A DNA stretch of 64,000 nucleotides, taken from positions 186,001 through 250,000 of the forward strand of contig LN483071.1 of NCBI GenBank assembly GCA_900016675.1, in the 5' to 3' direction. Shown in pieces: positions 1 through 64,000 of this stretch. The notes under the pieces were generated by a model, which was given only the letters and a program-made list of their open reading frames with translations, had not been told where the DNA came from and made no database searches. This DNA comes from Arthrobacter saudimassiliensis (GTDB lineage: Bacteria > Actinomycetota > Actinomycetes > Actinomycetales > Micrococcaceae). How positions within the stretch are numbered: position 1 is the stretch's first letter; the number at the start of each line of letters is the position of its first letter. The position numbers were made by a program, and so were the translations under genes.

Positions 1-1438
<1,438 letters not shown>

Positions 1439-1446
1439 TTATCGAA

Positions 1447-3516
1447 CTATTCCTGCCCTGGCACTTCAGCCTGCCCGCCTCTATCTGCGCCTGCGCTCCC
1501 CAGCGACTCGTCGAGACGCTCCGCGAGGATGGGAACCATGCTCTTCACGTAGGTACTCGTGATGTGGTTGTGGTCAATGTAAACCAGTACGTTGCCAATG
1601 ACAGGCGGGCAGTAGCCCTCAAAGCAGAAGTACGGTGAAAAGTCGATGTGGGTTATCCCCGGGCCGCTGATAATCGTCTCAGCAGGATTGACCGCGCCCA
1701 AGGTTCGATCTTCTGCCACCCCACAGGCCTCGGGTTCTGAGTGAACCGCCAGGCAGTCAGGAGCATTCACAGGTAGCCTAGGCGTGTCCCGGATAGCCGC
1801 AACGCGGATGCCAGCGTCTAGGAGACGGCTTATGGACGCTGCCCATGACGCGTCTACATACTCATCGCCGTCGAGCACAGTGCGGCTACTGGTGGTCACG
1901 ACTAGATCGGGCCGGGTCGATAGCAAGTGACCGAGAGTACGGCTAGCGTACTCCCGACACTCTGACCCCACGGTCTCCTCCAAGCTTAGGGGACAGCCGG
2001 CTTTCAAGAGAACCGAAAGCGTCCAGTCCCGCTCCTCGGCGATCTCTTCTAACGCTGTTACCCATGCTTCCGCATGGGAGCTGCCGACCACGATAATTCT
2101 CGGGGCTCCAGGTGCACCTGTGTGCAGTTCGCAGCTTACTTCCTGCTTCTCGGCGTCCCGGCAGTCCGAGGGGAACTGCGCCCATTCTCCGTCCACCTGA
2201 TCCGCCAGCGGCAGGATGGCGGCGTCGGGATCGGACCGGTCCTCATATCCCGGCAGCAGGACGGCGGCACCGGGGTTGTTGCGTTCGGCGTCCGCCGCGA
2301 GACGTTCAGCCTGCAGCCGCAGCCCCTCCTGCCACAGGCCCGCCGGCCCGGCGACCAACGCGCAGCAGGCGGCGATGACCAGGGCGGAGCGCCGCCAGCT
2401 CGACTCCAGCCACTGGTTCGACCGCAGCGGGTTTTCGATGAGCTTCGTGGTCAGCCAGGCCAGGACCAGCGAGAGCGTGATGATCCCGGCCCCGCCGACC
2501 AACCCCACCTCGGAGCGCCCGCGCCAGATCAGGTAGATGACGAGGATGGGCCAGTGCCACAGGTAAAGGGCGTATGAAATGTCGCCGAGCCGGATCAGCG
2601 GCCGCCAGGTCAGCAGTCGGTCGGCTCCGAACCGGCTGCCGGTCTGCCCGGCGGCGATGATCAGGGCAGCGGCCGTCAGCGGCCAGAGCGCCACGAAGCC
2701 GGGGAATGCGCCCTGCACATCGATCAGGAAGCCGCATGAGAGCATTGCCGCCAGGCCCAGCCAGCCTGCCGCGACCCGCACGCCCCGCGGCAGCCGAAGA
2801 TACGGCAGGGCCAGGGCGAGCAGGGTGCCGAAGGCGAACTCCCACAGCCTGGTGCGCGTGTCGAAGTACGCGTAGGACTGGTTGGAGTAGGTCTCTGCTA
2901 CCGAGTAGGAGAGGGATACCAGAAACACGGAGCCGAAGAGCAGCAGAACCACCCGGCGGAAGGGTAGACGGCCGTAGCGGGCCAGAAGTGCGGCCGCCGC
3001 GAAGAGCAACGGCCAGAGGATGAAGACTTGCCCTTGGACGGACAGCGACCAGAAATGCTGCAGCGGACTGGCTACGCTGTTGTCCGAGGCGTAGTAGTCG
3101 ACACTGAGTTCGGCCAGCGCCCAGTTCTGGTAGTAGAGCAGGGAGGACCAGGTCTGGTCGAGGATCCCGTCCCACCGGGTCCGCGGCACTACCAGCGCGG
3201 TTGCGGCGAGGGTGCCCAGAAGGACCACGACGACGGCGGGCAGGAGCCGCTTGAAGCGGTGCAGCCAGTGCCGCCCGAGTTCCAGGGGCCGGCCTGCCTC
3301 CACCTTGCGCATGAAGGAGAGGCTGAGCAGGAAGGCGGAGATCAGCAGGAAGATGTCGACCCCGCCCGACACCCGATTGAACCAGATGTGGTAGGTCACG
3401 ACCATCAGCACCGCGAGGGCGCGCAGGCCCTGGACTTCGGGGCGGAAGCGGGTGCTCGGGGCGACTCCTGCCGCGGATTCGGCCTGCGGCAGAGCCTGCG
3501 TATGTTGCTGTGACAC
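1447..3516 (-). CDS. Acyltransferase-3 / SGNH two-domain O-acyltransferase (OatA/OafB type)
   Basis: About 689 residues. The N-terminal half is a multi-spanning acyltransferase-3 domain opening with RPEVQGLRALAVLMV, the usual family start. The C-terminal part, outside the membrane, is an SGNH esterase-like domain: GSSHAEAW near residue 480 carries the nucleophile Ser, and DHNH near 648 supplies Asp and His. Such proteins move acetyl or acyl groups across the membrane onto peptidoglycan or surface glycans. The frame stays open 70 codons further upstream, but that stretch is Arg/Gly-rich and non-conserved; I chose GTG at 3516, behind an AAAGG box. It lies upstream of glf on the same strand, suggesting envelope glycan modification. 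The acceptor is unknown. Confidence 0.9.
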   Translation of the reverse strand: MSQQHTQALPQAESAAGVAPSTRFRPEVQGLRALAVLMVVTYHIWFNRVSGGVDIFLLISAFLLSLSFMRKVEAGRPLELGRHWLHRFKRLLPAVVVVLLGTLAATALVVPRTRWDGILDQTWSSLLYYQNWALAELSVDYYASDNSVASPLQHFWSLSVQGQVFILWPLLFAAAALLARYGRLPFRRVVLLLFGSVFLVSLSYSVAETYSNQSYAYFDTRTRLWEFAFGTLLALALPYLRLPRGVRVAAGWLGLAAMLSCGFLIDVQGAFPGFVALWPLTAAALIIAAGQTGSRFGADRLLTWRPLIRLGDISYALYLWHWPILVIYLIWRGRSEVGLVGGAGIITLSLVLAWLTTKLIENPLRSNQWLESSWRRSALVIAACCALVAGPAGLWQEGLRLQAERLAADAERNNPGAAVLLPGYEDRSDPDAAILPLADQVDGEWAQFPSDCRDAEKQEVSCELHTGAPGAPRIIVVGSSHAEAWVTALEEIAEERDWTLSVLLKAGCPLSLEETVGSECREYASRTLGHLLSTRPDLVVTTSSRTVLDGDEYVDASWAASISRLLDAGIRVAAIRDTPRLPVNAPDCLAVHSEPEACGVAEDRTLGAVNPAETIISGPGITHIDFSPYFCFEGYCPPVIGNVLVYIDHNHITSTYVKSMVPILAERLDESLGSAGADRGGQAEVPGQE

Positions 3517-3555
3517 GGAGACCTTTCGACGGGAACGCGTTCTTCCCCGTCTTGA

Positions 3556-3561
3556 AGTGTA
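3556..3561 (-). promoter_or_regulatory. Putative -10 box (TACACT) for the acyltransferase gene
   Basis: On the minus strand TACACT matches the actinobacterial -10 pattern TANNNT about 40 nt before the chosen GTG start. No convincing -35 box is visible, so this is a weak call. Confidence 0.3.
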
Positions 3562-3596
3562 CCTGCGGCGCGGCCCGGCCCTGATCCGGCCGCCGC

Positions 3597-3642
3597 GTCC
3601 GCTGTCCTCAGGAGGGCCCGTCCGCTGTCCACAGGAGGGCCC
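3597..3642. repeat. Two perfectly adjacent 23-bp repeats in a divergent intergenic region
   Basis: Units 3597-3619 and 3620-3642 abut exactly and differ at one position (T versus A). Each begins GTCCGCTGTCC and ends CAGGAGGGCCC. The second unit contains CTGTCCACAG. They lie between the divergent acyltransferase and EssC-like genes, where operators would be expected. A shorter third copy of the GGCTGTCCGC core follows. Confidence 0.8.
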
Positions 3643-3714
3643 CCCGGCTGTCCGCCGCGCCCACGTGCACCTACCTTGTACCTGACGGAAAGCGGGCCGC
3701 TGACGAGGAGGAGC

Positions 3715-6700
3715 ATGGAAATCCACGCCACGTTGGTCTGCGCTCCGGGGTGGCCCGCGGACCCGGGAGAGGGGCCGCGCAGGCTGCCCGGCCCCCGGGA
3801 AATCGTGATCAACGGCTCAGGGTCGGGCGCCGAGATAGCCGCCGCCCTGGGGCGGCGCTGGGGACGGGGACGCTTCACGGTCGGGGGTCTCCCCCTCGAG
3901 GAGCTTCGGCCCGGGCACCCGCCGCTGGTGTCCGGTTCGGTGATCGTCGGCGCACCGGACCGGCGGGGGACGTCGGAACCGGTATCGGTCCGCCGTTGGC
4001 CGGAGCTTCCCCCGCTGTTCCTGGCCGTCGAAGAGGGCCCGGCCGCGGGCGATCTGTGGCCGCTGGCACGGGGCCGCTACCGCATCGGTCGGGCGCCGTC
4101 GGGATTCCGCCGGCTGACAGTGGCCGACCCGGCCGTGTCCCGGGAGCATGCGCAGCTGTCCGTGGACACCGACAGCGTCCGGATCAGCGGGCCCCGCTCC
4201 GCCGGGCCGGCCGGCGGCGGGATCGGCCCGCGCGGCCGCCTGCTGGCCTCCGGGACCGAACTTGCCGCCGGCGATTCCGTTCTGCGGCTGCTGTCCTCCG
4301 CCGACCTTCCCGATCCGTCCGCTGCGGACGACGCCGAGACGCCCCTCACGGTTGCCTTCTCCGGCAACGGTGCCGGGCCCATGGTCCTGGTCGGAGCCAT
4401 GCTGGCCCTGGCCGCGGGCATCGTCCTGGCGTCGGTGACCGGCAGCTGGCTCTTTCTCGTGTTCAGCGCCCTTTCCGCCGTGACGGCGGTCGTCGGAATA
4501 GTCCATGGCAGGCACAGGCGGCGACGTACCCGGCGCCTGCTGCAGGATGCGGCTGCCCGTGACCTGCGGCGCCGGCGGCAGGCCTGGCCCGGGCCGGGCG
4601 CCCTGGTGCTGCGCTGCCTCGCAGAAGCCGCCCGGGCCGAGCCGCCGGAGGCCCGTTCCGCGCCCGACGAGCCACTCCCGGCCGACGGCGTCGGAAAGGC
4701 AGCGGGCCTGCGGCGCCACGGGCCGCGGGTGCGGATTGGCCGCGGCGCCCAGCCGGCGCGGGTGGCGCTGTCCCCTGCTCCGCCCGAGCAACCGATGCCG
4801 CCGGTCGTCGACGCCCCCGTGGTCCTGGACCTGGCTCCCGGCCGGGTGGGCGTTTCCGGTACCCGGGGAGAGGTGGCTGCGCTGCTGCGCAGCATTCTGC
4901 TCCAGCTGGCGGCCGGGCCCGTTCCCGTTGCGGTCACGGCGCTCGGCCTGCCTGCGCAGACGGCGGCCTCCGCACGGTTCCTCCCGGGGGTCCGGCTGCT
5001 TCCGGCCGGTTCCGGAACCGCACCGGTACCATCACCGGTCCCGTCCTCCGCCCCGGGTGCCCCGACGTCCCGGGTCCTGATCCTCGGACCTGGGTGCCCT
5101 CCGGATGCGGCGGGAGCGTGCGGACCGGTCGCCGCGGACGAGTGCGTGCTGGACTGCCGGGCGGAGGTGCGTGGAGCCAGGATCGAGCTGGGTCCCGACG
5201 GCGCCCGCTTCCGTGACGGCGGGCAATGGCTGTCGCTGCGTGCCGACGGGCTGGGTGCCACGGCCTTTGACCGGGCCTGCCGGGCCCTGGCCGCCCGTGG
5301 AAGCCGAGCCGGCGGCAGGGCTCCCGCTGCCCTGCCGCCGGCGGTGCCGCTCGACAGCCTGTACCGCTCGGACCAGGCTGCCCTCGAGGACGCCTGGGCC
5401 GCCCCGTCGGACGGCCTGCCTGTCCGGCTGGGGGTGGGCGGGCAGGGGCCGGTCGACCTCGATCTGGTCCGTGACGGTCCGCATCTGCTGGTGGCGGGAA
5501 CCACCGGGGCCGGCAAATCCGACCTCCTCCGTGCCCTCATCGCGGGGCTGGCGGCACGTTCCTCCCCCGCCCGGGTGAATTTCCTGCTGGTCGATTTCAA
5601 GGGCGGCGCCGGTTTGGCGCCGCTGGCCGGACTGCCCCACACGGTCGGGCTCCTCACGAGCCTGGGGGCAGGCAACGCCACCCGTACCCTGGTCTCTCTC
5701 CAGGCGGAGCTGCGCCGCCGCGAGGCCCTCTTTGCAGCCGCGGGCTGCCCCGACCTGCCCGCCTTCAACGCGGCCAACAACGGCCGTGAGATGCCCCGGC
5801 TGGTCGTGGTCGTGGACGAGTTCCGCGTGCTCAGCGAGGAGGTCCCGGATGCGCTCGGCGAGCTGATGCGGATCGCGTCCCTTGGACGGTCGCTGGGCCT
5901 CCACCTGGTCCTGGCGACGCAGCGACCCCAGGGCGCGGTGTCCGCGGAAATCAGGGCCAACGTCTCCGCTGCGGTCTGCCTGCGCGTCCAGTCCGAAGCG
6001 GAATCGCGGGATGTCGTGGGCATTCCGGAGGCGGCCGGCATACCGGCTTCGGCGCCGGGGCGGGGATACCTGCGGCGGGGGTCGTCACCGCCCGTCCTGT
6101 TCCAAGCGGGATGTTTCGCGCTGCCGCAGGACCCGCCGGCCTCCGTTTCAACCTTCGCCGAGTACCTGGCAGGCGGCAGGGCGCCGGAACCCCGTGACAC
6201 GTCTTCCGCCGGCGAGCAGCTGGTGGCGGCCGCGGCGTCGGCAGCAGCCGCGCTCTCCCTGGCCGCCGTCCGCCGTCCGGTCGCCGAGCCGCTTCCGGAG
6301 CGGTGTCCCGCCGCCCTGGCCGCCGAACCCGACCAGGTGGCCCTGGGCGTGCTCGATCTGCCCCGTCTGCAGGCCAGGACCGAGCTGCCCTGGCGTCCGG
6401 ACGACGGGCATGTGGCCATGCTCGGGCTGCCCGGCAGCGGGGCCGACGAGGCCCTGTCCGCGCTGCTGGCCGGGCACCTGCACGCGTTCCCCGGCCGGCC
6501 CGCCTACCTGCTTGACGGCGACGGGTCCCTGGCTTGGGCTGCCCGGGCGCCGCAGGTGGGCGCCTGGGTACGCCCGGACGATCCGGCACGCGCGGTCCGG
6601 GTGCTGCGCCGGCTCGTCGGGCTGGAGGCCACGCTCCTGGTTTCCGGCTGGGGTGCGTGGCTGTCCCCGCTGCGGGGACTGCGGGGTGCCGACGCGGAGG

Positions 6701-7737
6701 AGCTGCTGGCGGATCTCGCCCGTGGAAACCGCTCGAGCCGAACGGTCCTCGCCGTTGCCGGCGGCCGGGAGCTGCCCTCCGCCCGTTTCTTCGGCTTCCT
6801 GCCCAACAGGTTCTTCCTGCCCGCCGGAGCCGGTCCGGAGACCCTGCTGTCCTGGCCGGCGATGCCCGGAACCGATCCGCTTCCCGGGCGGGCCTACTGC
6901 CTGGGGCCGGCGGTGCGGCGCGCACAGGCTCCGCTGGCCGCCGGGTTCCCGGACCCGCCGGCCTCCGGTCCGGGCGGGGCGCGGCCCGGCACGCGACGGG
7001 ATCCGGACGGCGCCGTGGCCCAGCTGGCCGCAGCGGGCGAATCGTTTCCGCTCCCCGCTCCCCCGCCGCTGCCGCCCGGTGCGACGCGGCCGGCACGCGT
7101 TGATCCACTGCCCCGCGCGGTGCCGGCTGCTGCCCTGCCGGACGCCGTGCGCGAGAGCGACGGGAGCTTGCTTGTGCCGGTGGGCGTCAGCGGGGATGAG
7201 CTGGAGGCGACAGTGCTTCGGCTGCGTGCCGGGGATGCCTTCCTGGTCCTGGGACGGGCAGGCTCCGGACGCAGCAGCCTGCTGGAGCACATCCGCGTCT
7301 CGGTCGGGCGCCTGTCCGGCTGCCATGTGGCGGATGCCGGGGAGCCGCTCACCGCAGCGGCGTCGGCGGCCGAAGAGGGGCGGGAGGTGCTGATCATTGC
7401 CGACGACGCCGACAGGCTTCCTCCGGCGCGCCTGCAGCAGGTGTCGGCGCTCCTCGCAGCGGGGGCACGGGTGGTCCTGTCCGCGGCGCCGGGACCGGGA
7501 CTGCCGACACGGGTTCCGCCGGCCGCCGCCGTCCGGGCCCGGCCGCTGGGTGCGCTGCTGGCGGGAACCGGGGCGCTGGAGCAGGATCTCTTCGGGTTTC
7601 GCCCCGATGCCTCCCCGGAGCCCCGGCCCGGCCGGGGGTGGCTGATCACCCCCTCGGCCGCGGTGCAGGCGCAGTTCGCGCTGCCCGGCTCTCCGGTGCC
7701 GTCCCGCCGGAGCACGGACCGGGACCGCATTGCCTGA
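3715..7737 (+). CDS. FHA-domain FtsK/SpoIIIE (EssC/EccC-like) ATPase
   Basis: A 1340-residue membrane ATPase. An FHA domain sits at about 121-192 (RYRIGRAPSG ... VSREHAQL), after a region like the first FHA domain of EssC. A hydrophobic hairpin spans about 222-265. Three RecA-like domains follow: the first has an intact Walker A, GTTGAGKS near 597-604, and a Walker B VVVVDEF near 700. The second (GLPGSGADEA) and third (GRAGSGRSSL) lack the P-loop Lys. This is the layout of type VII secretion motors. ATG at 3715 follows GAGGAG; the frame is open 13 codons earlier. No WXG100, EccB/D/E or mycosin gene is nearby, so the substrate is unknown. Confidence 0.88.
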   Translation: MEIHATLVCAPGWPADPGEGPRRLPGPREIVINGSGSGAEIAAALGRRWGRGRFTVGGLPLEELRPGHPPLVSGSVIVGAPDRRGTSEPVSVRRWPELPPLFLAVEEGPAAGDLWPLARGRYRIGRAPSGFRRLTVADPAVSREHAQLSVDTDSVRISGPRSAGPAGGGIGPRGRLLASGTELAAGDSVLRLLSSADLPDPSAADDAETPLTVAFSGNGAGPMVLVGAMLALAAGIVLASVTGSWLFLVFSALSAVTAVVGIVHGRHRRRRTRRLLQDAAARDLRRRRQAWPGPGALVLRCLAEAARAEPPEARSAPDEPLPADGVGKAAGLRRHGPRVRIGRGAQPARVALSPAPPEQPMPPVVDAPVVLDLAPGRVGVSGTRGEVAALLRSILLQLAAGPVPVAVTALGLPAQTAASARFLPGVRLLPAGSGTAPVPSPVPSSAPGAPTSRVLILGPGCPPDAAGACGPVAADECVLDCRAEVRGARIELGPDGARFRDGGQWLSLRADGLGATAFDRACRALAARGSRAGGRAPAALPPAVPLDSLYRSDQAALEDAWAAPSDGLPVRLGVGGQGPVDLDLVRDGPHLLVAGTTGAGKSDLLRALIAGLAARSSPARVNFLLVDFKGGAGLAPLAGLPHTVGLLTSLGAGNATRTLVSLQAELRRREALFAAAGCPDLPAFNAANNGREMPRLVVVVDEFRVLSEEVPDALGELMRIASLGRSLGLHLVLATQRPQGAVSAEIRANVSAAVCLRVQSEAESRDVVGIPEAAGIPASAPGRGYLRRGSSPPVLFQAGCFALPQDPPASVSTFAEYLAGGRAPEPRDTSSAGEQLVAAAASAAAALSLAAVRRPVAEPLPERCPAALAAEPDQVALGVLDLPRLQARTELPWRPDDGHVAMLGLPGSGADEALSALLAGHLHAFPGRPAYLLDGDGSLAWAARAPQVGAWVRPDDPARAVRVLRRLVGLEATLLVSGWGAWLSPLRGLRGADAEELLADLARGNRSSRTVLAVAGGRELPSARFFGFLPNRFFLPAGAGPETLLSWPAMPGTDPLPGRAYCLGPAVRRAQAPLAAGFPDPPASGPGGARPGTRRDPDGAVAQLAAAGESFPLPAPPPLPPGATRPARVDPLPRAVPAAALPDAVRESDGSLLVPVGVSGDELEATVLRLRAGDAFLVLGRAGSGRSSLLEHIRVSVGRLSGCHVADAGEPLTAAASAAEEGREVLIIADDADRLPPARLQQVSALLAAGARVVLSAAPGPGLPTRVPPAAAVRARPLGALLAGTGALEQDLFGFRPDASPEPRPGRGWLITPSAAVQAQFALPGSPVPSRRSTDRDRIA

Positions 7738-7750
7738 AGCGGGACCGGCG

Positions 7751-8173
7751 CTAGGGCGCCTTGGTGTCCCCGCCGCGGCGGACCGTGTAGTTCAGCACGG
7801 GCGTGCTGAAGACCAGCAGCATCACGGCTGCTGCGGGCAGCAGCATCAGCAGTCCCGCCGGCAGCAGGCCGGCCTGGAGCACGGTGACGGCCAGGACCAC
7901 CATGAACAGCTGCCAGGCCAGGGCGGCGGCGCGGGTCCAGCGGTAGCCGCGGAAGAAGAAGTGGCCTACGGCCAGCAGCCAGATACCGGCCGCCGCCAGC
8001 AGGACGGTGGTGAAGATGGCGCCGCCCATGGACAGCGGCGTGGTGGTGAGCAGGTTGTAGATGTACCAGCCGGCGGCCGCGAGGAGGGCCAGCGCTTCAA
8101 GCACCAGCACCGCGCTGACGAACAGGACGGCGGCAGGCCGTCGCGCCGCGGAGGCTTCTTCGGGTCTTGACAC
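7751..8173 (-). CDS. Small four-helix membrane protein, function unknown
   Basis: 140 residues with four predicted membrane helices (about 14-40, 50-70, 82-100 and 104-124) and short charged ends; the C-terminus ends RRGGDTKAP. I recognise no catalytic motif. The stop is 13 bp from the convergent end of the EssC-like gene. The start is GTG at 8173. No Shine-Dalgarno sequence precedes it; a TAGTGT box lies six bases upstream, so it may be leaderless. Confidence 0.75.
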   Translation of the reverse strand: MSRPEEASAARRPAAVLFVSAVLVLEALALLAAAGWYIYNLLTTTPLSMGGAIFTTVLLAAAGIWLLAVGHFFFRGYRWTRAAALAWQLFMVVLAVTVLQAGLLPAGLLMLLPAAAVMLLVFSTPVLNYTVRRGGDTKAP

Positions 8174-8179
8174 ATTCGC

Positions 8180-8185
8180 ACACTA
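8180..8185 (-). promoter_or_regulatory. -10 box TAGTGT, predicted leaderless start
   Basis: TAGTGT on the minus strand ends six bases before the GTG at 8173, the spacing expected if transcription starts on the first base of the start codon. No ribosome binding site is present. Confidence 0.5.
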
Positions 8186-8323
8186 CCGGAGATAGTCGGA
8201 ATGCATCGACAGTCAGGAGGCTTACAAGTTGACCGCTGTGATGTATCCCTCATGCCCAGGGGCTGATTAACGCCTCATTACCTCTTGTTTGCGTTCTTGT
8301 TACGTGACAGTCTTGAAGAGGGG

Positions 8324-8345
8324 AAGGGGCCGCAACCGGCCCCTT
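8324..8345 (+). terminator. Perfect hairpin in the whiB1 leader (terminator- or attenuator-like)
   Basis: Nine base pairs (AAGGGGCCG with CGGCCCCTT) close a CAAC loop and are followed by TAATTT. The hairpin lies about 70 nt before the whiB1 ATG. It may end upstream transcription or act as a leader element; the sequence alone cannot decide. Confidence 0.55.
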
Positions 8346-8360
8346 TAATTTGCAGTTGCT

Positions 8361-8376
8361 CGTGAATGTTTTCACA
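8361..8376. promoter_or_regulatory. CRP/FNR-family binding site upstream of whiB1
   Basis: CGTGAATGTTTTCACA matches the CRP consensus TGTGA-N6-TCACA at nine of ten defined positions, 41 bp before the whiB1 ATG. The whiB1 promoter of Mycobacterium tuberculosis is known to be bound by the cAMP receptor protein, so a conserved cAMP input is plausible. Confidence 0.65.
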
Positions 8377-8416
8377 AACACTAGGAGCCAACTTTTCAGA
8401 GGAGAAAGTGATACCC

Positions 8417-8665
8417 ATGGATTGGCGGAGCCGTGCAGCATGCTTGGACAAGGATCCCGAGCTGTTCTTCCCCGTGGGCAACACCGGTCCGGCCCTTCTT
8501 CAGATTGAGGAAGCCAAGAGCGTCTGCCGCCGTTGCCCCGTGATCGACACCTGCCTGCAGTGGGCGATCGAAACCGGACAGGACGCCGGTGTCTGGGGCG
8601 GCATGAGCGAAGATGAGCGCCGCGCGCTGAAGCGTCGCGCAGCCCGCGCCCGGCGCGCGTCCTGA
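8417..8665 (+). CDS. whiB1: WhiB1/WblE-type iron-sulfur transcription factor
   Basis: 82 residues. Cys9, Cys37, Cys40 and Cys46 are positioned as ligands of the [4Fe-4S] cluster. The turn motif GVWGG is at 58-62, followed by the basic tail MSEDERRALKRRAARARR. MDWR...PELFFPVGN at the start is close to mycobacterial WhiB1. WhiB1 binds the primary sigma factor region 4, senses nitric oxide through its cluster and is essential in mycobacteria. The ATG at 8417 follows GAGGAGAAAG and gives the usual length; an upstream in-frame ATG would add 17 atypical residues. pdtaS is convergent, as in mycobacteria. Confidence 0.96.
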   Translation: MDWRSRAACLDKDPELFFPVGNTGPALLQIEEAKSVCRRCPVIDTCLQWAIETGQDAGVWGGMSEDERRALKRRAARARRAS

Positions 8666-8705
8666 TACGCACCACAGACCTGCGGGCTCCGGCCCGATAA
8701 AGCAT

Positions 8706-8738
8706 CAACGGCACGGCCCGCAGCGGGCCGTGCCGTTG
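8706..8738. terminator. Bidirectional hairpin terminator between whiB1 and pdtaS
   Basis: A 14-bp perfect stem (CAACGGCACGGCCC with its complement) around a GCAGC loop sits 40 bp after the whiB1 stop and just before the convergent pdtaS stop. It lacks a long T tract. Confidence 0.75.
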
Positions 8739-8751
8739 GCGTTTGCGCAGA

Positions 8752-10236
8752 TCAGTGCCGCTGGCCGGTGGGATCGATGAGCATTTCGATCCGGACCTCG
8801 GTGCCGCCACCCCGCCGGCCGAGCCACTCGATGGTGCCGTCCAGCTCGCTCTGCACCAGGGTCCGGACGATCTGCAGGCCCAGGCCCTCGCGGCGCGGTT
8901 CCGGCGGCAGCCCCGCCCCGTCGTCGGAGATGGTGACGGTGAGCCGGTCCCGCCCGCTGCCGGCCTGGTCCCGGTGCGCGCTCAGCCGCACCGTCCCGTT
9001 CCGCCGGCCGGCCAGTCCGTGCTCGACGGCGTTGGTCACCAGTTCGTTGATGACCAGCGCCAACGGAGTCGCCAGTTCGCTGGGCAGGTTGCCGAAGCTT
9101 CCTTCGCGCTCGGTCCGCACCTCCTGGCCCGGCGAGGCCACCTCTGCCGCCAGCCGGAACTGCCGGTCGATGAGCTCGTCGAAATCCACGTTCTGGGTCA
9201 GCCCCTGCGAAAGGGTCTCGTGGACCAGGGCGATGGTGGAGACCCGCCGCATCGCCTGGGCGAGGCCCTGCCGGCCCTCCTCGCTCTCCATCCGCCGCGA
9301 CTGCATGCGCAGCAGCGCCGCGACCGTCTGCAGGTTGTTCTTCACGCGATGGTGGATCTCCCGGATGGTGGCGTCCTTGGACACCAGTTCCATCTCCCGC
9401 CGGCGAAGCTCGGAGACGTCCCGGCACAGCACCAGCGCCCCGAACCGCTCCTTTTCGTTGCGCAGCGGGATGGCCCGCAGGGACAGGCTGACGCCGCGCG
9501 ATTCGATCTCGGTGCGCCAGGGCATCCGTCCGGTCACCACCAGGGGCAGCGTCTCGTCCACCATGCGCCGGTCCTTGAGCAGGGCGGTGGTGATTTCCGC
9601 CAGCGGGCGGCCCTCCAGCGACTCGACCTCCCCGAGCCTGCGGAAGGCGGAGACGCCGTTGGGGCTGGCGTACTGGACCACCCCGTCGACGTCGAGCCGG
9701 ATCAGCCCGTCGCCCACCCGCGGCGCCCCGCGGCGCGAGCCGGTGGGCGTGGCGAAGTCCGGCCACAGCCCCAGCGTGCCCATCCGCAGCAGGTCGTAGG
9801 CACACTGCCGGTAGGTCAGCTCCAGCCGGGACGGCATGCGTGAACTGGACAGGTCCATGTGCGAGGTGACGACGGCGAGCGTCCGTCCGTTCCGGACGAA
9901 CGGCACCGCCTCCACCCGCATGGCCGTATCGGCGGTCCAGCTGGTCTCGCTGGAGCGCTCGATGGTCTGGCTGCGCCAGGCCTTGTCCACCAGCGGCTGC
10001 AGGTCCGAGCGGATCCGCTCGCCCACGAAGTCGCTGTGGAACACGGTGTGCGACGTCGACGGCCTGGCGTGTGCCAGGGCCACGTAGCTGCCGTCCGGCA
10101 GCGGGAACCACAAGGCCAGGTCCGCGAAGGCAAGATCGGCGACCAGCTGCCAGTCCCCGACCAGCAGGTGCAGCCACTCCGCGTCTCCGGGACCGAAGTC
10201 GGCGTGGTCCTTGATCGGATCAGTGAAGATCGCCAC
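8752..10236 (-). CDS. pdtaS: Sensor histidine kinase PdtaS
   Basis: 494 residues, soluble. Order: N-terminal GAF-like sensor (about 10-150), PAS (about 170-270, RLDVDGVVQYASPN), HisKA_2 with IREIHHRVKNNLQT (His295/His296), then an HATPase domain with NELVTNAVEHG, DDGAGLP and GLGLQIV. It closely resembles mycobacterial PdtaS, which phosphorylates the antiterminator PdtaR and takes part in copper/nitric oxide and nutrient responses. The adjacency to whiB1 is conserved. The start is GTG at 10236, three bases after the gdh stop, so it is probably co-transcribed with glutamate dehydrogenase. No pdtaR gene is in the window. Confidence 0.95.
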   Translation of the reverse strand: MAIFTDPIKDHADFGPGDAEWLHLLVGDWQLVADLAFADLALWFPLPDGSYVALAHARPSTSHTVFHSDFVGERIRSDLQPLVDKAWRSQTIERSSETSWTADTAMRVEAVPFVRNGRTLAVVTSHMDLSSSRMPSRLELTYRQCAYDLLRMGTLGLWPDFATPTGSRRGAPRVGDGLIRLDVDGVVQYASPNGVSAFRRLGEVESLEGRPLAEITTALLKDRRMVDETLPLVVTGRMPWRTEIESRGVSLSLRAIPLRNEKERFGALVLCRDVSELRRREMELVSKDATIREIHHRVKNNLQTVAALLRMQSRRMESEEGRQGLAQAMRRVSTIALVHETLSQGLTQNVDFDELIDRQFRLAAEVASPGQEVRTEREGSFGNLPSELATPLALVINELVTNAVEHGLAGRRNGTVRLSAHRDQAGSGRDRLTVTISDDGAGLPPEPRREGLGLQIVRTLVQSELDGTIEWLGRRGGGTEVRIEMLIDPTGQRH

Positions 10237-10239
10237 CGG

Positions 10240-13200
10240 CTACCGCCGCACGATCGAGCGCAGCAGGCGCAGGGCCACCGACAGGGAAGCCATGTCGTCG
10301 CGTTCGAGGCTGTTGACCTCGTCGAACATGCGGATGGCCCGCTGCAGCCGGTCCGCGTTGCGTTCCTCCCACGCCGCGAGCCGCTCCCCCGGGTCGGTGG
10401 AGCCGCCGTCCCGGCTGGCCTCGAGTGCCGCCACGGTGATGTCCGCGACCGTGGAGTACAGATCGTCGCGCAGCGCCGCCCGGGCCAGGGCCTGCCAGCG
10501 GTCGCCGCGGGGCAGCTTGGTGATGCGCTCCAGCAGGTCGTCGACGCCGTAGCGGTCGTACACCGCGTAGTAGAGGGCGGCCAGCTCTCCCACCGGGGCA
10601 TCGACCTGGCGGCTGGCGAGGGCGATGTCCAGCAGGCTGAAGCTCTCGAACTGCTCCGCCCAGTACCGGGCCAGGCCTTCGGGCAGGTTCCATTCCCCGG
10701 CCTGCTTCCGGGCCCGCTGCACCCGTTCCAGGTCATGCCCGTGCAGGTACTCGACCAGGTTGGCCCGCAGCGGATCGATAAGCGGCTTGAAGGCCTGGAT
10801 GTCCTCGGTGATCGACGTGCCCCGGCTGACGTGGTTCACGAACCAGCGGACCGAACGGTCCAGCAGCCGGCGCATGTCCAGGTGGATGCGGGACCAGATT
10901 TCGGTGGGGAATCCCGGCGGAAGGGCGGCCAGCGCATCGAGCACGCCGTCCAGCTCGTAGATCTCCCGCAGTGCCACGAAGGCCCGGGCGATCACCGATT
11001 CCTCTGCGGAGGTCTCCTCCATGACCCGGAAGGCGAACGTGATGCCGCCGATGTTGATCATGTCGTTGGCCACCATGGTGGCGATGATTTCGCGGCGCAG
11101 CGGATGCGTGTCGAGCTGGTCCCCGAAGCGTTCCACCAGCTGCCGCGGGAAGTACCGGCGCAGCGCGGACGTGAACCACGGATCGTCCGCCAGATCGGAG
11201 GCGGTAAGGGCCTTCGTCAGTTCGATCTTCGCGTACGCGGCCAGCACGGCCAGCTCCGGCGAGGTGAGGCCCTGGCCGCGGGAGAGCCGCTCCTGCAGCT
11301 CCTCGTCGGTCGGCAGCGCCTCAAGCCGGCGGTCCAGGTCCGCCTTCTCCTCGAGCCAGGACATCAGCCGGCCCAGGCTGGGCGCCCATTCCACCACCCG
11401 CTGGCGGTCGTTGAGCAGCAGCATGTTCTGGTCGATGTTGTCCTGCAGGACCAGGCGGGCCACTTCGTCGGTCATCGAATGCAGGAAGTCCGCCCGCTCC
11501 GCGGGATCGAGCCGGCCCGCCGCAACCATGCGGTCCACGAAGATCTTGATGTTGACCTCGTGGTCGGAGCAGTCCACGCCGGCGGAGTTATCGATGGCGT
11601 CGGTATTGAGGATGACCCCGGCCTGGGCGGCTTCGATGCGCCCGCGCTGGGTCATGCCCAGGTTTCCGCCTTCGCCGACGACCTTGACCCGCAGGTCCCG
11701 TCCGTCCACGCGGATGGCGTCGTTGGCCTTGTCCCCGACGTCGGCGTGGGACTCGGTGGAGGCCTTGACGTAGGTGCCGATCCCGCCGTTGTAGAGCAGG
11801 TCGGCGTCGGCGGTCAGGATCGCCCGGAGCATCTCCGGCGGGCTGAGCCGGGTGGTGCCCTCCGGCAGGCCCAGGGCGCGGCGCACCTGCGCGGAGACCG
11901 GGATGCTCTTGGCGGTGCGCGGGAACACGCCGCCGCCCTCGCTGATCAGGGACGAGTCGTAGTCGGCCCAGGACGAACGGGGCAGCTCGAACAGCCGGCG
12001 GCGCTCGGCGTAGGAGGCGGCGGCGTCCGGATCCGGGTCCAGGAAGATGTGCCGGTGGTCGAACGCCGCGAGCAGCCGGATGTGCTCGGAGAGCAGCATG
12101 CCGTTGCCGAACACGTCACCGCTCATGTCGCCCACGCCGACGACGGTGAAGTCCTCGGTCTGGGTGTCGACGCCGAGTTCGCTGAAGTGCTTCTTCACCG
12201 ATTCCCACGCGCCGCGGGCGGTGATGCCCATGGCCTTGTGGTCGTAGCCCACCGAGCCGCCGGAGGCGAACGCGTCGCCCAGCCAGAAGCCGTACTCGGC
12301 CGCCAGCCCGTTGGCGATGTCGGAGAACGACGCCGTGCCCTTGTCCGCGGCGACCACCAGGTAGCTGTCGTCGCCGTCGCGCCGGACAACCCGGTCCGGC
12401 ACCACGACCGCCTCGCCCCCGTCATCCGTCACGACCAGATTGTCGGTGATGTCGAGCAGGCCGCGGATGAAGGTCCGGTAGCTGGCCTTGCCCTCCTCCA
12501 TCCAGGCCGCGCGGTCCTCCGCCGGGTCCGGCAGGGCCTTCGCGAAGAAACCGCCCTTGGCGCCGGTCGGGACGATCACGGCGTTCTTCACCGTCTGGGC
12601 CTTCACCAGGCCCAGGATCTCCGTGCGGAAGTCCTCCCTCCGGTCCGACCAGCGCAGGCCGCCGCGGGCGACTTCGCCGAAGCGCAGGTGCACGCCCTCG
12701 ACCCGCGGGGAGTACACCCAGATCTCGTACTTGGGCCGGGGGAACGGCGCGGCGTCGATCGCGGTGGTGTTGAGCTTGAAGGAGACGTAGTCGCGGTCCT
12801 GGTAGAAGTTGGTGCGCAGGGTCGCCTCGATCAGGTTCCGGAACGTGCGCAGCACCCGGTCGGCGTCGAGGGTGGGCACCTGTTCCAGGGCGGCGTCCAG
12901 CTCCGCGCGGACCCGTTCCACGTGTTCGGCGCGGCCGTCCTCGGCCAGGTCGGGGTTGAAGTGCGCGTCGAACAGCGCCACCAGGCCGCGGGCGACATCC
13001 GGGTTGGCCAGCAGCGTGTCGGCGGTGAAGCCGTAGGAGTTGGTGGCGCCCATCTGGCGCATGTACTTCGCATAGCTGCGCAGGATCACCACCTGCCGCC
13101 ACGGCATGCCCACCCGCAGGATGAGCCGGTCGAAGGAGTCGGACTCGCTGCGCCCCTGCAGCCCGGCCGCGAAGGCCTCGGCCAGCAGGGTGCCGGTGGA

Positions 13201-15078
13201 CCGCGGGTCGATGCCGGCCGGATAGGCCAGGCCCAGGTCGGAGAGGAAGAAACGGGTGCCGTCGGCCCGCTCGATCTCGAAGGGACGCTCGTCCAGCACC
13301 TCCAGGCCCATGTGCTCCAGGAAGGGCAGGATCCTGGTCAGCGACCGCGGCTCCAGCAGGTACAGCTTGACCCGGGCATCGGCACCGGGCGCGCCGTCGT
13401 CCGCGGGTTCGGGCACGTAGACGGACAGTTCGGGACCGCTGCCCGCCGCGCGGGCCTCCAGCCGGCCCAGGTCCTCCAGCGCGTCCTCGACCGTGTACGC
13501 CACCCGGTAGCTCATCGGGAAGGCTTCGGCCCACTGGGCGGCGAGCCGTGCGGCCTCCTCCGGTTCGTGGTGGGCCGCCAGGACCTCCTCGATGCCCTCG
13601 GCCCACGAGCGGGCGGCGACCACCAGGCGGCGCTCCAGCGCCGCGGCGTCGACGCGGGGAACCTCGGAGCCGCGGGGCAGCCGGATCCGGAAGAACAGCC
13701 GGGCGAGCGCGGATTCGGTCAGCCGCGCCTCGAACTCGATCGCCTCGGCGTTGAAGGTGGACTTCAGCTCGTCCTGGATGCGCAGCCGGACGCCGGTGTT
13801 GTAACGGTCCCGCGGCAGGAACACCAGCGCCGACATGAACCGCCCGTAGACGTCGGGGCGCAGGAACAGCCGGGTCCGGCGCCGCTCCTGCAGGCGCAGG
13901 ATGCCGCGGGCCGTTTCCAGCAGCGTGTCGACGTCGATCTGGAACAGCTCGTCGCGCGGATAGGTCTCCAGGATGGAGAGCATGTCCTTGCCGGAGTGGG
14001 AGTCCGCCGGGAAGCCGCAGCGGGCCATGACCGCCCGGACCTTGTCCCGCACGATCGGCACGTTGCGCACGGAACCGGTGTACGCGCCGGTGGCGAAGAG
14101 GCCGATGAAGCGGCGCTCGCCGTTGACGTTGCCCTGGGCGTCGAAGCGCTTGATGCCGATGTAGTCGAGGTAGGCGGCGCGGTGGACGGTGGACCGGGAA
14201 TTGGCCTTGGTGATGACCAGGGCGCGGCGCTCGCGGGCCTTGGCCCGGCCCGCTTCGGTCAGTTCCTGGACCCGCTTGTCCGACTGCTCCCGGCGCAGCA
14301 GGCCCAGCCCGGTTCCGGATGCCGGACGCAGGGCGTCCTGTCCGTCGATTTCCACCAGGTCGTATTCGCGGTAGCCGAGGAAGGTGAAATTGCCGTTGTC
14401 GAGCCAGGCCAGCAGCTCCTGCGCCTGCTGCAGGTCCTCGATGCCGTGGGGCTCCGCGACGGTCTTCAGGGAGGCCGCCACCTCGTGGACCTTGGCGCGC
14501 ATGGCGCTCCAGTCCCCCACTGCGGCGCGGACGTCGTTGAGCACCTTCCGCAGTCCGTCCAGAAGCTCGGCGCGGGCGTCGCCGCTGAGCTGGGCCACCT
14601 CGACGGCGATCCAGGACTCGATCCGCGCGGCCTCGCCGACGCCTCCCAGCAGGCCGGCGATGTTGGGCAGGGCCGCGGTGTCCCCGCTCGACACGGCCGT
14701 GGCCGCCGGAACCCGCCGGACCGCTTCAAGGCGTCCGCTCTCCCGGTCGCGGGAGGTCAGGAACGTGGGGTGGACCACCAGCTGGATGGCAGCGTTGCGC
14801 CTCACCAGTTCGGCGGTGACCGAATCCACCAGGAAAGGCATGTCGTCGGTGACGATCATGACGATGCTGGCCCCGCCCTGGTCCCAGATGTCCACGCAGG
14901 CGGTTGCCTCGGGACGGACTGCGGCCAGCTCACGGTGGCGAAGTGCTCTTTCCTCCAGCGCCCCGGGCGGATAACCCTCGGCGTCTTCGCGGGCAAGATG
15001 CTCGTAGTAGTGCCCGATGAACTCGTTCCCTGATGCGTCCGAACTGGTGAGATCCGTGGTGTGGGACCCAGTCGACAT
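10240..15078 (-). CDS. gdh: Large NAD-specific glutamate dehydrogenase
   Basis: 1612 residues, the size of the large (about 180 kDa) NAD-GDH class. It oxidises L-glutamate to 2-oxoglutarate and ammonia with NAD. A long N-terminal region with ACT-like regulatory segments precedes the catalytic core: PTGAKGGFFAK near 838 carries the catalytic Lys, VGVGDMSGDVFGNGML near 980 marks the NAD-binding fold, and VVGEGGNLGMTQRGR lies near 1139. A helical C-terminal domain follows. The frame is open 19 codons further up, but ATG at 15078 has a GGAGG box eight bases away. pdtaS follows after three bases. In mycobacteria this enzyme class is controlled by GarA; no GarA gene is seen here. Confidence 0.96.
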   Translation of the reverse strand: MSTGSHTTDLTSSDASGNEFIGHYYEHLAREDAEGYPPGALEERALRHRELAAVRPEATACVDIWDQGGASIVMIVTDDMPFLVDSVTAELVRRNAAIQLVVHPTFLTSRDRESGRLEAVRRVPAATAVSSGDTAALPNIAGLLGGVGEAARIESWIAVEVAQLSGDARAELLDGLRKVLNDVRAAVGDWSAMRAKVHEVAASLKTVAEPHGIEDLQQAQELLAWLDNGNFTFLGYREYDLVEIDGQDALRPASGTGLGLLRREQSDKRVQELTEAGRAKARERRALVITKANSRSTVHRAAYLDYIGIKRFDAQGNVNGERRFIGLFATGAYTGSVRNVPIVRDKVRAVMARCGFPADSHSGKDMLSILETYPRDELFQIDVDTLLETARGILRLQERRRTRLFLRPDVYGRFMSALVFLPRDRYNTGVRLRIQDELKSTFNAEAIEFEARLTESALARLFFRIRLPRGSEVPRVDAAALERRLVVAARSWAEGIEEVLAAHHEPEEAARLAAQWAEAFPMSYRVAYTVEDALEDLGRLEARAAGSGPELSVYVPEPADDGAPGADARVKLYLLEPRSLTRILPFLEHMGLEVLDERPFEIERADGTRFFLSDLGLAYPAGIDPRSTGTLLAEAFAAGLQGRSESDSFDRLILRVGMPWRQVVILRSYAKYMRQMGATNSYGFTADTLLANPDVARGLVALFDAHFNPDLAEDGRAEHVERVRAELDAALEQVPTLDADRVLRTFRNLIEATLRTNFYQDRDYVSFKLNTTAIDAAPFPRPKYEIWVYSPRVEGVHLRFGEVARGGLRWSDRREDFRTEILGLVKAQTVKNAVIVPTGAKGGFFAKALPDPAEDRAAWMEEGKASYRTFIRGLLDITDNLVVTDDGGEAVVVPDRVVRRDGDDSYLVVAADKGTASFSDIANGLAAEYGFWLGDAFASGGSVGYDHKAMGITARGAWESVKKHFSELGVDTQTEDFTVVGVGDMSGDVFGNGMLLSEHIRLLAAFDHRHIFLDPDPDAAASYAERRRLFELPRSSWADYDSSLISEGGGVFPRTAKSIPVSAQVRRALGLPEGTTRLSPPEMLRAILTADADLLYNGGIGTYVKASTESHADVGDKANDAIRVDGRDLRVKVVGEGGNLGMTQRGRIEAAQAGVILNTDAIDNSAGVDCSDHEVNIKIFVDRMVAAGRLDPAERADFLHSMTDEVARLVLQDNIDQNMLLLNDRQRVVEWAPSLGRLMSWLEEKADLDRRLEALPTDEELQERLSRGQGLTSPELAVLAAYAKIELTKALTASDLADDPWFTSALRRYFPRQLVERFGDQLDTHPLRREIIATMVANDMINIGGITFAFRVMEETSAEESVIARAFVALREIYELDGVLDALAALPPGFPTEIWSRIHLDMRRLLDRSVRWFVNHVSRGTSITEDIQAFKPLIDPLRANLVEYLHGHDLERVQRARKQAGEWNLPEGLARYWAEQFESFSLLDIALASRQVDAPVGELAALYYAVYDRYGVDDLLERITKLPRGDRWQALARAALRDDLYSTVADITVAALEASRDGGSTDPGERLAAWEERNADRLQRAIRMFDEVNSLERDDMASLSVALRLLRSIVRR

Positions 15079-15138
15079 GTAAACAGCCTCCGCGATTGTC
15101 TTTCGTCCGGCCCGCTCCGTTGCGGACCGCTCCAACAG

Positions 15139-15144
15139 AGCCTA
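15139..15144 (-). promoter_or_regulatory. Putative -10 box (TAGGCT) for gdh
   Basis: TAGGCT fits TANNNT and lies about 60 nt before the gdh ATG in the 85-bp gap to the upstream gene. The -35 match is poor. Confidence 0.3.
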
Positions 15145-15163
15145 GCCCGCCGTGATCAAAACT

Positions 15164-16456
15164 TCACTTTGCCCCCGAACGCCGTCGGAACCGGCTGCGG
15201 GATCCGGCGGCGGCGCCGGCGAGCGAGGCCACAGCAGAGCGCAGCTGCGAGCCCGGGGCAGCCTCCAGCAGGGTGGACCCGGCGAGCAGCGCGGCGTCGG
15301 CTGCGGCGGGGTCCCAGGGCAGGAAAGCGTGGATGCTCCCGGGCGCGAAGCGTTCCCAGGTCCGGCGGAGCTGGGCCTCGGGCGAGCGGCCGACGGCGGC
15401 GGCCCGGACCTTGTTCAGGACGACGAGCGGGGACGCCGTAGGCACGGCCTCGGCGAGGTCCTCGAGCCCGCGCACCAGCCGGGGTACCCCGACGGAGTCC
15501 GCCGCGCCCACCGCAATGATCCTGTCCGCCAGTTCCAGGACCCGCAGCGTCGCGCCGTTGCGGCGCGGGGCCATCACGTCGAAGCTGGCCTCTTCGTCGG
15601 CCTCAAGGGAAAACCCGACGTCGACGACCACTTCGTCCACCATGCTCCGGGCCCTGGCCAGCAGCGCGGACAGGGCCGCCGGGCGCACCTCGGTCCAGCG
15701 GCCGGCGCGCGGTATTCCGGTGAGCACGAGCAGCCGGCCGGTCCGCCCGAGGACCACCTCCGCGGCGATGCGCTGCAGCGCCTCGGCGTCGAGCATGCCC
15801 TGGTCGGCAAGCCGGCAGCCCTGGGCGGTTCCCGCCGCTTCGTCCAACAGACCCAGGTGCACCGCGATGCTGCCGCCGTAGGTGTCGGCGTCGATCAACA
15901 GCACGCGGGCGCCCGCTGCAGCCGCTTCCGCCGCGAGGTTCACGGCCACGGTGGTGCGGCCCGGCGCCCCGGCCGGCCCCCATACCGCCGTCGTCCTGGC
16001 CGGACGCTGTTCCGGTTCCTCGGGCACTGCCGCCGCCGGCGCTTCCGGTCCCGAGCCGGGCCCGCCGAAGGCCGACGCCGGGTCGGACAGCGACCGCCCG
16101 GAATGGGCGATGGTCTCGCTGACCGCCGCCTGCACCGCGGCGGCGAGCGCGGCGGCCCCCGCGGCGGCGGGGACATGCCGCACCCCGAGGGCGTCAAGCC
16201 GCCGCTGGGCCGCCGGGGTATCGGCCAGCACCACGAGCGCGACGCCGGCCGCCGCCACCCGTTCGGCCAGGGCCGCGGTCAGGTCGGCCCCCTCGTCGGT
16301 GATCACCGCGGCCCGGGCCAGGCCCGCCTGGCACGCAGCGATCAGTTCGGGAAGCTCCTCGCAGTGGCGGATCAGCGAGAGCGATCCGTCCAGGCGCACC
16401 AGGTCGGCGACGGGCGCGGCGGCTCCTCCGCCGGCGGTGAGGACAGGGATGCTCAT
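15164..16456 (-). CDS. CpaE-like MinD/ParA-family protein with altered P-loop
   Basis: 430 residues. A receiver-like N-terminal region (about 1-110) and a Pro/Ala-rich linker precede a MinD/ParA-type fold: GPAGAPGRTTVAVNLA is the P-loop, LLIDADTYGGS the switch I region, and DEVVVDVGFS the Walker B region. The P-loop Lys is Arg, so ATP hydrolysis may be weak or absent. CpaE proteins localise Tad pilus machinery, but no CpaF, TadB/C or pilin gene is nearby. The start overlaps the stop of the SAF protein by one base (TGATG), so the two are translationally coupled and probably work together. Confidence 0.8.
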   Translation of the reverse strand: MSIPVLTAGGGAAAPVADLVRLDGSLSLIRHCEELPELIAACQAGLARAAVITDEGADLTAALAERVAAAGVALVVLADTPAAQRRLDALGVRHVPAAAGAAALAAAVQAAVSETIAHSGRSLSDPASAFGGPGSGPEAPAAAVPEEPEQRPARTTAVWGPAGAPGRTTVAVNLAAEAAAAGARVLLIDADTYGGSIAVHLGLLDEAAGTAQGCRLADQGMLDAEALQRIAAEVVLGRTGRLLVLTGIPRAGRWTEVRPAALSALLARARSMVDEVVVDVGFSLEADEEASFDVMAPRRNGATLRVLELADRIIAVGAADSVGVPRLVRGLEDLAEAVPTASPLVVLNKVRAAAVGRSPEAQLRRTWERFAPGSIHAFLPWDPAAADAALLAGSTLLEAAPGSQLRSAVASLAGAAAGSRSRFRRRSGAK

Positions 16457-17103
16457 CAGCTGCCTGCGGGGTTCATGACGACGGTCAGCCTGGCCTGGTT
16501 CGCCATGGCCCCCAGCAGCCGGGCCATGCGGCTGTCCTCCACAAGCACGAGGAGGCGGGTCTCCCCGCCGCCGCCCAGCACCCCGGCGTCCGCCTCCGTC
16601 TCGAAGACCTCCGCCGCGACGAGCAGCTGTTCCGGCGCCAGGTAGCCGTTGCGCCCATCCGGCGCCGACGCCCAGACGTCAACCCGCGAGCCCGGCCCGA
16701 GGCCGGCCGGCAGTGGGTCGGTGACGGTCAGTCCCACCGGCTTGCGGTCCAGCGCCTGCGCCTTTCCAAGCGAGGCACGGGAGACCAGTTCCCCCTCGCG
16801 CAGCAGCACGCCCGCCACCGCGTCCCGGGGCACCCCGTCGGCGACGGGAAGGTAGTTCTGCTGGAGATCTCCCAGCCGCACCGGAACGGCGCGGAGGTCC
16901 TGTGCCCGTACCGGGCTACCCGCCGGCAGGTCCGTCCCGGCCGCGTAGACCTCCACGGTGTCGTCGGCCGCCTCGACCAGGGCGGTCACCCCCGCGACGC
17001 TCGCGCAGACCAGCAGCAGCCCCAACAGCAGCCTCGGGTCCTTCCACGATGGCTTCTGCAGCCTGGATGTTCCGGCCGCGGGCGCCGCTGTCTGCACACT
17101 CAT
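16456..17103 (-). CDS. SAF-domain membrane protein (CpaB/RcpC-like)
   Basis: 215 residues. A cytoplasmic N-terminus is followed by one membrane helix (about 25-45) and a SAF domain (VYAAGTDLPAGSPVRAQDL ... GELVSRASL). A conserved C-terminal part resembles CpaB, the periplasmic Tad pilus subunit. A GGGGG box precedes the ATG at 17103. It is the first gene of a pair with the CpaE-like protein and is divergent from an HTH regulator, with a DnaA-box-like site between them. Confidence 0.82.
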   Translation of the reverse strand: MSVQTAAPAAGTSRLQKPSWKDPRLLLGLLLVCASVAGVTALVEAADDTVEVYAAGTDLPAGSPVRAQDLRAVPVRLGDLQQNYLPVADGVPRDAVAGVLLREGELVSRASLGKAQALDRKPVGLTVTDPLPAGLGPGSRVDVWASAPDGRNGYLAPEQLLVAAEVFETEADAGVLGGGGETRLLVLVEDSRMARLLGAMANQARLTVVMNPAGS

Positions 17104-17252
17104 GGTTCCCCCTGTTCCCCTCCTGCGTGGTCCGCGCCGACGTCGGGCCGGTGCGTCCTGCGAGACTTGCCTGGGGCGCCGGGCCCCGCGACGGGGTCAT
17201 TGTGCGGCACGGCGGGCGGGATGGAAACGGTAGAAACACCTGCGTCGTTTTC

Positions 17253-17261
17253 TGTGGATAA
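17253..17261 (-). promoter_or_regulatory. TTATCCACA nonamer (DnaA-box-like) between divergent genes
   Basis: The minus strand reads TTATCCACA, identical to the consensus high-affinity DnaA box, between the SAF gene and the HTH regulator. Only one copy is present, so this is not an origin. It is also a member of the CTGTGGA motif family found upstream of other genes here. Confidence 0.5.
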
Positions 17262-17381
17262 CGCCCGACGGCGGTCCGGGGGTGCCAGACTGGGTCTGCG
17301 AAGCGGACCCTGGCGGCCGCGGCCCTTCGGGCCCCCGGCGCCCGGCCGGAGGCATGCCCGGGCCGCAAAGGGAAAGGCACC

Positions 17382-17606
17382 ATGGTGGCGGAAAAGCGGT
17401 TTCTCACACTCGCCGACGTCGGCGAGATCCTGAATATCTCGTCCTCCCAGACCTATGCCCTCGTCCGGTCCGGAGAGCTGCCTGCCATCCAGATCGGCGG
17501 CAGGGGCCAGTGGCGGGTGGAGTCGAGCAAGCTCGAGGAGTTCATAGAGCAGGCGTACCGCCGTTCCGGCACTCCGGTCCGGGAGGCCGCCGGCCACGAC
17601 GCCTGA
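17382..17606 (+). CDS. Excisionase-family / BldC-like helix-turn-helix DNA-binding protein
   Basis: 74 residues. The body (about 6-58) is a MerR-type winged helix: FLTLADVGEILNISSSQTYALVRSGELPAIQIGG, then GQWRVESSKLEEFIEQ. It is the small excisionase-type HTH fold shared with BldC, which binds direct repeats head to tail. An AAAGGGAAAGG box precedes the ATG. It is divergent from the SAF/CpaE-like pair. Three direct repeats that could be its target lie 0.6 kb downstream, before the LysM gene. Its target is inferred, not known. Confidence 0.85.
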   Translation: MVAEKRFLTLADVGEILNISSSQTYALVRSGELPAIQIGGRGQWRVESSKLEEFIEQAYRRSGTPVREAAGHDA

Positions 17607-17633
17607 ACGGGCGGCGGCTCAGCGGGCGGCGGC

Positions 17634-18167
17634 TCAGCGCGCCCGGACCGCCGCCACCGCAGCCGTCCGGACGATAAGTCCGCTCCGGTGACCGTCCGCC
17701 CGGGCGGCCGACAGCTCGAAGAAGTCGCCGCCGACCCGCTCGAGCCGACCGCGGAGAACCTGGCCTGCGTCGGCGGCGCCGTCAAGGTATACCGCGACGT
17801 CGGCCCGCTCCCTGGACAGGCCCCGCAGGGCGGAGCCCAGGCCGAGCGCCGAGCGACGGGCGCCGGCGCTGAGCGCGTATCGGTCCAGGCCGCCCATCCA
17901 GGCCACGCCCGCAAGGCTGATCAGCGCCTGCCCGGCCTCCTCCTCCAGCAGAATCCAGCCGCGGCCGATGTGCCGCAGGATGCCGGAGAAACCGACGCCG
18001 GCGGCGCGAACGTCCAGAATCCTGCCCAGCTGCCCGCCCAGGCGCCCGACCAGGTTGAGGTCGGCGTATTCGCTGCGGGTCCGCTCCGCCGCCTCCGCTT
18101 CGAGGCCCGCCTGCCCGGCGGCCGCCAGCTGTGATTCCAGGTCCGCGAACAAGGCACTCCAGCGCAT
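17634..18167 (-). CDS. Conserved actinobacterial hypothetical protein
   Basis: 177 residues. The N-terminus is helical (MRWSALFADLESQLAAAGQAGLEAEAAERTR cannot be tied to a known motif); a predicted beta-rich middle follows with GVGFSGILRHIGRGWILLEE, and the C-terminus reads GGDFFELSAARADGHRSG. No membrane helix or catalytic motif is evident. A TAGCCT box lies six bases before the ATG and no Shine-Dalgarno is seen, so it is probably leaderless. I do not recognise the function. Confidence 0.75.
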   Translation of the reverse strand: MRWSALFADLESQLAAAGQAGLEAEAAERTRSEYADLNLVGRLGGQLGRILDVRAAGVGFSGILRHIGRGWILLEEEAGQALISLAGVAWMGGLDRYALSAGARRSALGLGSALRGLSRERADVAVYLDGAADAGQVLRGRLERVGGDFFELSAARADGHRSGLIVRTAAVAAVRAR

Positions 18168-18173
18168 CGGGCA

Positions 18174-18179
18174 AGGCTA
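18174..18179 (-). promoter_or_regulatory. -10 box TAGCCT, predicted leaderless start
   Basis: TAGCCT on the minus strand is separated by TGCCCG from the ATG at 18167, placing +1 at the start codon. Confidence 0.5.
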
Positions 18180-18236
18180 TCTTCCACACCCCGGGCGCAC
18201 CACCCTAGACGGACCCGGCGTGCCCATGTAGACATC

Positions 18237-18266
18237 CACCAAAGCACATCAAACGGCATCAAACTG
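18237..18266 (+). repeat. Three 10-bp direct repeats (CAYCAAA type) upstream of the LysM gene
   Basis: CACCAAAGCA, CATCAAACGG and CATCAAACTG follow one another without gap, at a period of one DNA helical turn. This AT-richer island is about 100 bp before the LysM gene. The arrangement resembles operators for BldC/MerR-like proteins that bind head to tail, and such a gene lies at 17382. Confidence 0.7.
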
Positions 18267-18368
18267 CAACGCAGCCTGGATCCGGCCGCACAGCACGGAA
18301 CCGGCCCGCACGGGTTCGGTCCCCCGAGGCCCGGATCGCTGACTGAACCGCTGACTGAAGGAGCGTCA

Positions 18369-19229
18369 ATGGGACGGCACACTCCCCCGCCGGGACCCGG
18401 CGTCCGCCGTGCGGACCTGGCGGCCGCCGCGGCCCTCGCCGCCCTGGGCACGCTGCTCTTCCTGGCCGGACGGTTCCTTGCCCCTGCCGCCGATGCCGCC
18501 CTGAGGAACGGCGGTTCCCCGGGCTCATTGGAGGCCCTGGCCGGAGCCGCGGCCGCGGCGCTGGGACTGGGCCTGCTCGCCTGGCTGGCAGCGGGCTTCC
18601 TGTTCGGGCTCCTGGGCGCCCTGCTGATGCGCACCGGCCGGGCCGCCGGCGCATACGCAGTGGCCCGGTGCACCCCCGCCTTCCTGCGTCGGCTGGCCGC
18701 CGGCGTCATCGGCGTGCAGCTGCTCGCCGGGGCACCCGCTTCAGCCGCGCTGCCTCCGGCCGCGGCGTCCTCGGCCGCGGCGGCCTGGGGCGGTGCGGCC
18801 TGGGGCGGGGGCGGTACCTCCGGCGTGTCCCTGTCCGGAAGCATCCCGGGCCACGGTGACGCCGGCCCGGCCACGGCGGTCCTGGACCGCCGGGACGGGC
18901 CGGGCCCGGAGGAGCAGGGCCCGAACGTCGGGCAGGAGCCGCCGACCCTGCTGTGGCAGCCCGGCCGCCCGGTCGACTCGCCGGGCCTGCTGGCCCGTCC
19001 CGGGTCCGGCACCGGCGAAACCGGCGAGCCCGGCACGGTGGCGGTCCGGTCCGGGGACAGCCTGTGGACCCTGGCGGCCGACCAGCTGGGGCCGCTGGCC
19101 ACCGACGTCGAAATAGCCCGCCAGTGGCCCCGCTGGTACGACCTCAACCGGCACGTCATCGGGCCGGACCCGGACCTGCTGCTGCCGGGCCAGCTCCTCA
19201 CCGTTCCGCCGCCGGACCCCGGACCCTGA
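18369..19229 (+). CDS. Membrane protein with C-terminal LysM domain
   Basis: 286 residues. Two or three hydrophobic segments occupy roughly the first 130 residues. A Gly/Pro-rich linker follows, then a C-terminal LysM-like domain: TVAVRSGDSLWTLAADQ ... YDLNRHVIGPDPDLLLPGQ. LysM domains bind peptidoglycan, so the linker and tail are predicted to face the wall. GGAG precedes the ATG. It stands after three 10-bp direct repeats and before an Rv3235-family gene. A structural or remodelling role in the wall is inferred. Confidence 0.85.
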   Translation: MGRHTPPPGPGVRRADLAAAAALAALGTLLFLAGRFLAPAADAALRNGGSPGSLEALAGAAAAALGLGLLAWLAAGFLFGLLGALLMRTGRAAGAYAVARCTPAFLRRLAAGVIGVQLLAGAPASAALPPAAASSAAAAWGGAAWGGGGTSGVSLSGSIPGHGDAGPATAVLDRRDGPGPEEQGPNVGQEPPTLLWQPGRPVDSPGLLARPGSGTGETGEPGTVAVRSGDSLWTLAADQLGPLATDVEIARQWPRWYDLNRHVIGPDPDLLLPGQLLTVPPPDPGP

Positions 19230-19352
19230 GGGACGTCCGGCACACGGCTCCACCGATACGGCCCGCCCGCGGGTGCAGGCAACCGCTTCTTCGACCGAAA
19301 CCGACCGACCGCTGCCCAGCCGCAGCGGCATCAGGAAAGGACCGGGACTCCC

Positions 19353-19985
19353 ATGGCCATCGTCATTACCCTCCCCCAACCCGCAGACCGGCAGGAGCTG
19401 GCCCGGGCCAGCGGGGCTCCCCGCCCCCTGCCCCAGGTGCTGTCCGAACCCGTACCAGGGGATCCGGCGGCGCTGCCTCCCCTGCAGCTGCTGCCCCCGT
19501 ATCCTGCGTCCGGGATATCGCCGGAGCCTGCGGTCTCGGCCGGCCCCGACTCCGGGCAGGGCAACTGGAAGAGCGATCCCGACGACGACGAGCGCGTATC
19601 GGTCATCGCCCGCAGCGTCGCCCAGGCGGCCCTGGAAGTGCTCGCCGGCACCCGCCCGCTCCAGCAGATGGCGCGCTGGCTGGGCCCCGAGAACTACGAA
19701 CGGATGCAGCTGCGCACCTCGATGGCGATGCGGCGCCGCGCTGATCAGGACCGGCGGCGCGCGGCTGCCGGACTCGGGGACAGGGCCCGCCGGGGCGTCT
19801 GTATCCGGTCATTCCGGATCTGCCCCGTCGCTGAAGGCAAGTATGAGGCCTGCGTGGTCGCGTTCGAACAGACCGGAGGTGCTGCAGGACCCGCGGGGCG
19901 CACCGAAGCCAGAGGCCGCGCCGTCGCCCTGAGAATCGAGCTGCGGCGCGGCCTCTGGAAGGTCACGGAACTGGAGATCGGCTGA
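19353..19985 (+). CDS. Rv3235-family protein (DUF6459-like)
   Basis: 210 residues. A Pro-rich disordered N-terminus (about 1-75) leads to the conserved segment TRPLQQMARWLGPENYERM and a C-terminal beta region ending LWKVTELEIG. The pattern matches actinobacterial proteins related to Mycobacterium Rv3235, which also lies close to secA. The molecular function is not known. It ends two bases before the convergent stop of secA. AGGAAAGGA precedes the start at a longish distance. Confidence 0.75.
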   Translation: MAIVITLPQPADRQELARASGAPRPLPQVLSEPVPGDPAALPPLQLLPPYPASGISPEPAVSAGPDSGQGNWKSDPDDDERVSVIARSVAQAALEVLAGTRPLQQMARWLGPENYERMQLRTSMAMRRRADQDRRRAAAGLGDRARRGVCIRSFRICPVAEGKYEACVVAFEQTGGAAGPAGRTEARGRAVALRIELRRGLWKVTELEIG

Positions 19986-19987
19986 GG

Positions 19988-22735
<2,748 letters not shown>

Positions 22736-22778
22736 CTGATCTGCTCCCAATGTCTTGTTGCCCGTGCTGGCGAACCCC

Positions 22779-22784
22779 AGTCTA
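22779..22784 (-). promoter_or_regulatory. Putative -10 box (TAGACT) for secA
   Basis: TAGACT on the minus strand lies about 45 nt before the secA GTG and fits TANNNT, giving a leader of roughly 37 nt. Confidence 0.4.
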
Positions 22785-22827
22785 CGTGAGGGACGCACAG
22801 CGGCCCGCCGGTGTTCCCGAGGTCGTT

Positions 22828-24039
22828 TTATTCCCGGTCAACTGCCAGCTTGAGCGGCCCGGCGAGGTTGCCCGCCGGTCTTACCATAACCCCCGCGAGG
22901 CCCAGCCACTCCGCCATCCGCGCCAGTTCCCCGGCCAGCTCGACGGCGGTGCCGGCCGGCGCGTCCGGTTCGGCGTGGGCGGCCTGCACGAGCAGCACGC
23001 CGGCGGACCGGTCGGCCTTCAGGTCTACGCGGGCGGCGAACTGTTCGCCGAGCAGGAACGGCAGCACGTAGTAGCCGTAGCGGCGTGCCGCGGGCGGAGT
23101 GTAGACCTCCAGCCGGTAGCGGAAGCCGAACAGCGCTTCGAGCCGCCGGCGTTCGAACACCATGGAGTCGAAGGGACTGAGCAGGGCCCGCCCGACGGCG
23201 CGGCGGGGCCGCGGCGAGCCCGGATGCAGGAAGACCGTGTCGGCCCAGCCCGGCACCCGGACCTTCTCCAGTTCCCCGCTGCGGACGAGCCGCTCGGCGG
23301 CGCCGGCCGTATCCCGGACCGGGAGCCGGAAGTAGTCCGCCAGGCCCGCCGCGGTGGCGACGCCGAGCGCCTCGGCGGCGTGGGCGGTGAGCCGCTGCAG
23401 GGCCTCGGCGGGGTCGGCCTCGGCAAGCGCCGCCGCCCCGAGCGGATGCACGTCCGCGACAGGGGCGTACAGCCGTTCGAACTGGGAGGTTCGGCCAGCC
23501 GCACCCAGCTGCCCGGAGGCAAACAGGTCCTCCAGCACGCGTTTGACGAGGTTCCAGTTCCAGCCCCAGCCGGCGGGCTCCGCCGTCGGGCCGTATCCCA
23601 GTTCGGCGCTGACCTGCCGGGAGGTCAGGGGCGGACCCGACTCGAGCAGCGCCATGATCTTGCCTGCAACCTCCTCGACCAGTCCCGGGTCGAGGCGGGC
23701 CGCGGTCGGCCAGGTCCGCCGCTGCCAGGCGCGCAGGTCCGCGAAGAGGTCGGGCCGGACGTAGCTGGCTTCGTGCGCCCAGTATTCGACCATGCGCCGC
23801 GGCCCGCGGGAGGCCATCCGGTCCAGGATCGAGGTGTCGTACGGGCCCAGCCGGGAGAACAGGGGCAGGTAATGGCTGCGGGCCAGCACGTTCATGGAGT
23901 CGATCTGCAGCAGCCGAAGCTGCTCAAAGGTACGGCCCGCCCGCCCGGCGGTCACCGGGCGGGCGGGCCGCTGCCGTGCCAGCCCCTGCGCTCCGAGGGC
24001 TGTCCTGCGGGCCTGCCGGAGGTCAAGGACGGGAATCAT
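22828..24039 (-). CDS. AlkX/YcaQ-family winged-helix DNA glycosylase-like protein
   Basis: 403 residues of the HTH_42 family, three winged helices enclosing a channel. Members such as E. coli YcaQ and Streptomyces AlkZ unhook alkylated bases and interstrand crosslinks. The catalytic QxD motif is present as Q45-I46-D47, within [23 protein letters not shown]. Later family segments include [23 protein letters not shown] and [21 protein letters not shown] box sits six bases before the ATG and no Shine-Dalgarno is visible, so a leaderless start is likely. Substrate range cannot be read from sequence. Confidence 0.9.
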
Positions 24040-24045
24040 TGGACC

Positions 24046-24051
24046 ATCGTA
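24046..24051 (-). promoter_or_regulatory. -10 box TACGAT, predicted leaderless start
   Basis: TACGAT on the minus strand, then GGTCCA, then the ATG at 24039. No ribosome binding site. Confidence 0.5.
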
Positions 24052-24077
24052 GTGCCGGCGTCGCTGCCGGCGCCGGA

Positions 24078-24797
24078 TCAGCCCTCAGCGGCGGGAGCGG
24101 TCACCTGCTCCCGGTAGCCGCGTTCCTCCTCCTTCAGCTCCTCGACGCCCTCGGCGCACTTGGAATCGAGGGTGATGACGCCGTAGGTCCAGCCGCGGCG
24201 GCGGTAGACCACCGACGGCGCACCGGTGGCGGAATCGACGAAGAGGTAGAAGTCGTGGCCGACCAGCTCCATGTTGTCCACGGCGTCGTCAAGGCTCATG
24301 GGGGCACCCGGGAAGACCTTGCGACGGATGAGGACGGGGCACTCGCCGGCGGACGAATCGTTGTCAGCCTCCGGCTGCGCGGCCTCCGCCTCCTCGGAGG
24401 AGCGGGCCGCCGTCTCGTACAGCGGGGCGGCTGTGTCCACGGCTTCAAGGGAAGCGGTGGCGGCGTACACCGGTACCGGCGTCTGCCGGCCGTAGTGCAC
24501 CTTCCGCCGATCGGAGGCGCGGCGGAGGCGTTCCAGCAGCTTGCCGTAGGCAATGTCGAAGGCCGCGAACTTGTCCGCGGAGTGCGCTTCGGCGCGGACC
24601 ACCGGGCCGCGGCCGATGACGGTCAGCTCGACGGTGAGGGACCTGTCGGCCTCGCGGGCGTTAGGATCCTTGGTCACCCGCGCGTCAACGCGCTGGACCT
24701 TGTCCCCGAGCTGCTCCACCTTTCCGATCTTCTCTTCGGCGTACTCGCGGAACCGCTCCGATACGGCAACATTGCGGCCGCTGATCATGAATTCCAT
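24078..24797 (-). CDS. hpf: Long ribosome hibernation promoting factor
   Basis: 239 residues. The N-terminal S30AE domain (about 1-100, MEFMISGRNVAVSERFREYAEEKI) binds the 30S decoding region. An acidic, Ala-rich linker and the C-terminal dimerisation domain follow (VIRRK-like LIRRKVFPGAPMSLDDA, then HDFYLFVDSATG and VVYRRRGWTYGVI). Long HPF forms 100S dimers of ribosomes in stationary phase or stress. The ATG at 24797 has a GGAGG box; nine extra codons upstream are open but unlikely. The leader is about 100 nt and contains GGGTAT on the minus strand (24893-24898), reminiscent of stress sigma -10 boxes, without a matching GTTT. Confidence 0.95.
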   Translation of the reverse strand: MEFMISGRNVAVSERFREYAEEKIGKVEQLGDKVQRVDARVTKDPNAREADRSLTVELTVIGRGPVVRAEAHSADKFAAFDIAYGKLLERLRRASDRRKVHYGRQTPVPVYAATASLEAVDTAAPLYETAARSSEEAEAAQPEADNDSSAGECPVLIRRKVFPGAPMSLDDAVDNMELVGHDFYLFVDSATGAPSVVYRRRGWTYGVITLDSKCAEGVEELKEEERGYREQVTAPAAEG

Positions 24798-24926
24798 GGT
24801 GCCCTCCAATGGTTTCGGTGACACAACAACGGCCGCTGCCTGTTTCCTACGCGGCCGCTGCCGCAGGATGGCTCCTCTGCTTGAAGCCCTCCATACCCAA
24901 CACGTTAGTGGAGATTCGCCCGTTAT

Positions 24927-25817
24927 TCACGTTCCCGGGAAACCGCCCTCAGCGAGGCCCCCGGGGGCCGGTTCCGGGCCGGCCTGCGCCCCTGCCGCCG
25001 CCAGCACCACGGCCGCGCGGACCTCGACGCCGGCGGCCCGCAGCGCCCGGACCGCCTCGGCCACGGTGGCTCCGGTGGTCAGCACATCATCCACCACGAG
25101 GGCGCTGACGCCGGCCGGGACGGCTCCGTCCGGCACGGACATGCGGCCCTGGAGGTTGCGGCGTCGTGCGGCGGCGCCCAGCCGCTTCTGGGACTGCAGG
25201 CCGGCCCTGCGGGACATTTTCAGCACCGGGGCATAACGGCAGCCGGCGGGCAGGAGCCGCTGCCGGGCGAGGCGGCGAAGCAGCCGGTCCAGCGGCAGGT
25301 ACCCGCGCCTGCGGTAGGAGCCGGGGGCCGGCGGCACCGGCACCAGCAGCAGCGGCCTCGACGCCGGCGCACCGGCCGGATCCGGTGCCCGGCCCGGTCG
25401 GCCGAACGTGTCGTACGCCTGGTGCAGGGTGCCCGCCAGGGCTGCGGCCAGCACCGGCCCGAGCGCCGTCAGGCCCCGCTGCTTGTAGCCGAGCAGGACG
25501 GCGGCCAGCAGCCCGGCGTAGCGGCCGGCCGCCAGCACCGGCAGGACCCCGCCGCCGGGCCGGTCCGGGAGGGACTCGGCCGAACCTTCCGCCCGGAACG
25601 GCCGGGCGGTCCCGCGCCGCAGCCGGGCACGGCACCGCGGGCAGAGCGGACCCTCGGCGCCGGCGCAGCCGAGGCAGGGCGAGGGCAGCAGCACCGCGAG
25701 CAGCTCACCGGCCGCCTGCGCGGCGGTTCTTCCGGCGGGTGTCAGCACCAGGGCGTCGAGGTGCGCGGCGATGCTCCGGGCATCGGGTCCGGCCGGCCGG
25801 CGGGCATGTTTCCGCAT
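24927..25817 (-). CDS. comF: ComF-family phosphoribosyltransferase-like protein
   Basis: 296 residues. An N-terminal zinc-finger-like segment (PCLGC ... LCPRC) precedes a type I phosphoribosyltransferase fold: VPVPPAPGSYRRRGY, then the PRPP-binding loop VVDDVLTTGAT. ComF proteins support DNA uptake in naturally competent bacteria; the exact reaction is unknown. The order secA, hpf, comF, lpqB, mtrB, mtrA matches mycobacteria. A CTGTGGA motif (25868-25874) lies about 50 bp upstream. No other com gene is visible in the window. Confidence 0.9.
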   Translation of the reverse strand: MRKHARRPAGPDARSIAAHLDALVLTPAGRTAAQAAGELLAVLLPSPCLGCAGAEGPLCPRCRARLRRGTARPFRAEGSAESLPDRPGGGVLPVLAAGRYAGLLAAVLLGYKQRGLTALGPVLAAALAGTLHQAYDTFGRPGRAPDPAGAPASRPLLLVPVPPAPGSYRRRGYLPLDRLLRRLARQRLLPAGCRYAPVLKMSRRAGLQSQKRLGAAARRRNLQGRMSVPDGAVPAGVSALVVDDVLTTGATVAEAVRALRAAGVEVRAAVVLAAAGAQAGPEPAPGGLAEGGFPGT

Positions 25818-25877
25818 GGGCCCAGCCTCGCCGCCGGCCGGGCCGGGCGACAGGGGACGCCGGAGGCCTGTGGACGG

Positions 25878-27629
25878 CTAGCCGGAGAACGAAGGGTCGT
25901 ACACCAGCGTGGTGGACGCCCATCCGGCGGGCGGTTCGACCATGGTGCACATGCCCACGCTGTCTTCACCGCCGTCCTCGGAACGGCATGCCGGATCCGA
26001 GGCCACCACGAACAGCTGGTTGATTCCGTTGCCGACGCTGAAGCCGCTGATGCCGGTGAGCGTGCTGAGCCCGTCCTCGCCTTCCTCCTGCCGCCATCCG
26101 GTGCTCAGCACCAGCGGCGTGGAGCGGGCTCCGCTGTCGTTGAGCGCCACGTAGGTATCCTCGCCGGCCCACTTGGCGGCGGTGACCGGGTCGTCGCTGC
26201 GCAGCAGCACCGGTTCGGTCAGCGCGGAGGGCACGCCGTCGGAGGAGCGGACGACGCCGGCCAGGTAGATCCGGGTCGTCTCGCCGGTGCGGGTGACCAG
26301 CAGGGCCCGGGCGCCCTCACGCGAGATGCGCAGCGACGTCACGGTGTGTCCGGCCAGCCACTCCGCGGTGATCCGGGTGCTGCCCGCTCCGTCGGTGGGG
26401 GCGGCAATCACCTCGGATCCGCCGGGCACCGTGCCGGCGGTCCAGGCCCAGCCGTGGGGGTCGATGCCGGGCGCCGTGAACGCCTCGCCGCGTCCCGCCT
26501 CGCGCACGGGCTGGTTCGGGGCTCCCACGAGCAGGGTGCTGCGGGCGCCGTCGAGGAAGGCGAAGGCATCCAGTCCGCGCGAGACCGCCGGGTCCTGCGG
26601 CCCGAAGCCGGCGGCGGAGAAGCCCTCGATCGACCGCGGCTGTTCGTTTTCGTAGAACACCACATCCCCGTCCAGCACGGCCACCTGCGTCGCCGGAACG
26701 GTCTGGCCGTCTTCGGGCTGGATCAGCTGGGAGCTTTCGCTGCCGAGGTCCACCGGCCGCTGGTTGGCGGTCATCTCCACGGAGTTGATGTTGTTGAGCT
26801 TCAGGTTCCGCTGCAGCTGCATCGCCATCTGCTGCCGGTTCAGGTCGGTCGCGTTCTCCAGCACATCCGCGCTGAGGTCGACGGTGGCCACCCCGTTGGC
26901 CTGCGGGACGGCGTCGCGCGCCAGGGTGGTGCCGGAGGGGAAGGCGCTGGTGACGGCGCCCTGCAGATACGGTGCCGGGCCCTTGAGCAGGGCCTTGACG
27001 ATGGCGGTGGCCATGCCGGAGCGCTGGACGAACCAGCGGGTGTCCGGCACCCAGTACTCATAGGTGCTGCTGTAGAAGTAGAGGTTGTGGGAGGTGAAGA
27101 CCAGGTTGAAGTTCACCTGGCTGAGCATGATCCCGTTCGGCACGTCCGCGATGCGCCAGCCGTCTCCGGTGTCGGTGAGCCGGACCGTCAGGGTCTCGAT
27201 CCGGCCGGGTTCGGCTGCCGTGCGGATGCCGTCGGCGTCGACGCTGAAAGCCAGCCCCATCCGGATCTGGTAGGTGTTCTCCTCCGGCAGCGGCACGATC
27301 TGCGGCTGCTCCCCGCCGTAGACGAGCACCCGGTCCGTCGCCGACCAGCTGTCCGACAGGTTCCCGGCCAGGTATTCGCGGGCGACGCTGTAGTCCTCGC
27401 TGGTCCCGGCGCCGGCGTTGATGAAGCCTTCGATGATGTCCTGCGGCGAGGCCCCGTCCTCCGGGCCCGCCGGGGTGATGCGCACGCCCTCGGTCCCGTT
27501 GCTTCCGCCCGCGCCCACGGTCTGGGTGCCTACGGGACCGACGGTAGGTATGGAGGAACAGCTTTGGACGAACAGCAGCAGGGGCACCAGCAGCACCAGC
27601 AGCAGGCGCGGACGGCGTGCAGGGCTCAT
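25878..27629 (-). CDS. lpqB: Lipoprotein LpqB
   Basis: 583 residues. The signal peptide ends in a lipobox, FVQSC, with Cys24 as the lipidated residue. A GerMN domain follows (YLQGAVTSAFPSGTTLARDA region), and then a C-terminal beta-propeller-like half. LpqB modulates the MtrB sensor and cell-wall homeostasis in actinobacteria. The ATG at 27629 overlaps the mtrB stop (ATGA), so it is translationally coupled as the third gene of mtrA-mtrB-lpqB. The open frame extends 59 codons upstream inside mtrB and is not used. Confidence 0.95.
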   Translation of the reverse strand: MSPARRPRLLLVLLVPLLLFVQSCSSIPTVGPVGTQTVGAGGSNGTEGVRITPAGPEDGASPQDIIEGFINAGAGTSEDYSVAREYLAGNLSDSWSATDRVLVYGGEQPQIVPLPEENTYQIRMGLAFSVDADGIRTAAEPGRIETLTVRLTDTGDGWRIADVPNGIMLSQVNFNLVFTSHNLYFYSSTYEYWVPDTRWFVQRSGMATAIVKALLKGPAPYLQGAVTSAFPSGTTLARDAVPQANGVATVDLSADVLENATDLNRQQMAMQLQRNLKLNNINSVEMTANQRPVDLGSESSQLIQPEDGQTVPATQVAVLDGDVVFYENEQPRSIEGFSAAGFGPQDPAVSRGLDAFAFLDGARSTLLVGAPNQPVREAGRGEAFTAPGIDPHGWAWTAGTVPGGSEVIAAPTDGAGSTRITAEWLAGHTVTSLRISREGARALLVTRTGETTRIYLAGVVRSSDGVPSALTEPVLLRSDDPVTAAKWAGEDTYVALNDSGARSTPLVLSTGWRQEEGEDGLSTLTGISGFSVGNGINQLFVVASDPACRSEDGGEDSVGMCTMVEPPAGWASTTLVYDPSFSG

Positions 27630-29329
27630 GACGGTTCCTCCTCGTCGCGGACCGGACCGCCGGGCAGCAGCTGGCGGTGCCCGGCCCGCAGGCTGTCGTA
27701 CGGGGACAACGGCACCGGCGAGGTTTCGAAGGTGCCGCCCTCCCGGCGGGGCAGGGTCAGCCGGAAGCAGGATCCTTCGCCGGGCCGGCCCCAGGCCTGG
27801 AGCCATCCTCCGTGCAGGCGGGCGTCCTCCAAAGCGATGGACAGGCCCAGGCCGCTGCCTCCGGTGGTGCGGGCCCGGGCCGGGTCCGCCCGCCAGAACC
27901 GGTCGAAGACGTGTCCCGCGTCCTCCTCGCTCATGCCGATGCCGTGGTCGCGCACGGCCACGGCCACGGCGTCGTCGTTGGCGGCGACGGCGATGTTGAT
28001 CGGCCGGCCTTCCCCGTGCTCGGCCGCGTTGACCACCAGGTTGCGGATGATGCGTTCGATGCGGCGGGGATCGGCGTCCACCACGCAGCGTTCCTCGCGG
28101 GTCACCACCGACACCTCGGACCCGGACTTGAGCAGCAGGGGCTCGGTGGCCTCGATGACGTCGCGCACCACGCCCACGATGTCGGTGGGCTCCATGTCCG
28201 GGGCGGCGGCGCCGGCGTCGAACCGGGAGATTTCCAGCAGGTCCGCCAGCAGCGCCTGGAAGCGTTCGACCTGGTTGTACAGCAGCTCGGCGGACCGCCG
28301 GCTGATCGGGTCGAAATCGGCGCGGGCGTCGTAGAGCACCTCGGCGGCCATCCGCACGGTGGTCAGCGGGGTGCGCAGCTCGTGGGAGACGTCCGAGACG
28401 AAGACCTGCTGCATGCGGGAAAGCTGGGCCAGCTGGGTGATCTGGTCCTGCAGCGTGGCCGCCATGTGGTTGAACGAGGCCGCGAGGCGGGCCACCTCGT
28501 TCTCCCCCCGCACGTCCATCCGTTCCTGCAGCTCACCGGCGGCGAGCTTTTCCGAGACGACGGCGGCGTCGCTGACCGCGCCGACGCCGGCCTTGGTCAC
28601 GATCCAGGCGATGGTCCCGATGATCACCAGCAGCAGCCCGCCGGCGATCCACAGGATGCCGTGGATGCCGTCCAGGGTGTCCTGCATCGAGGACAGGTCG
28701 TAGATCAGGTAGAGGGCATACTCCGACCGGTCCGGCGGCAGGGTCACCTTGGTGCCGAACGCCAGGCCGGGCCCGCCGCTGGGCAGCTCCAGGGCGGACC
28801 AGTACACCCGGTCGGCGTCGCCGACGGCGTCGGAGGCGTCGACCGCGTCCGCCAGGGCCACGGGGATCTGGCTGGCGGTGAAGTTCAGGCCCTGCGGCGA
28901 GACGTACGGGTCGCGGTGCAGCGGCTGGAGCAGGTAGCTGCGGGGCTCGTCGATGCCTTCGCCTTCGAGCAGCGACCGGGTGTCGGAGACCAGCCGGTCG
29001 GTCTCCTCCCGGTCGGTCGCCGTGGTGGTCCGGAAGACCTCCTTGACCTTCATGAGGTCGGTTGAGGACTCCGCAAGGTACTGATCGAAGCGCTCCTCAT
29101 AGAGGGCGCCGGCGATCTGGTGCGAGAGGAACGCGCCGACGCCGCCGCAGGCAAGGGCCACCAGCAGCAGCGTGGAGGTGACGGTCTTGAACAGCAGCGA
29201 GCGCCGCCAGCGGTTGGCCACGTGCTGCAGCAGGTGCCGCTGCAGGAACCGGCCGCCGCGGCGGACCCGGTCCAGCAGCGCCGCGTGCAGGGCGCGAACC
29301 CGGGACGGCGGAGCAGCGGTGGCCTCCAA
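27626..29329 (-). CDS. mtrB: Sensor histidine kinase MtrB
   Basis: 567 residues. Two membrane helices (about 48-68 and 222-245) flank an extracytoplasmic sensor of about 150 residues. HAMP, HisKA (SDVSHELRTPLTTVR, His316) and HATPase (NLVVNAAEHG, DHGIGM, GGSGLGLSIA) follow. MtrB phosphorylates MtrA and couples division and wall synthesis to osmotic state. The first possible start is TTG at 29329, immediately after the mtrA TAG; a GGAGG sits just inside the gene, so a later start cannot be excluded. A C-terminal tail of about 35 residues is specific to this group. Confidence 0.95.
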   Translation of the reverse strand: MEATAAPPSRVRALHAALLDRVRRGGRFLQRHLLQHVANRWRRSLLFKTVTSTLLLVALACGGVGAFLSHQIAGALYEERFDQYLAESSTDLMKVKEVFRTTTATDREETDRLVSDTRSLLEGEGIDEPRSYLLQPLHRDPYVSPQGLNFTASQIPVALADAVDASDAVGDADRVYWSALELPSGGPGLAFGTKVTLPPDRSEYALYLIYDLSSMQDTLDGIHGILWIAGGLLLVIIGTIAWIVTKAGVGAVSDAAVVSEKLAAGELQERMDVRGENEVARLAASFNHMAATLQDQITQLAQLSRMQQVFVSDVSHELRTPLTTVRMAAEVLYDARADFDPISRRSAELLYNQVERFQALLADLLEISRFDAGAAAPDMEPTDIVGVVRDVIEATEPLLLKSGSEVSVVTREERCVVDADPRRIERIIRNLVVNAAEHGEGRPINIAVAANDDAVAVAVRDHGIGMSEEDAGHVFDRFWRADPARARTTGGSGLGLSIALEDARLHGGWLQAWGRPGEGSCFRLTLPRREGGTFETSPVPLSPYDSLRAGHRQLLPGGPVRDEEEPS

Positions 29330-30007
29330 CTAGCTTTGGCCGGCCTTGTAGCCGACCCCGCGGACGGTCAGCACGACCTCCGGGGCCTCCGGGTCACGTT
29401 CGATCTTCGAGCGCAGGCGCTGCACGTGCACGTTCACGAGCCGGGTGTCCGCGGCGTGCCGGTAGCCCCAGACCTGCTCCAGGAGCATTTCACGGGTAAA
29501 GACCTGCCACGGCTTGCGGGCAAGGGCGACCAGCAGGTCGAATTCCAGCGGGGTCAGCGCCACCGACTGCCCGCCCCGGGAGACGGCGTGGCCGGCGACG
29601 TCGATCACCACGTCCCCGATGCGCAGGGTTTCCGGGGAGCGCTGGTCCACGGGGCGCAGGCGTGCCCGGACCCGGGCTACCAGTTCGGCGGGCTTGAACG
29701 GCTTGGGCACGTAGTCGTCGGCACCGGATTCGAGGCCGCGCACGACGTCGGCGGTGTCGGACTTCGCGGTCAGCATCACGATGGGCACGTCGGACTCGCC
29801 GCGGATGCGCCGGCACACCTCGATGCCGTCGATTCCGGGCAGCATCAGGTCCAGCAGGACCAGGTCGGGGCGGGAGCTGCGGAAGACCTCCAGCGCCTTG
29901 GAGCCGTCCGCGCAGAAAATGGGGTCAAAGCCGTCGTTCCGCAGGACGATGCCGATCATCTCGGCCAGCGCCTCGTCATCGTCCACGACCAGAATGCGTG
30001 CCTTCAT
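29330..30007 (-). CDS. mtrA: Response regulator MtrA
   Basis: 225 residues, OmpR family. The receiver domain has the acidic pair D9-D10, phosphoacceptor D53 (LLDLMLPG), T in MLTAKS and K in PKPFKP. The winged-helix output domain ends RLRSKIERDPEAPEVVLTVRGVGYKAG. MtrA controls wall hydrolases, division and, in mycobacteria, dnaA. GGGAGC precedes the ATG at 30007; 36 more upstream codons are open but lack conservation. First gene of the mtrA-mtrB-lpqB operon. Confidence 0.97.
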   Translation of the reverse strand: MKARILVVDDDEALAEMIGIVLRNDGFDPIFCADGSKALEVFRSSRPDLVLLDLMLPGIDGIEVCRRIRGESDVPIVMLTAKSDTADVVRGLESGADDYVPKPFKPAELVARVRARLRPVDQRSPETLRIGDVVIDVAGHAVSRGGQSVALTPLEFDLLVALARKPWQVFTREMLLEQVWGYRHAADTRLVNVHVQRLRSKIERDPEAPEVVLTVRGVGYKAGQS

Positions 30008-30113
30008 TGCTCCCTGTTCCGTTGGTCTGCCCTTCCGCACCGCGGCGGAAGCGCCCGCGTCCGGACTCGCGGGCAGCTGGACCCGGACCCGGGCGGGCCA
30101 TGTCATCCCTATC

Positions 30114-30119
30114 ATCCTA
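30114..30119 (-). promoter_or_regulatory. Putative -10 box (TAGGAT) for mtrA
   Basis: TAGGAT on the minus strand lies in the divergent region and would give a leader of about 100 nt for mtrA. Confidence 0.4.
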
Positions 30120-30171
30120 AGGGAAGGTTGCCGGCCGGCCGGATCGGGGGTGCCGCGCCGGCGGCAGGAAC

Positions 30172-30177
30172 TATAGT
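30172..30177 (+). promoter_or_regulatory. Putative -10 box (TATAGT) for the 30.2-36.5 kb operon
   Basis: TATAGT fits TANNNT and stands 36 nt before the first start codon of the operon. It is one of the few AT-rich spots in the region. Confidence 0.5.
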
Positions 30178-30213
30178 CGGTTCAAGACCAATACGGCGTT
30201 TCTTGGGGGACAG

Positions 30214-31587
30214 ATGGGTCAGGACAATCACAACGGCGGGGAGGAACCGCAGCGGAGCGGCCCCGCGGACCCGCAGCAGCCGGCGGAGCCGCAGCAGCCG
30301 GCGCCGCCGCAGCAGCCGGTGCCCCCGCGGCAGGAGCCGCCCCTGGACACTCCCCCGACCGGCGCTCCCTGGCAGCAGCAGCCTGCGCAGCAGGGTTCCC
30401 CGCAGTGGCAGCCCCCGCAGCAGGACTCCCCCGTCTCCGGTCCGTCAGCGTCGTGGGCTTCGCCTCCGGCGTGGGGTGCCCCGCCGTCAGGTGCCGTTCC
30501 GCCACAGTGGGGCCAGCCGCCGTCGGGCGCCGTTCCGCCGCAGTGGGGCCAGGCGATGCCCGCATATGTCCCCCCGCCGCGTCCCGGGATCATTCCGCTG
30601 CGGCCGCTTGGCCTCGGCGAAATGCTGGACGGCGCCTTCCAGGCCTGCCGCCGCAACCCGGGGGCCACGTTCGGATCCGCCGTCATCATCATGGCCGTGG
30701 TCTCCCTGCTGTCCTGGCTGGTCACCAGCGCCACCTACGACTTCGACATCCTGCTCAATCCCGCGGCCAGCGATGAGCAGGTCTTCTCGTTCCTCGGCGG
30801 CTACCTGGGCGGCAGCCTCCTGGTCAGCCTGGTCACCGCCGCAGGCATCTTCCTGCTCCAGGGGCTGCTGGTGCTGGTGGTGGCCCGGGCAACGCTGGAC
30901 CGGCGCACGGCGTTCGCGCAGCTGTGGCGCCTTGGTGCCCCGCGGCTGCCCCGCCTGCTTCTGCTCCTGCTGCTGTGGTGCGGGGCGGGGGCGGCGGCGA
31001 CGCTGCTGGTCGGCGGCCTGACGGCGCTGAGCGTTCCGGCGCTGGGCTGGGGCGCGGTGCTCGTCGGAATCGTGCTGGCCGCCGGTGCGGGGGTCGCAGC
31101 GCTCTGGGCCGGGACCAAGCTGTGCCTGGCTCCGGCCGTTCTGGTGCTGGAGGACTGCGGCGTCCTGGCCTCGCTGCGCCGTTCCTGGCGGCTGACCGCC
31201 GCGAACTGGTGGCGTACGTTCGGCATCCTGCTGCTGACCTCCCTCATTGCCGGCGTCATCACGTCGGTGGTGGCGACGCCGGTCAGCCTGCTGGCGGGGC
31301 TGCTGGCCGGCTCGGTGGCCGGCGACGACCCCTCCGCCTACCTGAACCTGGTGCTGCCGGCCACCCTCCTGGTCACGAACGTCTTCGCCGCCGTCGCCTA
31401 CGCCTTCCAGTCCTCGGTCACCTCCCTCCTCTACGTCGACCTGAGGATCCGCCGCGAGGGCTTCGACGTGGCGCTGCTGCGCGAGCAGGAAAACCCCCGG
31501 CCCGATCCTGATGCCGTGCCCGGTGCGGGCCCGGTCTCCGCAGGCCCCGGGTCCCGTCCGCAGCCGCCGTCGGCGCCATGGAGCTGA
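30214..31587 (+). CDS. Membrane protein with glycerophosphodiester phosphodiesterase membrane-domain fold
   Basis: 457 residues. The first 125 are a Pro/Gln-rich disordered cytoplasmic tail with QQPAEPQQP-type repeats. RPGIIPLRPLGLGEMLDGAF then opens a domain with about six membrane helices, of the type found as the membrane part of some GDPD proteins; no phosphodiesterase catalytic domain is present. First gene of an operon with DUF4129, DUF4350, MoxR and DUF58 genes, an order also found in mycobacteria. The last ten bases overlap the next gene. Confidence 0.85.
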   Translation: MGQDNHNGGEEPQRSGPADPQQPAEPQQPAPPQQPVPPRQEPPLDTPPTGAPWQQQPAQQGSPQWQPPQQDSPVSGPSASWASPPAWGAPPSGAVPPQWGQPPSGAVPPQWGQAMPAYVPPPRPGIIPLRPLGLGEMLDGAFQACRRNPGATFGSAVIIMAVVSLLSWLVTSATYDFDILLNPAASDEQVFSFLGGYLGGSLLVSLVTAAGIFLLQGLLVLVVARATLDRRTAFAQLWRLGAPRLPRLLLLLLLWCGAGAAATLLVGGLTALSVPALGWGAVLVGIVLAAGAGVAALWAGTKLCLAPAVLVLEDCGVLASLRRSWRLTAANWWRTFGILLLTSLIAGVITSVVATPVSLLAGLLAGSVAGDDPSAYLNLVLPATLLVTNVFAAVAYAFQSSVTSLLYVDLRIRREGFDVALLREQENPRPDPDAVPGAGPVSAGPGSRPQPPSAPWS

Positions 31588-32249
31588 CCAGGGCTTTCCG
31601 CCTCGACGTGCCGGTGCTTCCCGATGAGGAAGAGGCCCGGCGCTGGATGGAGGAGGAGCTTTCCCGACCGGTGTACGAGGAGGCCGAGCCGGGCCTGACC
31701 GAGCGCGTCCTTGCGGCGCTGGCCGAGTGGCTGGACAGCGTGCTGTCCGGGCTGGAGGCCGCCGGCCCGGTCACCGGGGTGCTGGTCGTCGCCGTCATCG
31801 CGGCCGTGGTCCTGCTTTTGGTGGTCCTGGTGGTCCGGCCCCGGCTGAACGCTTCACCCGCCGGGTCCCGCCCGGTCTTCGACGACGAGGCGGCGTCGAG
31901 AGCGGTGGACCACCGCCGCCTGGCCCGTGATGCGGCCGGCCGGAGCGACTGGAATGAGGCCCTCACGCAGCTGCTGCGCGCGATGATCCGCTCCGCCGAG
32001 GAGCGGGTGGTGCTGGACCCGGTGCCGGGGCAGACGGCCACAGAGGCGGCGTCCCGGCTGGTCGGGGCCTACCCTGCCGACGCCGCCGACATCAGATGGC
32101 TGGCCGAGCGGTTCAACGAGGTCAGGTACGGAAACGCCCATGCCACGGCGGCCGACGCCGCCCGTGCGCAGGACCTGGACGCCCGGCTTCTGGCTGCTGC
32201 GCCCGCCGCCGGCCCCGCGGCCGGCACGTTTCCGGCGGTTCCGCGATGA
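31578..32249 (+). CDS. DUF4129 membrane protein
   Basis: 223 residues. One membrane helix (about 65-90) is followed by the DUF4129 domain: DHRRLARDAAGRSDWNEALTQLLRAMIRS, then PGQTATEAASRL and FNEVRYGNAHAT, which are typical of the family. The domain often sits at the end of transglutaminase-like membrane proteins in MoxR/DUF58 loci. Function unknown. The start overlaps the previous gene by ten bases, and its stop forms an ATGA overlap with the next. Confidence 0.88.
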   Translation: MELTRAFRLDVPVLPDEEEARRWMEEELSRPVYEEAEPGLTERVLAALAEWLDSVLSGLEAAGPVTGVLVVAVIAAVVLLLVVLVVRPRLNASPAGSRPVFDDEAASRAVDHRRLARDAAGRSDWNEALTQLLRAMIRSAEERVVLDPVPGQTATEAASRLVGAYPADAADIRWLAERFNEVRYGNAHATAADAARAQDLDARLLAAAPAAGPAAGTFPAVPR

Positions 32250-33442
32250 CGGAGCTGCAGACCGGCCGGCCGCAGCGGTCCGGGGCCGAAGGCTCCACGA
32301 AGGCGGCCCGCCGGCGCGGACGGCTGCTCTGGACCGCGCTCGGGCTCCTGGTGGTCCTCGTGGCCGTCATCGGTTCGCTCGGCCGCAGCGGCAGCAGCGG
32401 AGAACCGCTGGGGCCGGGCAACCCGGCGCCGGAGGGCGCGATGGCCGTGGCCGAGGTGCTCGGTTCCCGCGGCGTCGATGTCCGCGTTCCGGCCGGTTAC
32501 GACCAGGCCCTGGATGCCTTGGGCCCGGACACGACGCTTCTGCTGCATGATCCCAACGGGTGGCTCGACGCCGAGCGGCTGCAGGCGCTGGCCGGGCGCT
32601 CCAGCCGGGTGGTGCTGCTGCGCCCGGACTTCGCCCAGCTCTCCGCCGCCGCCCCGCAGATCAGCGCGGCGGGGCTGGTGCCGGAAAGCCTCGCCACCGG
32701 GGACGGTGACGGACCCCGGGAACTGCGCGCCGGCTGCCCGGCCGCGGATGCGTCCGCCGCCGGGACCATTGACGCCGGCGGCCAGCTCTACCGCGGGCCC
32801 GTGACCTGTTTCCCGCTGCCGGACGGTCCGGCCGACGCCGGCAGCTACGCCGCCACGGCAGACGGCACCGCCGTGGTGCTCGGCAACCCGGACCTGCTGG
32901 CCAACAGCACGGTTGCCTCGCGCGGCAACGCCGCACTGGTGCTGCGGACCCTCGGCTCGGAGCCGACCCTCGTCTGGTTCTCCCCCACGCCCGCCGATAT
33001 CCTCCCCGCGGACGACGCCGCCCAGGCCCCGCCCCTGCCGGACTGGGTCGGACCGGTCGCGGCCTGGCTGGTCATCGTCGCCGCCTTCGCAGCCTTCGCC
33101 GCCGGACGCCGGCTGGGACCGCTGGCCGTTGAACCGCTCCCGGTGCTGGTGCGCTCCTCCGAGACCGCCGAGGGCCGGGCCCGCCTGTACCAGGACGGCC
33201 GTGCCGCCGACCGCGCCGCGCAGGTGCTGCGCTCCGGCACCAAGGTGCGCCTGGCCCGGTTCCTGCGGCTGCATTCCACCACCGGTCCACACCAGCTGGC
33301 CGCCGCCGTCGCCGCCGCCGCGGACCGCCCGGTCCACGAGGTGCTGCAGCTGCTGTACGGGCCACTGCCGGCCGGCGACGCGGACCTGGTCCGCTGGGCA
33401 CAGTCCATCCAACAGCTAGAGGAAGAGGTCCTCGGATCATGA
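32246..33442 (+). CDS. DUF4350 membrane protein
   Basis: 398 residues. An N-terminal helix (about 27-45) precedes an extracytoplasmic DUF4350 domain of a GATase-like fold (NPAPEGAMAVAEVLGSRGVDV ... LLLHDPNGWL), a second helix (about 272-292), and a cytoplasmic tail rich in helices (GKVRLARFL-like TKVRLARFLRL). The ATG at 32246 overlaps the DUF4129 stop and is chosen over 50 upstream codons that are only the out-of-frame reading of that gene. Part of the MoxR operon; function unknown. Confidence 0.88.
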   Translation: MTELQTGRPQRSGAEGSTKAARRRGRLLWTALGLLVVLVAVIGSLGRSGSSGEPLGPGNPAPEGAMAVAEVLGSRGVDVRVPAGYDQALDALGPDTTLLLHDPNGWLDAERLQALAGRSSRVVLLRPDFAQLSAAAPQISAAGLVPESLATGDGDGPRELRAGCPAADASAAGTIDAGGQLYRGPVTCFPLPDGPADAGSYAATADGTAVVLGNPDLLANSTVASRGNAALVLRTLGSEPTLVWFSPTPADILPADDAAQAPPLPDWVGPVAAWLVIVAAFAAFAAGRRLGPLAVEPLPVLVRSSETAEGRARLYQDGRAADRAAQVLRSGTKVRLARFLRLHSTTGPHQLAAAVAAAADRPVHEVLQLLYGPLPAGDADLVRWAQSIQQLEEEVLGS

Positions 33443-34569
33443 ACCAGCCGCACCAGTCCTGGCCTGCCCGGCAGCCCGGCGGCCAGCCGCCGACCGCACC
33501 GCCCGGGGCAGGCTGGTCCGCCGGACCGGCACAGCAGCCTGCGGCGGCTGCCCCCGCCCACCCGTCTGCCGCCCCGCCCGTGGACGCGCCGCAGGGCCAG
33601 CCTCGGGTCCCGTCCCCCGCCGACCCGGTCCGGCAGGCCCTGATGCAGGTGCGGGCCGAGGTGGCGAAGGCCGTGGTGGGCCAGGACGCCGCCGTAACCG
33701 GACTGATCATCGCGCTGCTGGCACGCGGGCACGTCCTGCTGGAAGGCGTGCCGGGCGTGGCCAAGACGCTGTTGGTCCGCAGCCTCTCCGCGGCCCTGTC
33801 CCTGGACACCCGCCGGGTGCAGTTCACCCCCGATCTGATGCCCGGCGACGTCACCGGCTCGCTGATCTACGACGGCCGCACCTCGGAGTTCAGCTTCCGC
33901 GAAGGCCCGGTCTTCACCAACATCCTGCTCGCGGACGAAATCAACCGCACCCCGCCCAAGACGCAGGCCTCGCTGCTCGAGGCGATGGAGGAGCGCCAGG
34001 TCACGGTGGACGGGGTCTCCCGCCCGCTGCCGGAGCCCTTCATCGTCGCGGCGACGCAGAACCCGGTCGAGTATGAGGGCACCTATCCGCTGCCGGAGGC
34101 CCAGCTGGACCGGTTCCTGCTCAAGCTCACCCTGGACCTGCCCCCGCGCGAGGACGAAATCGAGGTTCTCCGCCGGCACGGCGGCGGCTTCGATCCGCGG
34201 GACCTGGACGCCGCCGGCGTGCGCGCGGTGGCCTCCGCCGACGACCTGGCCCGCGCACGGGAGGCGGTGGCCGCCGTCGCCGTCGCCCCTGAGGTGCTGG
34301 GCTACATCGTGGACCTGGCCCGGGCGACCCGCACCGCCCCGTCCTTCCAGCTGGGCGTCTCCCCCCGCGGCGCCACCGCCCTGCTGAACACCGCCCGGGC
34401 CTGGGCGTGGCTGTCCGGGCGCGGCTTCGTCACTCCCGACGACGTGAAGGCGCTGACCCTGCCCACCCTGCGCCACCGGGTGGCGCTCAGTCCCGAAGCC
34501 CAGATGGACGGCGTACGGGCGGACGACGTGCTGGCCGGGATCCTGGCCACCGTGCCCGTGCCGAGGTAA
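33439..34569 (+). CDS. moxR: MoxR-family AAA+ ATPase
   Basis: 376 residues. A 60-residue Pro/Gln/Ala-rich tail precedes the AAA+ core: Walker A GVPGVAKT (103-110), Walker B LLADEINRTPPKTQ, sensor I AATQNPVEYEGTYPLPEAQLDRF. MoxR ATPases act as chaperones that mature partner complexes, usually with VWA-type proteins such as the DUF58 product encoded next. The ATG overlaps the DUF4350 stop (ATGA). The low-complexity tail resembles that of the first protein of the operon, suggesting both may be tethered or regulated through it. Confidence 0.95.
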   Translation: MNQPHQSWPARQPGGQPPTAPPGAGWSAGPAQQPAAAAPAHPSAAPPVDAPQGQPRVPSPADPVRQALMQVRAEVAKAVVGQDAAVTGLIIALLARGHVLLEGVPGVAKTLLVRSLSAALSLDTRRVQFTPDLMPGDVTGSLIYDGRTSEFSFREGPVFTNILLADEINRTPPKTQASLLEAMEERQVTVDGVSRPLPEPFIVAATQNPVEYEGTYPLPEAQLDRFLLKLTLDLPPREDEIEVLRRHGGGFDPRDLDAAGVRAVASADDLARAREAVAAVAVAPEVLGYIVDLARATRTAPSFQLGVSPRGATALLNTARAWAWLSGRGFVTPDDVKALTLPTLRHRVALSPEAQMDGVRADDVLAGILATVPVPR

Positions 34570-34572
34570 ACG

Positions 34573-35865
34573 GTGGCGGTATCCGCGCGTTTCGTCATCC
34601 TTGCCGCCGCCGGGACGCCGGCGGTGTTCCTGTGGCCGCGGGCACTGACCATCTGGCTCTGGGTGCTGGTCCTGGGCGCAGCGGCGGCCGTGGACCTGCT
34701 GCTGGCGGTTTCGCCCCGCGTGCTGGCTCTCACCCGGGACCCGCTCGAGCGGGTCCGCCTGGGCGGCCAGGCCCGGGCCGGGCTGGTGGTCCGCAACCCG
34801 GCGTCGCGGACCCTGCACGCAGTGCTCCGGGACGGCTGGCAGCCCTCGGCCGGTGCCCGCAACCCCGTGCACCGGCTCACGGTGCCCGCCGGGGAGGCCC
34901 GGCGCGCGGCCACGCTGCTGGTACCGGAGCGGCGGGGTGACCTGCGCGCCGCGACGGTCACTGTGCGCAGCTTCGGGCCGCTGGGCCTGGCCGCGCGGCA
35001 ACGGGCCCTGCCGGTTCCGGGCCTGCTGCGGGTGCTGCCGCCGTTCGCCTCCCGCCGCCACCTGCCCAGCCGGCTTCGCCGGCTGCGGGAGCTGGACGGC
35101 AACGCCACGGTGCAGCTGCGCGGGGCCGGCACCGAGTTCGACTCGCTGCGCGACTATGTGCGCGGCGACGACGTCCGCTCCATCGACTGGCGGGCGACGG
35201 CGCGGCGCCGCGACACCGTGGTGCGCACCTGGCGTCCGGAGCGGGACCGGCGGGTGGTGATCGTGCTGGACACCTCCCGCACCGCCGCGGCCCGGATCCA
35301 GGACGAGCCCCGGCTGGACACCGGCATCGAAGCGGCGCTGCTGCTGGGCGCACTCGCCGGCGGCGCGGGTGACCGGGTGGACCTGCTGGCCTTTGACCGG
35401 AGGACCCGTGCCCGGGTGGATTCCGCCGCGAAGGGCAACCTGCTGAACCGGATGGTCGAGGCGCTGGCCCCGGTGGAACCGGAACTGATCGAGGCGGACT
35501 TCTCGCTGCTGCCCTCCGCCGTCCACGGGATATCGCCGCGGCGTGCCCTGGTCGTGCTGTTGACCACCCTGGACTCCGGTGCGGTGGAGGACGGCCTGCT
35601 GCCGTTCCTGCCGCAGCTGCTGGAACGCCATCTGGTGGTGGTGGCTTCGGTGCGCGATCCTGAACTGGACGCGATGCGCGCCCGTCGGGGCACGGCCGCC
35701 GAGGCCTACCGCGCCGCCGCCGCGGAGCGTGCCCTGCTGGACCGTGCCTCGGTCACCGCCCAGCTGCGGTCCATGGGCGTGGAGGTGGTGGATGAGACCC
35801 CGCAGGAGCTGCCGCCCAAGCTTGCCGACATGTACATCCAGCTCAAGGCCGCCGGCAGGCTGTAG
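34573..35865 (+). CDS. DUF58 (VWA-like) membrane-anchored protein
   Basis: 430 residues. Two N-terminal membrane helices (about 6-22 and 25-46) are followed by a beta domain and the DUF58 signature (RDYVRGDDVRSIDWRATARR), which runs into a VWA-like fold with a MIDAS-type DTSRT (about 232-236). It is the usual partner of MoxR. The GTG start at 34573 stands three bases after the moxR stop. The pair is predicted to form a chaperone/adaptor at the membrane; the client is unknown. Confidence 0.92.
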   Translation: MAVSARFVILAAAGTPAVFLWPRALTIWLWVLVLGAAAAVDLLLAVSPRVLALTRDPLERVRLGGQARAGLVVRNPASRTLHAVLRDGWQPSAGARNPVHRLTVPAGEARRAATLLVPERRGDLRAATVTVRSFGPLGLAARQRALPVPGLLRVLPPFASRRHLPSRLRRLRELDGNATVQLRGAGTEFDSLRDYVRGDDVRSIDWRATARRRDTVVRTWRPERDRRVVIVLDTSRTAAARIQDEPRLDTGIEAALLLGALAGGAGDRVDLLAFDRRTRARVDSAAKGNLLNRMVEALAPVEPELIEADFSLLPSAVHGISPRRALVVLLTTLDSGAVEDGLLPFLPQLLERHLVVVASVRDPELDAMRARRGTAAEAYRAAAAERALLDRASVTAQLRSMGVEVVDETPQELPPKLADMYIQLKAAGRL

Positions 35866-35903
35866 CTGCGGCCGCGGTGCGGGTGCCAGGAGAGGAGGCC
35901 GGC

Positions 35904-36515
35904 GTGAGCGGCATCTACCGGGAGGTCCTCGGTTCAGCCTTCGATCGGCTGCGGCCGGAGCTCCGTGACTACTTCTCGCTGCCCGTCGGCGCCGTCGGCA
36001 CAGGGACCGGGACGTTCGCGCGGGCGGGCTGCCCGCGGCCGGCCCTGCGGCCGCTGATGCGCGCGGTGCCGCTGCGCGGAGCCTTCTTCGGGGACTACGG
36101 CGAGCAGGTGCCGTTCAGCATCGAGAACCGCGCGCACCGCGACGCCGCCGGCCGCCCCGCGCTGACCGCGGTGCGGACCTTCCGGTTTCCCTCGGCCACG
36201 CGGATCTTCGAGGACACCACCACCCTGGTGGCGCCGGGCCGGCTGCAGGATGCCCTGGGGACCGGGCGCCGGCTGGTCACCGGACTTGCCCTGTCCCCGC
36301 GTGCGGACGGGGCGCTGGTGATGGATTCCTTCGGCGCGGCCCTGCATCTCGGGCCGGTGCGGGTGCCGCTGCCGGGACCCGTGGGAGCGTCGGCGCGTGT
36401 CGTCCAGTGGTGGGATGCGGCGTCCGGCCGGTTCCGGATCAGCGCCGAGGTCCGCCAGCGGCAGCTGGGCACCGTCTTCGTCTACGACGGCGCCTTCGAC
36501 TACGCGGTGGGCTGA
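35904..36515 (+). CDS. DUF4166 protein
   Basis: 203 residues, soluble. The DUF4166 pattern is clear: IYREVLGSAFDRLRPELRDYF, RGAFFGDYGEQVPFSIENR, ALTAVRTFRFPS, and the tail VFVYDGAFDY. Function unknown. The GTG at 35904 directly follows GGAGAGGAGG, while an earlier GTG at 35877 lacks a binding site. It follows the DUF58 gene by 38 bp and may be a late operon member. Confidence 0.85.
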   Translation: MSGIYREVLGSAFDRLRPELRDYFSLPVGAVGTGTGTFARAGCPRPALRPLMRAVPLRGAFFGDYGEQVPFSIENRAHRDAAGRPALTAVRTFRFPSATRIFEDTTTLVAPGRLQDALGTGRRLVTGLALSPRADGALVMDSFGAALHLGPVRVPLPGPVGASARVVQWWDAASGRFRISAEVRQRQLGTVFVYDGAFDYAVG

Positions 36516-36527
36516 GCGCGCGGACGC

Positions 36528-37613
36528 TCAGGCGTCGGCGGCGACCTGTTCGAGGGCCGACGCCGTCTGCGTCAGCCGGGCCAGCACCGCCCGCGCCGTG
36601 GCCGGCGGAGCCGCCGCGAGGTCCGCCGCCGGAACCGGCGCCAGCGCCGGCAGCTGCCGCAGCGGCAGGCCGACATCCCGCCAGGGCCGGAGCACGGAGT
36701 CCACCAGGGCGGTCACCTGCCGGACCTGCACAGCCGGGGCCGGCAGCGGAACCAGCCCGAGTTCGATCCGCCGCCCCTCCTCCACGGTCCGGGCAACGGT
36801 TTCCCAGTCCCGCGGCTGGAGCCCGGCGGCGGGAAGACCGACGCCGTCGTACCCGGCGGCGAGCGCCAGATCTGCCGCGGACGCCGCGGCGCGGTCCGCG
36901 GGGCGGCCGACGCCGGGCAGCACCAGCACGGTGCGCGCCCCCGCCTCGGCGGCGGCATCGCGGATGAGCTGCCAGGTGCGGCGTGCCTCGGCGTCCGGCA
37001 CTGCGCGGAGCGTGCGGTAGCCGCTGGCGGTGGGAATGCGTCCGCGAAGCACCCGCTCGGCGTCGGGTTCCTCCACGGCCAGGACGAGCCGGGTGCCCGG
37101 CACCGCTTCGGCGGCGCGATGCAGATACGCCCCCAGGCCTGCGGCCAGCGACTCGGCCAGTTCCCGGCGGGCGCCGGCGTCGACGAGGGCCCGTTCGCCG
37201 TTGTGCAGGTGCAGGCCTGCCGCGAGGCTGAGCGGTCCGAGCAGCGAGAGCCGCAGCCCGGTGGACGGCCGGTCCTCCTCTCCGGCCAGGTCCGCGAGCG
37301 TGTTCAGGTCGCGGGACAGCAGCGCCTGCGCGCGGGCCAGGTCGCGGCCGGGCCGGTCGACCAGGCGCCAGCCGTGCGGCTGCAGATCCACGGGAAGGTC
37401 CACCAGCAGGGAGGCCGTGCGGCCCACCGCGTCCGCTCCGATCCCGCGATCCGGCAGCTGGGGCAGGAACGGCAGGTGCGGCTCGCCCAGTTCTCCCCGG
37501 CTGATCCGGATCGCCTCGGCGACGTCGGTCCCGGGCCAGCCGGGGCCGGCGGTTGCGGCGACCGTGGTCGGTGCAGGTTCGGGGACTGCAGGCTCAGCTG
37601 TCGGCGCGGCCAT
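36528..37613 (-). CDS. MetE-like (cobalamin-independent methionine synthase family) protein without cysteine
   Basis: 361 residues with a TIM-barrel pattern of the UROD/MetE type, close to a group that includes Mycobacterium Rv3015c: GWPGTDVAEAIRISRGELGEPHLPFLPQLPDRG, which covers the family start. Real MetE enzymes bind zinc through His, Cys, Glu and Cys; this protein contains no cysteine at all, so it is unlikely to activate homocysteine in the usual way. ATG 37613 overlaps the chorismate mutase gene by 20 bp on the same strand; the frame is open further upstream, but only as a shadow of that gene. Confidence 0.8.
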   Translation of the reverse strand: MAAPTAEPAVPEPAPTTVAATAGPGWPGTDVAEAIRISRGELGEPHLPFLPQLPDRGIGADAVGRTASLLVDLPVDLQPHGWRLVDRPGRDLARAQALLSRDLNTLADLAGEEDRPSTGLRLSLLGPLSLAAGLHLHNGERALVDAGARRELAESLAAGLGAYLHRAAEAVPGTRLVLAVEEPDAERVLRGRIPTASGYRTLRAVPDAEARRTWQLIRDAAAEAGARTVLVLPGVGRPADRAAASAADLALAAGYDGVGLPAAGLQPRDWETVARTVEEGRRIELGLVPLPAPAVQVRQVTALVDSVLRPWRDVGLPLRQLPALAPVPAADLAAAPPATARAVLARLTQTASALEQVAADA

Positions 37614-37974
37614 TTCCGTTTCCGTTCCGGGTCTCCGAGATCGCCTGGTGGTGCCGGATGACCTCGCTGATGATGAAGTTGAGGAACTTTTCCGCGAAGG
37701 CCGGGTCCAGGTGCGCGTCTGCGGCCAGCCTGCGGAGCCGGGCGATCTGCGCGGCTTCGCGGCCGGGATCGCCCGGGGGCAGCCGATGTTCGGCCTTGAG
37801 GTGGCCCACCCGCTGGGTGGCCTTGAAGCGCTCGGCGAGCAGATACACCAGGGTGGCATCGATGTTGTCGATGCTGCCGCGCATGGCGAGCAGCTCCGCC
37901 ATGACCTCGTCGGGGACATGGCCGGTCAGCGAACTGGCAGCCGGGTCGAACTCATCCTCGGGTGTATCAGTCAT
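37594..37974 (-). CDS. AroQ-type chorismate mutase
   Basis: 126 residues, all helical. The catalytic helix pattern is present: MRGSIDNIDATLVYLLAERFKATQRVG, with an Arg in helix 1 and a second basic cluster at GREAAQIARLRRLA; the C-terminal helix is FLNFIISEVIRHHQAI. It rearranges chorismate to prephenate for Phe and Tyr. The ATG at 37974 is preceded by a TAGACT box six bases away and no Shine-Dalgarno: predicted leaderless. It overlaps the downstream MetE-like gene by 20 bp. Confidence 0.92.
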   Translation of the reverse strand: MTDTPEDEFDPAASSLTGHVPDEVMAELLAMRGSIDNIDATLVYLLAERFKATQRVGHLKAEHRLPPGDPGREAAQIARLRRLAADAHLDPAFAEKFLNFIISEVIRHHQAISETRNGNGNGRADS

Positions 37975-37980
37975 TGTTCC

Positions 37981-37986
37981 AGTCTA
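37981..37986 (-). promoter_or_regulatory. -10 box TAGACT, predicted leaderless start of chorismate mutase
   Basis: TAGACT, then GGAACA, then the ATG at 37974 on the minus strand. Confidence 0.55.
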
Positions 37987-38072
37987 GGGTTTGGCCTCCC
38001 GCGCCGCCGACCAGGTTACGGCCCGGCGGTGCCCAGCCCGGGCTTGAGGTTGCCGCTGTGGCAAGGTGAACA

Positions 38073-38588
38073 ATGGCGGGCATGAACGAAAACAACTTCG
38101 ACGCCTTCGATATCAGCCCGGTTCCTCCTCCCGGCCCCGGAGCCACGCCTCCGGGCCCCTACCGCGGCATCTACGGCATGCCCATGTTTGTCACCCTGCC
38201 CACCGCAGACCTGGCCGCGTCCGTCGATTTCTGGACCCGCGGCCTGGGGTTCATCGACCTGTTCACCATTCCCGGGCAGCTCACCCACATGCGCCGCTGG
38301 GCCTTCCAGGATGCCCTCCTGGTGCCGGGTGCGCCTGCGGCCGAGGCACCCGCCGCCACCGTGAGCTACGCCTGCGTGCTGGACGAGATCGAGGCCATCG
38401 CGGCGGCCTGCAGCGGGCTGGTTCCCGGCTGCACCGACGGCCCCCGGGCCACGGCCTGGAACACCCTGGACCTGGAGATCCGGACGCCGGAGAACACCCG
38501 TGTCGTCTTCACCGCCGGCCGGGCCCTGGAGCCGGGCAGCGAGCAGGCCACATGGCTGCAGGAGGCAGGCTTCGACGTCGCCGGCTGA
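38073..38588 (+). CDS. VOC-superfamily (glyoxalase/bleomycin-resistance fold) protein
   Basis: 171 residues. After a 35-residue Pro-rich tail the VOC fold begins: PMFVTLPTADLAASVDFWTRGLGFI, with the usual 'metabolite-related beta strand then YW' layout, and ends in LEIRTPENTRVVFTAGR. VOC proteins bind a metal and act as lyases, dioxygenases or drug-binding proteins; the substrate cannot be named here. AAGGTG precedes the ATG at 38073; a second ATG four codons on (38082) is possible. Confidence 0.82.
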   Translation: MAGMNENNFDAFDISPVPPPGPGATPPGPYRGIYGMPMFVTLPTADLAASVDFWTRGLGFIDLFTIPGQLTHMRRWAFQDALLVPGAPAAEAPAATVSYACVLDEIEAIAAACSGLVPGCTDGPRATAWNTLDLEIRTPENTRVVFTAGRALEPGSEQATWLQEAGFDVAG

Positions 38589-38701
38589 CCGCCCGACAGA
38601 GCGTTGTGGGACGGCCTGCCCGCTGTGGTGTGGCAGAGTATGGGCCATCCACGCGGGAGGTGCCGGACGGCGCGGGGCCCGCTCGGCGGAAGGAGCACGG
38701 C

Positions 38702-39055
38702 ATGGGAAGCGGCGCCAATCCCCTGGTCCCCGCACAGTGGGAGGTGCTGGTCGGCGGCATGGGATTCCTGATCATTGCCCTGCTGATCCATGCGGTGATC
38801 GCCCTGGCGTACAACCGGCTGGTGAGCGGCCCTGAACGGCTGGGCCTGCTTGCCGCCTGCCTCCTGCTTCCGGTGGTCGGGCCCGCCGCGACGCTGCTGC
38901 TCCTGCACAGGCTCAAGCGCGGTGCGCGCGGCGGCACAGCCGTGGGGAGCCTGCCGGGACGGTTACGCCCGGGTCAGGAAACGGCCGCGGGGTCCCATTC
39001 GAGCGAGCGGGCCGAATCGATGGTCGCCTGCCCGAGCACCCGGGTGCCCTGGTAG
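38702..39055 (+). CDS. Small membrane protein, 3' end overlapping mnmA antisense
   Basis: 117 residues. Two membrane helices (about 14-38 and 47-68) flank [20 protein letters not shown], resembling the N-terminal membrane segment of phospholipase-D-like proteins but with no catalytic part. GGAGC precedes the ATG. Its last 82 bp run antisense over the 3' end of mnmA, so the C-terminus is doubtful; the hydrophobic part is outside the overlap. Could be a genuine small membrane protein or a truncated remnant. Confidence 0.55.
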
Positions 39056-40116
39056 AGCACCATGGTCTGGCCGGGCGCAACGCCGCGCATCGGTTCGGTC
39101 AGCCGCACCACCAGCTCCGCCGGTGCCTCCGGATCCGCAGACGGCTCCATCCAGGCCACGGCGGCCTCCGGGTCGCCATGCGCGCGGACCTGGACCATGC
39201 AGTCGAACCGGTCGCCGGACTCGACGGCGGCAATGGGCAGGCCGGCCCAGGAGACCTTGATGCCGCGCATCTGGTCGATGTTCAGCAGCTGCTCCGGACC
39301 GACGACCACCTTGTTCTCCTTGGGCCGGATCTCGAGCACGAAGCGGGGCTTGCCGTCGGCGGCCGGCCGGCCGAGCTTCAGGCCGCGGCGCTGTCCGACG
39401 GTGAAGGCGTTGGCGCCGGGGTGCGTGCCGAGCTTCTCGCCGTCGGGCCCCACGATCTCGCCCTCGCTCATCTCGATGCGTTCCTCGAGCCAGCCGCGCG
39501 TGTCGCCGTCGGGAATGAAGCAGATGTCATGGCTGTCGGGCTTGTTCGCCACCGACAGGCCGCGCCGCTCGGCTTCGGCACGCACCTCGGCCTTGGAGGG
39601 CGTCTCGGCGAGCGGGAACATGGCGTGCCGCAGCTGCTCGTGGGTGAGCACGCCGAGCACGTAGGACTGGTCCTTCGCCCAGTCGGCGGCGCGGTGCAGC
39701 TCGGGGTTGCCGTCGGCGTCGGTGATGACCTTGGCGTAGTGGCCGGTGCACACCGCGTCGAAGCCCAGGGCGAGGGCCTTTTCCAGCAGGGCGGCGAACT
39801 TGATCCGCTCGTTGCAGCGCATGCAGGGGTTGGGGGTGCGTCCGGCGGCGTATTCGGCCACGAAGTCGTCCACGACGTCTTCCTTGAACCGCTCGGAGAA
39901 GTCCCAGACGTAGTAGGGGATGCCCAGGATGTCACAGGCGCGCCAGGCGTCCCTGGAGTCCTCGATGGTGCAGCAGCCGCGGCTGCCGGTGCGCAGCGTG
40001 CCGGGCATGCGGGAGAGCGCCAGGTGCACCCCGACGACGTCGTGCCCGGCGTCAACCGCCCGGGCGGCGGCGACGGCGGAGTCCACCCCGCCGCTCATTG
40101 CTGCCAATACCTTCAT
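38974..40116 (-). CDS. mnmA: tRNA-specific 2-thiouridylase MnmA
   Basis: 380 residues. The PP-loop SGGVDS is at 8-13; the catalytic Cys98 (in NPCMRC) and Cys199 (in SHDICF) form the persulfide/disulfide pair. [10 protein letters not shown] and the C-terminal beta domain complete the family. It thiolates U34 of tRNAs for Lys, Glu and Gln using ATP and sulfur passed from a cysteine desulfurase. That desulfurase is encoded just upstream; its stop overlaps the mnmA ATG (ATGA), so the two are translationally coupled. Confidence 0.97.
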
Positions 40117-41339
40117 GCCGTAAAACCTGTCCCTGCCGTTTGGATGCTGCTTGCATGGCCGGAAAGCCCGGCCTTCTTCGCCCGCCCGTGCGCTTCGGGA
40201 AGGGCGGCCACCAGTGCGTCAACGTCGCCGGGCCCGGATGTATGCCCGAGGCTGAACCGCTGCGCGCCGCGGGCCTCGGTTTCGCTCAGCCCCATGGCCA
40301 GCAGCACGTGCGACGGGCGCGGCACGCCCGCCGTGCAGGCCGAACCGGTGGAGGATTCGATGCCGGCGGCGTCGAGCAGGAAGAGCAGCGAGTCGCCTTC
40401 GCAGCCGGGGAAGGTGAAGTGGGCGTTGCCGGGCAGCCGGGTGCCGGCGCCGTCGGCGTCCCGCGGCCCGCGCAGCACCGCCTCGGGGACCGCCTGCTTG
40501 ACGCCGGCGATCAGCGCGTCGCGCAGGGCCCGCAGCCGCGGTCCTTCCCCGGGGAGGCGGTCCACCGCCTCGCGTGCGGCCGCGGCGAACGCGGCGGTGC
40601 CCGGAGCGTCCAGGGTGCCGGAGCGGATATCGCGCTCCTGGCCGCCGCCGTGCAGCACCGGGGTGAGCTTTATGGCCCGGCCGACGACGAGCGCCCCGAC
40701 GCCCACCGGGGCGCCGATCTTGTGTCCGCTGACCGCCATGGTCGCCAGCCCGGAGCTGCGGAAGGAGACGGGCACGGCGCCGAACGCCTGCACGGCATCG
40801 GAGTGCATCGGCACGCCGTACTCGGCGGCGAGCGCTGCGGCGGCGCGAATGTCCTGCACGGTGCCCACTTCGTTGTTCGCCCACATCAGGGTAAACAGGG
40901 CAATGGTGTCGGCATGCTCGGCCAGCTCCCGGCGCAGGGCTTCGCGGTCCACGAACCCTTCGCCGTCCACCGGCAGCCAGACGACGTCGGCGCCCTCATG
41001 CTTCTGCAGCCACTCCACGGTATCCAGCACCGCATGATGCTCGATGCCGGTGCACAGGATCCGGGTGCGGCGCGGGTCCTCGGCCCGCCGGGCCCAGTAC
41101 AGGCCCTTGACGGCCAGGTTGTCGGCCTCGGTGCCGCCGGAAGTGAAGATGACTTCGGACGGGTGGCAGTCGAGGGCGGCGGCAAGGACTTCGCGGGATT
41201 CCTCGACCACCATCCGGGCGCGCCGGCCGGAGCCGTGCAGCGAGGACGGATTGCCGCTGCGGCTCAGTTCGTGGGTGAGGGCGGCGAGGGCCGAGGCCGA
41301 GATCGGCGTGGTCGCCGCGTGGTCTAGGTACACGGGCAC
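40113..41339 (-). CDS. iscS: Cysteine desulfurase (IscS/NifS class)
   Basis: 408 residues, PLP-dependent. YLDHAATTP opens the protein, GGTEADN and EHHAV line the cofactor site, Lys207 in SGHKIGAP forms the internal aldimine, and Cys335 in [10 protein letters not shown] is the persulfide carrier. It takes sulfur from L-cysteine. The gene order with mnmA suggests the main product is sulfur for tRNA thiolation rather than iron-sulfur assembly, since no suf or isc scaffold gene is near. GTG start at 41339 without Shine-Dalgarno, behind a TAGAAT box: leaderless. Confidence 0.95.
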
Positions 41340-41345
41340 CCGTCA

Positions 41346-41351
41346 ATTCTA
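41346..41351 (-). promoter_or_regulatory. -10 box TAGAAT, predicted leaderless start of the desulfurase-mnmA operon
   Basis: TAGAAT on the minus strand, six bases, then GTG at 41339. Confidence 0.55.
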
Positions 41352-41388
41352 GCCGCAGTCCGCAGCGGTGGCCCCCGCCGGCCACCGC

Positions 41389-41394
41389 TACAAT
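41389..41394 (+). promoter_or_regulatory. -10 box TACAAT for the J-domain gene
   Basis: TACAAT lies 76 nt before the GTG at 41471, back to back with the desulfurase promoter. No clear -35 box. Confidence 0.5.
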
Positions 41395-41470
41395 TGACCC
41401 AGCTTTTACGGCGGGCCGGTGCCGCAGGCTCCTTCCGGCCCGGACAGCCCGCCTTCTGGAAAGGACCCGC

Positions 41471-42436
41471 GTGAGCCCGTCAGGCAGGACCCACTACGAC
41501 GTCCTCGGTCTGGCCCCCAACGCCACCGCCGCCGAAATCAAGGCTGCCTGGCGCCGCGCGGCACGCGATTTCCATCCCGACCGGGGCGGCAGCGACGCCC
41601 GCTTCCATCTGGCGGCCGAAGCGTACGAGGTGCTCTCCGATCCGGCCCGGCGGGCCGACTACGACCGGCGGCTGGGCCGCGGCGCCGGAGACGAACCTCA
41701 CGCCGCCCGCCCCGCGGGCACGGCGGCGCACCCCGGTGCCGGAGCGGCCGCGGCCTCCCCCGCGCAGGTGCTGAACCGGCCGCCGCAGTTCAGCCCGGAT
41801 TTCTCCCCCTCGCAGCCGCCGGTCCTGCCGTTGGCGCTGGCCGGCCGGCAGGTGCACGGGGAGCCCCGCCGGCCCGGCGTGCTGCAGCGCATGGGCGCCG
41901 CAGGATCCCGGTGGGAGGCCGAGCAGCGGACGGTCGCCCTGCTGGAGCAGGTGCTGCTGCCGGACTATCCGTCGGCGCGGCTGGTCAGCGGGCTCCGGAT
42001 CCCGGACACCGGTCCCCGCGGAGGCATGCTGGACATCGGCCACGTGGTGATGGGCGGCTACCGGATGGCGGTGATCGGCTCCGCCATGGCTTCCTCCGGG
42101 CACTACCGGTGGGACGGCCGCCAGCTGCGCACCGCCGGCCGGGCGCCGGGGCTGCAGCATCTGCCCGAGGCCGTGCGGACCCTGCAGGCGCGGTTTGGCG
42201 AATTCAACGTCGCGGGCTGGCTGGTGCTGCACGATCCGCGCGGCAACCCCTTTGAACCGGTCATCGACTATCCGCCGCAGGCCGCCGGCACCCCTCGGTC
42301 CGCTCCCGCCGATGTACGCCCGGTCAACGCCGGCACCCTCGGCCGGGCCCTGCGCCGCTTCTTCAGCGAGGGCCCGAAGCCCGCCGTCGTCCGCCTGCCG
42401 GTCCTGGGCGCCCTGATCGAGGCAGCGGACCGCTGA
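41471..42436 (+). CDS. J-domain protein with a C-terminal NERD-like domain
   Basis: 321 residues. The J domain covers about 8-70 with the HPD motif (ARDFHPDRGG), so it should stimulate a DnaK-type Hsp70. After an Ala/Pro-rich linker, residues about 150-260 look like a nuclease-related (NERD) domain: LLPDYPSARLVSGLRIP, MLDIGHVVMGGYRMAVIGS, then WDGRQL. Compared with the NERD pattern EIDHVV and the later ExK, the acidic and Lys positions are replaced (DIGHVV, VIGSAM), so it is probably non-catalytic. GTG start behind AAAGGA. Confidence 0.82.
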   Translation: MSPSGRTHYDVLGLAPNATAAEIKAAWRRAARDFHPDRGGSDARFHLAAEAYEVLSDPARRADYDRRLGRGAGDEPHAARPAGTAAHPGAGAAAASPAQVLNRPPQFSPDFSPSQPPVLPLALAGRQVHGEPRRPGVLQRMGAAGSRWEAEQRTVALLEQVLLPDYPSARLVSGLRIPDTGPRGGMLDIGHVVMGGYRMAVIGSAMASSGHYRWDGRQLRTAGRAPGLQHLPEAVRTLQARFGEFNVAGWLVLHDPRGNPFEPVIDYPPQAAGTPRSAPADVRPVNAGTLGRALRRFFSEGPKPAVVRLPVLGALIEAADR

Positions 42437-42454
42437 CCCAAACCGCCGCTGGCA

Positions 42455-42460
42455 TAGGAT
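42455..42460 (+). promoter_or_regulatory. -10 box TAGGAT, predicted leaderless start of trmL
   Basis: TAGGAT, then GGAGGA, then GTG at 42467. The purine stretch touches the start codon, too close to serve as a normal Shine-Dalgarno. Confidence 0.5.
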
Positions 42461-42466
42461 GGAGGA

Positions 42467-42934
42467 GTGTTCCGCATCCTCTTCCACACGCCTGAAATCC
42501 CGGGCAACACCGGCAACGCGATCCGCCTCGCCGCCATCACCGGCGCCGAACTGCACCTGGTGGAGCCGCTGGGCTTCGACCTGAGCGACGCCAAGCTCCG
42601 CCGCGCCGGCCTTGACTACCATGACCTGGCCGTCCTGCACGTGCACCCGGACCTCGAGACGGCGTGGAAGGCGCTGGAGCCTGAACGCGTCTATGCCTTC
42701 ACCACCGACGGAGAGGCCTCCTACACCGACATCGCCTATCAGCCCGGCGATGTGCTGATGTTCGGCCGCGAATCGGTCGGCCTCCCGGAGGAGGTCAAGC
42801 ACGATCCGCACGTCACTGCGCGGGTGCGCCTGCCCATGCTGCCCTCGCTGCGTTCATTGAACCTCGCCAATTCCGCCTCGATCGCCGTCTACGAAGCCTG
42901 GCGCCAGCACGGCTTCCCCGGCGCCAAGCTCTAA
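42467..42934 (+). CDS. trmL: tRNA (cytidine/uridine-34 2'-O)-methyltransferase TrmL
   Basis: 155 residues, a minimal SPOUT enzyme. PEIPGNTGNAIRLAA opens the fold; FGRESVGLPEE and RSLNLANSASIAVYEAW form the trefoil knot that binds S-adenosylmethionine. It 2'-O-methylates position 34 of leucine tRNAs. GTG start at 42467. Together with mnmA it makes this a small wobble-base modification neighbourhood. Confidence 0.95.
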   Translation: MFRILFHTPEIPGNTGNAIRLAAITGAELHLVEPLGFDLSDAKLRRAGLDYHDLAVLHVHPDLETAWKALEPERVYAFTTDGEASYTDIAYQPGDVLMFGRESVGLPEEVKHDPHVTARVRLPMLPSLRSLNLANSASIAVYEAWRQHGFPGAKL

Positions 42935-42943
42935 GGAGCATCC

Positions 42944-43744
42944 ATGCCCCTGACCCCCACCGGCTCAGCCTTCCGCGAAGATGCGGAACACTTCGAACGG
43001 CTGGCCCCCTCGCTGTGGAATCCCGTCGGCAACGCCCTCGTCGCGGCAGCGGAGGTGGGCCTGGGCGATCGGGTGCTCGACGTGGGCTGCGGCACCGGCG
43101 CCGCGACGATCCCGGCGGCCCAGACCGCCGGCCCGGACGGGTACGTGGACGGCCTGGACCGCTCCGACGCCATGCTCGAGGCGGCCGGAGCCAAGGCGCG
43201 CACCCTGAACCTCGACACGATCCGGCTGCATGCGGCGGACCCGATGCAGTGGGACCCCGCCGAACCGTACGACGTGGTCCTCGCGGCCTACGCCGTGTAC
43301 GGGCTGGCAGAGCTCGATGCGGGGGCGGCCCGCCTGGTCGCGATGCTGCGGGCCGGCGGAACGCTCGCCCTGAGCACCTGGGCCGACGGCGCCCTGGTTC
43401 CCTTCGGACCGCTCCTGGCCGAAGCCTGCACCGCCGAGGGCGTCGATCCGGGCCTCGCCCGGGAACTGGCGGACCGGATCGGCCGGCTGAATACGCCGGA
43501 TCGGCTGCGGAACTGGCTCGAAGGCCTGGGCCTGGAACAGGTCCAGGTGCAGGCGGTCCCCGCCACCGTCCAGCTGACCCCGGACCTGGCCTGGTCGCTG
43601 GTCCTGGGTTCGGACCTGCGCAGGCTGCTGCCGGAGGATCCGGCCGCCGTGGAGCGGGTGCGCAGCCGGCTGCTGGGCGAACTGGGCGGGGAGTCTGCGT
43701 TCAACGCCGACAGCCTGCTCGCCGTCGGCCGCCGCGCGGCCTGA
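42944..43744 (+). CDS. Class I SAM-dependent methyltransferase
   Basis: 266 residues. Motif I DVGCGTGAATIPAA lies near 46-59, VDGLDRS near 69 is the acidic loop binding the ribose, and YDVVLAAYAVYGL is motif II. The ubiE-like layout suits a small molecule or lipid substrate, which I cannot identify. AAGGAG precedes the ATG, nine bases after the trmL stop, so it is probably co-transcribed with trmL. Confidence 0.88.
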   Translation: MPLTPTGSAFREDAEHFERLAPSLWNPVGNALVAAAEVGLGDRVLDVGCGTGAATIPAAQTAGPDGYVDGLDRSDAMLEAAGAKARTLNLDTIRLHAADPMQWDPAEPYDVVLAAYAVYGLAELDAGAARLVAMLRAGGTLALSTWADGALVPFGPLLAEACTAEGVDPGLARELADRIGRLNTPDRLRNWLEGLGLEQVQVQAVPATVQLTPDLAWSLVLGSDLRRLLPEDPAAVERVRSRLLGELGGESAFNADSLLAVGRRAA

Positions 43745-43788
43745 ACCCGGGACGGTCCGCACCGGGCCGGCCGGCGCGGGGACGGGGC

Positions 43789-44535
43789 TCAGAACCCTGC
43801 GATGGTGTCCGGGGTGTTGACGCCCACGGCGTGGAAGACCTCCGCGCTGCGGCCTGCCGGCAGCCCGTGCCGGGCTGCGTTGTCCTGCAGGAACCCGCGC
43901 ACCGACGCTTCCATATGCGCCAGGTCGGGGTGCTGGCTGGCGTGCAGCCGGATGGCCGCCAGCTTCCGTTCGACCGTGTCGGTGACGTCGACGGCACGGT
44001 TTTCGCGTTCCCGCGGCGCCCCGTAGAACCACAGCCACGGCACCTTCCAGGCCGCCAGGCCGGACTCCGCCAGTTCCGGATAGGCGAAGGGGTTCTCCGC
44101 CGCCGGGTACACCGCCCGGGTCACGATCTCGCCGCAGGCCAGGTGGTCCGGATGCGAGGCCTGGATGCGGTCCCAGTTGCGCTCGGGATGCATGGAGAGC
44201 ACGACGTCGGGGCGCACCTCGCGGATCAGCGCCACCACCTGTGAGATGACCCGGTGGTTGGGTTCCAGGTAGCCGTCCCGCTCGCCGAGGAAACGAACAT
44301 CGTGCACGCCGACCAGCTCGGCGGCGGCCCGCTGCTCGGCGCTGCGCAGGTCCGGCACCGCGTCGCGGTCACCGGGCTCGAACCCGCCTGCGTCTCCGGC
44401 GGTCATCACGCAGTACGTCACCTGCGCGCCGGCGGCGGCCCACGCGGCCACCGTCCCGGCGGCGCCAAAATCTACGTCGTCGGGGTGGGCCGCGAAGGCC
44501 AGCACCCGCCGCGGCACCGCGGCCGGGGCGGTCAC
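43789..44535 (-). CDS. PIG-L/LmbE-family N-acetylglucosaminyl deacetylase-like enzyme
   Basis: 248 residues. AHPDD (16-20) and the later [10 protein letters not shown] supply the zinc ligands and base of the family, which includes MshB and Mca of mycothiol metabolism. Which amide it cleaves is not clear; MshB is one possibility. GTG start at 44535 overlaps the etfA stop (GTGA), so it is the last gene of etfB-etfA-PIG-L. Confidence 0.9.
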
Positions 44536-45476
44536 GAGCGGCGCTTCCGGATCTCCTCGGCGGCCTGCGGCAGCACTTTGAACAGGTCGCCGACCACGCC
44601 GAAGTCGGCGATCTCGAAGACCGGGGCGTCAGCGTCCTTGTTGACCGCCACGATCACCTTGGAGGTCTGCATGCCGGCCTTCTGCTGGATGGCCCCGGAG
44701 ATCCCGGCGGAGATGTACAGCTGCGGGGAAACCGTCTTGCCGGTCTGCCCCACCTGGGCCGAGTGCTCGATCCAGCCTGCGTCGGTGGCGGCCCGGGAGG
44801 CGCCCACCGCTCCCCCGAGCAGGTCGGCGAGTTCCTCCAGCGGGCCGAAGTCGCCGTCGACGCCGCGGCCTCCGGCCACGATCACGCGGGCTTCGGCCAG
44901 GTCGGGGCGGCCGGAGGAGATCCGGCCCGAGCGCTCGGTGACGCGGGCTGCGGCCGGCACCGGCTGCGGCTCGACGGCGCGCCGGACCGCGGGAGCGCCG
45001 TCGGCCGGTTCCGCCGGCTCGGCACTGTTGGCCTTGACGGTGATGACCGGCACCCCGGAGCGCACCCGGCAGGTGGAGGTGTAGGCACCGGCCAGCACCG
45101 ACTTCGTGACGGACAGGTCCGGGGCCACGGCCACGGCGTCGGTGACGACGCCGGACCCGAGCCGGATGGCCGCGCGCGCCGCGATTTCACGGTCTTCGAA
45201 GGAGTTGCCCAGCAGCACCGCGCGGGGCTGCGCCGCTTCGACGGCCGCGGCGAGGAAGGCGGCCTTGGCGGCGACCAGGACGTCGGGCAGCTCGGCGGCG
45301 GGTTCGAACACCTCGGCCACGCCGAGGCGGCCCAGCGCCTCCGCGGCCTCGTCGGAGACGGGATGCGGGCAGGCGACCACCGGTTCGCCCAGGGTGCCGG
45401 CGATGGCCAGCAGCTCCCGCGCGGCGCGTGTCGGTTCGGCGGAGGAAATGTCGACAAAGACCAGGACGGATGCCAT
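44532..45476 (-). CDS. etfA: Electron transfer flavoprotein alpha subunit
   Basis: 314 residues. The N-terminal half is the ETF adenine-nucleotide-like fold; the C-terminal FAD domain is clear: [14 protein letters not shown] [37 protein letters not shown] and [19 protein letters not shown]. Together with EtfB it carries electrons from acyl-CoA and other dehydrogenases to the respiratory chain. GGAGAG precedes the ATG; 72 upstream codons are open but lie over etfB. The etfBA pair is next to mnmA/iscS in mycobacteria too. Confidence 0.96.
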
Positions 45477-45540
45477 GGACTCTCCTATTCGGTGCGGTGC
45501 GGTGCCTGCGCCGCGGCTGCGGCAGGCCCGGCGGGAGGGG

Positions 45541-46356
45541 CTAGAGAAGCTTCTGGGCGGCCAGGAAGTCGACCAGCTGCACGCCGGCATCACCGGTGTC
45601 GCTGATGACGGTGCCCTGCCCGCGCGGCGGACGCGGGGCGGCCGCGGCGACCTCGGTCCAGGATCCGGCGGCGCCCACCTGCTCCGGGGCAAGCCCGAGG
45701 TCGGCCAGCGACAGGACGGTCACCGGTTTCTTCTTCGCCGCCATGATGCCCTTGAAATTGGGGTACCGGGGGTCGTTGGCCTGATCGGTGACGGAGACGA
45801 GCGCCGGCAGCGGCGCCTCAAGGCGTTCGGAGAAGGAGTCGCCGTCGCGGCGGACCCGCACGACGTCGCCGTCCAGCTCCAGCTCGGCGGCGAAGGTCAG
45901 CTGGGCGATGCCCAGCCGTTCGGCGAGCTGGGCCGGAACCAGGGAGGTTTCACCGTCGGTGGAGGACATGCCGGTGACGATGAGGTCGGGTTCGCCCAGG
46001 TGCCGGATGGCTGCTGCGAGTGCCAGGGAGGTGGCTGCGGCGTCCGAGCCGGCCAGGGCCTCGTCGGTGAGGTGCACGCCGGCGTAGGCGCCGATCTGCA
46101 GGGCCTTGCGTACGGCGTTCGCCGCCGGGGCCGGCCCCATGGCCAGCGCGGTGACCTGGTTTCCCGCGGCCTCTCCCCCGCGGGCTTCGGCCAGCTGCAG
46201 GGCTGCCTCGATCGCGTACTCGTCCAGCTCCGAAAGGATGCTCTCGGACCGGTCCAGGATATGGCCGGGTCCGTTCAGGTGGCGGTCGAACTGTGCGTCG
46301 GGGACGTGCTTGACCAAGACGACGATGTTCAGCGGGGTGGTGGCTGGCTGCTGCAT
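45541..46356 (-). CDS. etfB: Electron transfer flavoprotein beta subunit
   Basis: 271 residues. NIVVLVKHVPDAQFDRHL opens the AMP-binding subunit; ANAVRKALQIGA and GMSSTDGETSLVPAQLAE follow, and NDPRYPNFKGIMAAKKKP is the typical EtfB tail motif. It pairs with EtfA, encoded 64 bp downstream. AAGGAAAGG precedes the ATG. No acyl-CoA dehydrogenase or ETF-quinone oxidoreductase gene is in the window. Confidence 0.96.
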   Translation of the reverse strand: MQQPATTPLNIVVLVKHVPDAQFDRHLNGPGHILDRSESILSELDEYAIEAALQLAEARGGEAAGNQVTALAMGPAPAANAVRKALQIGAYAGVHLTDEALAGSDAAATSLALAAAIRHLGEPDLIVTGMSSTDGETSLVPAQLAERLGIAQLTFAAELELDGDVVRVRRDGDSFSERLEAPLPALVSVTDQANDPRYPNFKGIMAAKKKPVTVLSLADLGLAPEQVGAAGSWTEVAAAAPRPPRGQGTVISDTGDAGVQLVDFLAAQKLL

Positions 46357-46430
46357 CCCGGCCTTTCCTTCTCAGCGGTTCCCGGCCGGGGTGTCCGGCG
46401 GGCGGTCCGACCGGCTGCGGACCCGGGTTT

Positions 46431-46436
46431 AAGCTA
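46431..46436 (-). promoter_or_regulatory. Putative -10 box (TAGCTT) for etfB
   Basis: TAGCTT on the minus strand, about 75 nt before the etfB ATG, within the AT-richest stretch of the gap. No good -35. Confidence 0.4.
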
Positions 46437-46445
46437 ATCACACGT

Positions 46446-46487
46446 GAGCCGTCCCTGCCCGCCGGTTCCGGCGGGCAGGGACGGCTC
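46446..46487. terminator. 18-bp perfect hairpin after the HtrA-like gene
   Basis: GAGCCGTCCCTGCCCGCC pairs fully with its complement around a GGTTCC loop, 20 bp after the htrA-like stop. There is no T tract, as is common in high-GC actinobacteria. It separates htrA-like transcription from the etfB promoter. Confidence 0.75.
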
Positions 46488-46507
46488 GGCGCGTACGGGC
46501 CCGGGAC

Positions 46508-48118
46508 CTACTGGTCCGCGGAGTCCCCGAGGGTGACCTCGGCGGTCTGCGGCTGTCCGTCCCGGGTGTAGTCGATGCTCACCTTGGCCCCGGCGGGCTG
46601 CATCCGCACGGCCGCGGTGAGGGCCTGCGCGTCGGTGACCGGGATGCCGTCGACGGCGGTGACAACGTCGCCGGGGCGCAGTCCGGCCCGGGCACCCGGG
46701 GAGTCCGGCACGGTCTCGGCGACCTCGGCGCCGACGGTGAACGAGGAGGTGTCGCTCGCCGTCGCCGGCTGCACCGTCACCCCCAGGAACCCGTGGCTGG
46801 CGGAGCCGGTGTCGATGATCTCTTCGGCGACCCGCTGGGCGTAGCTAATCGGAATCGAGAAGCCGACGCCGATGTTGCCGCCCTCCTCGCTGGCGGAGGT
46901 GCTGGATGCCGAGGCGATGGCCACGTTGACGCCGATGATCTGCCCGGAGGTGTTGACCAGGGCGCCGCCGGAGTTGCCGTGGTTGATCGCGGCGTCGGTC
47001 TGGATCACGTTGAGGAAAATGGAGCTGGACGCGGTGCTCTGGTTCTGGCTGGAGCCGTCCGGCGGCGCGAACCGGAACCAGTTCTCGTCGTCCGGAGCCT
47101 GCTCGGAGGTGTCCGAGCCGTCTTCCGGGGCGGCCGAGGACTGAACGCTGATCGTGCGGTCCAGGGTGGAGACGATCCCGTCGGTCACCGTTCCGGCCAG
47201 GCCCAGCGGCGAACCGATGGCGATCACCCGGTCGCCGACATTCAGGTCGTCGGAGCTGCCCAGCTCGGCGGCGGTCAGCCCGTCGGCGTCGATCTTGACC
47301 ACGGCCAGGTCCGAGAGCGGGTCGGTGCCGACCACGGCGGCCTGGAAGACGCGTCCGTCGTTGAGCTGGACGGAGACCGAGGGGTCCGAGGCCGTACCGC
47401 CGAGGGTCACCACGTGGGTGTTGGTCAGGATGTGGCCGTCGGTGTCCAGGATGATGCCAGAGCCGGTGCCGCTGGAGCCGCCGGCCGAGACATCCAGGGT
47501 GACGACGCTGGGCGATGCCTTCACCGCAGCCGCGGTGACCGCGTTGACGCTGTCTTCGTTGTTGACGATGACCGAGCGTTCCTGTCCCGTGGTCCCCGCG
47601 GTGACGTCACCGTTGTCCAGCACCGCGTCGGCTCCCACGGCCACGGCGCCGCCGAGCAGGCCGGCGATCAGCATCGCCGAGACAAGGGTTCCGGTGCCGT
47701 GCCGTCGGCGGCCGGCAGCTGCCGGGGCCGACCCCGGTGCCTGGCCGAAACCGCCGTAGGGTGCCGCCCCGTCGCCGGCGCCGCCCGGGTTCGGGCTGCC
47801 GGCACCGCTGTAGCCGGCACCGTTGTAGCCGGTGCCGTTGTAGCCGGCGTCGTTGTAGCCGGCGTCGTTGTAGCCGGCGTCGTTGTAGGCGGTGCCGCTG
47901 TATGCGGTGCCGTACGGAGTGCCTTCAGGGGGCGCGGCCCCGTAGCCGCGCTGCTCGGATGCGGCGTGGGCACCGCCGACTGCGGCGTTCTCCGCAGGCT
48001 GGACGCCGGCGTCCGGTGCGGCCGCCCCGGTGGCGGAGGCACCGCCCGACGGCGGGGCCGGCGGACGCGGCGGCAGCGGGCGCTGCGGTCCTTCGGTACC
48101 CCCGAAATGCTCAGACAT
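46508..48118 (-). CDS. HtrA/DegP-like membrane serine protease with PDZ domain
   Basis: 536 residues. A cytoplasmic tail of about 140 residues is Pro/Ala/Gly-rich with repeated YNDAG units; one membrane helix follows (about 143-165), then a trypsin-like domain with triad His235 (TNTHVV), Asp270 (SDLAVVK) and Ser383 (GNSGGAL), and a C-terminal PDZ (GLRPGDVVTAVDG). It is predicted to degrade or sense misfolded proteins outside the membrane. It is divergent from the TPM/pspA genes, another envelope-stress set. The tail resembles disordered tails of actinobacterial PepD/HtrA proteases. Confidence 0.93.
   Translation of the reverse strand: MSEHFGGTEGPQRPLPPRPPAPPSGGASATGAAAPDAGVQPAENAAVGGAHAASEQRGYGAAPPEGTPYGTAYSGTAYNDAGYNDAGYNDAGYNGTGYNGAGYSGAGSPNPGGAGDGAAPYGGFGQAPGSAPAAAGRRRHGTGTLVSAMLIAGLLGGAVAVGADAVLDNGDVTAGTTGQERSVIVNNEDSVNAVTAAAVKASPSVVTLDVSAGGSSGTGSGIILDTDGHILTNTHVVTLGGTASDPSVSVQLNDGRVFQAAVVGTDPLSDLAVVKIDADGLTAAELGSSDDLNVGDRVIAIGSPLGLAGTVTDGIVSTLDRTISVQSSAAPEDGSDTSEQAPDDENWFRFAPPDGSSQNQSTASSSIFLNVIQTDAAINHGNSGGALVNTSGQIIGVNVAIASASSTSASEEGGNIGVGFSIPISYAQRVAEEIIDTGSASHGFLGVTVQPATASDTSSFTVGAEVAETVPDSPGARAGLRPGDVVTAVDGIPVTDAQALTAAVRMQPAGAKVSIDYTRDGQPQTAEVTLGDSADQ
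47798..47902 (-). repeat. Seven 15-bp coding repeats (YN-x-x-G) in the HtrA-like gene
   Basis: Seven adjacent 15-bp units; three (47843-47887) are identical. They encode YNDAG, YNGTG and related pentapeptides in the cytoplasmic tail. Their length keeps the frame, so copy number can change without breaking the gene. Confidence 0.85.
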
Positions 48119-48191
48119 GTGTGGTCGTCCTTTCTGAGGTCGGAGCGCCCGTAGGGCGCTTCCTCACTATCGCAGGGGTTCCTGTGACTCC

Positions 48192-48197
48192 ATTCTA
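48192..48197 (-). promoter_or_regulatory. -10 box TAGAAT for the HtrA-like gene
   Basis: TAGAAT on the minus strand about 75 nt before the htrA-like ATG. Confidence 0.45.
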
Positions 48198-48336
48198 TGA
48201 ACGCTGGACGTCCGCTGGGAACCGGCAGGGAGCCTCCTCAGCGCCCCGGGAAAGGTGCAGGGCGCACGTGGAGGTCACCGCATCCGGCCTGCCTGCGTCG
48301 GCGCAGGTCATCCGGGCAACGCCCAGTTTCGCGTGG

Positions 48337-48366
48337 TGGACTGGCCTGAGCACCGGACCATAGAAT
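48337..48366 (+). promoter_or_regulatory. Promoter for the TPM-pspA genes
   Basis: TGGACT (48337-48342), an 18-bp spacer and TAGAAT (48361-48366). The leader would be about 90 nt. Confidence 0.45.
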
Positions 48367-48459
48367 CGGGGGCACAGGGCCCGCAGCGGCGCAACGGCTC
48401 CGCTGCCGCTGCACCCGGATCGGCCGGACGTGGAACATACGGAACCAGGGGTTGGATAC

Positions 48460-50443
48460 ATGCGGTTGAGGACCACGCGGCTGGCAGCCGTGCTGACGTT
48501 GAGCGCGGCGGCGGTGTGGCCCGCAGCCGCCGCCTTCGCCGAGCCTCCGGTCACCATTCCGCCCGGCGAGTACATCGTCGATGACAGCGGCGTGCTCGGC
48601 GGCGACGCCTCCCGGGTAACGGATGCCATCAGCGAGGTCCAGTCCGACAGCGGCTACACGCTCTACGTCGTCTACGTCGATTCCTTCACCTCCCCCTCCG
48701 ACGCCGAGGCGTGGGCCAGGGACGTCGTCACCGCCAAGAACATGGGTCCCCGGGAGGCCCTGGTCGCGGTCGCCACGGAGCAGCGCAACCTCCAGGTCGC
48801 CGTCCGCGACGACAGCCGCATCGACGATGCCCGCCAGGAGGCGATCTACAACGCCGCCGTCGAGCCCCTCAGGGGCAACAGCGACCCCTCATCGGCCGAC
48901 TGGGCCGAATCCGCCGTGAACGCCGCCGAAGCCCTGGGCTCGGGCCGGAGCGCCGGCAGCGGCAACAACTCAACCGGAGGATCTTCCATGGTGCCGCTGC
49001 TCGTGCTGTTCACCGCCGTCGTCCTGGGCGGAGTCGCCGCCTTCATGTTCATCCGCCGGGGCCGGGGCGGGCAGCCGCAGGTCGCCCGCGGCCCGCAGGC
49101 CCGCGGCCAGGTCCAGGCGCCGGATCCCCTGGACAGCGTCAGCATCCCGGACCTGCGCAAGCGCGCCGGCAGCCTGCTGGTCGCCGCCGACGACGCGATC
49201 AAGTCCAGTGAGCAGGAGCTCGCCTTCGCCGAGGTCCAGTACGGCACCGACGCGGTGAAGACCTTCCAGGCCGACCTCGACGCCGCCCGCAACCACATGG
49301 CCGAGAGCTTCAAGCTGCAGCAGCAGCTTGATGACCACATCCCCGACACGGAGCAGCAGCAGCGCACCTGGCTCAAGGACATCATCCGCCGGTGCGAGAA
49401 GGTGGGCGAATCCCTGCAGGCGCACAAGGCCGAATTCGATTCCCTGCGCGAGCTGGAGCGCACCGCCCCGCAGGCCCTGGCCGCTGCCCAGGCATCAGCC
49501 CAGGAGGCACGCCTGCGCCTGGACCGGGCCTCCGCCAAGCTCACCGAGCTGCGCACCCGGTACTCGGACTCCGCGCTGGCCCAGATCAGCGACAACATCG
49601 AACAGGCCACGCAGCGGCTGGAATTCGTCGCCGACGCCTCAGCCGAGGCGCAGGAAAAGCTCGGTGCCTCCGACACCTCCGCCGCCGTCGTCGCCGTCCG
49701 CGCCGCGGAGGAAAGCGTGCACCAGGCGAACCTGCTGCTGGATGCCATCGAGCGCACCGGCCGCGACCTGGATGCTGCCCGCAACGAACTGCGCACCGCG
49801 ATCGCGGATGCGCGGCAGGATCTCGCCCAGGCCCGGGCGATCCGTGACAGCGGCGCCAACCCGGCCCTGGCCGGCCCTGTGGCCGGCATGGAGGCTGCCC
49901 TGCAGACCGTCGAGGAGGACTCGGCGGACGGCCGCATCGATCCGGTCAATCTGCTGCGCCGGGTGGAGCAGGCCAACGGCCAGCTCGACGCCGCGCTGGC
50001 CGGCATCCGGGACCGCCAGGACCAGGAACGGCGGGCGCGGGAGGCCCTCTCCCACGCGCTGATGTCCGCGCAGGCACAGATTTCGGGCACCGCCGACTAC
50101 ATCCGCGCCCGGCGCGGCGGTGTCGGCAGCGAGGCCCGCACCCGGCTGGCCGAGGCCGAAAGGCACCTGCAGCAGGCGGTCGCCCTGCAGTCCTCCGACC
50201 CGGTCTCCGCACTCTCCTACGCCCAGCAGGCCGACGTGATGGCCGCCCAGGCCGCCGAAATGGCCCGCCAGGACGTCGACGGTTTCGGCGGCTACGGCGG
50301 CGGGGGCTTCGGCGGCGGGTTCGGCGGACGCGGCGGAGGCAGCGGCCTCGGCGGCGCCATCCTCGGCGGCATCCTCATCGACTCCATCCTGCGCCGACGG
50401 CGGCGGCGGCGGGGACTTCGGCGGCTTCGGCGGCAACTTCTAG
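48460..50443 (+). CDS. TPM-domain membrane protein with frame-changed C-terminus
   Basis: A signal peptide (cleavage after AFA near residue 28) precedes a TPM domain (IPPGEYIVDDSGVLGG ... GYTLYVVYVDSF), one membrane helix (about 180-200), a long coiled coil (about 230-590) and a Gly-rich end. After ILIDSIL the open frame turns into seven Arg. The +1 frame instead reads GGGGGDFGGFGGNF then TAG at 50441-50443, the expected Gly/Phe tail. So a one-base insertion (or two-base loss, or error) near 50390-50414 removed the normal stop. Without it the frame continues into pspA and ends at 51279. ATG 48460 follows AGGGG; an in-frame GTG at 48430 is an alternative. Confidence 0.8.
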
Positions 50444-50538
50444 CCGGCCCGCCGCAGATTTGCCGCCCGCCGGGCGCGCAGCGGTTGCACGTTCCACAGT
50501 TTTCGACCCACAACGAGGCACAGCGAAAGGCAGAAACG

Positions 50539-51279
50539 ATGGTTAAGCAGTCTATTTTCGGGCGGATTACCCAGTTGGCGAAGGCGAACATCAACGCCCT
50601 CCTCGACTCCGCGGAGGATCCGCAGAAGATGCTGGACCAGATGGTCCGGGACTACAGCAACAACATTGCCGAGGCCGAGAGCGCGGTCGCCCAGACCATC
50701 GGCAACCTGCGCATGCTGCAGGATGACCACAACGAGGACCTGCAGAACGCCCGCAACTGGGGCAACAAGGCCCTCGCCGCCTCCCGGAAGGCCGACGAGT
50801 ACCGTGCCGCCGGCAACACGGCCGACGCCGAGAAGTTCGACAACCTGGCCAAGGTCGCCATCCAGCGCCAGATCGCCGCCGAGAACGAAGCCCGCGGCGC
50901 CGAGCCCACGATCGCTTCGCAGGAGGAGATTGTCGAGCGCCTCAAGACCGGCCTGGACCAGATGAAGGGCAAGCTGGGCGAGCTGACCAGCAAGCGCAAC
51001 GAGCTGATTGCCCGCTCCCGCAACGCCGCGGCGCAAAACCAGATGCACGACGCCATGAAGAGCATCAACATGATGGATCCGACCTCCGAGGTCGGCCGCT
51101 TCGAGGAGAAGATCCGTCGCGAAGAGGCCCGTGTCCGCGGCGCCAACGAGCTGGCGGCCTCCAGCCTGGACGCCCAGTTCGAGTCCCTGGAGGACCTGGG
51201 CGAGCAGAGCGAGGTCGAAGCCCGGCTGGCCGCCCTGAAGTCCGGCAGCTCCAACCAGAACGCCATCGGCCAGGGCTGA
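50539..51279 (+). CDS. pspA: PspA/IM30-family membrane-stress protein
   Basis: 246 residues, almost entirely coiled coil. KQSIFGRITQLAKANIN is the amphipathic N-terminal helix that binds membranes; DPQKMLDQMVRDYSNNIAEA is the start of the helical hairpin. ESCRT-III-like PspA/Vipp1 proteins form rings or rods that stabilise damaged membranes. GAAAGG stands eight bases before the ATG. The gene is in the same frame as the TPM gene and no stop lies between them, so read-through could give one 940-residue protein. Two hairpin terminators follow. Confidence 0.93.
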   Translation: MVKQSIFGRITQLAKANINALLDSAEDPQKMLDQMVRDYSNNIAEAESAVAQTIGNLRMLQDDHNEDLQNARNWGNKALAASRKADEYRAAGNTADAEKFDNLAKVAIQRQIAAENEARGAEPTIASQEEIVERLKTGLDQMKGKLGELTSKRNELIARSRNAAAQNQMHDAMKSINMMDPTSEVGRFEEKIRREEARVRGANELAASSLDAQFESLEDLGEQSEVEARLAALKSGSSNQNAIGQG

Positions 51280-51289
51280 CGCCCTGCGC

Positions 51290-51320
51290 CTGCGGCAGCA
51301 CTGCTGAAGTGCTGCCGCAG
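51290..51320 (+). terminator. First of two tandem hairpins after pspA
   Basis: A 13-bp perfect stem (CTGCGGCAGCACT with its complement) around GCTGA. Confidence 0.7.
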
Positions 51321-51326
51321 GCAGCG

Positions 51327-51365
51327 AAAGGCCCCGTCCGGCTGATGCCGGACGGGGCCTTTTCT
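51327..51365 (+). terminator. Rho-independent terminator after pspA
   Basis: A 16-bp stem beginning AAAGGCCCCGTCCGGC with a TGAT loop, ending in CCTTTTCT. This is the strongest terminator in the window and also serves the opposite direction, downstream of the tRNA gene. Confidence 0.9.
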
Positions 51366-51366
51366 C

Positions 51367-51444
<78 letters not shown>

Positions 51445-51492
51445 GCGCTTGAATTACCTTAGCCGCCGCGGGGTGGAGCCGCAAATCGGGTC

Positions 51493-54400
51493 CTAGCCCT
51501 CGTCCGAACCGCCGCCGGTGTCGGAACCGCTGTCGGTGCCTCCGTCGCCGGACTCCGGGGCGGTGGCGCCGTTGGCGCCGTCGATCCGGTCCTGCGCCTC
51601 GGTGGCCCGGCGGATGGCGTCCTGCAGCTTGGTCTGGGCTTCGCCGTAGGCGGCGAAATCCCCCTCGGACAGGGCCGCCTGGCCCTCCTGCAGTGCCGCC
51701 CCGGCGTCGGACAGGGCCCGGGACAGCTCCTCCTGGTCGGTGCCGGTCCCGCCGCCGGGCGTGGTGCCCGCTTCGGTGCCGGCCTCGCCGGCGTTCTCGG
51801 AATCGCCGGTCACGGCTCCGGAGTCGCCGCCGAAGACCTGGTTCAAGGCCTCGTCCAGGGTCGGTGCGAAGCCGACCCGCTCGCCGAAGTTCACCAGCAC
51901 GCGCTGCAGCGTCGGGTAGGAGGCGTCGCCGGAGGACTGGACGTAGACCGGCTGCACGTACAGCATGCCGCCGCCCACGGGGAGGCTGAGCAGGTTGCCG
52001 TTGATGACCTCGGAGGCGCCCTGGCGGAGCAGGTTCAACGCGTTCGAGACCGTCGGATCCGAGTTGAACCGGTTCTGTGCCTGGCCCGGGCCCGGCACCG
52101 CGGTGTCGGTCGGCAGCGAGAGCAGCCGCAGCGCACCGTAGTTCTCGGCCTTCTCACCGTCGGCGCCGGTACCGGCGTCGCCGTCCGCGGACAGGAAGCC
52201 GTACAGCACGTTGCGGGCTTCGCTGTTCTCGGCGACGAACGGAATGAAGGTCGAGGTGAGCGAGAAGGTGGTCTCCTCCTGGCCCGGCATCTGCAGGGAC
52301 AGGTAGTACGGGGGCTGCTTCTCGTTGGCGCTCGGCTGGGTCGGATCCAGCGGCACCGACCAGGCATCGTCGTTGCGGTAGAACGAGTCGGCGTCGGTCA
52401 CGTGGTAGCGGCCGAGCAGCTCGCGCTGGACCTTGAACTGGTCCTCCGGGTACCGCACGTGGTCGATCAGGTCCGCGGACATTTCGCTGTACGGCTTCAG
52501 GCTGGACGGGAAGACCTTCTGCCAGGCCTTCAGCAGCGGGTCGGTGTCGTCCCAGGCGTACAGGGTAACGGTGCCGTCGTACGCGTCGACGGTGGCCTTG
52601 ACTGCGTTGCGGATGTAGTTGACCTGTTCCGGCGGCAGGGCCATCTGGCCCGGGGTCAGCGAGTCGGTGGTGGCCGACTGCAGTTCCTGCTTCGTGGAGT
52701 AGGGGAAGTACTCGCTGGTGGTGTAGGCGTCGACCATCCACACCACCCGCTCGTCCACGACGGCCGGGTAGGCGTTGGAATCGACGGTCAGGTACGGAGC
52801 CACCTTTTCCACGCGTTCGCGCGGGTCGCGGTCGTACAGGATCTGCGATTCCTCGTTGATGCTCTCGGCCAGCAGCAGTTCCGTGGACTGGAACTTGATG
52901 GCGTAGGCAAGCCGGTTGAACAGGTTGCCCACGCTGGGCCCGCCGTCGCCGGTGTAGGTGTAGAGCGTCTCCTCCTCGGAGTTGCCGGTCTGCGGCCGGT
53001 CGATCTCCACCGGATCGGTGCCCTCGGGGGCGCCGACGACCGAGTAGTCCGGGGACTGCTCGCCGAAGTAGATGCGCGGCTCGTAGTTGCCCAGCACGCC
53101 GCTGGAGGGGATGCCGGACTCCATGAAGCTCGGCTTGCCGTCGGGCTGCACGGTGGAGCCGCGGGCGGCAACCACGCCGTAGCCGTGGGTGTAGTTCACG
53201 TGCTCGTTGACCCAGCCGGAGGGCACGCCGCCCATGTTCAGTTCACGCACCGCGATGACGGTGTCCTGCACATCGCCGTCGACGTCGTAGCGGTCCACGC
53301 TCAGGGTGTCGGAGAACTGGTAGTACTGGCGGAACTGCTGCAGCTGGCGGAAGGTGTCGGAGACGACGTTCGGGTCCAGCAGGCGCACGTTCTCGGTGGT
53401 GCCGACGTCGTCGGCCAGCGCGCCGCTGGCCGCCTCGGTGGTGGCGTTGTACGGGATGACCTCGGTGTCGTCCAGCCCGTAGGCCACCCGGGTGAGGTCG
53501 ATGTTGCGCTGGATGTACTGCCGTTCCAGCGCCAGCTCCGACGGACGGACCTGGTACTGCTGGATCAGCCAGGGGTAGACGCCGCCGGCCACGATGGCCG
53601 TGATGATCAGCATGGCGGTGCCGATGATGGGCAGGCGCCAGCGGCCGATGAACGCGGACAGGATGAACAGCACGGCCACGATCAGGGCGGCGATCGCGAG
53701 GATGGTGCGGGTGGGAATCACCGCTTCGACGTCGGTGTACATCGCGCCGGTCCAGTTGCCGGAGGTGTCCTGCAGCGTCGCGTAGCGGTCCAGCCAGTAG
53801 TTGGCGGCCTGCAGCACCAGGAATGCCGCCGCGATCACGGCGATGTGGATGCGGGCGGGGCGGCTGACGAAGATGCCCTTTTCCTCCAGGCGGATGCCGC
53901 CGTAGAGGTAGTGGGTCAGCAGGCCGGCGATGCCGCTGATCACGACCACGCTGAGCAGGAAGCCGACGAGGAAGCCCAGGAACGGCAGCGTGTTCAGGTA
54001 GAAGCTGTAGTCCATGTTGAACTGCGGGTCGGTCTGGCCGAACTCCACCCGGTGGATGAACAGCAGCACCTGCTGCCACATGTTCATGGCCGCGGCGCCG
54101 GCGAAGCCGCCGACCACCACGGGAATGCCGATCATCAGGATCCGGCGGATCGGCTCAAGCTGCGCCTGGTAGCGGCTCAGGCTTTCCTGCAGCGAGCTGT
54201 CCGGGGCATAGACCGGCCGGGAGCGGTAGGCGACCCGGATGCTCGTGTACACCGCGGCCGCCATGATCAGGAACGCGCCCAGGAACAGGGCGATCCGGGT
54301 CAGGTTTTCCGTGACGAAGACTTCCAGGAAGCCTATCTGGTTGTACCAAAGGACGTCGGTGTAGATCTGGGTGAAGTAGACGAAGCCAACAACCAGCACT

Positions 54401-54501
54401 GCCACCGCGATGAGGGTGGGGATCAGCGGGCTGCGCCGCCGTCCGCTGGGCGGGGAGCTGGTTCCTGGTCGGGAAAATGGGCCGTTTGGTCCGGAAGTCA
54501 C
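51493..54501 (-). CDS. UPF0182-family large membrane protein
   Basis: 1002 residues. Seven or so membrane helices occupy the first 320 residues (starting [20 protein letters not shown]); a large extracytoplasmic domain follows with family segments [18 protein letters not shown] and [19 protein letters not shown], and an acidic Gly/Ser-rich tail. Family members include Mycobacterium Rv3193c, encoded next to the same PDZ protease as here. Function unknown, probably envelope related. The GTG at 54501 follows GAGGTAAC. Confidence 0.93.
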
Positions 54502-54685
54502 TGTTACCTCATCGTTCGGTGCGTCGGCTCGCGGCGCCGGCAGCAGACGGCGGGCACTGGATCCCCGGACCGCCGAAGGCAGCCGGGAAAACGTTGATAT
54601 GCCGGCCGGTACATGGGGCCGTTAACGCCATTCTGCCCTGTTTGCTGCCCGCGGGGCCACTTCCCCGCGCGGCCCCCTGATGTAC

Positions 54686-55780
54686 TCAGGAATCGGTGCA
54701 GCGCGGCAGGGTGTCCGGGCTGCCGCCGGCGCCCAGCGTGCGTACGGCGTCCAGGGCGCCGGCGAGGTCCTCTACCTTCACCACTTCAAGGCCGTCGGGG
54801 ACGCCTCCTTCGAGGACCTCCCCGCAGTTGCCGGCGGGGGCGAGGAAGAACTCGGCACCGGCGTCGGCGGCTCCGATCAGTTTCTGGCGGATGCCGCCGA
54901 TCGGTCCGACCGTGCCGCTGGAGTCGATCGTTCCCGTCCCTGCGAAGTGCCGCCCGCCGGTCAGGTCCTCCTCGTCGAGGCGGTCGATGATGCCCAGGGC
55001 GAACATGAGGCCGGCGGAGGGACCGCCGACGCTTTCCAGGGCGATTGACACCTCGAACGGGAAATCGAAGCTGGTGCTCAGGAAGACCCCGAGCTGGTAG
55101 TTGCCGTTCTCGCCTTCGGTGGGCACCACCTCCACGTCCGCCTCGGACCCGGAGCGCCGCACGGTGATCTCGGCTGCCTCTCCCCCGCCGGCGTTGAGCA
55201 CCTCGCGGAGGTTCCCGAGCCCATCCACTTCCTCGCCGTCGACGGTCAGGAGGATGTCCCCCTCGCGGAGCCGGCCTTCGGCGGCCGACTCCGGGACGAT
55301 TCCGGCCACGGCCAGCTCTTCGGTGAAACCGATGCCCAGCTCGCGCAGCGCAGCGGCGACGGCGGCCTCCTGGGAGGAGGTCATGGCGGCCGCGTTCTCC
55401 TCGTCCACTTCCTCGGCGGTGGTGCCGGGCGGATAGACCAGGTCCAGGGGCATCACCGTCGATTCCGGGTTGAGCCAGGAGCCGACCGCGTCCAGCGAAC
55501 CGACCCCGTTGGGCGCACCGGTGACGTACACGGTGGTCAGGTCCAGCTGCCCGCTGACCGGAAACGTGCGTTCGCCCTCGATGCTGATCAGGGACTGCCC
55601 GTCCACCTCGCCGATGGTGTTGAAGGTCGGGCCCGGGGACTCCACCACGTACGGAGCCGGGAGCAGCAGGCCGGCCAGTGCCAGTCCGCCGGCCAGCAGG
55701 CCGGACACCAGCAGCGTGCGGCGGCGCGGGCCTTCGAACCGGGCCGGTCGCCGGGCGGGCAGGGTGTCGGGAGTGCTCAA
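54686..55780 (-). CDS. PDZ domain / Lon-like membrane serine protease (YlbL type)
   Basis: 364 residues. One N-terminal membrane helix (about 22-42), a PDZ domain (about 150-230: EGRLREGDILLTVDGEEVDG) and a Lon-type Ser-Lys dyad: Ser255 in GGPSAGLMFALG and Lys300 in GIRQKLIGA, 45 residues apart as usual for Lon. Homologues include B. subtilis YlbL and Mycobacterium Rv3194c. Start is TTG at 55780. It is divergent from a zincin gene, the same order as in mycobacteria. Confidence 0.93.
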   Translation of the reverse strand: MSTPDTLPARRPARFEGPRRRTLLVSGLLAGGLALAGLLLPAPYVVESPGPTFNTIGEVDGQSLISIEGERTFPVSGQLDLTTVYVTGAPNGVGSLDAVGSWLNPESTVMPLDLVYPPGTTAEEVDEENAAAMTSSQEAAVAAALRELGIGFTEELAVAGIVPESAAEGRLREGDILLTVDGEEVDGLGNLREVLNAGGGEAAEITVRRSGSEADVEVVPTEGENGNYQLGVFLSTSFDFPFEVSIALESVGGPSAGLMFALGIIDRLDEEDLTGGRHFAGTGTIDSSGTVGPIGGIRQKLIGAADAGAEFFLAPAGNCGEVLEGGVPDGLEVVKVEDLAGALDAVRTLGAGGSPDTLPRCTDS

Positions 55781-55997
55781 GGATCCAGCTTTCGTTTCCG
55801 GCGGAGGCCGGAAAGGCCTCGAACTGACTGCACTAGGCTACGCCAGGCGGCTGCCGCGGCCTGCACCGCCGCGGCCCTTTGCCCTCAGCGAACGGACGGT
55901 GCGGGACGGGACAGCGTCGGGCCCGGCCGGTAACGTGGAAAAACACGGCTCCCGATTGCGGGACCGGCACTGATCAACGACTGAACCGGTGGTATCC

Positions 55998-57542
55998 ATG
56001 AGCTCCAATCCATCCGACTCCGGGGATTCCCCCCGCGATCCGTTCTCCGAGATGCTCGCAAAACTGTTCGGCGGGCAGGGCGGCGCCGGCATGGATCCGC
56101 AGGAGCTGGCGCGCGCAGCCGGGCTGCCCCATGATCCCAACGCCCTGGCCATGATCTTCCAGCAGGTCCAGGCCATGTTCAGTGCCTCCTCCGAGGGCCC
56201 GGTGAACTGGAAGCTGGCCCATGACACGGCCCGCCAGGCCGCTGCCGCCGAGGGGGACCCCACGGTGGGTGCAGCGCAGAAGCGCGAGGTCGAGGAGGCC
56301 CTGCACCTGGCCGGTCTCTGGCTGGACCAGGCCACCGAGTTCGGCGCAACGTCCGCCCTGCCCCGCGCCTGGTCGCGGGCGGAGTGGGTCGAGGCCACCA
56401 TGGGATCCTGGCGCAGGCTGTCCGAACCGGTGGCGGTGTCCATCTCGCAGGCGCTGTCGGATGCGATCAGCACGCAGATGCCGGAGGAAATGAAGTCCAT
56501 GCTCGGCGGCGCGACGTCGATGCTCGCGAACATGGGCGGGGCGATGTTCGGCATGCAGCTGGGCCAGGCGGTCGGGGCCCTGTCCCGCGAGGTGCTCAGC
56601 TCCACGGACATCGGCCTGCCGCTGGCGGAGAACACGGTGGCGCTGCTGCCGGCCAACGTGGCGGGCTTCGGTGAGGGCCTGGACGTGCCCGCGGCCGAGA
56701 TCCGGCTCTTCCTTGCCGTGCGCGAGACCGCGCACGGCCGCCTGTTCGCGCATGCGCCGTGGCTGGCCTCGCACCTGTTCGGTTCCATCGAGAACTACGC
56801 CCGCGGGATCCACATCGACATGTCCAAGATCGAAGGCATGGCCCGCGACATCGACCCGTCCAACCCGGAGGCCCTTCAGGAGGCGCTTTCCGGCGGCGTC
56901 TTCCAGCCCGAGCGGACTCCGGCGCAGGAGACCGCCCTGCAGAACCTGGAGACCACGCTGGCCCTGGTCGAGGGCTGGGTGGATGAAGTCACCGCGGCAG
57001 CCACCGCCAACCTGCCCTCGTCGGCCGCGCTGCGGGAAATGATCCGCCGCCGCCGTGCTTCCGGCGGTCCCGCCGAACACACGTTCGCGTCGCTGGTGGG
57101 CCTGGAGCTGCGGCCCCGCCGGCTGCGGGACGCTGCGGCGCTCTGGGCCCGTATCCGCGACGAGCGCGGCATCGAAGGCCGGGACGAGATCTGGCAGCAC
57201 CCGGACCTGATGCCGACCGCTGCCGACCTCGACGACCCGCTCGGATACGGCAAGCGCCGCGAGCTGCTGGAGGCCAGCGGCAGCGAGCTCGACGATGCCC
57301 TGGCCAAGCTGCTGGCCGGCGGATACGACGAGGCGCCCCAGGCCGACACTGACGCCGCGGCCGAGGCCGAGGCGCAGGCTGGCACCGAGGCGCTGGCTGA
57401 CGGCGCGCAGGACGACGGCGCAGCGCCGGCCGGGGAAGCGCCGGCCGGGGAAGACGGAAACGACGCCGGCACCGACGGCCCCGACGACGGCCCGGCTGGT
57501 CCGAACAGCCGGGACACAGACGGAGACGGCCCCCGCTCCTGA
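55998..57542 (+). CDS. Zincin-like (Zincin_2) protein
   Basis: 514 residues, mostly helical. ARGIHIDMSKIEG and the putative zinc motif RETAHGRLFAHAPWL are typical of this actinobacterial family (Mycobacterium Rv3195). The motif has Arg where the classical HExxH has His, so metal binding and peptidase activity need proof. A disordered tail of about 90 residues, rich in Ala, Glu and Asp, ends the protein. ATG at 55998 is chosen; GTG at 55989 is also in frame. Confidence 0.85.
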   Translation: MSSNPSDSGDSPRDPFSEMLAKLFGGQGGAGMDPQELARAAGLPHDPNALAMIFQQVQAMFSASSEGPVNWKLAHDTARQAAAAEGDPTVGAAQKREVEEALHLAGLWLDQATEFGATSALPRAWSRAEWVEATMGSWRRLSEPVAVSISQALSDAISTQMPEEMKSMLGGATSMLANMGGAMFGMQLGQAVGALSREVLSSTDIGLPLAENTVALLPANVAGFGEGLDVPAAEIRLFLAVRETAHGRLFAHAPWLASHLFGSIENYARGIHIDMSKIEGMARDIDPSNPEALQEALSGGVFQPERTPAQETALQNLETTLALVEGWVDEVTAAATANLPSSAALREMIRRRRASGGPAEHTFASLVGLELRPRRLRDAAALWARIRDERGIEGRDEIWQHPDLMPTAADLDDPLGYGKRRELLEASGSELDDALAKLLAGGYDEAPQADTDAAAEAEAQAGTEALADGAQDDGAAPAGEAPAGEDGNDAGTDGPDDGPAGPNSRDTDGDGPRS

Positions 57543-57561
57543 TCCTCCACGAGCACAACCG

Positions 57562-57599
57562 AAAGGTGCCCGCCCGGCTTGTTCCGGGCGGGCACCTTT
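57562..57599. terminator. Bidirectional terminator
   Basis: A 16-bp perfect stem (AAAGGTGCCCGCCCGG with its complement), loop CTTGTT, A-rich on one side and T-rich on the other, between two convergent genes. Confidence 0.88.
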
Positions 57600-57634
57600 C
57601 ATATCAAGGCCCGGGCGGCCGGTCTCCCGGGCGG

Positions 57635-58258
57635 TCACTCTCCGGGCGCGGCGTCGGCCCCGGTGCCTGCGACATCGTCCTCGTCCATGCCTCCGCTGAG
57701 GCCGCGGGCGCTGGCGAACGCCGCTCCCGCCAGATAGGCCTTGGCGGTTTCGGTCTGCGGATAGCCCTCAAGCAGCTTCCAGAACCGGGGACCGTGCGAG
57801 GCCTCGATCAGATGCGCCAGTTCATGCAGCAGGACGTAGTCCACCACCCAGGCAGGCATGCCCTGCAGCTTGTTGGACAGCCGGATAGTGCCCCGTCCCG
57901 GGGTGGCGGAGCCCCAGCGGGAGTTCTGGTTGGCCACCCATTTCACGCTCGACGGCTTCGCCCGCCCGCCCAGGTACGTGGCGGAGAGCCGGGTGGCGCG
58001 CTCCGCCAGGAGCCGGTCGGGGCCTCCGGGGTCCGCCTGGCCGGGTGCGGCGCTGTTTTCCAGCCGGGCGACCATCTTCTCCACCCATTCGCGTTCCTGC
58101 GCCCTGGTGAAGTGGCCCGGAATGGAGACAATTGCGGCTCCGTCGCGGAAGACCGCGCTGACGGTCCGCCGCCGCCGGGCCGAACGGCGGACTTCGATGG
58201 GCACACCGCCCGGAGTCACGGAGGGGATCTCGGTCTGCGCGGAGCTGCGGGAAGCCAT
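57635..58258 (-). CDS. YgjP/SprT-like M48-type metallopeptidase
   Basis: 207 residues. The zinc site is intact: VLLHELAHLIEASHGPRFW has HExxH plus the downstream His of the YgjP family. KWVANQNSRWGSATPGR is the other conserved segment. Substrate unknown. The ATG at 58258 has a TAGGGT box seven bases upstream; the same bases (AGGG) could serve as Shine-Dalgarno. Thirteen more upstream codons are open. Confidence 0.9.
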   Translation of the reverse strand: MASRSSAQTEIPSVTPGGVPIEVRRSARRRRTVSAVFRDGAAIVSIPGHFTRAQEREWVEKMVARLENSAAPGQADPGGPDRLLAERATRLSATYLGGRAKPSSVKWVANQNSRWGSATPGRGTIRLSNKLQGMPAWVVDYVLLHELAHLIEASHGPRFWKLLEGYPQTETAKAYLAGAAFASARGLSGGMDEDDVAGTGADAAPGE

Positions 58259-58265
58259 GGTTTTA

Positions 58266-58271
58266 ACCCTA
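58266..58271 (-). promoter_or_regulatory. -10 box TAGGGT, possibly leaderless
   Basis: TAGGGT, TAAAACC, then ATG at 58258 on the minus strand. Confidence 0.45.
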
Positions 58272-58293
58272 GGCGCTTCGGGTGGTTCTCCGG

Positions 58294-58325
58294 CCACCCT
58301 GTGGACAGGACCACCCTGTGGACAG
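58294..58325. repeat. Two 15-bp direct repeats with CTGTGGACAG
   Basis: CCACCCTGTGGACAG occurs at 58294-58308 and 58311-58325, a 17-bp period, between the divergent YgjP-like and ThiF-like genes. The core resembles CTGTCCACA DnaA-type boxes and the sites at 3624, 17252 and 25868. Confidence 0.75.
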
Positions 58326-58399
58326 CCCGCTGCCGCCCCCGGACGGCTGGCACCATGGGTCCGCAGCCGCCGCGCCCCGAAGCCGGCAGAGGAGGAGCC

Positions 58400-59359
58400 A
58401 TGCGCATCGATCCCCGTTTGACCGTCACGATCCCGGAGCCCGGGTCACGGCGTTACGGAGCCGAACCGGACTGCCTTCTGCTGCAGGGCCTGCTGCCCGG
58501 CGACCAGGCGTTCCTGGCACAGCTGGAGGCAGGGGTTCCGGACGGCACCGAGCAGGCGGCCGGGGCGGCGGCGGGGCTGGACCCGGAACGGTGCACCGGG
58601 CTGCTGCGGGCCCTCGGCGGCATCCTCGTTTCCGTGGCGCCGGTGCCCGCGCTGCGGTCCGAACGGCTGGCCGGGGAAGGACACCGGCCGCCTCCCGCGG
58701 GAGGAGACGGCCTCTTCCTGGGCCGCCGGGCCGATGCGGTGGTCCAGGTGCGGGGACTGGGGCGGGCCGGAGCCCTCACGGTCCGCCTGCTGGCCGGCGC
58801 CGGAGTGGGGACCCTCCTGCTGGAGGATCCTGGGCGGGTGGGATCCGCCGACGTCGGCGGGGCGTACGCGCTGACGGATGTGGGGCTGCCGCGGACCCAG
58901 GCTGCGCTCCGGCTGGCCGCACGCACGGATCCGACGCTGCGGGTGCTGCCGCTGCCGGCCGGGCTGCCGCCGGCCCATCTGGACCTGCTGCTGGCCGCGG
59001 GGCGGGTTCCGGAGGCCTGGACCGGGCCGCACCCGCTGCTCTGCCTATGGCCCGGCGGCGACGGGTGGAACGTCGGCCCGCTGCTGGTCCCCGGACGGAC
59101 GCCGTGCCTGGACTGCCTGCGCCTGGCGCACCCGGAGCTGTTGGCCGAGGGTCCTGCCGGGACGGAGGACACCGCCGGGTCCGGCGCAGCCGCGGGACTG
59201 GCCGTCCTGCAGGTCCTGGCCTTCATCGAGGCCCGGGTGCGCCCGGCGGCGTGGTCGGCGGTGCTGCGTGTGCGCTCGGCGGACGGATGGGTCGGCCGCC
59301 TGCCGCTGGAGCAGCATCCGGAGTGCCTGTGCCGGCTCCAGCGGCGCGGCGCCGCCTGA
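58400..59359 (+). CDS. ThiF/E1-like protein (Rv3196-like)
   Basis: 319 residues. A central Rossmann segment (GLGRAGALTVRLLAGAGVG ... LLEDPGRVGSADVG) matches E1-like/ThiF folds. CxxC in TPCLDC and the late CLC pair may bind zinc. Similar proteins next to Zincin_2 and UvrD2 genes in actinobacteria are related to cyclodehydratase C-domains; no precursor peptide or YcaO gene is seen, so a RiPP role is unsupported. GAGGAGGAG precedes the ATG. Confidence 0.75.
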   Translation: MRIDPRLTVTIPEPGSRRYGAEPDCLLLQGLLPGDQAFLAQLEAGVPDGTEQAAGAAAGLDPERCTGLLRALGGILVSVAPVPALRSERLAGEGHRPPPAGGDGLFLGRRADAVVQVRGLGRAGALTVRLLAGAGVGTLLLEDPGRVGSADVGGAYALTDVGLPRTQAALRLAARTDPTLRVLPLPAGLPPAHLDLLLAAGRVPEAWTGPHPLLCLWPGGDGWNVGPLLVPGRTPCLDCLRLAHPELLAEGPAGTEDTAGSGAAAGLAVLQVLAFIEARVRPAAWSAVLRVRSADGWVGRLPLEQHPECLCRLQRRGAA

Positions 59360-59435
59360 GCCGTTCCGCACCGCACCACCCGTTGCGCCAGGCTCATCAC
59401 TCCGGACCAGCCGTGCCCCGCCCGCCGTGCCGCGC

Positions 59436-59454
59436 CGCCCCGGGCGCCGGGGCG
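59436..59454. terminator. Weak GC hairpin between convergent genes
   Basis: CGCCCCGG/CCGGGGCG with a GCG loop, just before the convergent uvrD2 stop. Confidence 0.35.
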
Positions 59455-59461
59455 CTGGCCG

Positions 59462-61585
59462 CTAGTTGTCGGCCAGGATCCGCAGCACGGCTTCGCCGTA
59501 CCGTTCCAGCTTCGCCGGGCCGACGCCGGGCAGCGTGCCGAGCCGGGTGAGGTTCTCCGGCCGGTCCTCGGCGATGGCCTCGAGCGTGGCGTCGGTAAAG
59601 ACCACGAACGCCGGCACCCCGGCATCTGCCGCCTCGGTGCGCCGCCATTCCCGCAGGGCCTCAAAGGTCGCTTCGTCGTAGCCGGGCGGGCAGTTGCCGC
59701 ACCGGCCCGTCTTGCGCTCGGCCCCTGTGGTCAGCAGCGACCCGCAGGAACGGCAGCGCACGGGTCCGCTGGAGCGCCGCCGCTTGGTTCCGGACGCCGG
59801 GCTGCCGGAGGCACCCCGCCGGACCGGCGCCGAGTCCGGGCGCAGTCCGTCCAGGAACCGGGAGGGGCGGCGGCTGGCCCGCCCGCCCGGGGTGCGCGAC
59901 GTGGACCAGGACAGGGCCAGGTGCTCGCGGGCCCGGGTGATCCCGACGTAGAGCAGCCGGCGTTCCTCATCCACCGCCTCCTGGGTGTCGGCGAAGGAGA
60001 TGGGCATGAGGCCCTCGCTGAGCCCGACCAGGAACACGGCATCCCATTCCAGGCCCTTGGCGGAGTGCAGCGAGGCGAGGGTCACCCCCTGCACGGTGGG
60101 CGCATGCTGCGCAGCCGCGCGCTCCTCCAGCTCGGCGACGAAGTCCTGCAGGGTGAACAGGGAGTCGGGGTCGGCCGTGCGCGCGGCGTGCAGCTCATCG
60201 GCCAGGGCCACCAGCGCGGCCAGCGATTCCCACTTCTCCCGGACGGCGCCGCTCGCCGTCGGCGCCTGCTCGCTGTAGCCGAGGGAGGTGAGGATGTCCC
60301 GCACGGTCTCGGGCACCGGTTGGTTGCCCACGGAGCGGGCGGCGGCGCGCAGCTGCAGCACGGCGTCGCGCACCTCGCGGCGGGCGAAGAAGCGTTCCCC
60401 GCCGCGCAGCTGGTATCCGATGCCCGCCGAGGCGAGCGCCTGCTCATAGGCCTGGGACTGTCCGTTGGTGCGGAAAAGGATCGCGATCTGGGCCGGTTCG
60501 ACGCCCTGGGCGATCAGTTCCCTGATCCGGCCGGCCACCTGCGCGGCCTCCGCCTCGTCGTCGGAGCACTCGGTGAAGGTCGGCTCCGGGCCGGCGGGCC
60601 GCTGGGCCACCAGCTCCAGCGGTGTGGGCCAGGCCGGGGCGTTGCGCATCCGCTGTCCCTCGGCGGTGCGGGCGGCAAGGATCCGGTTCGCCAGGTTCAC
60701 CACCTGCGGCGTGGAGCGGTAGTCGCGCACCAGCTTGACCACGTTCGCGTCGGGGAACCGGCGGGTGAACTCCAGCAGGTGCCTGGAGGTGGCGCCGGTG
60801 AACGAGTAGATGGTCTGGCTGGCATCGCCCACCACGCACAGCTCGCTGCGTTCGCCCAGCCAGAGGTCCAGCAGGCGCTGCTGCAGCGGGGAGACGTCCT
60901 GGTACTCGTCCACCACGAAGTGCCGGTACTGGTCCCGCACGGTAGCGGCCACCCGCGGGTCCTCCTGCAGGATGCCCACGGTGATCAGCAGGACGTCTTC
61001 GAAGTCGATGACGTTGCGGTCCACCTTCACGTCCTCGTAGGACTGGAAGATGCGCGCGACGGCGGTGTGGTCGAAGCCCGCGGGCGCCTCGCGGCCCGCT
61101 GCGGCGCGGACGTAGCTCTCCGGGGTCAGCATGGAGACCTTGGCCCACTCGATCTCCGCTGCGACGTCGCGGATTGCGGCCCGGTCGGTGGACAGCCTCA
61201 GCCGGCGGGCGGCTTCGGCGATCAGCTGGGCCTTGTGGTCCAGCAGGGCCGGCAGCGGGCCGCCGACGGCCTGCGGCCAGAAGTACTGCAGCTGCTTGAG
61301 CGCGGCGGCGTGGAAGGTGCGGGCCTGGACGCCGCCGGCGCCCAGGTCGCGCAGCCGGCTGCGCATCTCCGCCGCGGCGCGGGCCGTGAAGGTCACGGCC
61401 AGCACCCGCTGCGGGGTGTACAGGCCGGTGTGCACGCCGTAGGCCATGCGGTGGGTGATGGCGCGGGTCTTGCCGGTGCCGGCGCCGGCCAGCACGCACA
61501 GCGGCCCGGTAAGGGTGGTCGCCACCTCGCGCTGCTCATCGTCGAGCCCGGCGAGGATCCGTTCTTCGAGTGTCGTTGTGCTCAT
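59462..61585 (-). CDS. uvrD2: ATP-dependent DNA helicase UvrD2
   Basis: 707 residues, superfamily 1A. Walker A GAGTGKT (34-40), VDEYQDVSPLQQ (Walker B), GDASQTIYSFTGA and LTHSAKG-like LASLHSAKGLEWDAVF mark motifs I-V. The tail has the UvrD2-specific tetracysteine segment (RCRSCGSLL ... GRCGNCPPGY) and an HRDC domain (PAFVVFTDATLEAIAE). It unwinds DNA in repair. The ATG at 61585 overlaps the nudC stop (ATGA); the longer open frame upstream is not coding. Confidence 0.96.
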   Translation of the reverse strand: MSTTTLEERILAGLDDEQREVATTLTGPLCVLAGAGTGKTRAITHRMAYGVHTGLYTPQRVLAVTFTARAAAEMRSRLRDLGAGGVQARTFHAAALKQLQYFWPQAVGGPLPALLDHKAQLIAEAARRLRLSTDRAAIRDVAAEIEWAKVSMLTPESYVRAAAGREAPAGFDHTAVARIFQSYEDVKVDRNVIDFEDVLLITVGILQEDPRVAATVRDQYRHFVVDEYQDVSPLQQRLLDLWLGERSELCVVGDASQTIYSFTGATSRHLLEFTRRFPDANVVKLVRDYRSTPQVVNLANRILAARTAEGQRMRNAPAWPTPLELVAQRPAGPEPTFTECSDDEAEAAQVAGRIRELIAQGVEPAQIAILFRTNGQSQAYEQALASAGIGYQLRGGERFFARREVRDAVLQLRAAARSVGNQPVPETVRDILTSLGYSEQAPTASGAVREKWESLAALVALADELHAARTADPDSLFTLQDFVAELEERAAAQHAPTVQGVTLASLHSAKGLEWDAVFLVGLSEGLMPISFADTQEAVDEERRLLYVGITRAREHLALSWSTSRTPGGRASRRPSRFLDGLRPDSAPVRRGASGSPASGTKRRRSSGPVRCRSCGSLLTTGAERKTGRCGNCPPGYDEATFEALREWRRTEAADAGVPAFVVFTDATLEAIAEDRPENLTRLGTLPGVGPAKLERYGEAVLRILADN

Positions 61586-62547
61586 GCGGCGCCGGGTGCC
61601 TCCGGTTCGCTGATGGGGCCCCCGTACCAGCGTTCGATCAGGTTGCGGGCAATGGAGATGCGGCCCGGGATGGTGATCTCGCCGGCCGCGACGGCCGCGG
61701 TGAGTTCCGCCCGGGTGAACCAGCGCAGGTCCTCGATCTCCACGCCGTCGGCGCGCGCCGCCCCGGGGTTGACGGCGCGGGCGGTGAAGCCGAGCATCAG
61801 CGAGCAGGGGAAGGGCCAGGGCTGGGAGCCCAGGTAGCGCGGCTCGGTTACCGTGATGCCCGATTCCTCTTCCACTTCCCGCAGCACGGCCGCTTCCAGC
61901 GACTCCCCCGGTTCCACGAATCCGGCCAGGGTCGAGTACCGCGGGCCGGGCCATGCCGCGGCCGAGCCGAGCAGGATCCGGTCTTCGTCGTCGATGATGG
62001 AAACGATGATCGCCGGATCGGTCCGGGGAAAGTGCTGGCTGTTGTCCGCCGGGCAGCGCCGAACCCAGCCGCCCTGCTCGGGAACGGTGGGCTTGCCGCA
62101 GCGCGGGCAGTGGGTGTGGACCGCGTGCCAGTTGGCGACGGCGGCTGCCTCCACCAGCAGGCCGCTGTCCAGGCCGCTGAGCGAGACCGCGGCGTCGCGC
62201 ACCGAGGCCCACCGCACGCCGTCGCCCGCGAGCTGCTCGTCGGGCTCGGGCAGGGTCACCAGGACGACGTCGGTCCCGGCCGGCGCGCCGCCGTCCACCA
62301 GGGTGCGGCCGAGGTAGACCGGCTCGGGCCCGAAGCCCTCCGGCCCGACCGTGGAGAGGACCAGGCCGTCCTCGCCGACCAGGGCCCGGCCGCCGGCCAG
62401 GTAGAGCACGCGGGTGGAGGAAGCGTGGAGGATGGATTCAAAGAGGTCCGGTGCCACCCGACGGTCCGATCCGCGGTCCACGGCGGTGCGCGCCAGCGGC
62501 AGCAGGCCTAGGGGCGGGACAACGGCTACCGGGGCGGGGCTGGTCAT
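61582..62547 (-). CDS. nudC: NAD(H) pyrophosphatase NudC
   Basis: 321 residues. The Nudix box GFVEPGESLEAAVLREVEEE is complete, followed by the NADH signature SQPWPFPCSLM. The zinc-ribbon has CPRCG and a third Cys (RRCPADNSQHFPR), but no obvious fourth. It hydrolyses NAD(H) to NMN(H) and AMP and can de-cap NAD-RNA. A TACGGT box is six bases before the ATG: predicted leaderless. Coupled to uvrD2, as in mycobacteria. Confidence 0.95.
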   Translation of the reverse strand: MTSPAPVAVVPPLGLLPLARTAVDRGSDRRVAPDLFESILHASSTRVLYLAGGRALVGEDGLVLSTVGPEGFGPEPVYLGRTLVDGGAPAGTDVVLVTLPEPDEQLAGDGVRWASVRDAAVSLSGLDSGLLVEAAAVANWHAVHTHCPRCGKPTVPEQGGWVRRCPADNSQHFPRTDPAIIVSIIDDEDRILLGSAAAWPGPRYSTLAGFVEPGESLEAAVLREVEEESGITVTEPRYLGSQPWPFPCSLMLGFTARAVNPGAARADGVEIEDLRWFTRAELTAAVAAGEITIPGRISIARNLIERWYGGPISEPEAPGAA

Positions 62548-62553
62548 GCCTCT

Positions 62554-62559
62554 ACCGTA
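62554..62559 (-). promoter_or_regulatory. -10 box TACGGT, predicted leaderless start of nudC
   Basis: TACGGT, AGAGGC, then ATG at 62547 on the minus strand. Confidence 0.5.
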
Positions 62560-62666
62560 GTCTCCCCCTCCCCCAACACTGTAGTTCGGGCTGCGGCTGT
62601 GAGTTCTCGATCACGCTTGCGGCGACTCGCCGGGCCGGAAACGGTAACTCGCACCACATCTGGCCC

Positions 62667-62672
62667 TACGGT
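62667..62672 (+). promoter_or_regulatory. -10 box TACGGT, predicted leaderless start of the phosphotransferase gene
   Basis: TACGGT, TGAAGAT, then GTG at 62680. It mirrors the nudC promoter 110 bp away. Confidence 0.45.
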
Positions 62673-62679
62673 TGAAGAT

Positions 62680-64000
62680 GTGAAACGGACCCCCATGGAA
62701 TTGGCAGCAATGGCCAGCGCCGCTGTTCCCGGCCTGGCTCCGACCGGCGTTGCCGGCTCCCCGGACGATGCCGCGGACTTCGACGCCGCCGTCATCGTCG
62801 ACGCCTCCGGCCGGCGCTGGCGGGTGCGCTGCCCCCGGCATGTGGAGGCCAGCATGCGCCTGGAGACCGAGCTGCTGGTCCTGCGCGCGTTCGTCCCGGC
62901 CGTGCGTGCCGAGCTGCCGTTCACCGTTCCCTACGTCGCCGGCACGGTGCGCCGCGGCGACCTGTGCACCTGCGTCTACTCCCACCTCTCCGGCACCGCC
63001 CGCGAGATCGATGACCTGGCGGCGGCCGGCGACGCCGTGGCCGCCGACATCGGCAAGGCCATCGCCGCGATCCACACCCTGCCCCAGTCGATCGTGCACA
63101 ACGCCGATCTTCCGAGCTACACGGCCAACGAATTCCGGCAGCGCCGCCTGAACGAGCTGGACGCCGCCGCAGGCACCGGAAAGATCCCGCCGGTGCTGCT
63201 GCGCCGCTGGGAACACGCCCTGGAGGACGTCACGCTGTGGCGGTTCAGCCCGGTGGTGGTCCACGGCGACCTGCACGAGGACAACCTGCTCGTGGCCAAC
63301 GGCCGGGTCTCCGCCGTCACCGGCTGGACCGACCTGCGCGTGGGCGATCCCGCGGACGACTTCGCCTGGCTGATCGCCGCCGCCGACCAGACGTTCACGG
63401 CCAAGGTGCACACCGCCTACATGCAGGCCCGCGGCGACGTCGCCGACCCGCACCTGATCCGCCGCGCGGCGCTCTCCGCCGAGTTCGCCCTGGCCCAGTG
63501 GATGGTCCGCGGCCTTGCCGTCGGCAGCGCGGAAATGGTCTCCGAGGCAACGGACATGCTCGCCACGCTGGAAGCCGATGTGCGCGTGCAGGAGGCCCAG
63601 CAGGCCCGGACCGCCCGGTCCGCATCCGGATGGCGTCCCGCCACCGGCCAGCAGCGCGTCGTCGAGCCCGCTGCAGGGACAGAACCGGCACGGGCCCCGA
63701 AGGTGACCGTCTCCCCCATCGGGCCCGCCGATGCCGAGGGTGCGGCCCCGGCCGGTACTGCGGCAGCCGGTACTGCGGCAGCCGGTACTGCGACGGCCGG
63801 TACTGCGGCGGACTCGACCTCGGCCGACGGCGCCGCTCCTTCAGCCGGGGTGCCCGGCAGCGACGGTGCGGCAGCTCCGGCCGGCGACGCTGCGGCGGCT
63901 CCGGCCGGTGACGCCGATCAGTCGGCCGGACAGCCCGGCGCCGTCCGACCGGACGGGCCCCGCGCGGAGGAACATCCCGCAGGTCCCGGGTCCGGGTCCA
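62680..64000 (+). CDS. Phosphotransferase (APH/choline-kinase fold), 3' end outside the window
   Basis: At least 440 residues; the frame is still open at 64000. The kinase-like fold runs to about residue 305: VVHGDLHEDNLL is the Brenner-type catalytic loop. The next motif, normally ID[WF]-x-D, reads VTGWTDLRVGDPADDFAW, so the metal-binding Asp is replaced by Gly, with an Asp three residues on. A long Ala/Gly/Pro-rich disordered tail with repeated AGTAA units follows. GTG at 62680 behind a TACGGT box; ATG at 62695 is an alternative. Substrate unknown. Confidence 0.85.
   Translation, partial: MKRTPMELAAMASAAVPGLAPTGVAGSPDDAADFDAAVIVDASGRRWRVRCPRHVEASMRLETELLVLRAFVPAVRAELPFTVPYVAGTVRRGDLCTCVYSHLSGTAREIDDLAAAGDAVAADIGKAIAAIHTLPQSIVHNADLPSYTANEFRQRRLNELDAAAGTGKIPPVLLRRWEHALEDVTLWRFSPVVVHGDLHEDNLLVANGRVSAVTGWTDLRVGDPADDFAWLIAAADQTFTAKVHTAYMQARGDVADPHLIRRAALSAEFALAQWMVRGLAVGSAEMVSEATDMLATLEADVRVQEAQQARTARSASGWRPATGQQRVVEPAAGTEPARAPKVTVSPIGPADAEGAAPAGTAAAGTAAAGTATAGTAADSTSADGAAPSAGVPGSDGAAAPAGDAAAAPAGDADQSAGQPGAVRPDGPRAEEHPAGPGSGS
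63751..63810 (+). repeat. Four 15-bp coding repeats in the phosphotransferase tail
   Basis: Four adjacent units beginning GCCGGTACTGC, encoding AGTAA/AGTAT pentapeptides in the disordered tail. The frame is kept whatever the copy number. Confidence 0.85.

Follow-up and report, generated by a model that had tools for sequence, protein, structure and literature searches.

A frame break in the glycine-coding repeat of a TPM-domain gene next to pspA in Arthrobacter saudimassiliensis

Results

A gene for a TPM-domain membrane protein and the pspA gene that follows it are two ordinary neighbouring genes in the window (the whole stretch of 64,000 nucleotides of Arthrobacter saudimassiliensis DNA analyzed here), and the reading frame is broken locally, in a repeat. 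We infer a technical cause for the break rather than a real deletion: with a probability slightly better than even, the repeat was collapsed or miscalled during sequencing or assembly. An assembly slip or a recent mutation explains the merged open reading frame better than a new fusion protein does. The window lies within contig C2 of an assembly of 3.55 Mb in 3 contigs (99% complete).

Layout of the locus

The TPM gene body (48460..50388, plus strand) was assigned by a match to Pfam PF04536 (residues 39-145, E 7.1e-9). It codes for a signal peptide, the TPM domain, a transmembrane segment, a long coiled coil, a Gly-rich stretch and a GGAILGGILIDSI motif; the signal peptide, transmembrane segment and coiled coil were read by eye from the sequence, with no prediction tool behind them. 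A shortened Gly/Phe tail of 55 nt (50389..50443, plus strand), out of frame with the gene body, comes next and contains a pure (CGG)5 tract (50398..50412, plus strand; from a tract scan of 264 kb). An intergenic spacer of 95 nt (50444..50538, plus strand) separates the tail from pspA (50539..51279, plus strand; PspA/IM30 family, Pfam PF04012, E 1.4e-38), which is intact and has its own start and ribosome-binding site. The PF04536 protein is thus encoded upstream of, and in the same direction as, the PF04012 protein.

A terminator-like hairpin of 17 pairs (51326..51363, plus strand) was found 3' of pspA by pattern scan only, a scan that returned 2 such sites in the region against 1.2 expected from shuffled sequences; it is the probable end of a TPM-pspA transcript. 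A scan of 50200-51500 for sigma-70-like promoters found none. Directly past the hairpin, on the minus strand, lies a tRNA-Met gene (CAT; 51368-51444), the only tRNA found in the window.

The frame break and the shortened tail

As the original prediction stated, the frame is open from the TPM gene through the spacer and into pspA in phase. The open reading frame (48430..51279, plus strand) has 949 open codons and spans the TPM gene, the spacer and pspA; from the likely start (ATG at 48460) it would give 939 residues through to the end of pspA. The predicted polypeptide of about 940 residues, joining TPM, coiled coil and PspA, could in theory be made, but the spacer lacks a coding-like composition and pspA keeps its start signals (see below).

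In the present TPM frame, ILIDSIL is followed by seven Arg codons (CGC CGA CGG x5), and the adjoining frame encodes Gly and Phe and ends at a TAG (50441-50443) that is unused in the present frame; both features had been described correctly. The 27 same-genus relatives with a readable tail share the first of these Arg residues (SILR). Counted from the codon that follows DSI through the last base of the stop, the tail is 55 nt long in the window, against 105-141 nt in 27 same-genus relatives, and its length is 3n+1, whereas the 27 readable same-genus tails are 3n. A single loss or collapse of length in the GGC repeat explains the shortness of the tail together with its loss of register. Of the causes that had been suggested, a sequencing or assembly slip is the best supported, though the shortness of the tail fits a loss or collapse within the repeat better than a simple slip in the CGG run. 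Pure GC trinucleotide tracts of at least 15 nt occur only twice in 264 kb of the assembly, and one of the two is in the TPM tail.

The start of pspA (ATG at 50539) is in phase with the TPM frame, and all frames of the spacer are free of stops. Spacer sequences shuffled with their dinucleotide composition preserved were open in a given frame in about 89% of cases, and pspA lies in phase by chance in 1 case in 3; for these reasons the open path from the TPM gene into pspA is unremarkable, and the break in the tail alone is unusual. The strand fold at the break (-55.8 kcal/mol, z -1.2 against shuffles) is ordinary for its composition.

Coding signature of the tail and spacer

In the TPM body the fraction of codons with G or C in the third position (GC3) is 0.91; in pspA it is 0.92. 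The tail (50392-50443) fits the Gly frame, with a GC3 of 18/18, and not the present frame (10/17, P 0.0004); its value is partly forced by the GGC repeat itself. In the spacer, GC3 in the fused frame is 24/32 (P 0.006 against 0.91); the stretch is short and the test modest, and the linker does not look coding as it would in an established fusion. Taken together, these values suggest a tail retained as Gly codons, either to this day or until a short time ago, and a spacer that did not evolve as coding sequence. Just before pspA the relatives share the box GAAAGGCAGA, which is intact in the window, and PspA should therefore still be made alone.

Comparison with the genus and family

A TPM homologue was found in 28/28 other same-genus genomes, at 60-79% identity per matched piece, a range that leaves aside one weak second match (42%, in G018). 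The identity of pspA to its same-genus relatives is 87-90%. The order TPM gene, then pspA holds in 27/27 other same-genus genomes with both genes on the fetched stretch; in the 28th (G023, L012) the contig ends in the tail, before pspA. In the comparison with close relatives that had been proposed, all 27 readable same-genus tails continue in frame after SILR, are Gly-rich and then reach a stop; the window, whose tail is out of frame, lacks an in-frame Gly-rich tail with a stop before pspA. These 27 tails have 34-46 residues after DSI, and the distance from the TPM stop to pspA is 69-114 nt.

Upstream of pspA, its frame meets a stop within 4-25 codons in 25/27 other same-genus loci; in six of these 25 (L013, L014, L015, L018, L019 and L037) the stop is, by the spacer lengths, the TPM gene's own. 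In L020 and L023 the pspA frame is open upstream for 114 and 153 codons, respectively, and a shifted frame could lead into pspA there. In two genomes the TPM gene is itself broken into two frames before the tail is reached: L037/L038 (G022; near query residue 470) and L105 (Pseudarthrobacter sp. Fe7; near query residue 289). These are errors or pseudogenes.

At family level, a TPM match was present in 388/395 genomes among the matches listed. Eight members with long open frames (G344, G358, G195, G333, G232, G360, G363 and G371), chosen by eye among the matches listed, were considered as natural fusions and rejected: seven have a tail and a stop before pspA, and the tail of G344 is interrupted by a run of N. 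No conspecific strain was found; 23 stretches were matched in a contig scan, 0 of them encoding a relative, in collections that contain one genome per species and may omit records very close to the window.

Assembly failures at the tail

The best 80 of 565 relative-encoding stretches, taken with an alignment of five PspA proteins as query, were examined as named loci; they overlap with the same-genus set, and the two counts are not additive. A tail and a stop before pspA were present in 72/80. Where TPM body and tail are both readable, the tail is kept in frame (72/72). Each of the other eight is interrupted by a contig end or an N-gap that lies within the tail or borders it. In five the contig stops inside the tail (L079, L099, L100, L119 and L128) and in one (L122) at the INSIL motif, where the tail begins; in these six contig-cut loci the remaining part reads Gly-rich to a stop, with a phase relative to the missing gene body that is uncheckable. 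L088 (A. agilis UMCV2), the sole apparent overrun into pspA, crosses a run of N (3126-3386) in the tail. In L149 a run of N (3157-3256) lies directly before the tail, and the tail itself reads to a stop. The 7/80 named loci that gave no TPM match are the six contig-cut loci and L149. L149 has no TPM match upstream of its N-gap, and the scaffold may be misjoined.

Seven loci are cut by a contig end within 3500 nt upstream of pspA, six of them at most 260 nt from pspA and the seventh (L132) 1891 nt from it. Five runs of N occur in 588 kb of named loci, in three loci; one falls within the tail and another abuts it. Repeated assembly failure marks the TPM tail in this group (8/80 named loci). One of the contigs ending in the tail (L100, WNZI01000032.1) is filed as Vibrio cholerae 35D and carries an Arthrobacter-like pspA (80% identity) with a TPM tail; contamination or mislabelling is probable.

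Soundness of the assembly elsewhere

In a small survey of 63 conserved genes of G024, 44 had a homologue in the window and 0 were split; in the controls G007 and G018, 0/62 and 0/56 were split. In a survey of 264 kb against G024, 1/181 G024 ORFs and 3/165 ORFs of the window's genome were flagged. The ORF flagged as A|114506 overlaps a gene with 89% identity to G024; opposite A|173346, on the other strand, is a 557-residue ORF with a G024 match; B|231569 and A|241892 fall on one stretch, adjoining a 98%-identical minus-strand ORF. Three of the four flags (or their shared stretch) were judged to be shadow ORFs or shadow extensions. Beside the 98%-identical minus-strand ORF, at L067 17340-17930 (C2 about 427340-427930), one 198-residue G024 ORF was matched in three frames (56-86% identity); Rfam gave no match in this stretch, which holds a shadow ORF or a short unrecognised gene.

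No other clear frameshift was found in the 264 kb (181 and 165 genes compared with G024) by this survey, a whole-gene comparison that misses short shifts at gene ends and left the TPM gene itself unflagged as split. In a check of C-terminal ends, 159/181 ORFs agreed to within 15 codons; the overrun exceeded 30 codons in 12 ORFs and 100 codons in 5 of these. The five are the TPM gene (259 codons), three ORFs of 87-104 residues and a protein of 1445 residues that was matched in pieces only; the other seven overruns are of 32-90 codons. As the assembly looks sound elsewhere, any error would have to be peculiar to the TPM tail repeat.

Discussion

In the assembly, the very GC-rich, Gly-coding repeat at the 3' end of the TPM gene stands at about half its normal length. 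The missing length is not a multiple of three, so that the usual TPM stop is passed over, and the frame then by chance crosses the stop-free spacer into pspA in phase. If the break is technical, the TPM protein of the organism itself would be normal and carry its Gly-rich tail, and PspA would be made separately, from the start of pspA.

The strongest competitor, and one raised from the outset, is a real and recent deletion or slippage in this strain's Gly-coding repeat, by which the TPM tail was lost and ribosomes run on into pspA, yielding a 939-residue read-through product beside the PspA made from its own start. We give this a probability a little short of even. It agrees with the finding that 264 kb of the assembly show no further clear frameshift, and with the variation of tail length among relatives (34-46 residues after DSI), which makes the tract a mutable one; the split TPM genes of G022 and L105 mean that loss may be tolerated, unless these are errors too. 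Against it, the break is absent from all readable tails (27/27 same-genus, 72/72 named loci), and the tail is a frequent place of assembly failure. True slippage in a repeat of this kind would be indistinguishable from an artefact. In a study of frameshifted genes (GeneTack, PMC3711429), singleton frame breaks validated by BLASTp are expected to be sequencing errors more than genuine indels, and breaks are enriched at the 3' ends of genes; a singleton break near the 3' end is there held likelier to be an indel mutation than a break elsewhere in the gene. This last point, by which 3'-end breaks are relatively more often mutational, led us to lower an artefact from fairly probable to just above even, and to raise a real indel from about one chance in three to just below even. 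An artefact is still favoured because assemblies often fail at the tail, the tract is a repeat and the break is absent from every readable relative; it is somewhat more likely than a real mutation, which is nearly as likely.

The other readings fare far worse. A functional TPM-PspA fusion specific to the lineage, in which an Arg-rich linker would tie PspA to the coiled coil of the membrane-anchored TPM protein, is very improbable. The topology would permit it, as coiled coil and PspA should both be cytoplasmic, and the genomic partners described for PspA include TPM proteins that have a low-complexity segment or a long coiled coil (PMC11237479); but the linker is not coding-like, pspA keeps its own start and ribosome-binding site, and the tail retains its Gly-frame signature. 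In related genomes a stop precedes pspA in 72/80 named loci, and the overrun in L088 crosses an N-gap. Fainter still is the chance that the GGC repeat acts as a contingency tract, its length changes switching some cells from TPM and PspA as separate proteins to a membrane-tethered fusion of the two, or back, and so tuning the envelope stress response. Least probable of all, to the point of being negligible, is the programmed +1 shift in the tail that had also been suggested, which would yield two products, a Gly-tailed TPM protein and a TPM-PspA fusion. Its only point is that both frames are open in the window. The relatives need no shift, their tails being in the frame of the gene body (27/27 same-genus tails, 72/80 named loci), and hence hold no conserved shift site; the pspA frame is blocked 4-25 codons upstream in 25/27 other same-genus loci, and the RNA fold is no stronger than in shuffles (z -1.2). 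A programmed shift was dropped on the lack of a conserved shift site among homologues.

The merged frame, if left uncorrected, would be annotated as a new PspA domain architecture, and the failures at the TPM tail (8/80 named loci) are a warning for the mining of PspA neighbourhoods for fusions. If the break is real, it offers a natural test of PspA function when tethered to a TPM partner.

The locus matches the pair of pspA and a TPM (TPM_phosphatase, PF04536) coiled-coil gene, whose product is a YdjH-like partner, described in mSystems 2024 (PMC11237479): a TPM gene with a long coiled coil lies directly upstream of pspA. The pair itself is thus already known, and it is kept in the genus and its kin; in that account coiled-coil TPM proteins are partners of PspA, and a chaperone-like role in the assembly of membrane complexes is proposed. 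The window differs from it in that the Gly-rich tail is short and out of frame and the stop is passed over. As in the PspA domain fusions of the same source, which make up <2% of PspA homologues, PspA_IM30 would sit in a longer polypeptide; the examples given there are tandem PspA, NlpC/P60 and PspAA, and TPM is not among them. The break resembles the singleton frameshifted genes of GeneTack (PMC3711429), in that it occurs in one genome among those read, in a gene otherwise conserved and with no conserved shift site; it differs from them in lying at the 3' end and, by chance, in phase with the next gene.
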